Assembly (NCBI GenBank): GCA_025642065.1
Contig: JAODUP010000268.1
Coordinates: 170,001 to 234,000, forward strand
DNA from: Paralvinella palmiformis
Lineage: Eukaryota; Annelida; Polychaeta; Terebellida; Alvinellidae
DNA: 64,000 bases
Direction: 5' to 3'
Position 1 is the first letter of the stretch; each line of letters starts with the position of its first letter. Position numbers and translations under genes: made by a program. The notes below the pieces were generated by a model. The model ran no database searches, was not told the DNA's origin, and saw nothing but the letters and a program-made list of their open reading frames with translations. This document shows, piece by piece, positions 1 to 64,000 of this stretch.

Positions 1-1740
1 CCTACTGCTCTACCAGTGGTCTGATTAAGTTAACATGAACGCTATTGATCTAAGATATCTCGGCTAGCAGACGATCGTTGTTGGCACCCAATAAGCGCAC
101 TGGGCGATAGAATGGTTAGCCATCTTTGGCTGGTTATAGAAACCAGCAAAGATGACCGCCGCTGGAGGGCTACTTCTAGACATTATTGCCCCCCCCCCCT
201 CCCGGGTCTACTCTTTCTCGTTCATTTTTCATTCTTCATTTGTGGCCCTTCTCCTATTCTTCATCGTCATCGCCTTAATACAGGAATAGGTGTAGCATAT
301 AGGAATACCGAGACTTCTAATAGGCAACGATGGCTTCAAATGCTGGTTTTTTCACACCTTCTACATAACTGTGACAATTCAATTTTGTTGTTGTTGTTAT
401 TGTTGTTGTTCTTCTTCTTCTTGTTTATGTTCATTCCCTTCTCGATCATGTCTAAAGTGTTAGTTGAAAACTTTGTGGGTTTTATTATTCTGTAATAAAC
501 GGTTTCTCTTGGGGCCACTTCAAGAAAATTGGGCCAGGTCAGTTAAGGTCAGTTGCCTGACACGATTAGAAAGGTTTAAATCTAACTGCTCCCAGTGACG
601 CATAGCTTCCTTCGAAACATCCTTCCCTGTCATGCCCGCGCACGCACGCGCGTGTGTGTGTGTGTACCCCAATGTATGATATGGGAGTGTGTATGCACTT
701 TATCCCCCTAAGGAAGCGCCCTCTACTGGGTTGATCTAACATTTTATGGACAACTGTGAATTAATCAATCAACCAATCAGTCAATCAACTGGGGCGTGAT
801 AAACAAATAATCGATACCAATATAATGTCATCTATAACCGAGTGTGATATAACTGGCTACAGATCAAATGACAAACACTGAACATGGATGGGTCTACGGA
901 GACTCTGTCATGTGATAGTCACATGACAGTCACCTGACATCAGAGAGGTTATAGTCACGTGATATGATCCCTATCAGACGCTGCAACAATTGATTATAAT
1001 TACAGTAGAAGTTGTTTGTAAGACCACCTATATTACAAGACCTCCTCTCTAACAGACCATATGACTAGTCTTATTTCCGAATATTTAACACATAACCTGT
1101 CTCATATGACCTGGTGGGTTTATAGACCGTTTAATGGTCTATGTAGACAGGATATATTAAGTTGTATTCTCTCCACACAACATTATATATGTGGGACATA
1201 TGTTACTTATATGTTATTGACCTCAGATGCTATGTGTTATTATTACAATATATAGGGAATATTTTCGTATCTGATTGTTATTAGTTAAACTGACATCTTA
1301 TTACTCACAATAACATGTTATAATAATAATAATAATAATATTTTATATAGCGCCTTATTCAACTTTAATTACACTAAAGCGCTTTACATTTAAAAGATAA
1401 TTAAAACGTATTCTGAGCTCATATAGCTCAAATACATTTCATACATAATAAACTGGTTTAAAATGATAAATACGCCAATTTAAATAAATGTTACACTGAT
1501 ATGTTTTTATACTCGACAATAAGTTATACAGACATATTATTCTGCACACTAACACGTTGTATTAGCACGTTATTACACAAGATAACACGTTACACGGTCA
1601 TGTTATTACATATAGAAACTTTTTTTAAAAATAATAACGCCTTATACTGACTGATATGTCACTAAACACAACAACACATTCTACTGACATGACATTTTCT
1701 GTCACACGTGATCTTGTTATTTGTATACAAAATGTCATAT
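1..1740. other. Intergenic stretch, no gene recognised
   Basis: No open frame here resembles a known family; the longer frames come from CTT/TTG-rich low-complexity runs near 390-425. A run at 895-965 repeats the motif TAGTCACATGAC/TAGTCACGTGAT with slight changes. A short TG run lies near 652-664. Confidence 0.6.
1320..1400 (+). repeat. Dispersed repeat with GCGC...AAGCGC stem-loop tail
   Basis: An (AAT)n run is followed by TATATAGCGCC, a short spacer and AAAGCGCTTTACA. The two GCGC blocks can pair. The same arrangement recurs at about 29163-29220, 46360-46413 and 53840-53886, where it lies at LINE 3' ends, so this copy is probably the 3' end of a retroposon. Confidence 0.5.
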
Positions 1741-1744
1741 TCTA

Positions 1745-1815
1745 TGGTAGCACAGTGGTAATGTAGTGATCTACATATCTAGAAATCCTGGGTTCGAATA
1801 TACCAAACATCTATC
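1745..1815 (+). repeat. tRNA-like SINE head
   Basis: GGTAGCACAGTGG resembles a polymerase III A box and, about 40 bases on, GGGTTCGAATA resembles a B box. No cloverleaf with a complete acceptor stem is evident, so a SINE is preferred to a tRNA gene. Confidence 0.45.
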
Positions 1816-1856
1816 GATTTGTTTCTCAATAGATGATGATGGATTATTATGGACGA

Positions 1857-1873
1857 TAATAATAATAATAATA

Positions 1874-1913
<40 letters not shown>
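1857..1913. repeat. (AAT)n/(ATT)n microsatellite, self-complementary
   Basis: An AAT run changes into an ATT run, so the two halves can fold back on each other. Confidence 0.9.
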
Positions 1914-1914
<1 letters not shown>

Positions 1915-2419
1915 CAGACGTCAACCATCATAAAACGTCATTCATCATCAAATGTAAGACTCTCTCCAATACAAGAACCAGTTATGGTCGTAATGTTGGT
2001 TGATAGATTTTTTCAGGTCTGGTGTTCGAATCTCACATCCTACAGTCAAAACTCAGACATCAGTAAGCGATAAATATATATGTGCGTTCTCGGGTACGTG
2101 CGCGCACGCCCGCTCTAGTAGCATGAAAGTTGGACGTATTATAATACACTTAACGAATTTAGATATTTCTCCCCCCACTGATCATACTTGTGATATATGA
2201 CCGAGAGGTGACCTTGAGAAACATATCCCATAAACACAGGTATAAACGGGATTTAAACGAAAGGTTTGGAGCCAAGTTCTCCAATCACATATTAATACAC
2301 TTGACACTGGTTCAATATGTTAATAGTATGATATCCGGATATGTATAGTGTGTACGATATATTAATATGGACGTTCCCATTTTAGTATGATGAATATCAC
2401 ATTATGTCCGTTATGATCA

Positions 2420-2770
2420 GGCTGCAGTGTCTGTATAGGCTGTAGTGTGTGTATAGGCTGAAGTGTATATATAGGCTGTAGTGTATGTATAGGCTGTAGT
2501 GTATGTATAGGCTGTAGTGTATATATAGCATGTAGTATATGTATAGGCTGTAGTGTATGTATAGACTGTAGTGTATGTAATAGGCTTTAGTGTGTGATTA
2601 GGATATAGTGTATGTATAGGCTATAGTGTTTGTATAGGCTCTAGTGTATGTATAGGCTGTAGTATATGTATAGGCTGTAGTGTATGTTTAGGCTGTAATG
2701 TATGTATAGGCTGTAGTGTGTGTATAGGCAGTAGTGTATGTATAGGTTTTACAGGCTGTATAGGTTGTAT
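2420..2770 (+). repeat. Minisatellite, ~18-bp unit
   Basis: About 18 imperfect copies of a unit near GGCTGTAGTGTATGTATA. The frame is open on the minus strand only because 18 is a multiple of 3; the repetitive LQPIHT-like peptide is not a credible protein. Confidence 0.9.
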
Positions 2771-3019
2771 AGGGTTGACTCTCTGTTTTGGCTGTAGTTT
2801 ATGCATCGGCTGTAAAGGTTTTAGTGTCTTTATAGGCTATAAATCTGCATACACTGTCTTATCTATATATGTTGTGTAGATTGTAGTGTATGGATATAAT
2901 GTACTTGCTATAAAGGTTGTAGTGTCTGAATAGGCTAAATAGGTTGTATAGGCTGTAGTGTCTAGATAGGTTGTAGAGGCTAAAGCGTCTGTATAGGATT
3001 TAGCGTGTGCAGCGTGTGG

Positions 3020-3310
3020 ATTGTAGCCTCTGTATAAGTTATAGTGTATGCATAGGTTATAGTGTCTGCATACGTTATAGTGTATGTATAGGTTGTAGTG
3101 TCTGTATAAGTTATAGTGTCTGTATAGGTTATAGTGTCTGTATACGTTATAGTGTATGTATAGGTTGTAGTGTCTGTATAAGTTATAGTGTCTGTATAGG
3201 TTATAGTGTCTGTATACGTTATAGTGTATGTATAGGTTGTAGTGTCTGTATAAGTTGTAGTGTCTGTATAGGCTGTACTGTATATGTAGCTTGTAGTGTC
3301 TGTATAGTTT
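3020..3310 (+). repeat. Minisatellite, 18-bp unit in 72-bp higher-order repeats
   Basis: Same unit family as the array at 2420-2770. From about 3040 the units follow a four-unit (72-bp) order that is repeated about three times, visible in translation as ISYSVC-IGYSVC-IRYSVC-IGCSVC. This shows amplification of a four-unit block after the single units had diverged. Confidence 0.85.
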
Positions 3311-3514
3311 CTAGCGTCTCTGGATCAGCATATTTAACAACTGGACATTATCTAATAGAATAGGACTCTTCTATAACATACCAATATTGGTTCATCATCT
3401 TAATAATCAGCGTCATCATCATCAACACCATAATTATCATCATAATCTTCATCAGCATCATCATCACCACGAATCGTGACACCAATTGACGTCATTCAAA
3501 AACAAAACAACAAA

Positions 3515-4330
3515 CACTCGTAGACCACTAAGATAATACTATTATGACCATCTCCCTCATAGACCACTATAATAATGCTAAGACTACGACCACCTCCCTC
3601 ATAGCCCACTAAAATAATGCTATGACTACGACTACCTCCCTCATAGACCATTAAAATAATGCTGGAAAATATGACCACCTCCTTCATAGACCACTAAGAT
3701 AATGCTAAGACTACGACCACCTCCCTCATAGACCACTAAAATAGTACTGACACTACGACAACCTCCATCATAGACCACTAAAATAATGCTGAGACTACCA
3801 CCACCTCCAAATAGACTATTAAATAATCCTGAGACTACGACCTCCTCCTTCATAGACCACAAAAATAATGCTAAGACTACGACCACCTCTCTTATAGACC
3901 ATTAAAATAATGCTGAGACTGTGACCACCTCTCTATATACCACTAAAATAATGCTGGGACTGCAACTACATCCATCAATGATCCCTTAAATAATCCTGAG
4001 ACTACGACCTTCTCCTTCATAGACCACTAAGATAATGCTAAGACTACGACCACCTCTCTCATAGATCACTAAAGTAATGCTGGAAAGTATGACCACCTCC
4101 TTCATAGACCACTAAGATAATGCTAAGACTACGACCACCTCCCTCATAGACCATTAAAATAATGCTGAGATAATGACCACCTCTCTATATACCATTAAAA
4201 TAATGCTGGGACTGCAACTACATCCATCAATGATCACTTATATAATCCTAAGACTACGACCATCCCCTCATAGACCTCTAAAATAATGTTGAGACTTCGA
4301 TCTTCTACCACATAGACTACTAAAATAAGG
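3515..4330 (-). repeat. Minisatellite, ~42-bp unit
   Basis: About 19 diverged copies of a unit containing CATAGACCACTAAAATAATG and ACTACGACCACCTCCCT. Open minus-strand frames with VVYEGGGRS-like peptides are by-products of the unit length. No function is proposed. Confidence 0.9.
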
Positions 4331-4664
4331 GTAAAACTATGACTATTTTTCTCACATATCATTAAAACTGTGCCCCCAGCAAATCACTAACTCCCCTCTA
4401 ATGACCACGTGACCTAATGGTGATCTACTATTCAACGTCACAGTAAATAATCTATTTTTGTCGTTGTAGTTAATTATCTCAATATAAGGATCGCTATTGT
4501 TTAATTAGTAAATTGTAATCGTTTGTCAATACTTCTTTATGATTTAACCAACTCACAAATGTGTCGCTAAAATTGGGTGTCTCATCATAGCTCTGTAATA
4601 CAGTAGAGAACTAGAAATCTGTAGATTCCTAGATCGAATCGACCTTTTATTTTATCAGTAAGCT

Positions 4665-8399
<3,735 letters not shown>

Positions 8400-8560
8400 A
8401 CTAGCATAACTGAAAAGTAGCTTAATGACATAAACTACCAAAACTCAATGGCATAAACTACCCTAGTTCAAAAACAAAACACTATCATAGCTCAATGATA
8501 TAAACTACTATGGTTTGGTCCCCCCCAAAAAAAACTACCAAAGCTTTGTGACGTATATAT
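8400..8560 (+). repeat. Degenerate 23-bp tandem repeat, copy 1
   Basis: Successive units near TAGCTTAATGACATAAACTAC. The same unit forms a second array at 9697-9845. Confidence 0.7.
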
Positions 8561-8567
8561 AAAGTCA

Positions 8568-8570
<3 letters not shown>

Positions 8571-8618
<48 letters not shown>
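8571..8618. repeat. (TA)n microsatellite followed by G and AG runs
   Basis: TA run next to a poly-G tract and a short (AG)n. Confidence 0.9.
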
Positions 8619-8620
<2 letters not shown>

Positions 8621-8693
8621 AGGGGGGGGGAGAGAGAGAGTTTATTTATCATCACACAATTATACCATGTTATAAACAGACACTAGTGGACAC

Positions 8694-8790
8694 TTGGATA
8701 GTACAGTAGACAGAGAACTGACTTTCTAACTTCCAGGTCATGGTTTGAATCGTAGTAATAGATGTGTTTGTGGGATGTTGGCCAAAAGAA
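8694..8790 (+). repeat. tRNA-like SINE head
   Basis: GATAGTACAGTAGACAG resembles an A box and CATGGTTTGAATCG resembles a B box about 40 bases downstream. It is followed by a body with GATGTGTTTGTGGGATG. Confidence 0.45.
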
Positions 8791-9060
8791 ACCAGATAAT
8801 GATACTTTATCAGATAGTAAATAGAGAGTGAGATCATAACATAGCATACTGCTAGGCCCGTATTAACCTATATCCGCGACCCCTATGTGTGTAGGTACTT
8901 CGGAGGCCCCTCGGGTACTTTAATCTTTCATCCGACTATAACTAACAGCCTGATCCTGGTACGGTAGGCACTAGGCGGCAGTACATGGCCTTATATCTAT
9001 TTGGGGGGTCTTCTGAAAACTCCTACTCAATTTCTTTTAAATATCATTTAAATAAGAATT

Positions 9061-9064
<4 letters not shown>

Positions 9065-9098
<34 letters not shown>
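9065..9098. repeat. (TA)n microsatellite
   Basis: A short TA run. Confidence 0.9.
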
Positions 9099-9100
<2 letters not shown>

Positions 9101-9696
9101 TCACAGCGCAGACTGCCAAGTGCCTTTAACTATTGGATCCCTAGTGCGCTGGTAACAATGCGTTAGCAAAACAAAGTGAATGGTTTCTAGTCCCTGCGGG
9201 GCCTCTAGGTGTCAGCCTAGTCAGTCTTATGGCTAATAAGGTCCTGCTATCTACTACACTGTGACAATAATTAGCTCAGTGTATCAAAAAGGGAAATAAC
9301 ACACTGCGCATGTCCTGATGACTATTGTACATTATTACTGGCTATCAGAAAAGGTCTAATTATTAAATATAATTTGGCAAAAGAAAGATAATTAGAAAAC
9401 ATTTAATTATCAATCCTAGAATCGATACATTATTTCCAATATCTATGGCAACTTTGTTTAAATTATTTTCTTTTTGTATATTAATGTAGATTAAAAATAA
9501 AAGGTTACATTAGTGCGTGCGTGTATACCCAACATGTCAACAGCATAATGTCTCCTCGTTATCTAAAAAGGCCCTTACCCGTTACAATAATTCTTGTCAA
9601 ATGTTCACGAGATGTATTCCTTACTTTTTTGTATTATCCTTCCCAGTATCTCTCTCGTATAACATTCTGTAAAACGATCACTTGGCAAACGACCGT

Positions 9697-9845
9697 AGCT
9701 TAGTGACATAAACTACTATGGCTAAGCAACGTAAGCTGCCGTAGCTTAAAGATATAAACTACCATAGGTCAGTGGCATAAACTACCACAACTCAATAACA
9801 TAAACTACCATCACTCAATCAAATAAGCTACCATATTTATGTGAC
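9697..9845 (+). repeat. Degenerate 23-bp tandem repeat, copy 2
   Basis: Units near TAGCTTAGTGACATAAACTAC, homologous to those at 8400-8560. Confidence 0.7.
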
Positions 9846-10458
9846 ATTTATAAAGTAATTGATGTGTAAAATTCTCATCCATTTCTATGTTTATCATATA
9901 AATCTATTATTTTGAGTACTAACTTATCGACCATGTAGCTGTTTATATATATATATATATATATATGTAGTGTGTGTGTGTGTAGTTTGTTGATCATCCA
10001 GCGATTAGAACATTGCATAAAACTTATATTAATAGAATGTTAGATTTAGATATTTATTGTTGTAGATACCTGTTGCTGTTGGCAGATGGCGATGTATGGA
10101 TATAAACACCCCCCCCCGCTACGACCATATCTACAGCTGGCTCACTCTCCCCCCTCCCTGAGATGTATATTCACATGACTATCTATATATCCAGTAGGTG
10201 TCAGCACAGTGAACAGACATTTCTAATTGCTGACATTGATGTCGAAGGGTATGGTCAATATCTGATAAATTGATTAAAACAAAAATAAACTCGAGTTACC
10301 AATATTTTATATAGCTCTATCATTATCACTCTTTTTGATGGCCTGAAAACATCAATTCCCCCCTCCCCGTGTGTGTGTGTGTGTGTGTGTGCATTTGAGA
10401 GTTCCTAGATAACGTACAACATTATGGTGTTGCTGTTGTTGCTGTTGTTACTGGATTA

Positions 10459-10492
<34 letters not shown>

Positions 10493-10861
10493 TAGAATAA
10501 ACAGAAAAAAAATTAAAAACGAAAATCAATAATAAGTCTGTATCTTGGTGACAAAGGAAACAATTTTTTTTATGTATGCCACAAGGACAATCACAACAAC
10601 AATGAAAACAACAACAGTAATGATAACATATAACAACAATATATAAATATAAGTATTGGCTATATGTTTGTTTCTATGGCTTGGCTATCAATAGCTTATA
10701 AGACGTCCTCTGTTTACAGAAGGCTGATAGTGTCTTTTAGTGACTCTATTTACACAGCTTCAAGTCCATGTCATCACACATAGGTTTATTACAAAACATA
10801 AACATTATAATGATGTTCGTCCGACAGTCTAGTAATCTCACAGTTTGATACGGCTCTAGTG

Positions 10862-10920
10862 CCTAGATAGTGGAGTAATTGGCCACAGAGTTATAGCCCC
10901 TAGGTTCAAATACAGCAATA
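10862..10920 (+). repeat. tRNA-like SINE head (weak)
   Basis: ATAGTGGAGTAATTGG followed by CCTAGGTTCAAATACAG gives A-box and B-box-like blocks. Confidence 0.35.
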
Positions 10921-11162
10921 TTTAATCCCATCGTTAGGTCTCTGACTTCGGTCCCAGAAATATTAATATGGTGTCTTAATTTGAGGGATGTGTCAGCACC
11001 AAGCCAGTCAAAATCAGACAGTGACAATGACCCACAACCTATCGTCAGAATTATTCTGTCAAATAGTACTTAAACGCCTTTTGCCGTTTTGCGTGTGTGT
11101 AATACCCATGTATATGCACAACATTATAACATAATTAACCAAAGTCAAGCTCTGTATTATAA

Positions 11163-11166
<4 letters not shown>

Positions 11167-11227
<61 letters not shown>
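11167..11227. repeat. (TA)n microsatellite
   Basis: A perfect TA run of about 60 bp. Confidence 0.95.
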
Positions 11228-11230
<3 letters not shown>

Positions 11231-13145
11231 TAATCCGTCATAATAACCTTAAGGTAGCCTACTGTAAACATTTATTAGTATATCATTAATCCTAATTCTA
11301 TAACTCTATTATGGTATATAGTAGATGTTTATTTGGCTAGATGACAACACTTCACGGCTAGAATAACCTTTGACAACGAAACAACAAAGACTGTTCTTGA
11401 TATATATATATTTATATATATATATATATATATATGACTGGAAGAGATTCAAAAAGTGGCTTCTTGTATTCTCTGTGTGCTACGCGTGTTGACGCGGAAC
11501 ATTATTTTTTCAGATCAGCTGTTTACGTCAAACCAGCTGTAATTTGGTATCTGATTAAGAACTTAATGATCAGAGGGTTATGTCCCCCGTGTCCTGCCTA
11601 ATCATGTCACTCCTAGCCAAGCCTACAGTAAAACATTTGATTTAAAATTTATCATTTTGTTCCTAAAATGGACGACTTTATTATTGTGTTACTAATGACT
11701 AGTGCTGATTCTAGGGACCGTCTCCAAACTGTAATAGATACTGCTAGTGGGTTATCTGAGCTATAGTCCTGAATATACGATAACGGAATCTCGATGTATG
11801 TCCGTCTGTCTGTCTGTCTGTCTGATTGTGTTTCTGTGTCTGTCTGTATGTTTCTATATCAGCCTATCTGTCTGTCTTACTGTCTGTCTATCTATCAGTC
11901 TATCTCCACCAGATTGTTAACCCCCCCCCCCCCAGCCCTCACCATAACGTGACCTTTATAATAGTGATACCAAGTTTAGTTTTTCCGACGTTCGTGGTCT
12001 TGACAATCAGACATTAGACGACCAGTATTATGTTATTGTATTGGTCTGGTTATAATATAGAGAGGGGGGGAATGGGAAAGTGGGCACAGATAGGGAAGAG
12101 AAGGGTAAAAGGAGAGAGGATGGATGAGTCAAGAGATACTTCGTAGAGAGAGAAATGGATAAAACGAAAGAAGAGGAAGGAGTGGGGAGGGAGCGATAAG
12201 AAAGAGGGGTAAGATGGGAGAGGAGGGAGAAGTTAGGTGAGACATGATATAGAAAGGGGATAAATCTACAATTATTGTAACATCTTCGGTATATCATCGA
12301 ATTATATACACTTTATAGAATAATAATAATAATAATATCGTGGTGATTAGGGGGAGGTAGATAGCTATAGCCTCCCTTCGGCCAATTTCACCCCAGTTTG
12401 ATATGTCATAGCCCACTAGGATCATTCTATAATATCACTGTATCATTATATCACGATATCACTATATCACGATATCACTATAATCACTAATTGTTCTTTA
12501 CCTAGATCTACCAGACAGTTTACCTACAATGATGACATATAATAGATATTAATATATTTGTCTAAATCTGAATATCTTCATCATCATCATCATCCTCAAA
12601 CCAACTCTAGAGCCAAACGTGCGTTGACCACAGTTCTCTAGCACATGAGTTCAAATCCCAAAGCAGCTTTGTCTGAAGGTTGTTTCATCTTTCAGAGACT
12701 GATTGACATAGGGAGTGAGTTAGTAAGTTACTGAATGAGGTAATAAAAGAGGCAATGAATGGGGTTGTGAATACTGTCTAAAGACAGTCAGTTTTAACGC
12801 TCTCTAACACCAGACATCACCGTGTCAATAACAGGGTGACCTCTAAAACGACGATAGAGGTCACTCTTATCTAGAACGGTGAAACTAATAGACGTTAATA
12901 TAGACAGGATAATTATATAAACGAAATAGATATGACACGCTGATAATAATAGACATGTCAGTAGCATGCCAACGAGTTGTCAATGTCTTCATCATAATCA
13001 CATTACCACTGTCACATGACACGCCACGTGATACAGCTGTCCATGAGACTTCATTTATGACGTAACTGTAATTGGTGTCATATTTGGCATTGTAGTTGTC
13101 GTAGTAGATAGATATTGGTGTGTAGTTGGTGATTTAGTTGGTTTT

Positions 13146-13625
13146 ATGGTTGGTGCTATAGTTTGTGATATAGTTGGTGATATAGTTGGTGATATAGTTG
13201 GTGATATAGTTCGTGATATAGTTGGTGATGTAGTTAGTGATGTAGTTGGTGATATAGTTGGTGATGTAGTTGGTGATGTAGTTGGTGATATAGTTGGTGA
13301 TATAGTTGGTGATGTAGTTGGTGATATAGTTGGTGATATAGTTGGTGATATAGTTGGTGATGTAGTTGGTGATGTAGTTGGTGATATAGTTGGTGATATA
13401 GTTGGTGATGTAGTTGGTGATATAGTTGGTGATATAGTTGGTGATATAGTTGGTGATATAGTTGGTGATGTAGTTGGTGATATAGTTGGTGATATAGTTG
13501 GTGATATAGTTGGTGATGTAGTTGGTGATGTAGTTGGTGATATAGTTGGTGATATAGTTGGTGATGTAGTTGGTGATATAGTTGGTGATATAGTTGGTGA
13601 TATAGTTGGTGATATAGTTGGCTGT
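13146..13625 (+). repeat. Minisatellite, 12-bp unit, 40 copies
   Basis: Forty near-perfect copies of a 12-bp unit (GTTGGTGATATA or GTTGGTGATGTA). A 160-codon frame stays open, giving the tetrapeptide VGDI/VGDV, but that is forced by the unit length. The two unit types form a higher-order pattern: VVIIVIII, then VVIIVIIIIVIII, then VVIIVIIII. Irregular units (VRDI, VSDV) occur only near the 5' end. There is no signal peptide or splice context that would make it a protein. Confidence 0.93.
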
Positions 13626-13929
13626 TAGTATATATTATTGGCCGGTTGTTATAAGAGTCTGTAGCTGGCGGTAGTGATGATATGGTTTATCTTCTCTATA
13701 GATCTCCTCATTTTACGGTATATTGTAAGTGATCTGACAACTTGAATAGGACGAGACAGTCAGACTGTAATATGTAGCTAACAGTCAAAATGTACACCAT
13801 CGGATAACATTCGGACTGTACACTATCGGATAACAATCACACTGTACCAGTTACAGTCAGACTGTACCATATGACTGTTTTGTATAGTTTACTTTCCTTC
13901 ATCAAACGTTGTATATATTAGTTATATAG

Positions 13930-14212
13930 CTTGTCATGCTGGCTATAGGGTATGTCAGGCTGGTCATAGGGTATGATAATAGGGTATACCACGCTGGTTA
14001 TAGGGTATGTCAGGCTGGTCATAGGGTATGTCAGGCTGGTCATAGTGTGTCAGGCTGATTTTAGGGTATGCCAGGCTGGTTATAGGGTATGCCAGGCTGG
14101 TTAAAGGGTATGTCAGGCTGGTCATAGGGTATGCCAGGCTGGTTAAAGGGTATGTCAGGCTGATAATAGGGTATGCCAGGCTGGTTAAAAGGAATATCAG
14201 GCTGGTTATGGC
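13930..14212 (+). repeat. Minisatellite, ~21-bp unit
   Basis: About 13 copies of a unit near CATAGGGTATGTCAGGCTGGT, with variants TTATAGGG and TTAAAGGG. Confidence 0.9.
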
Positions 14213-14339
14213 ATGAGGTAAAGTATTGGGCGGTTGATTGGATGGTTAACCGTTTGGATGACTAAGTGTGGTTGGGTGGTTAGGCGGTTGGGGGTCAAAC
14301 AGTTTGTTTTAACACGTTTAAAAATTGATTCCGTTAATT

Positions 14340-14445
14340 CGTTGGTTAAGGGCCATCCTACAAACACAGGTGGGAGATGGATTCGAACCCATAAGCTGGA
14401 GGTTTTAAGGTCAAGGTTCTAACCTCTGCTATATCGAAGCGTCCC
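14340..14445 (-). repeat. tRNA-derived SINE, minus strand
   Basis: Read on the minus strand, ATATAGCAGAGGTTAGAAC resembles an A box and TGGGTTCGAATCCATC is a good B box. The downstream body includes CCACCTGTGTTTGTAGGATG. Confidence 0.5.
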
Positions 14446-14499
14446 ACGTCGACTCCTTTGCATAGATGACAGCCCACAAACAAACATGGCTAACCCACA

Positions 14500-14900
14500 A
14501 TTATAATGACATCTTACTCTACGGGGACTAACACGTAGACAGAAATATAATACCGCCATGTCGCAGTGACGTCACACCAGCGTAAACATGGCCGACTACT
14601 GGAATGTGTAAAACAATCGATAGGGGGCGCGATGTGCGAGACGCCATTACAGATCGGTTGTCTATCCGGAGACAAAGCGACTGAGATTTCTGTGACACTA
14701 GAGATCGTCTCCAACGCATAGCGAAATAAAGATGGCCAAACACGAGATGGATTGATTTGAATAATCGCCGCAAGGTCGCGCTCCCTCCCAAATGAATTGA
14801 ATCCAATCAAAATGGCCGCCTACATGTGGACAGTTTGTCGCGCCGCTGGTACAAAGCAAACATCAATTAGCATTAATTAGAGCGGTTTTGTGAGAGAAAT
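14500..14900. promoter_or_regulatory. CpG-rich promoter-like block with CRE, CCAAT and YY1-like motifs
   Basis: The block is much richer in CpG than its surroundings and is not repetitive. It holds a perfect CRE (TGACGTCA, 14567-14574), a CCAAT box at about 14803 followed directly by AATGGCCGCC (YY1-like, 14811-14820), and two homeodomain-type ATTAG cores at 14862-14880. No transcription start or exon can be fixed, so this is a regulatory candidate only. A minus-strand frame across it (14514-14810) has no recognisable protein similarity. Confidence 0.4.
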
Positions 14901-16029
14901 CAACGCCTTCCCAATGGAGGACGAAATGGATTTATGACCTTGACCTGACCACGGATTTGTCGTCTGCTAACTTTTCCGCTGAAGTATTGTACCTTCGGCA
15001 AATAAGGGTCCGCAAAATGACATATTTTATAGGCTTACCGCTTAAACTCGGCTTGTTAATCATCATGTACAAGATCATGATCAAGGCTGAACACGATAAA
15101 TTGAATTATTAGCACAGAATTGAGAAGAAATTACGTCACAAATGGAGTGCGTCAATTGAAAAGATGAAGAAATTTAACCAGACAAAAAATAGCAATCTTC
15201 TCATAGTATACATTTATTGGCACTTTTTGACAAGTAATAATTAGCTTCTAACTTAGTATTGGGGTTTTATTGTAAAAAGTCCTAAAATGGTTTATAATAA
15301 AAATAATAATAATAATATTAAAAATTATTATTATTAATATTATTATTATTATTATTACATGCATGTCTTCCATAAACAATAAAAACAAATTAAAACCTGA
15401 GCTACTTTTTCACTTACCTATGAGCTACCGATGAACAGCTGGTAAATGCCCACAACTGTCACACGCAGCCGTCTGGGTGGTCGGATATAAACGGGTGTAT
15501 ATAGTACGATCCGAACACGTCTAGTCATTAAACAACGCTGTCTAGAGACTAAGTTTATAATAACATAGAACGTCAGATCGATTCAACTAGTCCCAGCCTC
15601 TCAGCGATATTATCGTGTTGAACTCGCCCACCATGACCAAAACATAATTTTGACTAACTTAAACGTAACACCTCTCCGGTTGGTTGTCTAAATCGAGCCC
15701 CTTATAGCTACTTGACAGACTTAGGCGCCATAGAAAAGCAGTGACGGATCAGCGGTCCCGACGCTGGCATGGCACCCGATAAGACACAGTAAGTCTTTGT
15801 TTCTTACCCGTAAAATATATTTTAGTAATCAGTCACGGCTGACTGATGTAGACTAACGTAAACGGAGGCCGTGTCCTTCTCCGTACAAAGGCTCACCGAT
15901 GTTTGTTATGTAGATTTGATCAATAAGAGGACGGGGCGCCTTCTTTGAGATGTCCCCTAACCATGACAACAAGTTAGCTTCGTGTGGCGGCGAACAGATA
16001 ACGAAGATGAACTGCCATGCCAATTCCGG
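14901..16029. other. Unique-looking non-repetitive sequence
   Basis: Almost free of simple repeats apart from AAT/ATT runs near 15295-15360. At 15769 a short ATG frame (MAPDKT) meets a good donor (ACA|GTAAGT at 15788/15789) and could be a first coding exon, but no partner exon was found. Confidence 0.3.
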
Positions 16030-16700
16030 GTCTTGTCACGTGTCATTTCGAAAAGGCGGAGGGGTGGCCGGTATCTGATACACCCCGATCCAGACCACTG
16101 ACACCGGACGTCGGGTGAGGAGCTAGCCGGCCAGCTTACGTCGCTGATCCCGAATACAAACAGACGAGTAGCGTTTGGGATCCAGACAGAACCCAGTCAC
16201 GGTCCGTAATCCTGACGTATCGTACCCAACACGCAGCTAAATGTATTCATGAAGTTGAAATCCTTTACCGAGGGTTCTCCAATCTCCGGATCAGAGGCTA
16301 CTCAACGTAAATCACAAACATATTTCCAAATTGAAGGAAATCTATCGCGATCAGCAAAATAAATCGAGCTCCAGTCGGCACAACAACAATATACAACAGC
16401 TGACGGTCACGTGATGTCTTCTCAGTGTGAATTGAGCGCCATCTGGCGGCCGGCCGACCAAATCAATGGCCGACTATTGGTCACGTGTACCTCAGTCGTG
16501 ACACTGAAATTATTAACGACTGCCGCAGAAAATGGCGACGGAGGAGAAATCACGTGGTTTACCGACTATCGGAAGACGAAATGCTGACTTTTGGTTGGCT
16601 ATTGATCTGCTGGGGGTCACGTGTAGGTCACGTATAGGTCACGTGGAGATATGTACTCTGATGGCGGGTTATGATTGGTTTCTGATCGGAACACAAACCA
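16030..16700 (+). promoter_or_regulatory. Cluster of six CACGTG E-boxes in a CpG-rich block
   Basis: CACGTG occurs at 16037, 16408, 16482, 16551, 16618 and 16640, most within GTCACGTG, with a near-match at 16629. Such sites bind bHLH-zip factors (USF, MITF/TFEB, Myc/Max). An ATG in good context (AAAATGGCG, 16532) opens a 69-codon frame of no recognised family. The block may be a promoter, but transcription is not shown. Confidence 0.4.
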
Positions 16701-16760
16701 ATCGTACCCACCCAGATATATTGTGGTTAATATATAAATAAACAAACTATACCCAAAGAC

Positions 16761-16840
16761 AGTGAGTGAGTGAGTGAGTGAGTGAGTGAGTGAGTGAGTG
16801 AGTGAGTGAGTGAGTGAGTGAGTGAGTGAGTGAGTGAGTG
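16761..16840. repeat. (GTGA)n microsatellite
   Basis: About 20 perfect copies of GTGA. Confidence 0.95.
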
Positions 16841-17076
16841 CTCAGTGTGTAAGTGTTTAACAACAATGCAGAATATTCTAGGTTCGGTATCACTAACTGG
16901 GCAATTCATCTGCGATATCAACTATATTGCTATAAATGCGAACGTCGTTTGAGTACACTGATTTTATGATCAAACAATTGAGGCTAGAAACACACACACA
17001 CACACACACACACACAATAACACATAGATCCTTGTAAATACCTGTTGCGTAACTTTTTTCAACTTTTTATTTCTTA

Positions 17077-17250
17077 GTGTGTGTGTGTGTGTGTGTGCGT
17101 ACGTGCTCGCGTGCATGTGAGTGCATGCATTTTATGCGTGCGTGTGTGTATCTGTTGGTGTGTGTGTATGTGTGCGTGCGTGCGTGCGTGTGTGTGTGCG
17201 TGCGTGCGTGCGTGCGTGCGTGCGTGTGTGCGTGCGTGCGTACGTGTCAT
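17077..17250. repeat. (TG)n and (TGCG)n compound microsatellite
   Basis: TG runs are interspersed with CGTG and TGCG units. The Cys/Val/Arg-rich frames across it are by-products of the repeat. Confidence 0.85.
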
Positions 17251-17591
17251 ATTTTTCTGCCTGTCATAATGTCATATGATTTATTGAGCAGTAAATTATC
17301 ACGTGTTAAACTACCGATTTGGCGTCATAACGAACACAACAATAATAAAGAAGTCTTATCGGTTTATAGCTCATTAGTAATAGTCCTTGATCTAAGTGTC
17401 AGGGCAGTGATACCTGAATTAGCCGACACCTGGATACAGCGACTACCCACTATTAGGACAACTTCATGCAACAAGTTGCCAGAGGAAATATGTAATGTTG
17501 CTCTTTTGTGGCCACCTGTCTGTACGTGGTTCGCTAAATGCCCCGATATCGTCAGATGATGAAGATGATCATGATGATTCTGATAATAATG

Positions 17592-17625
<34 letters not shown>

Positions 17626-19420
17626 GTCAATTCTTGAAAATAGTAGATGGTAGATTATATCAAAAGTTAATAACGCTTTATTGTATCTGCATTATTATTA
17701 TTATCATCATCATCATCATCGGAATAGAGAGGTTATCATTTTACATATACGTCTATTAACTAACATCTTTATATTTATAGTATACGTGTCTTTGTACGGA
17801 TAAAGTTTAGTGCGCTAATACATAAAGTTAGCAACACATTAATCTTAGTATAATGACATGAGTTGAGGTATTTAGCCTTGACACTGGTCACATACGGGAC
17901 ATATGACTGAGGGAGGACAGTGCGGGGGGGGGGCTACCTAGGTAATCATCTCACAAACAAAGATACGAATCATATTGGAACCTACAGCCCGGAGGTTTGC
18001 AGTACAATGCTCTAACCGCCGCACCATCGGGGCGTTTGGATGATGTCGTAAAGTATTTCGTGTGTAAAGTATAATAAATTATTGAATTTTGTTACAAATA
18101 TGTTTCTATTGAAAGTACTGATTCTTATTTACATTTTGCTCACTGCGTTCATCGAAAGGAATCAGAAGTAATTTATAAATTCTTGGAAGAGAAAGGCAGT
18201 TAAACCCCCAACTACTACTACAGAGTACTACCATGTTAATTGTACTCTCACCCGTGTTTTTAATCAGAACATCTTGGCTGAGATAATCCAATGGAATCAA
18301 TCTGATGAGTTTGGACTCCATTAGTCATCATATATCTACTGGTAACATCGAAATATCCACTCCCACGATAATGTTGATAATAAAGTGTTTATGTAGCGAT
18401 ATATGACATATTTCATGTGATATTTCACAAAATTATTGTTTATTGGAGAATAAAGCAGTTAACAATATCAGATCTACACATTGTTATCATGTTGTTATTA
18501 AGAGAGTTTGTTTTAGTATTGATATCTATTATCAGTGAATCGCTAATAAAAATTATTCTGAGAAACAATAATGACACTTCATTGGATTCTGATTAGCTAA
18601 TTTTATAATAGTATCTCTCACCCTCCCCCCATACCTCCATCCTCTCTCCCCTCCCCATATTCTCTATTATTATCTCTTAGTATCATATATATTTATTTGT
18701 ATATATATATATATATATATATGTATATGTATGTGGGTTGTGTATGGCGATGCGTGTGTGTGGTGTGTGTGCGTGTGGTGCGCGTGTGTGTATGTATGTA
18801 TGTGTATGTATGTGTGTGCGTGTGTGCCGCTGTGTGTGCGTGTGTGTGTGAAGTAAGTTTTATCTACATGCTAAATATTTAAGGACATTACATGTTTTAC
18901 TACAGAACTAAAACCCCATGTCTCAGCCTGTTACAAGTATTATGTCGAGATAACGATATTAACTGTTTCTCGTCCTACGTTTTGTTAAAATCAGTAAGAG
19001 TAAATTTGTTGGCCAGAGTGTCGAATCAGTGCACAACAATATCTAAGCTCACTGTATTGCATTAATGATAAACGAACCCGTTAGGCTGGCTGGTAGACAT
19101 GCAGACAGACAGACAGGCAGGCAGACAGACAGAGAGAAAAACAAACAGGCAACATACAGTAGATCAGGCTAACAGATCAGAGAGAGAGAGAGGGTCGATC
19201 AGTTAGACAGACAGTGAGACCGTCGGTAAAACAGATATTCAGACAGATAGACAGTGAATGTTGACCAAGCAAGCTCAGAGCTAACAACATAATTTATTTA
19301 CCTACCAGTGCTCCACCTGGTGAGCTGTTATAAGAACTGGAAATATAATAACAACAAAAGTGATTTTTCTGCCCAAGTCTTATTTTTTCTTTTAATGTTC
19401 TCTTTTACTGATCGGATTTA
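17251..19420. other. Intergenic stretch, no gene recognised
   Basis: Contains (AAT)n at 17583-17622, a SINE head at 17975-18040, a TA/TG compound run at 18695-18850 and CAGA-type runs at 19105-19250. No protein similarity is seen. Confidence 0.5.
17975..18040 (-). repeat. tRNA-derived SINE head, minus strand
   Basis: On the minus strand, GATGGTGCGGCGGTTAGAGC resembles an A box and GTAGGTTCCAATATG a B box, separated by a typical distance. Confidence 0.5.
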
Positions 19421-19429
19421 ATAATGGCG

Positions 19430-19960
19430 CACTCCAGTGCGATTCTACGTCACCAGTCACGTGACACCGGCAAAGCACCTCGCTGACATTGACCAGGAGA
19501 GTGCCTCATTGATATACAACAAATTAGTGTTCCCTCTCCACCAGGTTCATATCGGCTTGTTAGATTTATCCTGGCATGAAATGGCTGTTAGTTCGTACGA
19601 AACACAGGAGAAATTATCCAATAATGGGGCGACTATTAATTATTATAATAACTTTATGGCCATATTTCTCTGCCACAATCAGTCAGATCTCTTGCTCGTG
19701 ACAATGACATTATCGCAGAACATCAAACTCCGAATTAGCTACTAGTCCAGTGAGGAATATATTTATGCCAAGATCATCCTGTCCCCTCCTCAGCCCCATT
19801 TTGATATCTGGTGGGCGCCATATAACTATTGGCCGGTATGTAAATAATGCAGCCAATCAGGAGCGAGAAATCTGTTCCGTTATGGCGACCATGGTAACAG
19901 ATGTAGAGTCCAGTTTGTGGTGTAAATCTACCAAGTACAGATGTCTTATTATAATTTTCC
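19430..19960. promoter_or_regulatory. Unique GC-richer block with CCAAT, CACGTG and RFX-like motifs
   Basis: Non-repetitive sequence between repeat-rich flanks. It contains GTCACGTGAC (about 19456-19465), CTTTATGGCCATAT (about 19651), GCCAATCAGGAGCG (about 19852) and GACCATGGTAAC (about 19886), a half-match to the RFX X-box. Two 74-102 codon frames exist without recognised homology. It may be a promoter or enhancer; the evidence is motif-level only. Confidence 0.3.
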
Positions 19961-19989
19961 TGATTGATGGATAGATCACTACAAATCAT

Positions 19990-21607
19990 AACTATAATAT
20001 ACTGATATATGATTCTAATGAAGCGATCACAAATCCGAACGAAGGCGAAATTTATATCACTTAAAAATGAAATTGAGCGAGCGAGTGAATGAACGAATGA
20101 ATGAATGAGTAAAGGAGCGAGTTACTGAGTCAGTGAGTGAGTCAGAGACTGAGTTGATTATCACCGTCCTATGGAAATGATATAATATGGATGAAACACC
20201 CTCTAGACACTGATAACACTGGGATTCCAACCCAAATCTAGGGCGCCTTCTTTAATGAAGGCCCATTTGAAATAGTTACTTCGCCCGTCGGAGGTCTAAT
20301 AGATATTGTTGACATTAAAGTAATGTCATCCTTGTGTAAGTGTTCCACGGTAAGTATTGTTAGAGATATCACCAACAACGGAGACGGCTATGATGAATGA
20401 AACATCCTAGATAATTTATGCGGAACTACCATTATAGTCTGTGTAATGAAGAACTAAAAATTGGACCTAGTGTTGTCTCTGATCGGTCATTACCAATATA
20501 AACAAAACAATATACTGAAATAATTTACTTACTACAAGAAACATTTATTACCAACAACAATATAGCGTTTATAGATTTATGTATAATGTGTTATAGTTAA
20601 AGACTAGTAGTAGTAGTAGTAGTAGTAACAGTAATATTAGTTTAGTTGAAGTAGTGGTATTAATAGTAATAGTATAATGACGGCTACTACTACTACTATA
20701 CTAGTACTAGCAGTAGTAGTAGCAATAACTGTAGTAGTAGTTGTTGTTGTCGTTGCTACTGCTGCTATCATGTATATTTCATAAGACATTCTCATTAACA
20801 TAAACTCTACAGTTAAATTTCCAAAATAGTTGAATATTAAGAACAGATTTAAACTTTTTAACAAATGGTCTGGGGGTGCTCCACTAAAAATACAATAACT
20901 ACATAACTTGAACCGTGATACGAAGACACCTGTCATAACATCTGACAGGGGATGGTTTATCATCAGGAGATCTAAACTTTATTTGTAATAGCTTGAAATG
21001 GATCACCTGTAAATAATATGGATTTTGAAGATTTTGGGTGATATGATTACAGTTTGACTATTGTTAATTATACGAATTACACAAATTGATATACAAGTCG
21101 TATAACAGGTAGCTGTTAGTAGTTTAGTTGAGAGGTAACATAACAAGTACAGCAGTAATTATTAACGAGGTTGTACTCAGGCCTGCATACAAATTTGACA
21201 TAATGAGGTAAATCCAGAGAGATAATATATGAGTTTTATTAACTTTCAGTTCATGTCTGTTCCGGAGCAGTTTATATTGAAAAAAAAAACATAAAAATAT
21301 TGATGACAAATATAAAAATTTAATTTTTACTTTGTTGATTAGTTAATTAATTTGCTTGTTAGTTAGTTAGTTAGTTTGTTTGTTTGTTTGTTTGTGTGTT
21401 TATTTGTTTGTTTGTGAGATAATATGTTAGTTTGTTTATCTATCTGCCTGCCTGCCTGCCTGCCTGTCTGTTTATCTGTCTGTCTGTCGGTCTGTCTGTC
21501 TGTCTGTCTGTCTGTTTACATGCTTGATTGTTGAAGTGTTTTTTTCCCTTTGTTTATCATTATCTGTGAGTGAACACTCGACACTATTAGTTCAATGTAT
21601 TATTTAA

Positions 21608-21656
<49 letters not shown>

Positions 21657-22918
21657 TATCATCAATGTACTCTCACTTCCTACTATCTCAACGATAACAA
21701 TGATCCACCATCCTCTAACTAACTGACTATTTATGTCTTTAGATGAACGGTTTTTTAAATGTTTGTACTATAGAAGTTTGATCTTGTTTATCTAACAATA
21801 TTCGTTGTTTATATTAACTTCACTGTTATGTGGCAGTAAAACCATTTTGTCTTCACAGTTTTATTAAGTCTGTGTACTGTCGCTTCGAAGGCTTTTACGT
21901 CAGCATGTTGTTTAGATTTAACATGTCAACATTATCATTTTTATTACATATTTAGTGGATCTAGGTTATTATAACATTTAGTTTTTACACTCTGGTGATA
22001 TTCATATCATAAATGTTTCGTTCATGGATGATTTAATTTTCTTATTCTAACAAGGAATTATCTAAACATAATGACGATCAAGGTTTACTAATTACAAAAA
22101 TAAAGATGGGAATATAGAATTATATTTTGATCAATATAAAATGTTAAAAAAGTGTTTTATATTGCATATATAAGGGCGGTATAACAGATTTTATTATGTT
22201 TATAAAACTCAACGAATTGTGTCCCAACAGTTCTTGAATAGAAAATAAAAGCTATATACCATTTCATAAAACAAATTATAAATATATTTCTATTACCCTG
22301 ATGAATGCGCCAATAAGAAAATCAGCTATTGAACTCAACCAAACATAATACGACTAGTCGCAAAAACCTTTTTTATACACATGTATCGTTTTATGCATGT
22401 ATGTATATAAGGGTGTATGTTGTGTTTTGTATTTTGTGACTTTTCAAATAATGAGTGTCGTTTATGTCGATATAAAATAAATGAGAACTTTTAACTTTTA
22501 CCATTATTAGACGATTTATGTCCAATAAAATCATCTTTGTCACCAACAATCTCTAATCGTAATGTCTGTAATCTAACTAATTCTGTGACTGATAGTTAGT
22601 GGGAGGGGGGGGGGATTATGTTCCTCTTGTCTTCGTCATCACCATCAGCGAATCTGAAGTCACTCCACCAATTAATAAAATATGTTGAGATAACAAATAA
22701 TAATAATAATTGTGTGATATCGATTGATTGGTTGCTCAGCCTTTTGACGAGTTAATCCATCCAAGAACGAAGCTTCAGGTACCCCCACCCCCACCCACCC
22801 CCACAATCAATGTGTATTTCAAACACTTTCTGTTACCTTATACACAGACAGTCAGCTTTTGTATCAGCACTGAGAGTTTTAAATTGAACATACACACACT
22901 CACGCACAGACGCGCGTA

Positions 22919-22955
<37 letters not shown>

Positions 22956-23777
22956 AGAAGCTGTACTAATGTTGTTAATGCTGAGTTAAACATATTACCT
23001 AAGTCACTAACTATTAATATTATCCTAGTGTTAGTCCAATAACTCAATAACCCCCCTACTCCCCCCCCCCCCATTTTTGTTTTCTCTCTTCTCATACGAC
23101 CAGAGATAAGATAGATCCAGATGTTGTTTCTGAAGCTGTGTTCGTTTCCCATTATGTGACTTTGAAAGTAACCAGAACGGTTTCTGTTGACTAGAGTCAC
23201 AAAAGCTGCTCTGGGTCCGTGATCCAGAGACAGACAATGACTGAACTAACTTCATTATTGAGGAGATTCACGTGTCATCCCCGGCATTACCCCCACCTCA
23301 GGTAGTCAGTAGGTTCATTAGTCAGTCAGTCGGTCAGTAGATGTGACCGACAGCTGGACGACTAGGGCGGGTTATTGGTTCATTCACTTTATACAATCTG
23401 GTGTCAGGATCGATCCAGACGAAAGTAGTCCAACTTAATTTGATGTAGTAAACCGTGACGAATGATCGGATCCAATATATGTGCCATATACCTGAACATG
23501 TATCATTACAATGATTATCTTAGTTCAGGAATCAAAATATCTGCCTGTCTTTCTTTGTGTCTGTTTGCCTGTTTGTCAGCCTATCTGCTTACCTACCTAT
23601 TTGCTTGTTTGCTTATCTGTATGTATGTCTAGTTGTTTGTCTCTGTCTGCCTTTCTGTCCGCCTTTCTGCCTGTCTGTCTCTCTGTCTATCCAACTTTAT
23701 TTATGTTTATCCTTCAGCAATGTCTGAAGACGTGTGTGCGTGCGTGTGTGCGCGTGTGTGTGTTCATGCATACATCC

Positions 23778-23818
<41 letters not shown>

Positions 23819-23909
23819 CAGAAAATACCATATTAGTTCTGATGTAAGCAGATTATTTGTTTCAAGACATTTTACATAGATAGATAGAGATATAGATAGA
23901 TAGATAGAT

Positions 23910-23941
<32 letters not shown>

Positions 23942-24150
23942 TTTATAGATTACATAAACGGCAAATGTCCATCATTAATATTTTATATTTTGTATATGAA
24001 ATTTTGAAGTCAGTATAATGCAAACTAGTTTTTTATTGTATGTCGTGCTGCAATTGTCTTTTGGGGATTTTATTAACGGTATTTACCGCTTTATTCAATC
24101 AATCAATCAATCAATCAAATCTTTGTTCCTGACTCTGTCACTTGTGTATA
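19990..24150. other. Intergenic stretch, no gene recognised
   Basis: Holds GAGT/GAAT-type runs (20070-20150), (AGT)n runs (20605-20770), CTGT-type runs (21440-21515 and 23530-23690), TA runs (21611-21653, 23780-23815), a CA run (22920-22950) and (GATA)n (23879-23940). No coding similarity is seen. Confidence 0.5.
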
Positions 24151-24154
24151 TACA

Positions 24155-24275
24155 ATAGGGTTATGTACATAGAATGGTTATGTACATAGAATAGGGTTAT
24201 GTACATAGAATAAGGCTATGTACATACAATAGGGTTATGTACATGCAGTAGGTTTATGTACATACAGTACAGTTT
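24155..24275 (+). repeat. Minisatellite, ~20-bp unit
   Basis: Six to seven copies of GGGTTATGTACATAGAATA-like units. Confidence 0.8.
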
Positions 24276-25135
24276 TGTCCATAGAAATATTATTTTAAAA
24301 AGAATACACATCTCTGAATACAAAACGACACTAATTTTGTCTTAGAAATATCCAGAAGGATCCAATTATTTATCAAAAGTATCTATCACGTGACATTTCC
24401 GATAACACTCAATATTCCATCAATTGTAGACTATATCAGCGATAAATATATGGCGTAGTACCGCCAATCTATCAAAGCTAGGTGTCTAATCGGAGTCAGA
24501 TAATAAAATGTCACCTGTTGCTCGTCCATTATGTGACAGCTAATGACTGTATTCATCAAAGAAGTCCAGTCTAGTGAATGTCCATGTGGTGATTTTCAAT
24601 CATGATTCTAATCCAGGATAACTTCATCCGTCATCTGTACGGATCGGTGCAAGGCATGGTCACGCTATTCTATATATAGAAATCGCTTAAGGATGGCAGC
24701 TTGGTCAGAGGAACGAGATGGAGGGGGGGGGGGATTTGTGAACTTCTGTATCTAAATTAAACATATACTATTTGCCAATTTACAAACTAGATACGATATG
24801 AGACAGAGTGATAAAAATAAATTAGAATCTCTATGATTGGAAAAAGTAGCTGAATAGACAAATAATTATTTTACGTTAATCTGACGAAGTAAAATAGATT
24901 GTTGTTATATCAGTTATTAAAAATTTGAATAACAGATATGTTTGAATATCAAATAGAGATAATAATTAAGACACTAAATATTGAGCAGATATCGAAGACG
25001 GATATCAGACAAACAGTGATAGAAATAATCAACTTTTTATCATTAGAATGTATTTCGAATCAATATAAAATCGTGATAAATAGCAATATTTATCTAGTAA
25101 GGTGATGGAAGGGATAAATGCAGAAGCGCGAACCC

Positions 25136-25136
<1 letters not shown>

Positions 25137-25184
<48 letters not shown>
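25137..25184. repeat. (TA)n microsatellite flanked by inverted CCCG/CGGG
   Basis: A TA run bounded by ACCCG on the left and CGGGT on the right, so the whole block can form a cruciform. Confidence 0.9.
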
Positions 25185-25185
<1 letters not shown>

Positions 25186-25262
25186 GGGTGCCTCCGTGGT
25201 CCAACTGGTAGAAGTTGGCTCACAGATACTACCACCTGAGTTCAATCTTCGCAATCTGAGTG
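25186..25262 (+). repeat. tRNA-derived SINE head
   Basis: TGGTCCAACTGGTAGAAG resembles an A box and TGAGTTCAATCTTC a B box about 40 bases later. It sits between two long TA runs, and the second (25349-25419) may be the SINE tail. Confidence 0.5.
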
Positions 25263-25344
25263 TTTCTCTTGACTTCTTCATTACCTTTGGAGGTCGCTTG
25301 GCCCATTCTACCATATCTTGCACAAAAGTGGCCATAAAACATCA

Positions 25345-25348
<4 letters not shown>

Positions 25349-25419
<71 letters not shown>
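25349..25419. repeat. (TA)n microsatellite
   Basis: A perfect TA run of about 70 bp. Confidence 0.95.
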
Positions 25420-25421
<2 letters not shown>

Positions 25422-25872
25422 TTTTACACACAGAGACACACACACACACATAACACACTGGTAAATCATCATCTATCAATAGCTGATAGCTGAACTTCAT
25501 TTAAAAATATCGACATAATACAATTTGATCAGAAAACATCTTGAAATATCTACTATCTGCCAGCACAAAATGTGGGAGATGCTGGAGACATGTGACGTCA
25601 TTGTCATGGCCTGGGGCCAAAAGAATAACAATATTGTGTGTGCATCTTCAACACGGCATAAACAATCTTGCGACATAAAATAGCATTTGTTATGTTCTTC
25701 ATAATACATAATACAGACAATAACATATTTGTCAATCACCAGATGGGACTGTTGGAAGATCATTTCCAAGTCCGTGTCCACAAGCTTAGACTGTCACAGT
25801 CCGGTATTGTTCGTTTCCGGCTAAGAACTCCAATGATAACTGACTGATTCCCTCCAAAAGCCAATACTGTAT

Positions 25873-25878
<6 letters not shown>

Positions 25879-25951
<73 letters not shown>
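25879..25951. repeat. (TA)n microsatellite
   Basis: A perfect TA run of about 72 bp. Confidence 0.95.
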
Positions 25952-25955
<4 letters not shown>

Positions 25956-26721
25956 CGAAAGAGCACTTTGTGTGTGAAGGAATGGTACTCAGAGAAGAAG
26001 GGAATCTGAATTTGAATTGACACTTCCTGCTAACGATGGCTAGTTAGTGTCTTCAAAATACAAAGGTCAAAATATTTTCACATCTATTTTGGGGAAATAA
26101 TAGCTGACTATGGTCTCTATAATTGGCTTAATCAACTGATCTTACCGCTGATCCTATCTATAAATATGTTTATGTTCTATAAATAGTCATATTTTACTCT
26201 ATGACTAGAGAAGGGTGGTATATCTTTACAATTAATCAAATATCTCTCTCTCTCTCTTACGTCATTTATCTATCCAATGGCTGGATGTGTCATAAATCAA
26301 TAGATTGATGGATTTCTCGATATAATACATCTATCATTTACAGCACAAACCAGAGAGTTTTGACAATAGCACCGGGATGTACTCGTCTGAAAATTAAGGA
26401 AACAAGGTTCATCATTGCTGGATTCGAACTTTAAAAACGATGTAAAAATTTGGGAATAAATAAAATTAGCCAAATAAAACATCACTCAGTACATTGTACT
26501 CTGTAGAGAGATGCACACAGTTGACTCCGTGTTGAACATGACCTAATTAGACAGGAACCACACTTAAAACGATGTTAATTCTTACAGCTGACGTCATTAA
26601 TGATGTGGTCAACAGCTGTTCTTGTTCTTACACCTAAATCTTCGGGAATAATTGTTGGCTTTTACTGTTATATAAATATGTGCTTAATACCCTTATTAAC
26701 TATTATTGCCAACACACACAC

Positions 26722-26723
<2 letters not shown>

Positions 26724-26781
<58 letters not shown>
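26724..26781. repeat. (TA)n microsatellite
   Basis: A TA run preceded by a short CA run. Confidence 0.95.
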
Positions 26782-26784
<3 letters not shown>

Positions 26785-27188
26785 AGCAATGAACAGGTTA
26801 AAATTAAATAGTACAAGTACACAGTGAAAGCCATTAAAATAGCATTATAGCATACTATTTGTTTTCTAGCTATTGTAATAGCACGAAGGTGCATCAGGAT
26901 ATAAAATCCAATCGGAAGTCTTTAAATATAATTTTTATGCCGAATTATGGTCCTTAAAACATCGACTTATGAACCTATCATCAAGCGCGGGTGTGTGTGT
27001 GTGTGTGTGTGTTCGCAAAAATATCTGTTGAAAATAGTCTTAAACGGGAGTGAATATGACATTGTTTGGGACTGTGATCGGGAAGTTTACTCATTAAAAT
27101 TCTTTTAATTATTATTCTAAACTCATAGCTTGTAATAAATAGCACACTTGGAGAGGCAATGTGTGCGCGTGTGCGTGTGTGTGTGTGC

Positions 27189-28394
<1,206 letters not shown>

Positions 28395-30640
28395 ATTCAA
28401 AACAGTTAGTGCTTTTTGTATCAATTGCCAGAGCATAACGTCCCATTTGGGATGCCCTCTATGACTTACAATGTACGATGAATCCAGGCTCTAACAAACT
28501 AGATTTTATATGGCTGACAAAAGTGTTCCATATACATGAAAATGTTAATTATTCCATAGACGGCTATCATCCAATTATATACAAAACTCGACCAGATCAG
28601 TGAGAGGACGAGGGGGCGTTGTACTATATATAAACGAGCATCTACAATTTATCGTGAGACAAGATATTTCAGTATTTATTTCACATGTTTATGAATCCCT
28701 ATTTGTCGAAATCGGAAACGCCCTCAAAGGCAACAAACCCATTATTATCATACTGTATTGTCCCAATACTCCACCACTTGCGGATGGTAGCAGGACAAAA
28801 AAACATGCGGACAAAACCCCCAGAATAAAAAAAAAAGCATGCGGACATAACTCCCTGCCGACATAACCCCCTGAATATAAGAATTAGGGTTAATTGACAG
28901 TAATTAACACACATACAAATGGTTGTTAGAATATGGCCAGTACAATTGATTTGTTGGTTTGGCCTTATATAGTTATATTTTCAAAAACTATATATTAGAT
29001 TCACAAATAAACCATCTTTTTCAAAACAACCACTGACATTCAGTGGGTTTTGTCCGCGACTCCTTGCAGATATATAATATACGATAATATACGACATTTC
29101 TGAGGCTGTGCCGAATAAGCGACAGCTTGGGGATTCTCCCCGAACAACAAAACAAACAAACAAACGAAATTTATTTAGCGCCCTATATAACCTGTAAGAA
29201 GGTTACTCTAGGGCGCTTGACAATAAATAATTCATATGGATGTAACAGATTTACATCTTTAAAAATACATAATTCTTTCCAGCCAAATACATAATATATT
29301 CAGCAAGGAAAAGCTGAAACAAAAAGATTAGTTTTTATCTTCTTGTTTCAGGTATCAAGGGTCTTGCACTTTCTGGTGGTTACTGGAAGATTATTCCATA
29401 AGGTTTCAGCAGCTTTTCTGAAACATCTATTACTGTATGTCACTCTACGTGTTGTTGGTACAGCTAATAATGCTCCAGACTCAGACCATAGAGACCCTGT
29501 CGGCTGATACGATACGTCAAGTTCCTCTAAGTACTGAGGGGCAGTCCCTTGAAGTGCCTTAAAAGTGTACATCTAAATATTGTACTGCGACTTAAATATA
29601 TCCGGAAGCCAATGCAGGGAGTTCAAGACTGCTGTTTTATGTTCTCTTTTATGAGTGCGAGTGACTAACCTGGCAGAAGATGACTTTACCCGCCACTTAA
29701 ACACAGCACTAAATAAAATTAATGAAGAACATAAATCAGTACTTATTTTGAGTGATATTAATATCCATCTCCTAAAATTTGAATCTCATGCTAAAACAAA
29801 CTCTTTCATAGAGAATATATATTCGTTTAGACCCCCCCCCCTCATTACAAAGCCTACCAGAATCACCAATTTCTCTGCAACAATTATTGATTATGTGTAT
29901 ATTAATATACAGAAATGCGCAACCAAATCCGGAATGATCATTATCGCTCTGATCATTTTGGGATATTTTAAATCATATATAAGCATGTTCGAGATCAACC
30001 CAAATAATACTCAACTATCAGATCCTAAAACCCTCAAAATATCGCTAAATTTAATAATCTATTGTCTAAAGCTGACTTTTCAAATATTACCTCATCCAAT
30101 TGCGCACATACGGCATATAATTTATTTCTGGAAACAATAAACCTATTTTACGAGCTGTCATTCTCAGCAAGAACTATAACTCGTAGACGAAACCAAATAA
30201 AACGTGAACCTTGGATCACACAGGAAATTTTGAAATCTACCAAAACAAAGGCCAAGTTATACCGCCGAGAATTAAATACGCCAACAAGTGATAACATCCC
30301 TAAATATAAATTATTCTGTAAGATTTTCACATGAATTAAGCGACAAGCTAAATTTCAATACTATAGACATTATCTGAAACTAAATAAAAATAATGTTTAA
30401 AAAACCTGGTCACTTTTGAAGCCTCTTATCTCCAATGGCTCTAAGATAACCTCAATGTCTATTGGATTAATCTCGAACAATGTGGTCATAATGCACCCAG
30501 ATAAAATTGTTAATGCTTTTAATACCTTCTTTGCCAACATAGGGCACACTACCAGCGAGGCAGTTCTCCCACCTCAGAAAAGCTTTTCCCATTTATTCAT
30601 TAAATCATACTGCATCCAAATGCCCTCGCTCAAAGTATAG
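28395..30640 (+). mobile_element. CR1/L2-like LINE, 5' part, broken by a nested insertion
   Basis: Translated pieces match the apurinic-endonuclease half of a non-LTR retrotransposon: FIWLTKVF and DGYHPIIYKTRPDQ (about 28505-28595), RGGVVLYINEH...ESLFVEI (28600-28730), then after an interruption SDINIHLLKFESHAK and ITKPTRITNFSATIIDYVY (29750-29905), corresponding to the family's GD(F/I)N and TLIDHI(F/Y) motifs. The region leading to reverse transcriptase follows (EPWITQEILKSTKTKAKLYRR, 30208-30275; 30416-30600). Stops and frame changes separate the pieces, and no RT palm is present, so the copy is dead and truncated at its 3' side. Confidence 0.75.
28796..29654 (-). mobile_element. Insertion nested in the LINE, including a minus-strand LINE 3' fragment
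   Basis: The plus-strand LINE reading is lost at about 28796 and resumes at about 29655. Within the gap, the minus strand from about 29650 to 29348 reads HKREHKTAVLNSLHWLP, then TFKALQGTAPQYLEELDVSY and RKAAETLWNNLPVTTRKC, the usual C-terminal end of CR1-like reverse transcriptase ORFs. A GCGC stem-loop tail (29163-29220) and an (AAAC)n run (29145-29165) mark its 3' end. The left part (28796-29100) is a separate AT-rich piece with repeated ATGCGGACA motifs. Confidence 0.65.
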
Positions 30641-31105
30641 CGTACACTGCAAACATTTTTACACTTTATATATTACTAACTGATAATTTATATCAATCAC
30701 TAACATTTGAATGTTAACATACAATCCTATTGTCATCTACCACACATTTTTACATCGTTGGGACTAGATAGATAGATAGATATTTATTTCGAGATGGTAC
30801 AGATAACAAATATACAATTATACAATTATTTTTACACAAGACAAAATTATGTGCATTTCGAACCATCTCATGGTCATACCTAAGAAATAAATTTCTGTGT
30901 CGTCTCAGACAGAAAGTATTCATACAATAAGTGTCTATAGTACATTTCATTTACAAGACTGGGAGGCCGGATAGACCATATATTGTGCATACATTTATAA
31001 TATTTCAGCCAAGAAAAAGGTGCATTTTACTTATAATTTAATTAACATAAAACACATTTGGATATAAATTAATCAACGCCCCCCCCCCCCCCTCTCCCCA
31101 ATAAA

Positions 31106-31529
31106 CTACCCAGCCTGGAAACCACCCTGGATAAATCCTGTTTTAGACGACGTCCAAGATGTAGTTTCGTAATGACGCTTTACTTGGTTCTTAAATGTTT
31201 TTGACGAATTAGCTTCCTTCAGTTGACTTGGAAGATTGCTCCATAATTTTGGCGTTTGACAAATAAAACAATTAGACGTGAAGCACGATCTACGTGAAAC
31301 TATGAAGATCTCTACTATGTCTGGTGTTTTGGTGATGAAGTTCATCATTTCGTATAAAGCATTGCCTCAAAGACAATGGCAAAATATCCATATTATATTC
31401 ATACATCAATACAGCCATTTGCAAATTGAATAAATCTTTCAATTTTAATATACTCAGCGAAATAAATAACTGTAGTGTTTGTTCGTTATATTTGGCCTTA
31501 GCCACACTCCTAATATCATGCTTTTGCAC
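31106..31529 (-). pseudogene. LINE ORF2 C-terminal pieces
   Basis: Two overlapping frames: MYEYNMDILPLSLRQCF and HHQNTRHSRDLHSF, then SNCFICQTPKLWSNLPSQLK. These correspond to the conserved YNTR...GPKLWN.LP tail of CR1/L2-like ORFs. Confidence 0.75.
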
Positions 31530-31568
31530 GATTTCGATTTTGTTGATATGGAATTTATAAGTGGATCT

Positions 31569-32252
31569 CTATAGAAGTAATCCATACGTTAAGTAAGGGT
31601 GTACCATGCTGTAATACATGGTTTTGAGTATTGTCGTCGGCAAAATATTTTTTATTGAATTTATGGCATAAATTCCACTGGCCATTTTACTATTGCACAT
31701 TTTTAAATGTTCATCCCACTCTAGGTGCTGATCTATTATTAATCCTAAGAATTTGGTTGAATCTAGTTTGCTAATGTTGTACCCATTTCGATATAATTTA
31801 TGAATTCCAGTGTCAATCGTCTTGTTGTGCTTGCTGAATAGGATATAGTTGTGTGTTTTTTTGGTGGTATTTAGAGATAGCTTATTTGCTCTAAACCAGT
31901 CTGCTAATATAGTCAAATCATTATTTAAAGTGTCATACAGGTACGCAAGATTGTTAGAGGAACAAAATACTGTAGTGTCATCAGCAAATAGAATAGTTTT
32001 GCTACTCTTCATCGACATGGGTAAATCATTTGTATATATTATGAACAGTAATGGGCCAAGAACTGATCCCTGTGGGACTCCACAAACAATTTCCTGGGTT
32101 TGGGATCTACAATTTTTATATTCAACGTATTGCTTACGATTTTTCAAATAATTGCTAAACCACTCCAATGCCACTCCTCTCACACCATAATATCCAAGTT
32201 TGTTCAATAGTGTTTGGTGATTAATTGTGTCAAAGGCCTTGGAGAGGTCCAA
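31569..32252 (-). pseudogene. LINE reverse transcriptase domain piece
   Basis: 227 codons carrying DLSKAFDTINHQTLL (palm motif A), CGVPQGSVLGPLLFIIYTND (motif B) and LFADDTTVF (motif C, FADD catalytic pair), then KFLGLIIDQHLEWDEH. The catalytic aspartates are present, but the ORF is cut from its N- and C-terminal parts. The preceding piece (32324-32608) carries YRPVSLLPCISKNLEKLIHKRL and SQYGFVRN. Confidence 0.9.
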
Positions 32253-33442
32253 AAATACTGCTAGAGAACATTGATTATTTTCAAAAGAATTAACAATATT
32301 GTAACAAAGTTCCGTTATCGCATTTATTGTGCTGTGTTTCGGACAAATCCATATTGACTCTTGTACAGTATGTTATATTTTATTAGGAAATTATACAGTC
32401 TCTTGTGAATTAACTTCTCTAAATTTTTTGAAATACATGGCAATAGTGATACCGGCCTATAATTATTAAAGATATAGTTCTCTTTAGCCTTATAAATAAG
32501 CACTACCTTGACTAGCTTGAGAGGTGCTGGAACTTCGCCATTTTCTAAAGATTTATTTAATATCACAGTCAACGGAGTGGAAATTGCAAATTGTATTTGT
32601 TTCAGCAAACGTGTGCTAATACCATCATGGCCAGTACTTTTTTGCTTTTCAACGAATTTATAATCTGTAAAACCTCATCGGAACTCGTGGGTACTAAATA
32701 TAAAGGCTTGGCATTTGAATTAGTTATCATATATTCTTTGAATGATTTAGTTCCCTTTGGGATTTTATCCACTAATTGTTTGCCAATTTCAGTAAAATAT
32801 TTACAGAAACTATTTGATATAACATCAGGATTATTTACACCATTATCATCAATAATACATTTATCAGCTATTGTATTTTTATTCCTCGTTCTCCCAATTA
32901 GAATATTCAATACTTCCCACGTTTTACGTATGTCATGTTTGTATCGTTCTAGCGGGGTTCTATAATAGGTTTCTTTTGTTATTCGTTTAATTTTATGGAA
33001 TTCATTTCTGTATTTGATGAACTTTGCATGTGTTACTTCCAATTTTTCATTAAGAATTTACTTTCTGTGCAGTTTATCGTTTGTTTGTGATGATTTAAGT
33101 AATCCCGACGACATCCAAGGTTGTCGAATTATGTGTTTTTGTTGAATAATCAGTTCTTTTTCAGATGCAAATTTGTCAATCACTTGAGATAAAATATCAA
33201 TAAAATAGTTGTACCCCTCTTCGGGTGTCATATTATCAAGAACAGCCCAATTACTATTTGTTAAAGAAGTAATTATATTGTTAATATTGGTTTCCGACAT
33301 AGATCTACATTTAAACTGTAAAGGTGCTCTATCTTGATGTTTTCTCTTCCTAGTTGTAAATGTGAAAATATTCCTGAAATCATTTAAAACTTATTATTAC
33401 CTTTAACATATATATTATCAATTATAGTTGCTGAACTATGTG

Positions 33443-34120
33443 TTATTCTCGTTGGCTTAGTAATCGTTGGAATAAAGTTTCGGGAATAGAATATGTCAAA
33501 TAAATCAGAGGTATTTTATGCGTATTAATTTTGGCAAAATCAAAATTTTGGTCAGTTGCGAGGATTTGGTCACACTTCTCAGTATTAAGCTTTTCTAATA
33601 TATTATTAAAACGCGCAATGGATGTCTTCTCGTTTGTATCAGGTATTCCGTAAATATCTCCCAGAATGATTTTATGTTCAACTGACTTGATTTCTATAAA
33701 TAAACTTTCAAACTGTCCGTCTACATTGATGCAAATATCAGGCCTCTCACAATACTCAAAACCATCTTTGATGTACATCGCTACACCACCCCTGTTAGAA
33801 TTGGTCCTGTTTCGATAAATAAAATTGTAGCCGGAGATATTATACATGTGTACATTTTTGTCAGTTAAAAACGTTTCAAACAATAGGATAAAATCAAAAT
33901 TTTCCCCATACATTTCAATTCTATGAAGCATCATTTTCAAATTGTCAAATTTGCTAGGAATACCTTGAATATTTATATGTATGACACTGTATTCGTGTTT
34001 TCCACTAATTGAGACATGTTCAAGATCCTCAATATCATAGTAATCGCATTCCTTATTAAATAGCCTTTGTTGCTCTTCAAGACGTTCATCATATTCATTA
34101 TCTTTAAGCATGTCAACCAT
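33443..34120 (-). pseudogene. LINE endonuclease domain piece
   Basis: 225 codons. HINIQGIPSKFDNLK matches the family's HLNIRSL start of the endonuclease fold. RGGVAMYIKDGFEY, ESLFIEIKSVEHKIILGDIY and the degenerate ATDQNFDFAKINTHK (normally GDFN) follow. The downstream frame shift breaks the link to reverse transcriptase. Confidence 0.75.
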
Positions 34121-34151
34121 GATTTACCCAGTCTATGACTCCCCAAATATA

Positions 34152-34216
34152 AACAAAAATTAAATGATTATGTAGAAAAAACAAAAATTAAATGATTATG
34201 TAGAAAAAACAAAAAT
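34152..34216 (+). repeat. 28-bp tandem repeat, ~2.4 copies
   Basis: Near-perfect repetition of ACAAAAATTAAATGATTATG plus TAGAAAAA beside the 5' end of the minus-strand LINE. Confidence 0.85.
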
Positions 34217-34689
34217 AGCGAATTATTGCTATAGCACATATATAAGAGCGTGCAAAGATTGAACTCCTGAATAGATAAGAATTATTATCCTATTTACATC
34301 AATATACAGTGAAATGAAAGCCCGAAATACCAAGTCATATTAATCGTATTAACCTGTCAGTTGAGCTCATGCCATATTCCGGTAAATTCCACGCCGTAAA
34401 CGGTATTTATTATATCACCACCAGCACAGCAGAGCACATTAGTAGTAAACAAAACCCAAACTCTCCTTTGTGTTTCAACAACAGCAACAAAACAATTCAC
34501 CCTAATACAAAAATCTGTATGTACATACTTCACCTCGTCGGAGTGGCGCGTCAGTGGACCCCCAACAACCCCTCTTCTAATACGCATGGTGAATGACAAA
34601 CAAAATAACAATATCATACAGATACAGAGTGATTGTGCGTGTATAGTAAAATATTATACAAATATGCAATACAATGTGTGTTTTATTAT

Positions 34690-35072
34690 AAAGTGAGACT
34701 ATCCGGTTTTTTCTCATCTGACCAACCTGATGCCTGCTTTCTCCCATTGATGTTTGGTCTCCTTCCCTCCTGGCTCACTTGCATTAGCGACAGACTCCGT
34801 CATCGGACAGCAGCATACTGGTGCATTAGAGTCATCTACCTTCACCATCACTCACCAATCATTATTTCACATAATCTCGAATCATTGTTGATTTATTTGT
34901 TTTAATTTGTGTTTAATTTTGTCTTGGGACGCCGGGGAAGACAGTTTTAATGGCTATCGGCTGTCCTGGCTAACAACATCACATTTATGGATAGACAATC
35001 TAACATATTATGTACCTGTATTATTATATCACGATGTTGTTAGTGAATAAATTACTTACTTACTTACTAAGA
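34690..35072 (+). repeat. Retroposon 3' end with (TTAC)n tail
   Basis: A GC-richer body (for example GGGACGCCGGGGAAGACAG at about 34926) ends in GTGAATAAA followed by (TTAC)n at 35052-35069, as in LINE or SINE 3' ends. The parent family is not recognised. Confidence 0.5.
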
Positions 35073-37559
35073 AATAATTTCAAATAAGTTTAACGCACAG
35101 ACACAATATCGTTTCTGCCCGATGATTATTTTAATAAAATAAAAATTTAATCGACATGGTTATCGAAACAATTTATCATAATATTAACTAATTAAGAATA
35201 TATAGTTTTAATTTTTTCGAATGTCAATTTTAGTTTAGAAAGACACTAGAATATTAAATTTATTGTTCACTAATTATTACGTAGCAATAATTACAACTCT
35301 TAACTAGAATTGTTATAAAATCAGATAAAGCTATAGCAGACTGTTCCATAAGTCAAAGATAAAATGTATAAGGTTCGATGACGTTGTCCGCAATCCACGT
35401 GCTTTTCATAAAAACCGTAAAAACAAATAAACGTTTAGCCATTAATGGCATTATCTACTGGCATTAGCTTTTTTATGTTCTATCGTCAGAAGGTAATTAA
35501 ACATTTTGAATTAATGAAGTAGAAAACATGGAAAGCCTGCCATAATAATAATAATAACTATGCGGTATAAATATTAATTTGACAGAAATCACATAAATAT
35601 AGATGCCAAATCATGGGTTGACATATGTGCGGTCCTGATCTGTCATCTGACACATTTAATTTAATGTGAATATCGGAGTTTTAAATATCAAACGATATTA
35701 TATCGGTGTTTAGATTGTACTTTAATTAGTTCCTGGTAATTCATTGACGTTGTTGAAATTAGATCTAATTAGGCTGTGCCGAATGAACGATAGCCTGGGG
35801 ATTCTCCCCGAACAACAAAGCCATTAGATCTAGTTATAACAGCGAGTTAGCCGAGTATGTATCAATTTTGAGAAATTGTGAGATTTAACACACTTTATTT
35901 CAATGAGTGCATAGCTATAGTATAGTAGTATAGTATGTTCTGATATCAAACTACTACACGTTAGTCTGTTAGTTACTTGTTACTAACTAGATCTAAGACA
36001 AGTTGTAAATCTAGTACTAGTAGTAGTAGGTCTAACTAGAATAAATAATCAGTCAATGTTTTTTTGTTGTTGTTGAATTTCTCTATCACAGTATCAGCCT
36101 AGATAGAGTATCTACATGTCTATCTAGTCTATAATATTCTGTCGTCTAGACTATATTATATCCGGTATGAAGGTTGAACTTGATCTTGAAGGTATATAAG
36201 GTAATAAGCTGTGTACCTGGAACCCAGCTACAGAATTTCACATTATAGTATTAGACTCATTATTATGATTATTTAAAGTTACTAAATCATGCACTAATTT
36301 TTGTAAATGAACTGTCTAAGTGCTGAATGTACGGAATAAAGAATAATAATGATGATATATAATAATGACTGGTTTATTCAGGAGGGTATTGAAATATTAT
36401 ATGTTAATATTGAATCCACACCAAAAGCAATAATTCATTAATTGTTTTAAGTAAAAGATGGAATATATTAAAGGCAGGGTTGGCAGTTTCTGCCTGCCAG
36501 GGCAGAAATAGGTTTCACCCATTATTTTGGCAGAAATAGTCAGGTAGACCATATATTTCAGTAAAGATAGGCAATTAATTACTTATTTCATTAGTTGTCC
36601 AGCTGGATGATAAAAAAATTAATAAAAGATTTTAATTCTGATGTTTGGAATACAAGACTATGTGTAAGATCTGCCAAGTACCACTTCAGTATGAAAGTTA
36701 AAATAAGACTGGCATGAAGTAAATCTTCACAAAAATTGATTAAAGTATTATTATAATTTTATATCTTCTGACATAGACAGATAGTGTTTATTTAGAATAA
36801 GATAGGCTGACACTTTTTCTATCCCACTTATTTTTCCAATCCCTGCCTTCATTATACAGTTGCGACAGTGAATATATTAATTATTAAGACAGGTCTGAAT
36901 TGGATATAGAGTCATTATAATCTTGGATCAGTAAGGTTATCATAATATTTACAGTACTTATATAAAATTGGACATACATTTATGCATGAATTCAATATTT
37001 CTCTTTATGATCAGGTAAAAATATGAGGAAATAGATTGTTATATAAAGGTTGCATGTAAAGTGTGCATAGATGTTATTAATAAGAAAATACTTTAAAAAC
37101 ATAGTAAGTAACACCGATTATTAATAATATTTAGTATTAATTACTATGTTTTAAAATTTCTACATGAATTCAATATTTCTCTGTATGATCAGCTATAAAT
37201 ATCAGGAAATAGATTATTATACATGTATAAAGGTTGCACTTAAAGCGTGCATATTTTAAAAACATATTAATTAAAACCAGTTATTATTAATAATCAGTGT
37301 TAATTACTATGTTTTAAAAATGTTTTCTTTTACCCACAAAATAATGCAAATAGGTTCTTCTATATTTGTTATTTTTATGTTACATAATTACGTAATAGAC
37401 TATAGTGTGTATATTGTTTGTTGATTATATGTCAAATAAGATAATCACATATTCAAGAAAGTACTTTCTTGTTTTCTACTTACAGCCAATCCTACATGTC
37501 TTATTATTGATAATAATAACATAATGTGATATTATATTTAGCATGTTTGATCATCATAG
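35073..37559. other. Region upstream of SELENOP, no proven exon
   Basis: Very AT-rich. A TATATAAGG box at about 36193 and an AATAAAG at about 36336 lie in what may be a short repeat. Two diverged copies of one ~150-bp sequence occur at about 36990-37130 and 37165-37320 (shared GAATTCAATATTTCTCT..ATGATCAG). A hydrophobic frame at 37320-37391 could be a signal-peptide exon (see findings). Confidence 0.4.
35771..35820 (+). repeat. Dispersed 50-bp motif with GGGGATTCTCCCC hairpin
   Basis: Matches 29102-29151 at about 45 of 50 positions: GGCTGTGCCGAA..., GGGGATTCTCCCCGAACAAC. The core GGGGA-TTC-TCCCC is a perfect 5-bp stem. Confidence 0.75.
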
Positions 37560-37726
37560 GTGGAAACCAGTGATATAGCTGTCATGGCAACATCACAGCT
37601 AGTCACTTCAGACATGGAAGCCTTAACTGTAAATGGAGATACTGTGATGGCTACTATCAAGGGCAAAGTCACAGTAGTAACAGCCTTGACTTCTAACTGT
37701 CAGTATTGATGTCAGCAAGCTGCTTG
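37560..37726 (+). CDS. SELENOP: Selenoprotein P, exon with CxxU redox motif
   Basis: Selenoprotein P is a secreted, thioredoxin-fold selenium carrier in animals. The exon is bounded by an AG at 37558-37559 and a GTAATT donor at 37727. The first in-frame ATG (37584, GTCATGG context) gives MATSQLVTSD...; the exon then reads GKVTVVTALTSNCQY-UGA-CQQAA. GKVTVV aligns with vertebrate SNGSVTVVALLQAS, and the vertebrate U-x-x-C site becomes C39-Q-Y-U42-C43 when numbered from this ATG. No signal peptide follows the ATG, so an upstream exon may be missing; the codon before 37560 in the same frame is TAG. The exon ends with two bases (TG) of a split Trp codon completed in the next exon. Identification rests on the alignment across four exons. 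Confidence 0.8.
37707..37709 (+). other. SELENOP: Putative selenocysteine codon, position 42
   Basis: UGA in the CQY-U-C active-site context. The vertebrate active-site Sec aligns three residues earlier, with Cys39 here. Confidence 0.75.
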
Positions 37727-38914
37727 GTAATTATTTCAAATTAATAGTTCAGTTAAAATGGTATACAAAAGAGTTTTGTTAATTTTCTGCACAGTAATTT
37801 GTTAATTTAATAAAGTTTTGTTGAGCAGATAATTTCATCTGTGTAGTTCAAAATGTTTAAATTAAATATAAATGCTTGTATTGTTCACTGTTTATTTAAA
37901 AACTACTGCAAAGAATCTGAGCATATAGTAATTTAAATTCTTTTCTGTTTATAATATATTTTACATGTATCTGTATATAGAAGGCATTACTATAGGTATT
38001 ACTTTCTTTGGTAAAATATATAATTACAGTTACTGTCAGACATTACATTGTTATAACAATATGTGAATGAGAGAACAAAACAAATTATTATATTTGACAC
38101 TTCTGAGATAAATATGTCACAAATTTGTTGGCTATGCCAATATTTATATATTTTTTTTAAATTGACAGTTTATAACACTGTCATATCATAAACATGTTTC
38201 TAACTTGACTTCATAAACCCTAGATTAATTCATGGTTTTTGACATTGTGTCATAAACTTGCCAACTCTGATAATGATATCAATTATAAATATGCATTCTG
38301 TGTTATTCTTATGTATTCAGATATTAGACACCTTTAGATATCTTGTATGTACACCTCTTTACTAAACTATGTGTAGAAATGCTGTGATATTGTACATTTT
38401 GCTGAATATATCATGTGATTTATGTATTACTCTTTATTTACTATAAGCTAGTGCTATGACATTTACAAATATCTGCTGCAAGTTTTATATGGAACATGTT
38501 TATATATACATTTAGACCATCTGACAAGTAGTTTGGCTGTTATCATTTCATTCTAGAGAAGAAGGGGGTCACTTTAAGAATAACCTTGAAACATGTAAAT
38601 TAAATGCATATGCTTAGTATGAAGATAATTTAATGTTTCTATCCTTGGAATAATAAGTTATTTAAAATAAGATTTTTTAACATAAATGTTAGCTGTTACA
38701 ATTTATCATCTACTTTAAATTGTGTTTTAGCACAATAGTAGATTTATCGTTTTATTAGATTTTAGATAGCTAAATTATATGACTCACATACATAGATATG
38801 TGTAGTTCCTGATTAGTATGTTAGTAATTTTAGTTTCACACCTAAAGACATGTTACATTAATAACTATAGATGTATAACTTTTTCCGACTCTTTGCCTAA
38901 TATTTTTTTAACAT

Positions 38915-39705
38915 GAGTAGATACTCCGAGTACCTACTTGGATTACATACTCTGAGTAGTTTATATTCCAAGTAGGATTGTCATGGAAGAAATATTTCTG
39001 AATTAAAAAATGAAATGGTAAATTAATTTATGGATTTAATTTAATTTTGCCTGTTCTAAACATTGAACGGGTGTAAATTCCTAAATAGCAATATCTCTAT
39101 ATAGATTACAGGCATGCTATGTGGTGGTGTCACCATGTTGTGGGTGGAGCCCAAGGTATCCAGACCAATCAGTGTGCATATTTTATATATATATATATAA
39201 GGAACCAAAGTTCTGGATCAATTTGGTTCCAGTGTATTGGTAACAGCACATGTAAGTGTTAACATGGTAAAATTAGCACAAGCCTAACCACAAGGCGCTT
39301 TTAGCTAAAGAGGTATTATATCACGTGGTGAATCATAGTCTCGGGTGCATCCCCATGTAAGAGTATATTTTCTAATCATTAAAGGTGTGTTTATATTCCA
39401 CTACCCAGTAGGAGCCTTGAAATGAATGTATTTGCTTAGCTCTGCCCAGCAGGAGTCAGACCCTGTATTTACTTTCACAACCCTGCTGGGTACTAAACCA
39501 AAGCTCTGGATCATTATGGTTCCAGTATATTGGTAACACCACATGTAAGGGTTAACATTGTAAAAATGGTATATTAATTTTTGGATTTAATTTTTTGTAG
39601 GAAACTTCAAATTCAAAATTGTTCAATTCCAATTCAAAATTTCTCAATTCCAATTCATTTTTTTTTAAATAATCAATTCCGGAATTGAATTGACCCCATG
39701 TCTGA
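38915..39705 (+). repeat. MITE-like repeat split by a second insertion, in SELENOP intron 1
   Basis: The left part (38915-39060) starts with AGTAGATACTCCGAGTACCTACT, a 23-nt near-palindrome, followed by GATTGTCATGGAAG...AATTAATTTATGG. The right part (39560-39705) carries TTTTTGGATTTAATTTTTTG and several CAATTCCAATTC units. The same order occurs uninterrupted at 48713-48935. Between the halves lies a ~490-bp insert with 70-bp direct repeats at 39202-39272 and 39496-39566. Confidence 0.65.
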
Positions 39706-39870
39706 TGAGAAGACTAAGAATTATAGTTATACATAATAAACAAATAGGAAACATGAACTGAGTAGAACCAATTGGATGTTTCCAAAGGAAATATCAGATA
39801 TTCTCCATACCTAAGTCATGTACATATTCTGATTTAAAGTGTTTAGTAAAATCACAGATTTATCCTTCAG

Positions 39871-40071
39871 GTTGGACAGCCTACATGAAAGATTCTCTTC
39901 CGAGAAGAAAGACATAATTCTTTATGGGATTAATTCTGCACAGTGTCCTTCCAAGCAGTCATTGGAGCAGCTCAGAGCCAGTGTCCACTTTCCAATTTAT
40001 CAAGACAATGTTACAAACAGATTTTGGCAAAGATTGGGTCTTAAGCCACAGGATATACAAGTCTATAACAG
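39871..40071 (+). CDS. SELENOP: Selenoprotein P, thioredoxin-fold exon
   Basis: 201 nt between TTATCCTTCAG and a perfect AG|GTGAGT donor. It supplies residues 49-114: LDSLHERFSSEKKDIILYG, then a variable loop, SLEQLRASVHFPIYQDN, FWQRLGLKPQDIQVYN. This follows vertebrate selenoprotein P element by element: LEDLRVKLKKEG, then ISYIVVNHQ, then HIPVYQQEE, then VWTLL, then DDFLIYDR. The reading starts after the TTCAG acceptor, not at the earlier ACAG, because only that choice keeps frame with exon 37560-37726 and gives QAAWLDSL against vertebrate QASKLEDL. Intron 1 (2,144 bp) holds inserted repeats. Confidence 0.9.
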
Positions 40072-40293
40072 GTGAGTGACTAATCCATATTGTATGATTC
40101 TTCCTGTGAATAATTTAATAAAAATATAATATATATGCAGAATCCTGGCAGTTATAAAACTCATTATTTATAATTGTCTTTTTCTTATTAATAATATTTC
40201 TTATTAAATTAATATTGTAATTAATTAAATAAGAATACAATTGCCTATAGAATCCTGAATATCCGTCTGAGATAATAGTTCTATTTATTGTAG

Positions 40294-40435
40294 ATGAGGA
40301 CAACTAGCTCATGATATTCCATATCCAGAGAGCAGGGAATGTCATGGCCTGACTGAAAAGACGATATTATCTGTGTGGCTCTGAGGTGACTGACCCTCAT
40401 CAACATCTTGTTCTAATGTACAGATCTCAGATAAG
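40294..40435 (+). CDS. SELENOP: Selenoprotein P, exon with three in-frame UGA codons
   Basis: Begins after TTTATTGTAG. Its first base completes an Arg codon and the next codon is UGA (40295), giving YNR-U-GQL where vertebrates have YDR-C-GRL. The exon continues AHDIPYPESRECHGLTEKTI, LSVWL, then UGA-G-D-UGA (40382, 40391) and PSSTSCSNVQISDK. The UGD-U cluster falls where vertebrates have IAYCEKKCGNC, so all three UGAs replace or neighbour conserved cysteines. There is no other stop in this frame. The donor is AAG|GTACTA at 40436. UGA only at Cys-equivalent places argues for selenocysteine and against a pseudogene. Confidence 0.82.
40295..40297 (+). other. SELENOP: Putative selenocysteine codon, position 116
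   Basis: UGA in R-U-G-Q-L, in place of the cysteine of vertebrate RCGRL. Confidence 0.78.
40382..40393 (+). other. SELENOP: Putative selenocysteine pair, positions 145 and 148
   Basis: Two UGA codons separated by Gly-Asp (U-x-x-U), in the area of the vertebrate C-E-K-K-C-G-N-C cluster. Confidence 0.72.
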
Positions 40436-40808
40436 GTACTAGTATTAGAAACACACTTTATCTTATGACAGTTTACTGATTAGAGGATCATTATTTTATA
40501 GTTGTTGGCTAGGTCTAAGATCATTATTTTATGATGGCTTACTGGATAGAATCAGTTTTATGATAAGTGGCTGAATGGAATCTATTTTATGAAGGCTGAC
40601 TGAGTAATATCCATTTTGTGATGATTGGCTGAGTGGAATCATGGTGTTACAGCAGAATGATCATACTATTGTTAATCTAGAATTTAGTCAGATATTTATT
40701 TATTATATAAATCAAAAACTTTCCTATTTTTTTATGTGCTACACCCTTTTTTAGTTACCATTGACATCATTTCATATTTTTAATTATAACTAATATGTAT
40801 GTTTTCAG

Positions 40809-41009
40809 GGAGATGAAAAAGATAAAACTATGTTATCTTCTAACGTTTCACAGTGTCCATGTCAACTGGACAGCCAATTTCAGTGTCAACAAACTGAGCA
40901 ATCTGAGCGTCAACATTACGAACATGAGAGACAGGATGAGAGTTGCGACCAGGAAAGTTCTGTAACTTGACAGAAAGTATCAACTCAGACTGAATCTAGC
41001 TGAAATTAA
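40809..41009 (+). CDS. SELENOP: Selenoprotein P, last coding exon ending UGA...UGA-AAU-UAA
   Basis: Follows TATGTTTTCAG in phase 0. It encodes a short hydrophilic tail: GDEKDKTMLSSNVSQCPCQL, FQCQQTEQSERQHYEHERQ, DESCDQESSVT, UGA (40968), QKVSTQTESS, UGA (41001), N, TAA (41007). The tail is Gln/Glu-rich with a CPC motif and several Cys, like the Cys/Sec-rich C-terminus of animal selenoprotein P but much shorter. If both UGAs are read, the protein from 37584 is 228 residues with Sec at 42, 116, 145, 148, 216 and 227; if the first is the stop, it is 215. The sequence alone does not decide this. Confidence 0.7.
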
Positions 41010-44000
41010 ACTAAAGATCTTGTTATTTAATGCAGTTTCTATATAAGATTATAGCATAAGTGTGATCCAGCTGCCGGTGTAATTTTTCTCATGTTTTTAA
41101 TTACACAAGGTGTTTGTGGATATCCCATTTTATCTTTCTTTGAAAAATCTTGTGTAATATGATTATCAAAATTGAGACTCATCTATCATTTTATTTGGAG
41201 ATGCACTTGTGAATTAGTCATAAATATATTAGGTTTCGATGGTACTTTACCTGAATCATATAATAATCTTGAGATGGTGGTTTGTTTTTACTTAATATAT
41301 GAAGATAGTGTGGCTGGTCAGAAACTGTTATCTTAACAATAGACATGTAAAGGCAACAACCACATTTAAAAAAGTATTATTGTCACTTTCTCTTATAATA
41401 TGTCGCATGCTACAAATGGGAAATCACATATACCAAATATAGTTCGACATGTTGCCAAAATTGGCATGATATTGAATATATTTATGGTTCAAACCACACC
41501 AAATACCTTCTAGCTCATTAAAAGGTGGCTGTATCTATTTTTAAAACATAATTAATTGCCATTTTTTCAATAATTAGGTTACAAAGTTAGAAATTGGACG
41601 GAGCTATGTGCTTTAATTAGTAATAGATTAGCTAGAGTCTGGATAAAGCTAGATTTATCAGATCAGTCAAATTATAGATCATTACTGGGTGACAACAACA
41701 ATATTAAAATGATGTTTTTCTGAGGTTTATTAATGATTGTTTACAACGAAAACCTGTTGGTTGTTGGAGACCTGATAAAATTTAAACTAAAGAAAGCTTC
41801 ATTGTTAGTAATATGATGGTTAATTTTCTGTATATGGAATGAATGGATGGATGAGTGGAATTTAATGAGACATCGTCACAAATTAGGCTGTCTAGTTTCC
41901 TACAAATTGTTCACTGTTAGATAATATCGTAGAATGTTTGGACTTCAATTTGTTGGCATTATTAGCCATAAGTGATGAGCAATAAATATACACATTTCAT
42001 TAACATGAGTTATTGCTCAGTATTTTAAAGATAAAGTTTTAATCTTCCTAATTACATAACATGCGGAATTTAATCTTTTCAAACTGATTATATGTATTTT
42101 AACATTAATTTACACAATAAGTTGTCATAGAGGTATTATTACTTGATAAATTATTGACAGTACATATGTGGCTGTTAATTTTCTGTGTATCAGTTAATGT
42201 TGTATGTTTATTTGTGTGTTTGTTGATCTTGTATGTTTAGTTGTATGGCTGTTATGTGTATTCAAACTTGTGTTATTACAGTAGGAGGTAAAATTTTATA
42301 TTATTTGAGGGGGGGGGGTTCTGAGATTTGTTTTATAAAAAAGTTAAAATAATCCACCAATGATGATATTATCATTATTATTTATGAGCAGTTATACATT
42401 TATGATGTGTTTATTTTCAAAAAGTGTTGAATATTTCAAATAATATATACTATTGATGAGATTTTGTTTTGTAAAGTTTTCTGTTATTGTTATTAATCAA
42501 ATTTAAATTAGGCTTAGTATAAAATTATTTAGTGTGAAGTATTTATTAACAATGGTAAATTAAGAATCTGTTTGTTTTTTCAACAAATTATATAAGCAAT
42601 GTCATGTCTATAATATATGTAATAAATAATAATGTTCAAAATACCAATATGATTTTTTTTAAACCCATTATTTTATCCGATATATTTGTGCTAATTTATA
42701 TATATATACACACACCTTCCCCCATTTAAAACCACCTATAATTGAGTAATTATAAAAGAGAAGGGGGCAATCTCTCATGAGGGGTTGAGCTGTGTAGTGG
42801 TATCTGACCAATAAATAGATACATCACTTTTTGTCAAGAAGACAATAAAGAGTGCATAATTTAAATATGCAGTCGAGTGTTGTTGAACAAATCACTGATT
42901 TATTATGTGTTTTCATGGATAATGGCGAGTGGCACAACCTCCCAGTTGTTGAGAGCCTTTTGTATGATAGTTTCATTCTCATCAATGTTGGCAAATAATT
43001 CACAAATGATACTGGTAAGTTAAAGCTTAGTTTCAAGTGATGACTGGTCAGCGACTGCAAAAAATATAAGATAAAAGCATTTTTGTAATTTGAAGTGGAC
43101 TAAATGCTACTCTGCTGATAACTTCTGAAATAAAACATTGCTTATTGAATTAAATTCTTCTGAACTGCTATCAACCTTGAAAATGTTGACGAGATAAACT
43201 GAATTGTACATTCAAACAACAATATAATGGCAAAAAGCAGTCACATAGAGAAATTTAGGAATCTACATCTTCCGAAACACTTGACGGTGATACTTGTTTG
43301 TGTGACGTGTCGGTTTCGTCATCCATTACCCGATGTAGTATATGTCAAAAAGGGTGTTTTTATACTACATATTAACTGTCTAAATGATGCCTGCATCATA
43401 CGCTAGAGCTTAGACATAGTTATTGTGGTAGAGAAGCCAGCTTGATGTGTGACAATTGAATATTCTGGGTGGGCTGCGCAGTTGTGGACAAACATACTAA
43501 TATGCCTCTGCTCGAATCACATCTTGTTGATCAAACGGTTTAGCCAAACAGTGAAAATAAAGATGGCAATACATGGTGTCTTGGGTTCCATATCATAACA
43601 CCCTCCAATCAAAATCCACTACGATAAATAGTGAAATGATCAAAAAAAAACTCTTATGTTTGATCTTAGAGCGACTGAATAGATTAAAGTAATTGGGAAG
43701 CCTTGGCAAAATCCATAAGTAATTGAGAAGCCTCGATTATAGCTACTTATATTCTATGATAAAATAATTAAGCAGTTCATTGTGAACATCAAAGTACATG
43801 TAGCAAGTGTCACTTGGAGTGCTATAATTGTGGTTAGGATCTGGTCTATTAATCATTCATTCTTATGACAACCATGGAAGTTAAACAAAATAACAAGGCG
43901 GTTAAAAGCTTCTGCATGAAGGAATATACCAAAAAGAACAAGTCTAAGTCTACTATGGGATGGAAATGCTGCAACAGAGTTTTCCTTTCCTGAAGGTATT

Positions 44001-44049
44001 AATGTAATTGGTAAGCCTTCAGTGAATCCTTAAATAATATAATTAAAGA
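41010..44049. other. SELENOP 3' UTR and downstream intergenic DNA
   Basis: The 3' UTR must start at 41010 (or 40971). A hairpin GTGTAATT...AATTACAC lies at about 41078-41107. No clear SECIS core (ATGA, an AA apical loop, then GA at the right spacing with paired arms) was found by eye up to 42800. A poly-G tract is at 42310. At about 42905-42990 the minus strand reads FANIDENETIIQKALNNWEV, perhaps a fragment of a repeat protein. No other gene is recognised. Confidence 0.45.
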
Positions 44050-44890
44050 GCCTGATAGTAATGTCCACGGATATTGAGATTTCGACAGTAATAACCATTG
44101 TCCCACAGACTCTTGATCCCAATCGCCTCTCAGTCACGGCTAATAGGCTGAAAAGCATGATGAAGAACATAAGTGGTACATCGCCAAGTTCGCCCAGCCG
44201 TATGTGTGTCATTGTGTGTGTCATTCGTGCGCCGCTCGGAGATTCGTCAATCAGCGTGTGTCTATGCATTTCTATCCAACAAGAGCCGATTCAGGTATGA
44301 AGAACTGTTACAATCCATCCAGAATAAGTATCAGGAGCTAGGGTTTCAATCAGATCCATCGACTGTGATCACCGACTAGGAGTTAGCCATCATCAACGCT
44401 GTTAGTTCAACATTCGGCCCACACAAAAAGTCACAACTGCTTCTATCACCTGACACAGAACACATGGAGGAAGATTCAGAGTCTGGGACTTGTACATCTG
44501 TATCAGCAGAACGACGACGTAAAACTTTTCTTTGGCATGTGGGTTGCTTTGGCATTTTTGCCAATAGGTGATGTCGTTTCTGGAATCCAGTGCCTGAGGG
44601 AAAATACACCTGATGGACTCTAACCAATAATCGACTACTTCGATAACACACACATATCTGGTCAGTTTCCCCCTATCCAGTTACCAACACAATCAGACGG
44701 CACTCTTTCACCCATCAGGATGCGTCGATCGTCTCCAATATTTACTCCAGAACTCTGGAATCTCCATGACGTCACACTAAAGAATGGATTCGAACCAACC
44801 ACTTTTGTGGAGGCTGGAATAATGCCTTTACCAAGGTTATCGGACATGCTCACCTAACCATCTGGCGTGCCATAGATAGTCTTCGAAAAG
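44050..44890 (+). pseudogene. MULE-like transposase remnant
   Basis: Pieces in different frames follow the order of a multi-copy MULE/FLYWCH-type transposase of invertebrates: FLSNKSRFRYEELLQSIQNK and YQELGFQSDPSTVITD (44265-44376), INAVSSTFGPH (about 44393-44425), HTHIWSV... and IRMRRSSPIFTPELWN-like reading (44715-44760), then FCGGWNNAFTKVIGHAHLTI and WRAIDSLRKDQ (44805-44900). Stops and frameshifts are frequent, and the catalytic region is not intact. It is a fossil transposon gene, not a host gene. Confidence 0.6.
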
Positions 44891-44894
44891 ACCA

Positions 44895-45275
44895 GGCAAG
44901 GGGGAGGAGGAGGAGGAGGCTAGAAAAATGAGAGAAGAAGCTGATCGAATAAGGAAAGAAAGACAAGGCAAAGTTTCTTGAAACAAAGCAGTCACTGAGC
45001 AAGAGTGACACGAAAGGAAGCCATGGCAAGAGCAGATTTGGAAGCAGCTGATGAACTACTCAATGATGTAACAAACAAACTGCACAATGATATCTCTAGT
45101 TCTACTATTTCTAAGCAAAGTGTCAGTGTGGCCACCATGATGTTGGATGCTGCCAGAACTAAGCGAGTGGAAGCCATGCAGTGACTAGACAAAATCAGCA
45201 ACAAACAACGATCATTGGACAGCAAGACACACAAATTGCTGAAAAGGGCTATTCCAATGAAACAAACTGCAGCAT
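44895..45275 (+). pseudogene. Coiled-coil ORF fragment of a repeat family
   Basis: A Glu/Arg-rich start (EEEEEARKMREEADRIRKER, 44906-44965) changes frame to TRKEAMARADLEAADELLND, VTNKLHNDISSST, SKQSVSVATMMLDAARTKRV (45009-45180), a stop, then LDKISNKQRSLDSKTHKLLK. The heptad-like pattern predicts coiled coil. It lies directly after the transposase remnant and may belong to the same or a neighbouring element. The family is not identified. Confidence 0.4.
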
Positions 45276-45844
45276 AAAAGAAATCCAAGGATAAGACTTG
45301 TAATTGAATTGTTCTGCATAGATCGTTTATAATTAGTAATAAGATATTAGCCTGCCATTGCCATTCATACACAGTTGCATTTTTACAATGAGGTCCAAAA
45401 TTACCCAAACATTTAAGAAACAGGTTACTTTTGAAAATAATCGAGGCTAAGTATTTATTTTATATTCATTACCTATCTTGGTATGTTATCTCAATGATTC
45501 TGTATCTATTTTTTGCAAGCCTCAATATATAATAAATTGCAAAATAATCAAATAAGACCTGCTCAAATAAGTACAATATTCTTCCATTGAGCTGAATATG
45601 ATAGCATTAAACCAACTATTTCGATAAACTGATGCCAACTTTGTAAAAACAAAAGCAAATTCTCATAATACTTCACTGTACGTTGTAAATAAAGATGGTG
45701 GATCGGGATGGCAGTTGCATCTTGGGAGGCTATAAAATACTCAGACAAAATCCTATTTTATGTATATTTTCCATTGGAAAATCCTATTTTGTTCCTATTT
45801 TTAGCACCAAAATTTCTTATTTTCTGAGAGGCGTTTGACGCCCT

Positions 45845-46440
45845 GGGGTGGTCGTTGAAGAGGGTGATCGCTTATCAGAGATTATACTATATATATATAT
45901 ATATAGTGCAGCTCGCATAGTGACAAATAAGCGAAAATATGATCATATCACCCCAATTCTTTCAAAACTACATCGGCTACCTGTTAGGCAACATATCCAT
46001 TTTAAGATTTTATTAATAACTTATAAATCTATTAATGATATGGCGCCAGAATACCTGTGAGAACTGGTGTCCATTAGAAAGTCATCCCGAAAACTCTGAT
46101 CATCCAGTCAGATATTACTGCAGGTGCCAGTATATCGGCTCAAGTCATATGGTGATTGTCCGTTTAGTGTTGCAGCCACCACTTTGTGGAATAGGTTGCC
46201 GGCAGATATTAGAAATGCATCGTCTCTTGAAATTTGTTTAATCTGTTCTAAAAACACACCTATTTAATGTCGCTTTCACATATAAATAATAGTTACATTT
46301 TAAATATCTTATCGGTTTTTTCACAGACATATTATTTGGGGTATCATTATATTACATATTATTTGTACAGCGCCTTTGAATTGTTCCTACTAGTAAAGGC
46401 GCTTTATTAAATATACATTATATATATATATATATATATA
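45845..46440 (+). mobile_element. CR1-like LINE 3' fragment
   Basis: AARIVTNKRKYDHITPILSK, LHRLPVRQHIHFKILLITYK and SINDMAPEYL (45909-46058) are the conserved C-terminal tail of CR1-like ORF2. A frame change is followed by a degenerate tail with SFSVAATTLWNRLPADIR-type reading to about 46250. The 3' UTR ends in a GCGCCTTT...AAAGGCGC stem-loop (46362-46404) and a TA run (46418-46445). Confidence 0.75.
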
Positions 46441-46689
46441 TATATAATGTAGGATGGAAACATTCGTAATTTTTACAGGATTATGGCACATAGACATTCC
46501 ATGCTTGATAAATAAATCCTAAATATTTGGCTAATATTTAGTCTATGTTATGGGCCGTCACCTTGTGGGCAACTGAATTACCTTTAGTATGCTAATTAGC
46601 CATGTTGGATCCTAACCATAACGTTTAGGCCATATATTTTATGTATCCAGTCCGTCTGCCACGTTTCATTTCTGAACAATTATATGCTG

Positions 46690-46982
46690 GAGGCCAAAGC
46701 CTCAAAACAATTTGTAACAACACTGTTTGTTAATAGCATACATCCACGGGCAATCAACCGTTCATAAGATGACAAGAATGATGTGTCATTGTCAATTTTG
46801 AATTTCAAGATCACCAAGGTGATAAATGCCGTTTTTACAAGTTTATATGTCTAAGCAGTTTATAATTGCAGCAGAAGCATGATAATTGACACAGGAAAAT
46901 ATTCTGAGACATTCGCCAAAACCAATTAAGTGAAAATTTGAAAATCCAAGATGGCTGCCACTTTTTCCACTATGGCAGCCAG
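46690..46982 (+). repeat. Left arm of a ~290-bp inverted repeat
   Basis: Pairs with 49293-49598. Shared blocks include CATAAGATGACAA (46763) and GCAGAAGCATGATAATTG (46871) against their reverse complements at 49503 and 49360. Similarity is roughly 75% by eye. Confidence 0.7.
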
Positions 46983-46989
46983 TTTTGAA

Positions 46990-47523
46990 CTTTTGGACAT
47001 AACTTGGCTGAGATCAGTTCAAGGAAAGCATCTAGGATAGGGGGAGTCTTGTTCATGGACATTTGGTCCTTCAATAAGCTTGCAAATTGGCTTCTGTTTT
47101 CCTACTATTTTTTATCGTGCCACTGCCTTGATTGGGTCTTCCCTTATATAGCGATCAAACTCAACATCAACTGTGGTTATATGTTCTCCAATGTAACGTG
47201 CTGCAAGTTGCATGAACACACTAGCCAGGTCGCCATATGTATTGCATCCATGGGGATTCCCATTGGACTGGATCAGCGCAGGCCCATCAATCAACATATA
47301 GGTCTTCATGTCAGCATCTGGAATATCAGAGGGAGTGTGAAGTCCAGCCATCAGGATGCTGGTCAAGTCTGCCTTCGATGTTTGGTAATGATTGTGGTAA
47401 TGTAGACAGCTCATGCTTAAGAACAGTCACCATTGCTACTGTTCGACCTGCGATGACAACATTGAGCAGACACTGTGGTTCCCTCCGCTAGTCGTTCCTT
47501 CATGTTGGTGATAACTGCCTGCA

Positions 47524-47602
<79 letters not shown>

Positions 47603-48560
47603 TTAAGAGATCACTGATCACCTAACACATCAGATCCTCGGAGTTGCGCAACAAGCTTCTTCACATCATCAGCATCACACACTGTCTCCTCATCGTCATC
47701 TTCTAGAGTAAAGAGTGACCTGGTTTCTTGTGAAATGCACGATCGTTCAGACCATGTGACACAAAACATGTCTCTGGCTTAGTCATTTCTTGTGATGCCA
47801 TGATGACCTCTGGTCATATATTATGAGCCAGGGTAGCGTTGCAGTAGTTGTAGAATTAAGCTATCATCCCTCTCAGCTCTGATGAAGTAAAACAGGGTCT
47901 TAACTATGGCTATATAAGTTGACTATAACATGAAGTTTGGATTGTCAGAGTACGCTTGGTCAAACTCCTCCATGACGGATTCTAACTCCTCACTACGAAG
48001 TGCATCTGACAGTTGGTCTATTGCAGGGCAGAGTTTGCTCTAAGGTCAGCCTGGTTTTGCTTCTTCAACTGCCACATCATGTTCATGGCCACGTTCAGCC
48101 AGCCATGACTTGAACATTGGCCACTTGAGGGGCCAAGAGAGCTACGTATGTAAGTTGGTGTCCTCTGACAGTATGGTAGTACGCCTTGCAATCCAGCATA
48201 GTTTGAGTGGTGTCGGCTGCATATACACCTACCTCAGTCAATAGGGCATCCAGTCCTGCACTATCCATATTTTAACCAATACATTTGAGGAAGTTGAAGC
48301 AGATGTGGAGTTCTCCCATGAGAAAGATGACACTTTCAAACTTGGGATTTGTCCACACTAATTCCTTGTCCCTGCTGTACAGTGGTTAATGAGCAGTACT
48401 GATTGTGTGTTACTAGCCCATGTCGTGTGAAATGGCCATTTATAAAGCGATTGATCACTATGGTGAGTGTATCATTGTCATCTGCTGGTGCCTGGAGAAT
48501 GGGCAGTATCCTTGCATTTGTTACAGGGGGGTGGGGTCAATGACACTGGTGGTTTCGTTC
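46990..48560 (-). pseudogene. Degenerate copy of a multi-copy protein family, minus strand
   Basis: On the minus strand, pieces read in order WTNPKFESVIFLMGELHICF and NFLKCIG (about 48360-48270), NMDSAGLDALLTEVGVYAAD and TTQTMLDCKAYYHTVRGHQL (about 48265-48145), ETVCDADDVKKL (about 47690-47655), MQAVITNMKERLAEGTTVSA (about 47525-47465) and TYMLIDGPALIQSNGNPHG, YGDLASVFMQLAARYIGEH (about 47312-47185). The order resembles large repeat-associated proteins known in many copies in cnidarians and molluscs; this is from memory of such sequences and no function is known to me. Many stops and a (CT)n insertion show it is dead. Inverted repeats flank it. Confidence 0.55.
47526..47598. repeat. (CT)n microsatellite
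   Basis: A perfect CT run inside the pseudogene; the Glu-Arg repeats in minus-strand frames come from it. Confidence 0.95.
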
Positions 48561-48712
48561 ATTGTTCCCTAGGAGGAACAGACTAATCCTCATCATGTAT
48601 ACCCGAAACAACCCAAGCTATATCTTTGGCACGTACTTTTTGTCACCACTGTTGATAAACCACTCCTCCTCAATCTTCTTTCCACCCCAAATGTATCAAT
48701 TCAAATTCAAGA

Positions 48713-48935
48713 CTTTTTTTAACCTACTACTTTTTATCATGAATAGGTGAGTACCTATTCCGAGTAGAATTGTCATGGAAGAAATATTTATAAATTAAAA
48801 AATTAAATGGTAAATTAATTTGTGGATTAAATTCTTTTCTAGGAAACTTCAATTCCAATTCAAAATCTATCAATTCCAATTCCATTTTTTTAAATAATCG
48901 ATTCCAATTCCCAAATTGAATTGATTCCATTTCTC
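48713..48935 (+). repeat. MITE-like repeat with CAATTCCAATTC units
   Basis: An uninterrupted copy of the family split in SELENOP intron 1: TTTTTTAACCTACTACTTTT, a partial AGTACC palindrome, GAATTGTCATGGAAGAAATA, then CAATTCCAATTC units. Its start is in inverted orientation to 50090-50155. Confidence 0.7.
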
Positions 48936-49292
48936 ATTTGCGTATATGTAGAACCTACAAAACATCACTGACACTTTGTGTTTAAATATAGTTGGTCGTA
49001 GTTTAAATTGAAAACTTTGTGCGCACCAGGATGTGTTTCGGTGATGTGTTGTCTAATCTACATGTACCCGTACAAATAATGACCGTCATCTTCAGGATTG
49101 TGTTTAAAATGGCTAAATCTAAGGTAATGGTATACTAGAGATGATTTAGGATAGCATAAATCACGTCAGCATGCTTAAAAACATATAATACATACAAAAC
49201 ATACAAATAGACACCAAGATGACTTAAATAGAATGATTATATGCAAAGTTCTGTAAAAAGTACAAAATTATCCGTCATTTGGGGGAACAAAT

Positions 49293-49598
49293 GGCTACCA
49301 TCTTGGAAAAAAGTGGCCACTTATTTGGATTTGAGGAATGCTTAAAAACATTTTTGTACCAATTATCATGCTTCTGCTACAATTATAAACTACTTAGACA
49401 AAATAAATTGTGAAAACTTCATTTTTTCCCTTGGTGACTTTCATGACCTTGAAAATGTCCTTGAACCCTAAAATCGACAATGACATCCACACACATCTTT
49501 TTTGTCATCTTATGAATAATTGATTCCCCATGGATATCTGCTAGTAACAAACGATGCTGTTAGAAAATTTCTACGGGCCTTTTCCATGTTTGGCTGGT
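49293..49598 (-). repeat. Right arm of a ~290-bp inverted repeat
   Basis: Reverse complement counterpart of 46690-46982. The inner end (GGCTACCATCTTGG) and outer end (GGGCCTTTTCC) both have matches in the left arm. Confidence 0.7.
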
Positions 49599-49639
49599 CT
49601 ACTATTAGTCCAGACGGCTTTGTTTCCGAATTATACACC

Positions 49640-50040
49640 CCTAGATTTCTCCCAAAAGCATAGCTTCTATAGCCAACCTCTACATACCCCTAGCCTACAT
49701 TTGTACCCGACATCTACACACCACTAGAATCCTTTCTGTACCCAACATCTATATACCCCAAGCGTTCTCTCTGTACCCGACATCTACACATTCCTAGCGT
49801 TCATTCTGTACCCGACATCTACACAACTCCAGCGTCATCTCTGTAACCAACTTTTACACTCCCATGGCAATTCCTCTGTACCCGACATCAACACAACCCC
49901 AGCATTCCCTTTTTAACCTGTACCTAGACCTCGAAACCCCCGAAAAATTACCTCTTAACGGGAATTTTTCAAATTCGTAGCATTCCCTCTCTACACGACA
50001 CCAACACATCACTAGAGTCTTCTCTAAACCAGACCAGTAC
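49640..50040 (+). repeat. Minisatellite, ~35-bp unit
   Basis: About 10 diverged units near CATCTACACACCCCTAGCGT followed by TCTCTGTACCCGA. Confidence 0.75.
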
Positions 50041-50089
50041 GTACTCAATCAGAGTTGACAAAACAGTTTTAATTTTTTGTTTTGTTTTA

Positions 50090-50250
50090 ACCATTACTAA
50101 AACTCAGAGTAGGTACTCGGAGTACCTACTTATAATAAAAAGTAGTAGGTAAAAAAACGAATTGGAATTGAATTGATAAATTTGATGTGGAATTGGAATT
50201 AATAAAATTGATGTGGAATTGAAATTGACAAAATGGAATTGACCGCATGT
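50090..50250 (-). repeat. MITE-like repeat end with perfect 11-bp palindrome arms
   Basis: AGTAGGTACTC-G-GAGTACCTACT at 50108-50130, then ATAAAAAGTAGTAGGTAAAA (inverse of 48713 onward) and GGAATTGGAATTG-type units to about 50240. Confidence 0.7.
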
Positions 50251-51445
50251 CTGGTTCTACATTATCTCGTTGCCTTTTGCATCCGTTGTTTCCATGTGGA
50301 AATTATGGGAAGAAACCACGTGAAAAAAAATTCAAATAATCGCTTAAAATTCATAAACAAATAATGAAATATTATGATGAAATCGCTAATTACAGTTGTG
50401 TTTTGAAAATGAGAATGCAAATTTTTATAAGATATAACTAATAATATAACTATCTAGACAACGTATTAAATACAAAAATGATCTGAAATCTAATTGTGCC
50501 AGGTGAACGATAATACAGGTTGACAGAGGGTGCAAATCAGTAAATACCACGACCTGGTGGTGTGATTAAGAGATAAAAGCTTAAAAGCGAATTCCCATAG
50601 TTTTATGTATGACAATTCCGGAGTGATAAATCAGATTGTTTCATAATTTTCTGATAGTTTACTATACTGCCTTCGGATGCATCATGATGAACGCGCAGAA
50701 AATGACTTATGAAGTAGCCGAGTTGTGTATTGATGTCTTTAATATGTGTACGTTTTGGTATAGGTTTGCCTAATTATATGTGTAAAGTCACCACTCTACA
50801 TGTAAACACTGCTGAACATGTGTGCATGTTCTACGCATGCATCTACTGTATCATTAATAACCTCATGGTGGCCAATTCAAAGTGATCAGTGTAAGTATAA
50901 ACCTATTACGACTTTTCTACCAATATACATAATTTGTCAGATGTAAGTTCTATAATGACAAATAATGCTAGTGAAAGTCATTATTAGAATCACTCGGAAA
51001 AGGTATTTGCTACTAAAGTATCACTATAACTTAAATTTCAATGCAAATAATAAGCCACATGTTTTACCAAATTTATTTTCGAAAAACAATGTGTATGCTC
51101 AGTAAAGGTAGCGGCATGATATAGGCATACAGTAGTTTATAAAGTGTTTATGTATGGAAGATCAAAATAGAGCATGGATTGCTGCACATCTTCATTATAC
51201 ATTAACTAGGTCGGGTAGAGTAAAACTGAACAAAGAATAGAGCCACTCATTGTGCATCCTGTTGTAACTTTACGCGTAGGGGGTAATATGACATAGCTTC
51301 AGCAGGAGGGGTGGGTATAATACCAGTTAAATCAGCCAGCGAGCCCTCCCAGCACTTTTTGCTCCTGCTGCTCCACATTTAGGGGAACTGATGCATATAC
51401 CCTTATTACACCGAAACATGTCACCTGGTTGTGCTTTGTAGAGTG
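50251..51445. other. Intergenic stretch, no gene recognised
   Basis: AT-rich, without clear simple repeats or coding similarity. Confidence 0.45.
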
Positions 51446-53765
51446 TGTTTATACCAATTAAATTGTCCACAAGCTCCCCGGCCATATTTTAACAGAGGGT
51501 GTGCTCATACGGGATAATTCGCCTCGCAAACCTGTGGTGGGTCCGTACCTACCTCTGAACTTTTCATTACACGCAACGTATTTACTATTACATTCCACAC
51601 CAAGACAGTGGCGAGCCCGAGGTATGGCCAATTTTTGGGCCTGCTCCATTAGCTGCCCAATTTTCTACCTGCCGTATGCCGACCTCCTCCACCTCTTGCC
51701 GCATCTTTGAGGATTTCATCGAGCAGATCTTGGAGAATCTCGAAGACCAGATGCCATACTTCTTTTTCACATCTATGGCTAACATTTCATCTCCGAGGGC
51801 TCGAATTTCTTGGATTTGTTTCATGGAGAGATCTCATCTGGATGGTTTTGTTTTTCCACAAATCGTGTGCTACCGAATTCTTGAAATGGAAACCTGTGTG
51901 ATATGCTCTGTAGGCGCTGAAACCTGTTGTGTATACCCAGAAATATATTGTATATAGGGTCGGCTATATGCTTGGTGGATTCTGGTTAGATAGTGGATTA
52001 TGGTTCATCCGGTGATCGAAACAATACGCCTGGTCACGGATATAATTTCCTACGAGAAATGTGGTCAGATAGGTATATCGGGTGTTCCGCTGGAGGACGG
52101 ATACATTTGTGCTGGTAGGCCCTGGTGCTAATTGAGCCGCTACTCTTATTTGGTTTTTACTCGAGACACGTCTCCTTCGCGTTGTCGCGAGTTTTACCCT
52201 TTGTGTTGTCCAATCAGTCGACGTTGAACTGCCTCCTGTCTTTTGGGTCGTAACACCAGAGGAGCTCGAGTTTGCAAACGCAGGGTGGTTGGCGGGATAG
52301 CGGGCATACTCGAACAAGATGGACCATATACTCTACGCGGAAGACTACAAGGTCGGCAAGCTTGGAATAACTCTATAGCCCTCGTTATCTTGCCGGAGCC
52401 ACCTCCTCCATTGAGGTAGCTCAGGGCATGGCGGTTCATACTATTGCAAGTGCCTGTGTCTCGGCTCAAGTCATGTGTTGATTGTGCATTTAGCGTTTCA
52501 GCCTCCACAATGTGGAATAGGTTACAGGTAAATATTAAAAATGTGTCGTCTCTTAAAATGTTTTAATCCGTTCTAAAAACAAACCTTTTCACGGTTTCCT
52601 TCAGAGATAAAGAAAGGTGCTCCTTCGGGGAGTAGTTCTCTTCCCTTTTGTCTGGCCACTAGATCCTGTCGGTAGCCATTCAACCGGGCTCCTCTTGAGA
52701 GAATCGCCATCTTAATGTGCTGGTTCCAAGGTAGATGTACTGGCACTGAGACTCGTCGTAATTGGTCACGGCCAAGTCGAGGTGGCACATCTCCGGGGCA
52801 CCTACAAGACTGTCGCTCTGGCGAGTATGGTAGACAAGGTAGTCGAGCACGCACTGGTCCGTGATAAAACGGTGGGTAAACATCTCGCCCTCTTCCTTGC
52901 TGTCCTGCGTGAACTTCCCGATCACGCTACAGGTCTGGTCTCTCCTGTGGAGAGGATGGACCTCTTTCTGAGCTTTAAACGCCACAACAGCCTCTTTTAT
53001 GTCGAGACGGGTCAGAAGACCAGTCTTCAAGAGGTTTTATGAAGAGCTGAATTGGGCTCAGCCACATTCTTAGAATTACTTTCCATATCATGACGGGATG
53101 GAGGCCTTCGGCAAACTCTCAGACGCGTACGTGGCTGAATCCTGCTGAAACCAAGGGGCAGCTTCCCCGCGGCCCTCAAAGCTCGCTGAGTAACAGGCCC
53201 TCATATCGATGCTCACGACGTCCTTCGTTTCGTAGAGCTCCGCGTTACACAGGTCTCTTCCAAGAGATGGTCAGGAGTCGGGTTCCAGTCGTTCTTTTCC
53301 TTCGTGATGACGCTGGCTGCATGGTTTACGCCGATAACCTCATCATTCTGCTGCCCTTCTGGATTGTCCTGCTGAGCCTGCGTGTGGTCAAAAACAAACT
53401 GGTCAGTCGACAGGCACTTCTCATAGCAGGGGTCAATAAGTACTCCAGATTTTCTACTTCCTCGCTGGGTAAGTTCCTGGCTTCTCATCGCTCCTTCAAA
53501 GTGCTTCAGTAATCTTAGCGCGACGCAGTTGAGATATCCGTCGCGAGTAGGTGACATTGTAATAGAGCCGGTCGATCCCCTCGAGAGCCCCCGGAGTCTA
53601 CCCTTCGCGCAAGCCAAAAGCCTGGCGGATTCCCCTTACCGGTGGGCGAGGGCGTATCGACGTTAAAGGCGTCCAAGTCACAGATCTGACCCAGACAGGC
53701 GAACTCGCTTGCAAAGGTCCGGGCCCCAGGTTTGCGACTTGTAAAAATGGATCTTGCGGGGTAGG
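51446..53765 (-). mobile_element. GC-rich remnant of an unidentified element with a helicase-like fragment
   Basis: Base composition is clearly GC-richer than both flanks, and readings with protein character lie on the minus strand. HALSYLNGGGGSGKITRAIE (about 52436-52375) is a Walker A P-loop, with Ile in place of the usual Thr. It joins, after an apparent internal deletion and frame change, FRVEYMVHLVRVCPL, like the SRVEYM C-terminal end of a helicase family seen in repeat-associated invertebrate proteins. Upstream pieces include SRGARLNGYRQDLVARQKGR and ELLPEGAPFF (about 52710-52610) and TQAQQDNPEGQQND (about 53375-53335). No piece is complete. The class of element is not established. Confidence 0.5.
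52436..52590 (+). mobile_element. CR1-like LINE tail fragment inside the GC-rich remnant
   Basis: CGGCTCAAGTCATGTGTTGA, GTGGAATAGGTTACAGG and ATCCGTTCTAAAAACAAACC match 46115-46265 at most positions, so it derives from the same LINE family as the fragment at 45845-46440. It interrupts the minus-strand readings of the host remnant. Confidence 0.7.

Positions 53766-53767
<2 letters not shown>

Positions 53768-53828
<61 letters not shown>
53768..53828. repeat. (ATT)n tail of the minus-strand LINE
   Basis: About 20 copies of ATT, reading (AAT)n at the 3' end of the element. Confidence 0.9.
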
Positions 53829-53829
<1 letters not shown>

Positions 53830-53947
53830 CCAAACTTATAAATCGCTCTTTTCATACTTAAAGCTTGTTCAAAAGCGCTGTACATAAACTTATGGAGAAA
53901 AAAAACATATAAGATATAACAAATATAATACGATTATTTCATAACAA

Positions 53948-53953
<6 letters not shown>

Positions 53954-54006
<53 letters not shown>
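53954..54006. repeat. (TA)n microsatellite within the LINE 3' UTR
   Basis: A TA run of about 52 bp. Confidence 0.95.
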
Positions 54007-54010
<4 letters not shown>

Positions 54011-56064
54011 ATAACTGAAAAGAAGAAGAAAAAGAAGAAAAAAATTAATTAAACACCCAAACGGCTCCAGAACAAATACATTTTCAGCAACATCTTAAAA
54101 ATGTTCAGTCTTTTGGATTCACGAATGTGAGCTGGGAGTGTATTCCATAGCTTGGCTGCTGAACACTGAAATTTCTTTCGCCATAGCTAGATGTTCTAAC
54201 TCTTGGAACCACCAATGTCACTGAACCCATCGAACGTAGTATTCTTCTTGGTTGATAAACTGTCAAGATGTCAGATATGTATCTTGGAGCCTGTTCATGT
54301 AGGGCTTTCTACGTGTGCATCAGGATCTTAAATTGCACTCGATACTTAACAGGCAACCAATGCAGATCCTTCAATAACGGTGTAATGTGACTCCGGCGTG
54401 ATGTTCGGGTTACAATCCGCGCCGCCGTAATCTGTATACGTTGTAACTTGTTAATGGAGGTCTGGGGCAGTCCATTGAGCGTTACAGTAGTCCAAACGTG
54501 ATGTTATAAGCCCATTAACCAGTGACTTACTTGCATCACTTGTTAAGTAACGCCTAATATGCCCAATGTTACGGAGTTGGTGATAGCCAGCCCTACAGAT
54601 ATTATTCAACTGTGGCTCCATATTTAGTGCAGAGTCAAAGATAACACCTAAGTTCCTCACAGTATTCACTGGTGTTATATTAATGTCACCAAAACAAACA
54701 GTAACGTTTTCCATATGGATGGCATTATGCTTAGATGTGAACAGCATAACTTCCGTCTTGTCACTATTCAGTTTGAGCATGTTTGTACGCATCCATCCCT
54801 CAATGTCAGTAAGACAGTTCTCAATGAGTGAGACGGATTGTGCTTTCACAGCGTCTTCCTTCGCTTTGAATGAGATGTATAGTTGTGTGTCATCTGCATA
54901 AAAATGGTAAGAAAGTCCATGCTTTTAGAGGCTTAGCATACATGGTGTATTTCTTCGGGCCGAGTACCGAGCCTTGTGGTACACCATATTTCAGGAGTAC
55001 TGGCTTAGAATGCTCGCTATCTATGACCGCTACCTGGAAGCGGTCTGTAAGGTATGATGTTATCCATTTGAGATTCCCAATACATTCTCAAAGCGACTCA
55101 ACAAGATTCCATGTTCGAGAGTATCAAATGCATGACCAACACTGTGACAAAACCATTATCAAGAGACTCGAGGATATCGCTTGTACCTTCAGAAGTGCCG
55201 TCTCTCACGATGAGAGTCTTCACTTCGTCTTCTGATGCGTGAGTAAACCTCTCCAGTGGTGTATTTACAGATGAGGTATCGACGTCCTGCTCAATACTGT
55301 ACATCTGATCTAGCTGGAGGTCACGTCAGGATGTTTTGTATCTTATTAATAAAGAAAGAGCTGAACATCTCGGTTAGTTCACTGGGATACCCTGTCTGGG
55401 GAAGAGATGTTGATCCCCTGTCGCCAAGCAGGTGTTTGGCCACTTTGTATATGCCCTTCTGGTCATGGACGCAGGCAGTGATCTTTTCAGAATAGTAAGC
55501 TATCCTGGTTTGTTTTAGGAGTTTATTCACCGCAATACATTGATCTCTATATATTTGGTGGTTAACAGTCAAGCGACTCTTTTTCCATCGTCGTTCCAGT
55601 TTTCATCGGAGATGTTTAGCTTTAGGTAATGTATCGGTGTACCATGGACAATCAGGACGCTCTGTAATAGTTCTAGTACGAAGAGGTGCATGCTTATCAA
55701 TAAGTGATGTTAGTCCATTTGTAAAAGCAGTCACCAAACCATCTACATTACTTTGTGTAGTTTGTAACATGGAGGAAACTACGATGTCATGCTTAAAAGC
55801 CTCCACATCTATGGCACGTAGTTTTCCATATGAAACAATCTTCTACGTGTGAGCAGGTTTCAGCAGGATTGTGGTGAATCCTACAGCGAAGTGGTCACCT
55901 GTCAGTTTCCCAAGGTGGTCGCAAAGTCCCGGATCAGTGGTGGTAACGTCCGATATGATGTGACTGGACGGATATGAACACACCCTATATGAAAATATGG
56001 ATGGAGAGCTTGCGAGCAATTTCATGGGTATACACACACTCCGCCAAGTACAACCAGATGACAT

Positions 56065-56700
56065 TTTCGAGGTATATTGATATATGGATATATAAGGGTA
56101 TATGGATCGACTACCTTAAATGAGGAGTGGCATGAACGATAGGGGGCTGGTAGGGCTTGTAGGACGATTTAACAGGTATGGTGCCCTTTATATGTATTTT
56201 ATTGTTTCGGGAATTATCTCATTTTACCATTATAGTCAGATTAATTCTCTCCAGACGTTTTGTATATATTTGTTTGTATAATCATAGGTTAAATTATGTT
56301 TGTAAATAGGTGTTACGGTCGATATTTGTACACATCTATAGGATAAATAGATAGGTCTTTGCCCTGAAAATTATATTTTGAGTGAAAATATAACATTAAG
56401 GGGTAAATTTAATTAATCCTAACTTATTGTGAGTAGTGCATGTTGTCTTGGATAATTTTTAATATTTCGTGTTTAATTTTATTAAGTAATTAACACAAAT
56501 TTGGTTTTGTTATGAAGGTTAATATATAAATACAAGTATATTACTAATTTCCATCACTTATTAGATCGTATTTTATCTCGTTGAAGTTACCTGTCTCAAA
56601 TGTCCAAATATAAAAACTCCTTTTAAATGTTGTATCTCGATCACTGTATATCCAAGAATTATACAACTAAACAAATTATTTGTTATAAATACATCTAAGG

Positions 56701-56752
<52 letters not shown>

Positions 56753-57124
56753 CAATTATATAGTATTATATTAGACATGTTTTATGCTGGATATCCGTTT
56801 ATTGGATTAAATAAAACGTTATTCAATTGAACAAATTCACTACTTCCATATTATACAAATTAATTGCGTATAAATGATAAATCAGAACAAATCAAGCAAC
56901 ATATAATATCCACACTCAGATTAATAACCTCACAACTTATACCAGAAAGCTTATAATTATATAAACAGTCGGTGGTTTAGGCTCTCTGGTTTAGGGACGT
57001 TTGTGAAACAAGTGCTGACACCTGGCGAACGTTTGTTTTGCTAATTGAAACGATAGAGGAACGATAACATTTTCTGTAATAATCTACTCGCAGCATTATT
57101 GTATTTTCCGGATTATAAAGCAGA
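56065..57124 (+). other. Upstream region and presumed 5' UTR of NSRP1
   Basis: AT-rich with a TA run at 56705-56749. The last ~150 bp before the NSRP1 ATG are less AT-rich (TGCTGACACCTGGCGAACG at about 57010), and the promoter and start site most likely lie there. No TATA box at a convincing distance is evident. Confidence 0.35.
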
Positions 57125-57153
57125 ATGTCAATCACAATAAACGGCGGCAAAAA
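57125..57153 (+). CDS. NSRP1: NSRP1 first coding exon
   Basis: ATG at 57125 opens MSITINGGK and ends in two bases (AA) before a perfect GTGAGT donor at 57154. Joined to the acceptor at 62267 it restores a Lys codon and continues KYGLTIPN, giving MSITINGGKKYGL. Animal NSRP1 proteins begin with a short variable leader running into YGL(I/T)(I/L)P, so length and phase both fit. The intron would be 5,114 bp. Evidence is the ATG, donor, phase and fit; there is no transcript. Confidence 0.68.
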
Positions 57154-57223
57154 GTGAGTACCTAAAGGCTGTAATATGCTTACATAATTGCCCATTATAA
57201 TTAAATATCGATCGGAATAGTTC

Positions 57224-57288
57224 TGTATTATCGTCCATCCGAGACTATAGATCTACTAGATCTATAGTCTCGGATGGACGATAATACA
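57224..57288. repeat. 65-bp perfect palindrome in NSRP1 intron 1
   Basis: 32-nt arms around a single C at 57256. The left arm runs through TCGTCCATCCGAGACTATAG and the right arm is its exact reverse complement. It starts 70 bp after the exon 1 donor. Confidence 0.95.
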
Positions 57289-59219
57289 CACATCTAGAGG
57301 TCTAGATAGACTCATAGAGACTAGACTCACTAGGGTAAATCTATACGCCGATAATACGGTATACCATTTCTTTCCTTCAGTTTTTTAATTGATACTATAT
57401 CGAATTATGTAGTCACAATGACTGTTGGATCTAGTGTTACTATTAAAAATGCTCAGATGTTGAGTCACATGAATTTCATGATGAAAAAGTCACAGAAATA
57501 AATCACAAACTGAAGCTCGATATTATATATTTTTATTTATTGGAATGAAAATTTGGTGGAAATAAAACAAATCAATGTACTAAATAATAAATTCTGACAC
57601 AATGTTAGTAGTTTAGGGCAATGTTCTGTTCCACCCGATGCCACAAAGAAATTTTGTGACAGTCTTGCAACCTTCAATACAATCATTGAATCAAGACACA
57701 GGTTGTGAAGTTGCTCTTTCAGCTGTACATAGCAGCAATGAACATGTCAATACCATCCTGCTAGATGACTGTACTCACAAGTTGGTACAAGGATTATTGT
57801 TCGTGCTTGGATTGTGCATATCTCAATGATCTGAGGAATCCGGGACATTTAGCCAACAGACGTTTAACTAATATTTGCAGGGGGGACATTTAGTGTCCAT
57901 TGGCTAAAAGTCCCGATGCCAGATCTCGGACAAACATTAGTGGAAATACGAATTTAACAGATATACGATTCTGGAGAAGATACTGAAACTCACTTTAACC
58001 TGGGATATTTTAGATGCTGCCGATGTAAAACCACTCTTAATATTAGGTCACAAATCTCTGCACATTAAGAAAACAGTGACTGTGAAAACTCTAATCTAAG
58101 CATCACCTGTCCAGTTACAGACCCATGCACAAGATGAAGCCAATATCTTTTATCTACCTTCAATTACCACTAAGCATGACCAGTCTACCATTACCATATA
58201 AGACCTGAACATTCCATTATAATAAATAAGACATATATTAATAAATATCATCTTCTGAACTGAATAAATTAAATTTGTGACTTTGTTTCCTAGATTTGGC
58301 TAATAGTTGTCTAAAGACCTTTGGTGCCATGGAAAAGTTACCATCAATGTAGACAGTGTTGACTGAAGTAAGATGTCTCAGACCTTCTTTGCTAACGAAC
58401 ACAAGTAGGCGGTCATTTATATTTGGGCACTAAGCATGACCTGCCTAGTTACAGACCTATGTCCAAGATGAAGCCATTGTGTTCTATCTACCTTTATTTA
58501 CCACTAAGCATAACTAGTCACAGACCCATGCACAAGATGAAGCCAGTATCTTTCATCTACCTTTACCACACAAGACGTAAACATTCCTTTACATTTTTTT
58601 CTGTGACCGTTTCTCAGGTGACTTTCCTCCCTAAATTCGACCTTACCTGTTGGGCGACACAATATTTTTATTTCAAAATGCTTCATCATCAGCAAGCAGT
58701 ATAAAATGTTGCCACAAAATCACTTGCATTTCGGAAACATGGCACATTTAGCAATGATGTATTTTAAGCTAAGATTCCATATACTGGTACGTGATGTGCA
58801 AAAATGGAAAAGCATGTAAACAGATGAGAGCACTTCCATATGTCCTAAGATCTCAGTGGAGTAGCATGGCTTTTGGTCAAACTCTGTGGTAGCCAAATTG
58901 GTCAGACTGTTCCTTAATGTAACAGACCTTCAACAGCAGCAAACACACGTACATTATACAAAAAATATTTATGCGTGACTACAAATGGTGCTAACTTTAA
59001 AATTAATCCATTTGGGAAAACAACCAAAAAAATACCTCAAAATCACCAGAAAAATATAGTATTGCTGCCCAACCCCAAAAGTGGCTGCCCTGTTCAGGCC
59101 ACACACACTATGCCACTGTACGATTTGTCCTGCAGCTGCATATAGATATATAGATACGGCAAACTGAATCACTCCATGTATAAATTCGTAGGCAACTTCG
59201 TAAAAAAAACGGATGGGGA
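57289..59219. other. NSRP1 intron 1, left part
   Basis: Contains a repeat of ~75 bp in three copies (about 58100-58190, 58432-58503, 58504-58575; shared ACAGACCCATGCACAAGATG). No exon is recognised. Confidence 0.5.
58100..58575 (+). repeat. ~75-bp repeat, three copies (two adjacent)
   Basis: Each copy holds TAAGCATGACC-like, ACAGACCCATGCACAAGATG, then ATCTACCTT and a short run of ACCACTAAG. Confidence 0.75.
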
Positions 59220-59410
59220 ATCCAGAATATGACACCAGGGGCAGGTGTTTCCCGAACAATTTGATGGGATTTTAGATTTTCTGGTCAACCTGAGGTATTG
59301 TTGGAATTTCTCTTCATCAAATTGGAGTTCCTTGACCAGATTATGGTATGCTCCTTGGTGAAGCCAGTTCCTGTTTAAGTCATGCACCCAGGGTTGTCCG
59401 GGAAATACCA
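59220..59410 (-). pseudogene. PIF/Harbinger-type transposase N-terminal fragment
   Basis: The minus strand reads PWVHDLNRNWLHQGAYHNLV and KELQFDEEKFQQYLRLTRKS (about 59397-59275). This matches the start of Harbinger nuclease ORFs, which carry a G.(Y/F)H.LV.EL..D.E.F..Y.R(L/M)T pattern. The reading then drifts, and the DDE catalytic part is absent. It lies inside NSRP1 intron 1. Confidence 0.6.
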
Positions 59411-59699
59411 GAGTGGTATTTCCAGGGAAATACTGCCCTGTCCAATACTTCCAAAATGGGAAATACCTTTTTTGCATATTATTAATGTAATATTTTTCTG
59501 TTTTGCTTTTCCATTCATTGTTTTTTTTTATAACTTACTTACCAAAATATCATTCCTTCATGTTATGATAATACAAATAAGAAACATGTATATAAAATAT
59601 ATTGTATATATAGAAACATGTGTATCAGTATATATATTTATTGAACATATTCATAAATTTGTAATCATCAGTCAGTGAGTCACACAAAACAAATTACCA

Positions 59700-60060
59700 A
59701 TCTACGTCTTCCTTCCCACAAAGGCACCTATAAGTATAACACATAGCCAACTTGGAGGCTTTATCCAGTCAAAGATGATTTCTCAACTTTGTCTGTATTA
59801 GTATTAGTCCCAGGTTTGAGAAGATTTGCTCCATAGATACTGCACTGGCTGGTAGAGAAAGTAATCTCAATGCAAGTGATGACACATGTGTTTTCATCTT
59901 TATCATTAGTATCAAGTGGCCTCTTATGTGGAGTATTCTTTGTGACTGCACCACACTTTATCTTATGACTCCTTAGTTTATCACTCTTGGCACTGACTGC
60001 TGTCTCACAGTCCCTACACTTGGCGACAGTCTTGCCATCTACTTCACACAAGTGTACATA
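59700..60060 (-). pseudogene. hAT transposase remnant, BED finger joined to C-terminal domain
   Basis: On the minus strand, EVDGKTVAKCRDCETAVSAK and SDKLRSHKIKC (60045-59953) form a BED-type zinc finger (C-x2-C...H-x4-C). Further on, in another frame, LLSLPASAVSMEQIFSNLGL, ILIQTKLRNHL and LDKASKLAMCY (about 59880-59735) match the hAT C-terminal dimerisation domain. The long catalytic middle is missing, so this is an internally deleted, dead hAT copy within NSRP1 intron 1. Confidence 0.7.
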
Positions 60061-62110
60061 TTCCAGATAGGGTCTTTAGGCTTCATGGTGCTTGTATTGG
60101 TTGTGAATCAAGTTGTGTAGTAACTGTATAATGAAAATTGCCATGATATATACCACCTCTATCCACTTTATTATATAAGCTATTCTATTACACTCCACTA
60201 ACCACTGAGATGACTTCATATGCCAGTATGCGATTTCATTGGTGAATCTATTGTTTTGGAATGAGAGATCATGTCCCACCTAGTATCACTTTCAATGGGG
60301 GCTCAATTAGCAATTTGGGTGACTGTATTGGATTTCCCGGTAATTCCCATTATTTCCCAGCGACCTGTATAACACAGAAGTGGGCTCCACGTACAGTAAC
60401 AACTGCAGGTTTACACTCAAAAATATTAAATGCAGAGGATCTCATCCACAGTATGAACACTCAATGTAAGACATATCTCACTCAGGGTTAGGTTTCTTCC
60501 TGGAAGAAAGGTATTTCACTTTCAGATAGGAAGAAGTGGGTTTTTACTGGGAAGAAAACATTTTTTCCGGGAAAAAATTGGGAAGAAACTCCCAAGGGTA
60601 GGGTCTGTGACAACAATCAATTAATCTGGTGAGAGTTTAGCATCCTTGTAACTGGGATGTAGAATATATGCCACAAGGTGCTCCATTGTGATGGCTTGGT
60701 TGCAACATTTAACAAATCATGTACTATTACTAATGTGTAAAAAGTGAGGAATACCAAAATTGAGGCTCCCTTTAAAGGGTCTTTGTCCAGTTAATCAATG
60801 AGCAAGTGGATTCCAATGATCCAAGCAAATTAATCAATTAGTAAATCCCATGATCAGCAGTTCCATGATGTACTTTTAAAAGACACTAGTTAATATTTAT
60901 TGTAATAGTTTAGTGAACATTATTCATTAGTTATTAAATAATGATGGATTAATGGGCAGCAATATGGCAATTTTATTCTGGCTCTTATTGGGTTGAATCC
61001 TATACTGTTATATGTCAAGGATGACCCAAACATCTTTCCTTCAGCTGGTAGGAAACATGATGCGCGTATATTATAAGTCAAAATGCTTCTGAGAACTCGC
61101 TTTTCCGGGTTTTCCCTCCTAAAAAAATCGATTTAACCACAAATATTTGTGGTACAATTATTTTCAATATGTTGCTCAAAACAATTCAATTTTAGTTTCT
61201 TCCATTTGTCCCCAAATATTTGTTGCAAACCAACAGATATGAGGACTATATCCTATTATAATTTTTTAAGTACACATGTATATGATTATGAATAGCATGG
61301 AAAATATATTTTGAAAATGGCAAATCTAAATTTGGGTGATGATTTTGTACCATTTTGGGGTTTCTTCCCAAAATAGAAGGGAAGAAAGTATTTCTTCCAT
61401 AATGGAAAAAAAACAGTTTCTACAATGGTTATTACCATCCATGGAAGAAACATGCCAACTCTGATCTCACTTCCATTCAGTTTCACTCAAGAGTGAACTA
61501 TTGGGAAAAATAAACAATAACCTATCAGGCCTAAAGCTCACTTAATGCGCTTATAAAAGATCTAAGACACCACTCCCAAACATGTTATTTGCTCCAGATT
61601 GGTATTCCCAGAGAGGAGTTCAATTAATGTTTTAACATATCTAAGAATTTCCCTACATCATACTAACTACTCTGTACAAATTGGTTTGCAGTAAAAAAAT
61701 ATTAATCTATTAACGAAAACAATTGTAATCAGTATCATTTAAAAACAAATTTTTCATAAATGGGAATGTGTTAGACTTATAGTTATAAACATTACATTTA
61801 CAGTAAATTAAAGGCAAATTAGTCTGAATTAATGAACAAAGGTCAGAATTGATTTTATCATAAATATCTCTGTCATTGATGATTTTAGAGACAACCAATG
61901 AATTATTTCAACAACAATAGGCACTATTCATAATTGTATAACAATAAATAATCAGATGGTTTAGTCTAAGAATATATTTGCTTTAAAGTTTGTGAGAAAA
62001 TAGATAAACATATTATTCTGGAGTTAAGTTGTTTAAGTTTAACCTCAACACTAGTCATACCTGAAACATACAGCCAAGGGTTGACTGCCAAGGTAAATAA
62101 ATCCCACAAA
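60061..62110. other. NSRP1 intron 1, right part
   Basis: Around 60480-60600 and 61330-61450 there are GGAAGAAA/TTTCTTCC-rich stretches that can pair with each other. No exon is recognised. Confidence 0.45.
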
Positions 62111-62119
62111 CGCAAGTAT

Positions 62120-62192
62120 TAGCCAGAATCAGACCCACAATCTAGAGATTTTTAGCACGGTGCTCTAATGACTGTACCATCAGAACACCTGC
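62120..62192 (-). repeat. tRNA-like SINE head, minus strand
   Basis: On the minus strand, TCTGATGGTACAGTCATTAG with GAGCACCG, then TGTGGGTCTGATTCTGG, resemble A and B boxes. Confidence 0.4.
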
Positions 62193-62267
62193 TATGCTAG
62201 CTTAAAAAATATAGTATCATCAGTATTACTTGTCAGCTGATTATTACTGATATTTTCTATTTGACAG

Positions 62268-62355
62268 ATATGGCCTGACTATTCCTAACAGAGCTAAGGG
62301 TAAGGTCGTAGCAAGAGCTTCTGTTTTCTGTGACGATGACGAGGATGATGAAGAG
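62268..62355 (+). CDS. NSRP1: NSRP1 exon 2, conserved N-terminal motif
   Basis: NSRP1 (CCDC55) is a nuclear-speckle protein that influences alternative splicing and binds SR proteins. The exon follows TATTTGACAG and encodes K-YGLTIPNRAKGKVVARASVF then CDDDEDDEE, ending GAG|GTTGTT. Human NSRP1 has the same order: YGLILPKK, a basic stretch, PSVFGNDSDDDDE. The phase-2 start fits exon 57125-57153 and the phase-0 end fits exon 63610-63675. Without splicing the frame meets a stop 33 bases after the donor. Confidence 0.82.
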
Positions 62356-63609
62356 GTTGTTAATTATAATATTACTTAACCTAGACAGAATACGAATGGT
62401 TTAAATTTAATTGGTAAAGTAGAGGTAGCATTTTAACTGAAATCATTAGATTATTTAATGTGATTCTGAACTAGCTCTGAGTGAGTAGATTTCGATGTAA
62501 GTCTCTTTCCTTATGTCAGATCATCATATGTGGGAGGTCAGGATTCAAATCCTAATTGTGGGACTATAGTGGGGGGGGGGAATTTGTCATTCAACTGGCA
62601 ATTTTCTTTAGTGAATATGATATTATAAAGATATATGCCAAATTCTACATTGATCAGAATTAATCCCCATATAGATAAGTATTAAGTTACATACTATTTG
62701 CATTTTTTTGCATTTGAAATATTCAGCCACATAAAAATGTCAATTTAAGCATTACAACCCATATTTCAATCAACATGTAATCCTTACCATACAGTTCATA
62801 CAAAAACCAACTAGAACTTTGTAAAAATGTAATAGCTTTTAACACCATAGACCTCAAGGTAAGAAGATTCTTTATGTCTGTAACTAAATGATTATTGAGA
62901 TATCATTGATAACTTATGGTTATTATCACATGATAGATCTAGAGCAGTTGACACTTACTGGTGTCTATCATTTCAAGTCTTAACCATAGTCAAGATCCTC
63001 TAACTTAATTACTCATCCTGATTATAAACATGTAATGTTCTCATCGAATAATACCTCTTCTGGTTCTACCATCATATACGTGGCAGTAATATGGAATACT
63101 CCAAAATATTATCAATCAGAGTGTCCACAAAATGGCTGATTCTAATTCAGTAAGGGTACAATCCTATTTTATATACAATGATGTTGTGAGTCTAGAAGTT
63201 AATTTTTAAATCGGTTTATATTTGGAAATGTCTTTTTTTTGTCACACTTATCATTTGTTAAGATGTATGATATTTAGACAATTGGATCAGTTAATCAGTT
63301 ACATATTGTTATTTATGTAGTTGTCCTACTTAACATGTTACTATACATATTTAAGTGATCACAAATATCTGCTGACCAATTAATAGTTAGCATCCAGTTA
63401 ATAAAAAACAAATGTATATCATGTTGTACATCTGGAATGTTTCAATAAAACAAAACTTGTAAGTGGGAAACAAATGCCACTGTGACACTAGATTATTTTC
63501 CTTAAACATTGATATTTATAATAATAATTTTGGGATGATCAGTTTAAGCTTAAAGTTAAGCCATAGTCATTAATGATAACTAATATTTGTGATTTTTTGC
63601 TGATTTCAG
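62356..63609 (+). other. NSRP1: NSRP1 intron 2
   Basis: 1,254 bp between GAG|GTTGTT and GATTTCAG|AAT. It contains a tRNA-like fragment near 62530-62575 and a poly-G tract at 62571-62580. Confidence 0.7.
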
Positions 63610-63675
63610 AATGGAATACCAACTCAGTCTAAGGCAGTGAAGAAAGTTGGAAGTGAAACAGTCCTCAAAAGAAAG
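63610..63675 (+). CDS. NSRP1: NSRP1 exon 3
   Basis: 66 nt in phase 0 at both ends: NGIPTQSKAVKKVGSETVLK-RK, with donor AAG|GTTCTT. In human NSRP1 the equivalent piece is a Ser-rich linker running into AAKKQAMKQTKLEIQKAL at the start of the DUF2040 coiled-coil domain, so the acidic run, linker and KK..ET.LK agree in order. The rest of the gene, with the domain body and the Arg/Ser/His-rich tail, lies beyond the right edge, so this copy is partial only because of the window. Confidence 0.8.
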
Positions 63676-64000
63676 GTTCTTTTTTTATTCATGCCCTCAA
63701 AACAATAAATAGCATTCTGCTGTAATAAAAATATTGACACCATATCGAGTTTCTTTAGTAATGAAGAAGTTTCTGTAGGTTAAGTAGATTGTATCATAAA
63801 AGTAATAAAATTTGTACCCACATTAGTTTGTTACTATAAACTTTGTTCTTCAAATTGATATTCTGATGACAGTTTTATAATGCTAAATAGATCAGATTTT
63901 TACACATGACTTATGTCACATTCTTAATCATATGTCACTAATATTAGGCATGTGTCAATAATTTGGAGAACATTGTTTGGATATATATATATATATATGT
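63676..64000 (+). other. NSRP1: Start of NSRP1 intron 3
   Basis: No exon seen before the window ends in a short TA run. Confidence 0.6.

Follow-up and report, generated by a model that had tools for sequence, protein, structure and literature searches.

A probable selenoprotein P-family gene with a reversed redox pair and six in-frame UGA codons in the vent annelid Paralvinella palmiformis

Vertebrate selenoprotein P (SELENOP, Sepp1) combines a SelP_N domain carrying a UxxC redox motif with a long Sec-rich tail, two SECIS elements, and a leader peptide. We analyzed a 64-kb stretch of P. palmiformis DNA (hereafter, the window) in which a gene on the plus strand shares with vertebrate SELENOP the SelP_N domain, an alignable N-terminal part, and the place and phase of an intron. 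In contrast to the vertebrate gene, it encodes CxxU instead of UxxC and has UGA at the positions of human Cys140, Cys172, and Cys175; it has no long tail, one SECIS candidate was found, and no leader was seen. The CxxU order is that of the redox pair in SELENOW, SELENOT, and SELENOM. These belong to different families whose likeness to the window protein is confined to the motif, and they are possible working analogues.

Sepp1b (SelPb) is, like the window gene, a short form, and section 4.4 of PMC5133445 gives it one SECIS with an apical helix (type 2), as in the candidate described below; its Sec UGA is single, in contrast to the six UGAs and the reversed pair of the window gene. A SelP_N-type domain with several Sec residues, as proposed for the window protein, also occurs in amphioxus 3NSelP and in other SELENOP proteins of invertebrates, according to the available parts of PMC3473315 and PMC8744743, but the three repeated domains of 3NSelP are unlike the gene studied here. 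SELENOP is described as Sec-rich in annelids, ribbon worms (nemerteans), and mollusks in the available text of PMC8744743. The early survey in PMC3473315 reports SelP in Lottia and amphioxus and, in its available text, lists none for the annelid Capitella. In the literature searched, which consisted partly of excerpts and did not extend to the key survey by Baclaocos et al. (2019), we recognized neither a CxxU SELENOP nor an alvinellid SELENOP. The available text of two alvinellid papers (PMC12403961 and PMC3018142) did not contain SELENOP as a term; PMC3018142 names selenoprotein N.

Joined, four exons on the plus strand make up an open frame 236 codons long, of which 228 are counted from the ATG at 37584-37586 (Met1). 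Exon 1 spans 37560-37726, with an uncertain 5' limit, and is followed by exon 2 (39871-40071), exon 3 (40294-40435), and exon 4 (40809-41009), which ends with a TAA at 41007-41009. Each of the three introns begins with GT and ends with AG, and the splice sites and the joined frame are intact. Met1 is matched by the first residue of one related predicted protein (P0001) and by an internal Met of another (P0003). The four-exon, frame-consistent gene with CQYU, RUGQL, and WLUGDU that an earlier sequence-only reading of this DNA had described is therefore present in full, and its short protein of about 228 residues without a long Sec-rich tail was also recovered.

The joined frame contains six in-frame stops before the final TAA, all of them TGA, with no TAA or TAG. 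UGA 1 (37707-37709, residue 42 from Met1) is in exon 1; UGA 2 (40295-40297, residue 116), UGA 3 (40382-40384, residue 145), and UGA 4 (40391-40393, residue 148) are in exon 3, the last two forming the first and second U of UGDU; UGA 5 (40968-40970, residue 216) and UGA 6 (41001-41003, residue 227, the penultimate codon) are in exon 4. Sec had been predicted at residues 42, 116, 145, and 148. All four are in-frame UGA codons, but the list was incomplete, as two more lie near the C-terminus. In a one-step mutation model with transitions weighted 2:1, TGA accounts for 0.24 of the possible new stops in this frame, and the chance of TGA at six of six is approximately 2e-4.

The public annotation of the locus is the hypothetical protein LSH36_268g02014 of P. 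palmiformis (P0002), which we reproduced letter for letter from the window. The mollusc setting assumed earlier was thus mistaken: the window comes from an annelid of the Alvinellidae. The pieces of the public model lie at 35475-35492, 37560-37702, 39871-40071, and 40809 onwards. Its exon stops four bases ahead of UGA 1, exon 3 with its three UGAs is skipped, exon 2 is retained, and exon 4 is read in a different frame. This model (35475-41009) is an artefact of UGA avoidance, with a false donor after 37702.

No tandem second copy was found in the window, where tblastn returned the four exons and three matches at E of at least 3. A long UGA-rich tail was likewise not found elsewhere among 12 UGA-dense frames on both strands; several of these are simple repeats, and the rest were judged unrelated by eye only. 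A long tandem repeat at 13137-13634 is open in several frames on both strands, and one of its plus-strand frames is UGA-dense. Pfam matched part of a reverse transcriptase (RVT_1, E = 1e-27) in 31572-34123 on the minus strand, together with a weak, endonuclease-like fragment that fell below the cut-off; these are the remains of a LINE-like element. The RVT_1 match was the sole one above the cut-off among the ten ORFs scanned with Pfam. A second reverse-transcriptase-like piece, slightly under the Pfam cut-off, lies at 54454-54924 on the same strand.

We searched Pfam with the joined protein, in which UGA was written as Cys. SelP_N (PF04592) matched with an E-value of 1.2e-19 and 71.1 bits, far over the cut-off of 23.2, in agreement with the proposal of a divergent SELENOP-family protein. 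Redoxin and AhpC-TSA matched under their cut-offs, and exons 1 to 3 submitted alone gave zero Pfam matches. Local alignment with human SELENOP scored 142 with UGA as Cys (1000 shuffles: mean, 39.5; maximum, 82) and 106 with UGA as X (shuffle maximum, 59). Among solved structures, the window protein had weak thioredoxin-like matches (best E, 0.0052), and the N-terminus of human SELENOP had none. Structure prediction for P0001 with P0002 and P0003 gave a low mean pLDDT of 42.4, and no weight is given to the predicted order of strands and helices, which looks thioredoxin-like with C39 heading a helix; a PDB fold search with this structure returned zero matches at E up to 0.001. The UxxC redox motif is absent from the N-terminal domain, where CQYU is found instead. 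A Sec-rich C-terminal tail is also absent, the final 13 codons containing just two UGAs. Because both features were looked for and neither was found, the gene is filed, as judged from its sequence, as a putative SelP_N-family selenoprotein of new form and not as canonical SELENOP.

C39-Q-Y-U42 aligns without a gap over human U59-Y-L-C62, placing the Cys39 codon (TGT, 37698-37700) over human Sec59 and UGA 1 over human Cys62. According to the available text of PMC5133445, vertebrate UGA1 precedes a highly conserved, ancestral intron by 26 nt. In the window gene, the exon continues for 26 nt after the Cys39 codon and for 17 nt after UGA 1. The intron after Cys39 matches the vertebrate SELENOP intron in phase (phase 2) and in the aligned codon. 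By the vertebrate-like distance, phase, and aligned codon, Cys therefore occupies the place of vertebrate UGA1, and UGA occupies the place of the vertebrate Cys. The reversal of the redox pair to CxxU, as first read from the letters, is thus upheld by the gap-free alignment and by the position and phase of the intron.

UGA 2 aligns over C140, the Cys of human RCGRL. U145-G-D-U148 falls over human C172-G-N-C175 with UGA as Cys, but this placement is less firm, as the same stretch falls in a gap with UGA as X. The claim that UGA stands at places that are Cys in human SELENOP, including RUGQL against RCGRL, agrees with this alignment. The human counterpart that had been named for WLUGDU, YCEKKC, does not, since UGDU falls over CGNC with UGA as Cys.

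Protein searches (2 of 108, 3 of 824, and 1 of 11 candidates) yielded only P0001 to P0003 as wider relatives. P0001, from a 1383-nt contig, is 59% identical to the window protein in the alignment. It has nine W residues, three at Trp codons of the window gene and six at its UGAs (6 of 6), and none elsewhere. The natural reading is that P0001 stems from a spliced transcript in which the gene call took TGA as Trp, its W residues being seen at the protein level. Identity between successive UGAs was 25/41, 48/73, 19/28, 2/2, 29/62, 3/10, and 0/1; the two proteins agree well as far as UGA 4, moderately in the tail, and weakly past UGA 5, where the spacing and both W residues are kept. Loss of conservation beyond the UGAs had been set as a sign against the selenoprotein; it is not seen in P0001, the sole relative readable past them. 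P0003, from a 963-nt contig, reads MATAQ...DCQH and ends just ahead of the place of UGA 1. Its predicted protein has 91 residues ahead of the shared Met, a hydrophobic stretch among them; we take residues 1-91 as intron sequence, a leader being a possible alternative. Searches of prokaryote and virus collections gave 59 and 48 pattern matches, respectively, none of which was a relative by tblastn; copies with UGA were perhaps missed here, because the patterns had Trp codons at the UGA places.

The SECIS looked for downstream of the gene has one candidate, at 41724-41788 on the plus strand, the same strand as the gene. It lies 714 nt past the stop, within what would be the 3' UTR, and matches Rfam SECIS_1 at 24.8 bits, below the gathering threshold of 35, at which there were zero matches. 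With the whole window searched against 4227 families its E-value is 2, which by division is approximately 5e-4 for one family, and it is the sole SECIS match in the 64 kb on both strands at E up to 10. The candidate carries AUGA, AAA, and UGA at its core and has a small helix at the apex. The fold of this strand had a z-score of -2.39, and 3 of 200 shuffles folded equally well. A crude pairing scan ranked the candidate 12th on the plus strand, and an energy-based scan ranked it first across both strands (-8.6 kcal/mol, against -4.1 for the next). In 400 shuffles, the energy-based scan gave 146 matches in total (0.365 per 64-kb strand), with at least one in 113 of the 400. The SECIS scans alone are weak, and the argument rests on the strand, the place, and the Rfam score. 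The first AATAAA after the candidate, a possible polyadenylation signal, is at 41981-41986. ATTAAA occurs at 41517 and 41703, both upstream of the candidate, and with these the mRNA could end before the SECIS. A second SECIS-like stem-loop (43006-43055, -9.8) appeared in a relaxed scan of 41010-43500 only; it lies past the AATAAA at 41981 and is absent from the Rfam matches.

We consider this locus to be a gene of the SELENOP family that encodes Sec and carries its redox pair in reversed order, with a probability of roughly 0.8 as judged from these comparisons. A decaying SELENOP pseudogene, its UGAs being ordinary nonsense mutations, would be in keeping with a public model that splices around them, but is very improbable given TGA at six of six in-frame stops, the intact splice sites and frame, the SECIS candidate, and a 59% identical relative in which the frame runs on past all six places. 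The same candidate speaks against the UGAs being read as tryptophan, for which the W residues of P0001 could be cited. This reading has next to no probability: the DNA is that of an annelid and has introns, the aligned human residues are Cys, and a gene call with TGA as Trp would account for W. A selenoprotein whose true stop is UGA 5 or UGA 6, with four or five Sec residues only, is unlikely but deserves more weight than either of these. UGA doubles as a stop codon, and identity from UGA 5 to UGA 6 is just 3/10 in P0001; against this, in P0001 the distance between the place of UGA 5 and the C-terminus is unchanged, W stands for both codons, and the second W is followed by a residue.

Secretion as in vertebrate SELENOP, with a leader on an upstream exon, is compatible with the Sec-coding gene and is a possibility that we place somewhat below even odds. 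Vertebrate SELENOP has a leader, as stated in the available text of PMC8230778. The frame at 37560 is preceded by a possible splice acceptor, the public model has an extra upstream exon at 35475-35492, and the P0003 prediction extends upstream of the shared Met with its hydrophobic stretch. Yet P0001 begins at the shared Met, and upstream of it the window and P0003 have little in common. The top 12-residue mean hydropathy of the first part reaches 2.18 in human SELENOP, compared with 1.28 in the window protein and 1.31 in P0001. By hydropathy and comparison with the relatives, no leader peptide was seen after the shared Met of the window protein, and an intracellular place is therefore possible.

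As a Sec-coding gene, the locus would have its six UGAs read as selenocysteine under a single SECIS approximately 0.7 kb past the stop. Relative to the vertebrate protein, UxxC would have become CxxU in the thioredoxin-like domain, the second Cys pair UGDU, and the Cys of RCG Sec, with two further Sec near the C-terminus. The product would most likely be a multi-selenol thiol/selenol oxidoreductase, in which Cys39 and Sec42 may form a selenenylsulfide during turnover. Other CxxU redox selenoproteins form such a bond, and the CxxC that would be replaced here by UxxU is a disulfide in rat SELENOP. The available text of PMC8230778 confirms disulfides and a selenide-sulfide in SELENOP and does not name those CxxC residues. 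The UxxU pair and the tail may act as a further redox relay or a selenium store, and metal binding is a further possible role for a protein of 228 residues with as many as six selenols. We hold the proposed redox chemistry to be about evenly balanced between right and wrong.

More tentatively, and with greater doubt than even secretion, this annelid SELENOP lineage may have given up secretion and selenium transport and turned into a leaderless intracellular multi-selenol redox protein with a reversed pair, further Cys-to-Sec changes, and one SECIS. The public gene model would then have been cut around the coding sequence of a selenoprotein, and the locus would provide an intron-anchored case of Sec/Cys exchange in one active site. 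Since the swap lies within one family, that family could be used to weigh what Sec contributes as the attacking residue against what it contributes as the resolving one. Several UGAs under a single SECIS were imagined in section 4.4 of PMC5133445 as an early state of vertebrate SELENOP. If our reading is true, the P. palmiformis gene would be a living case of this arrangement, and with it one could test whether a single SECIS is enough for several scattered UGAs.
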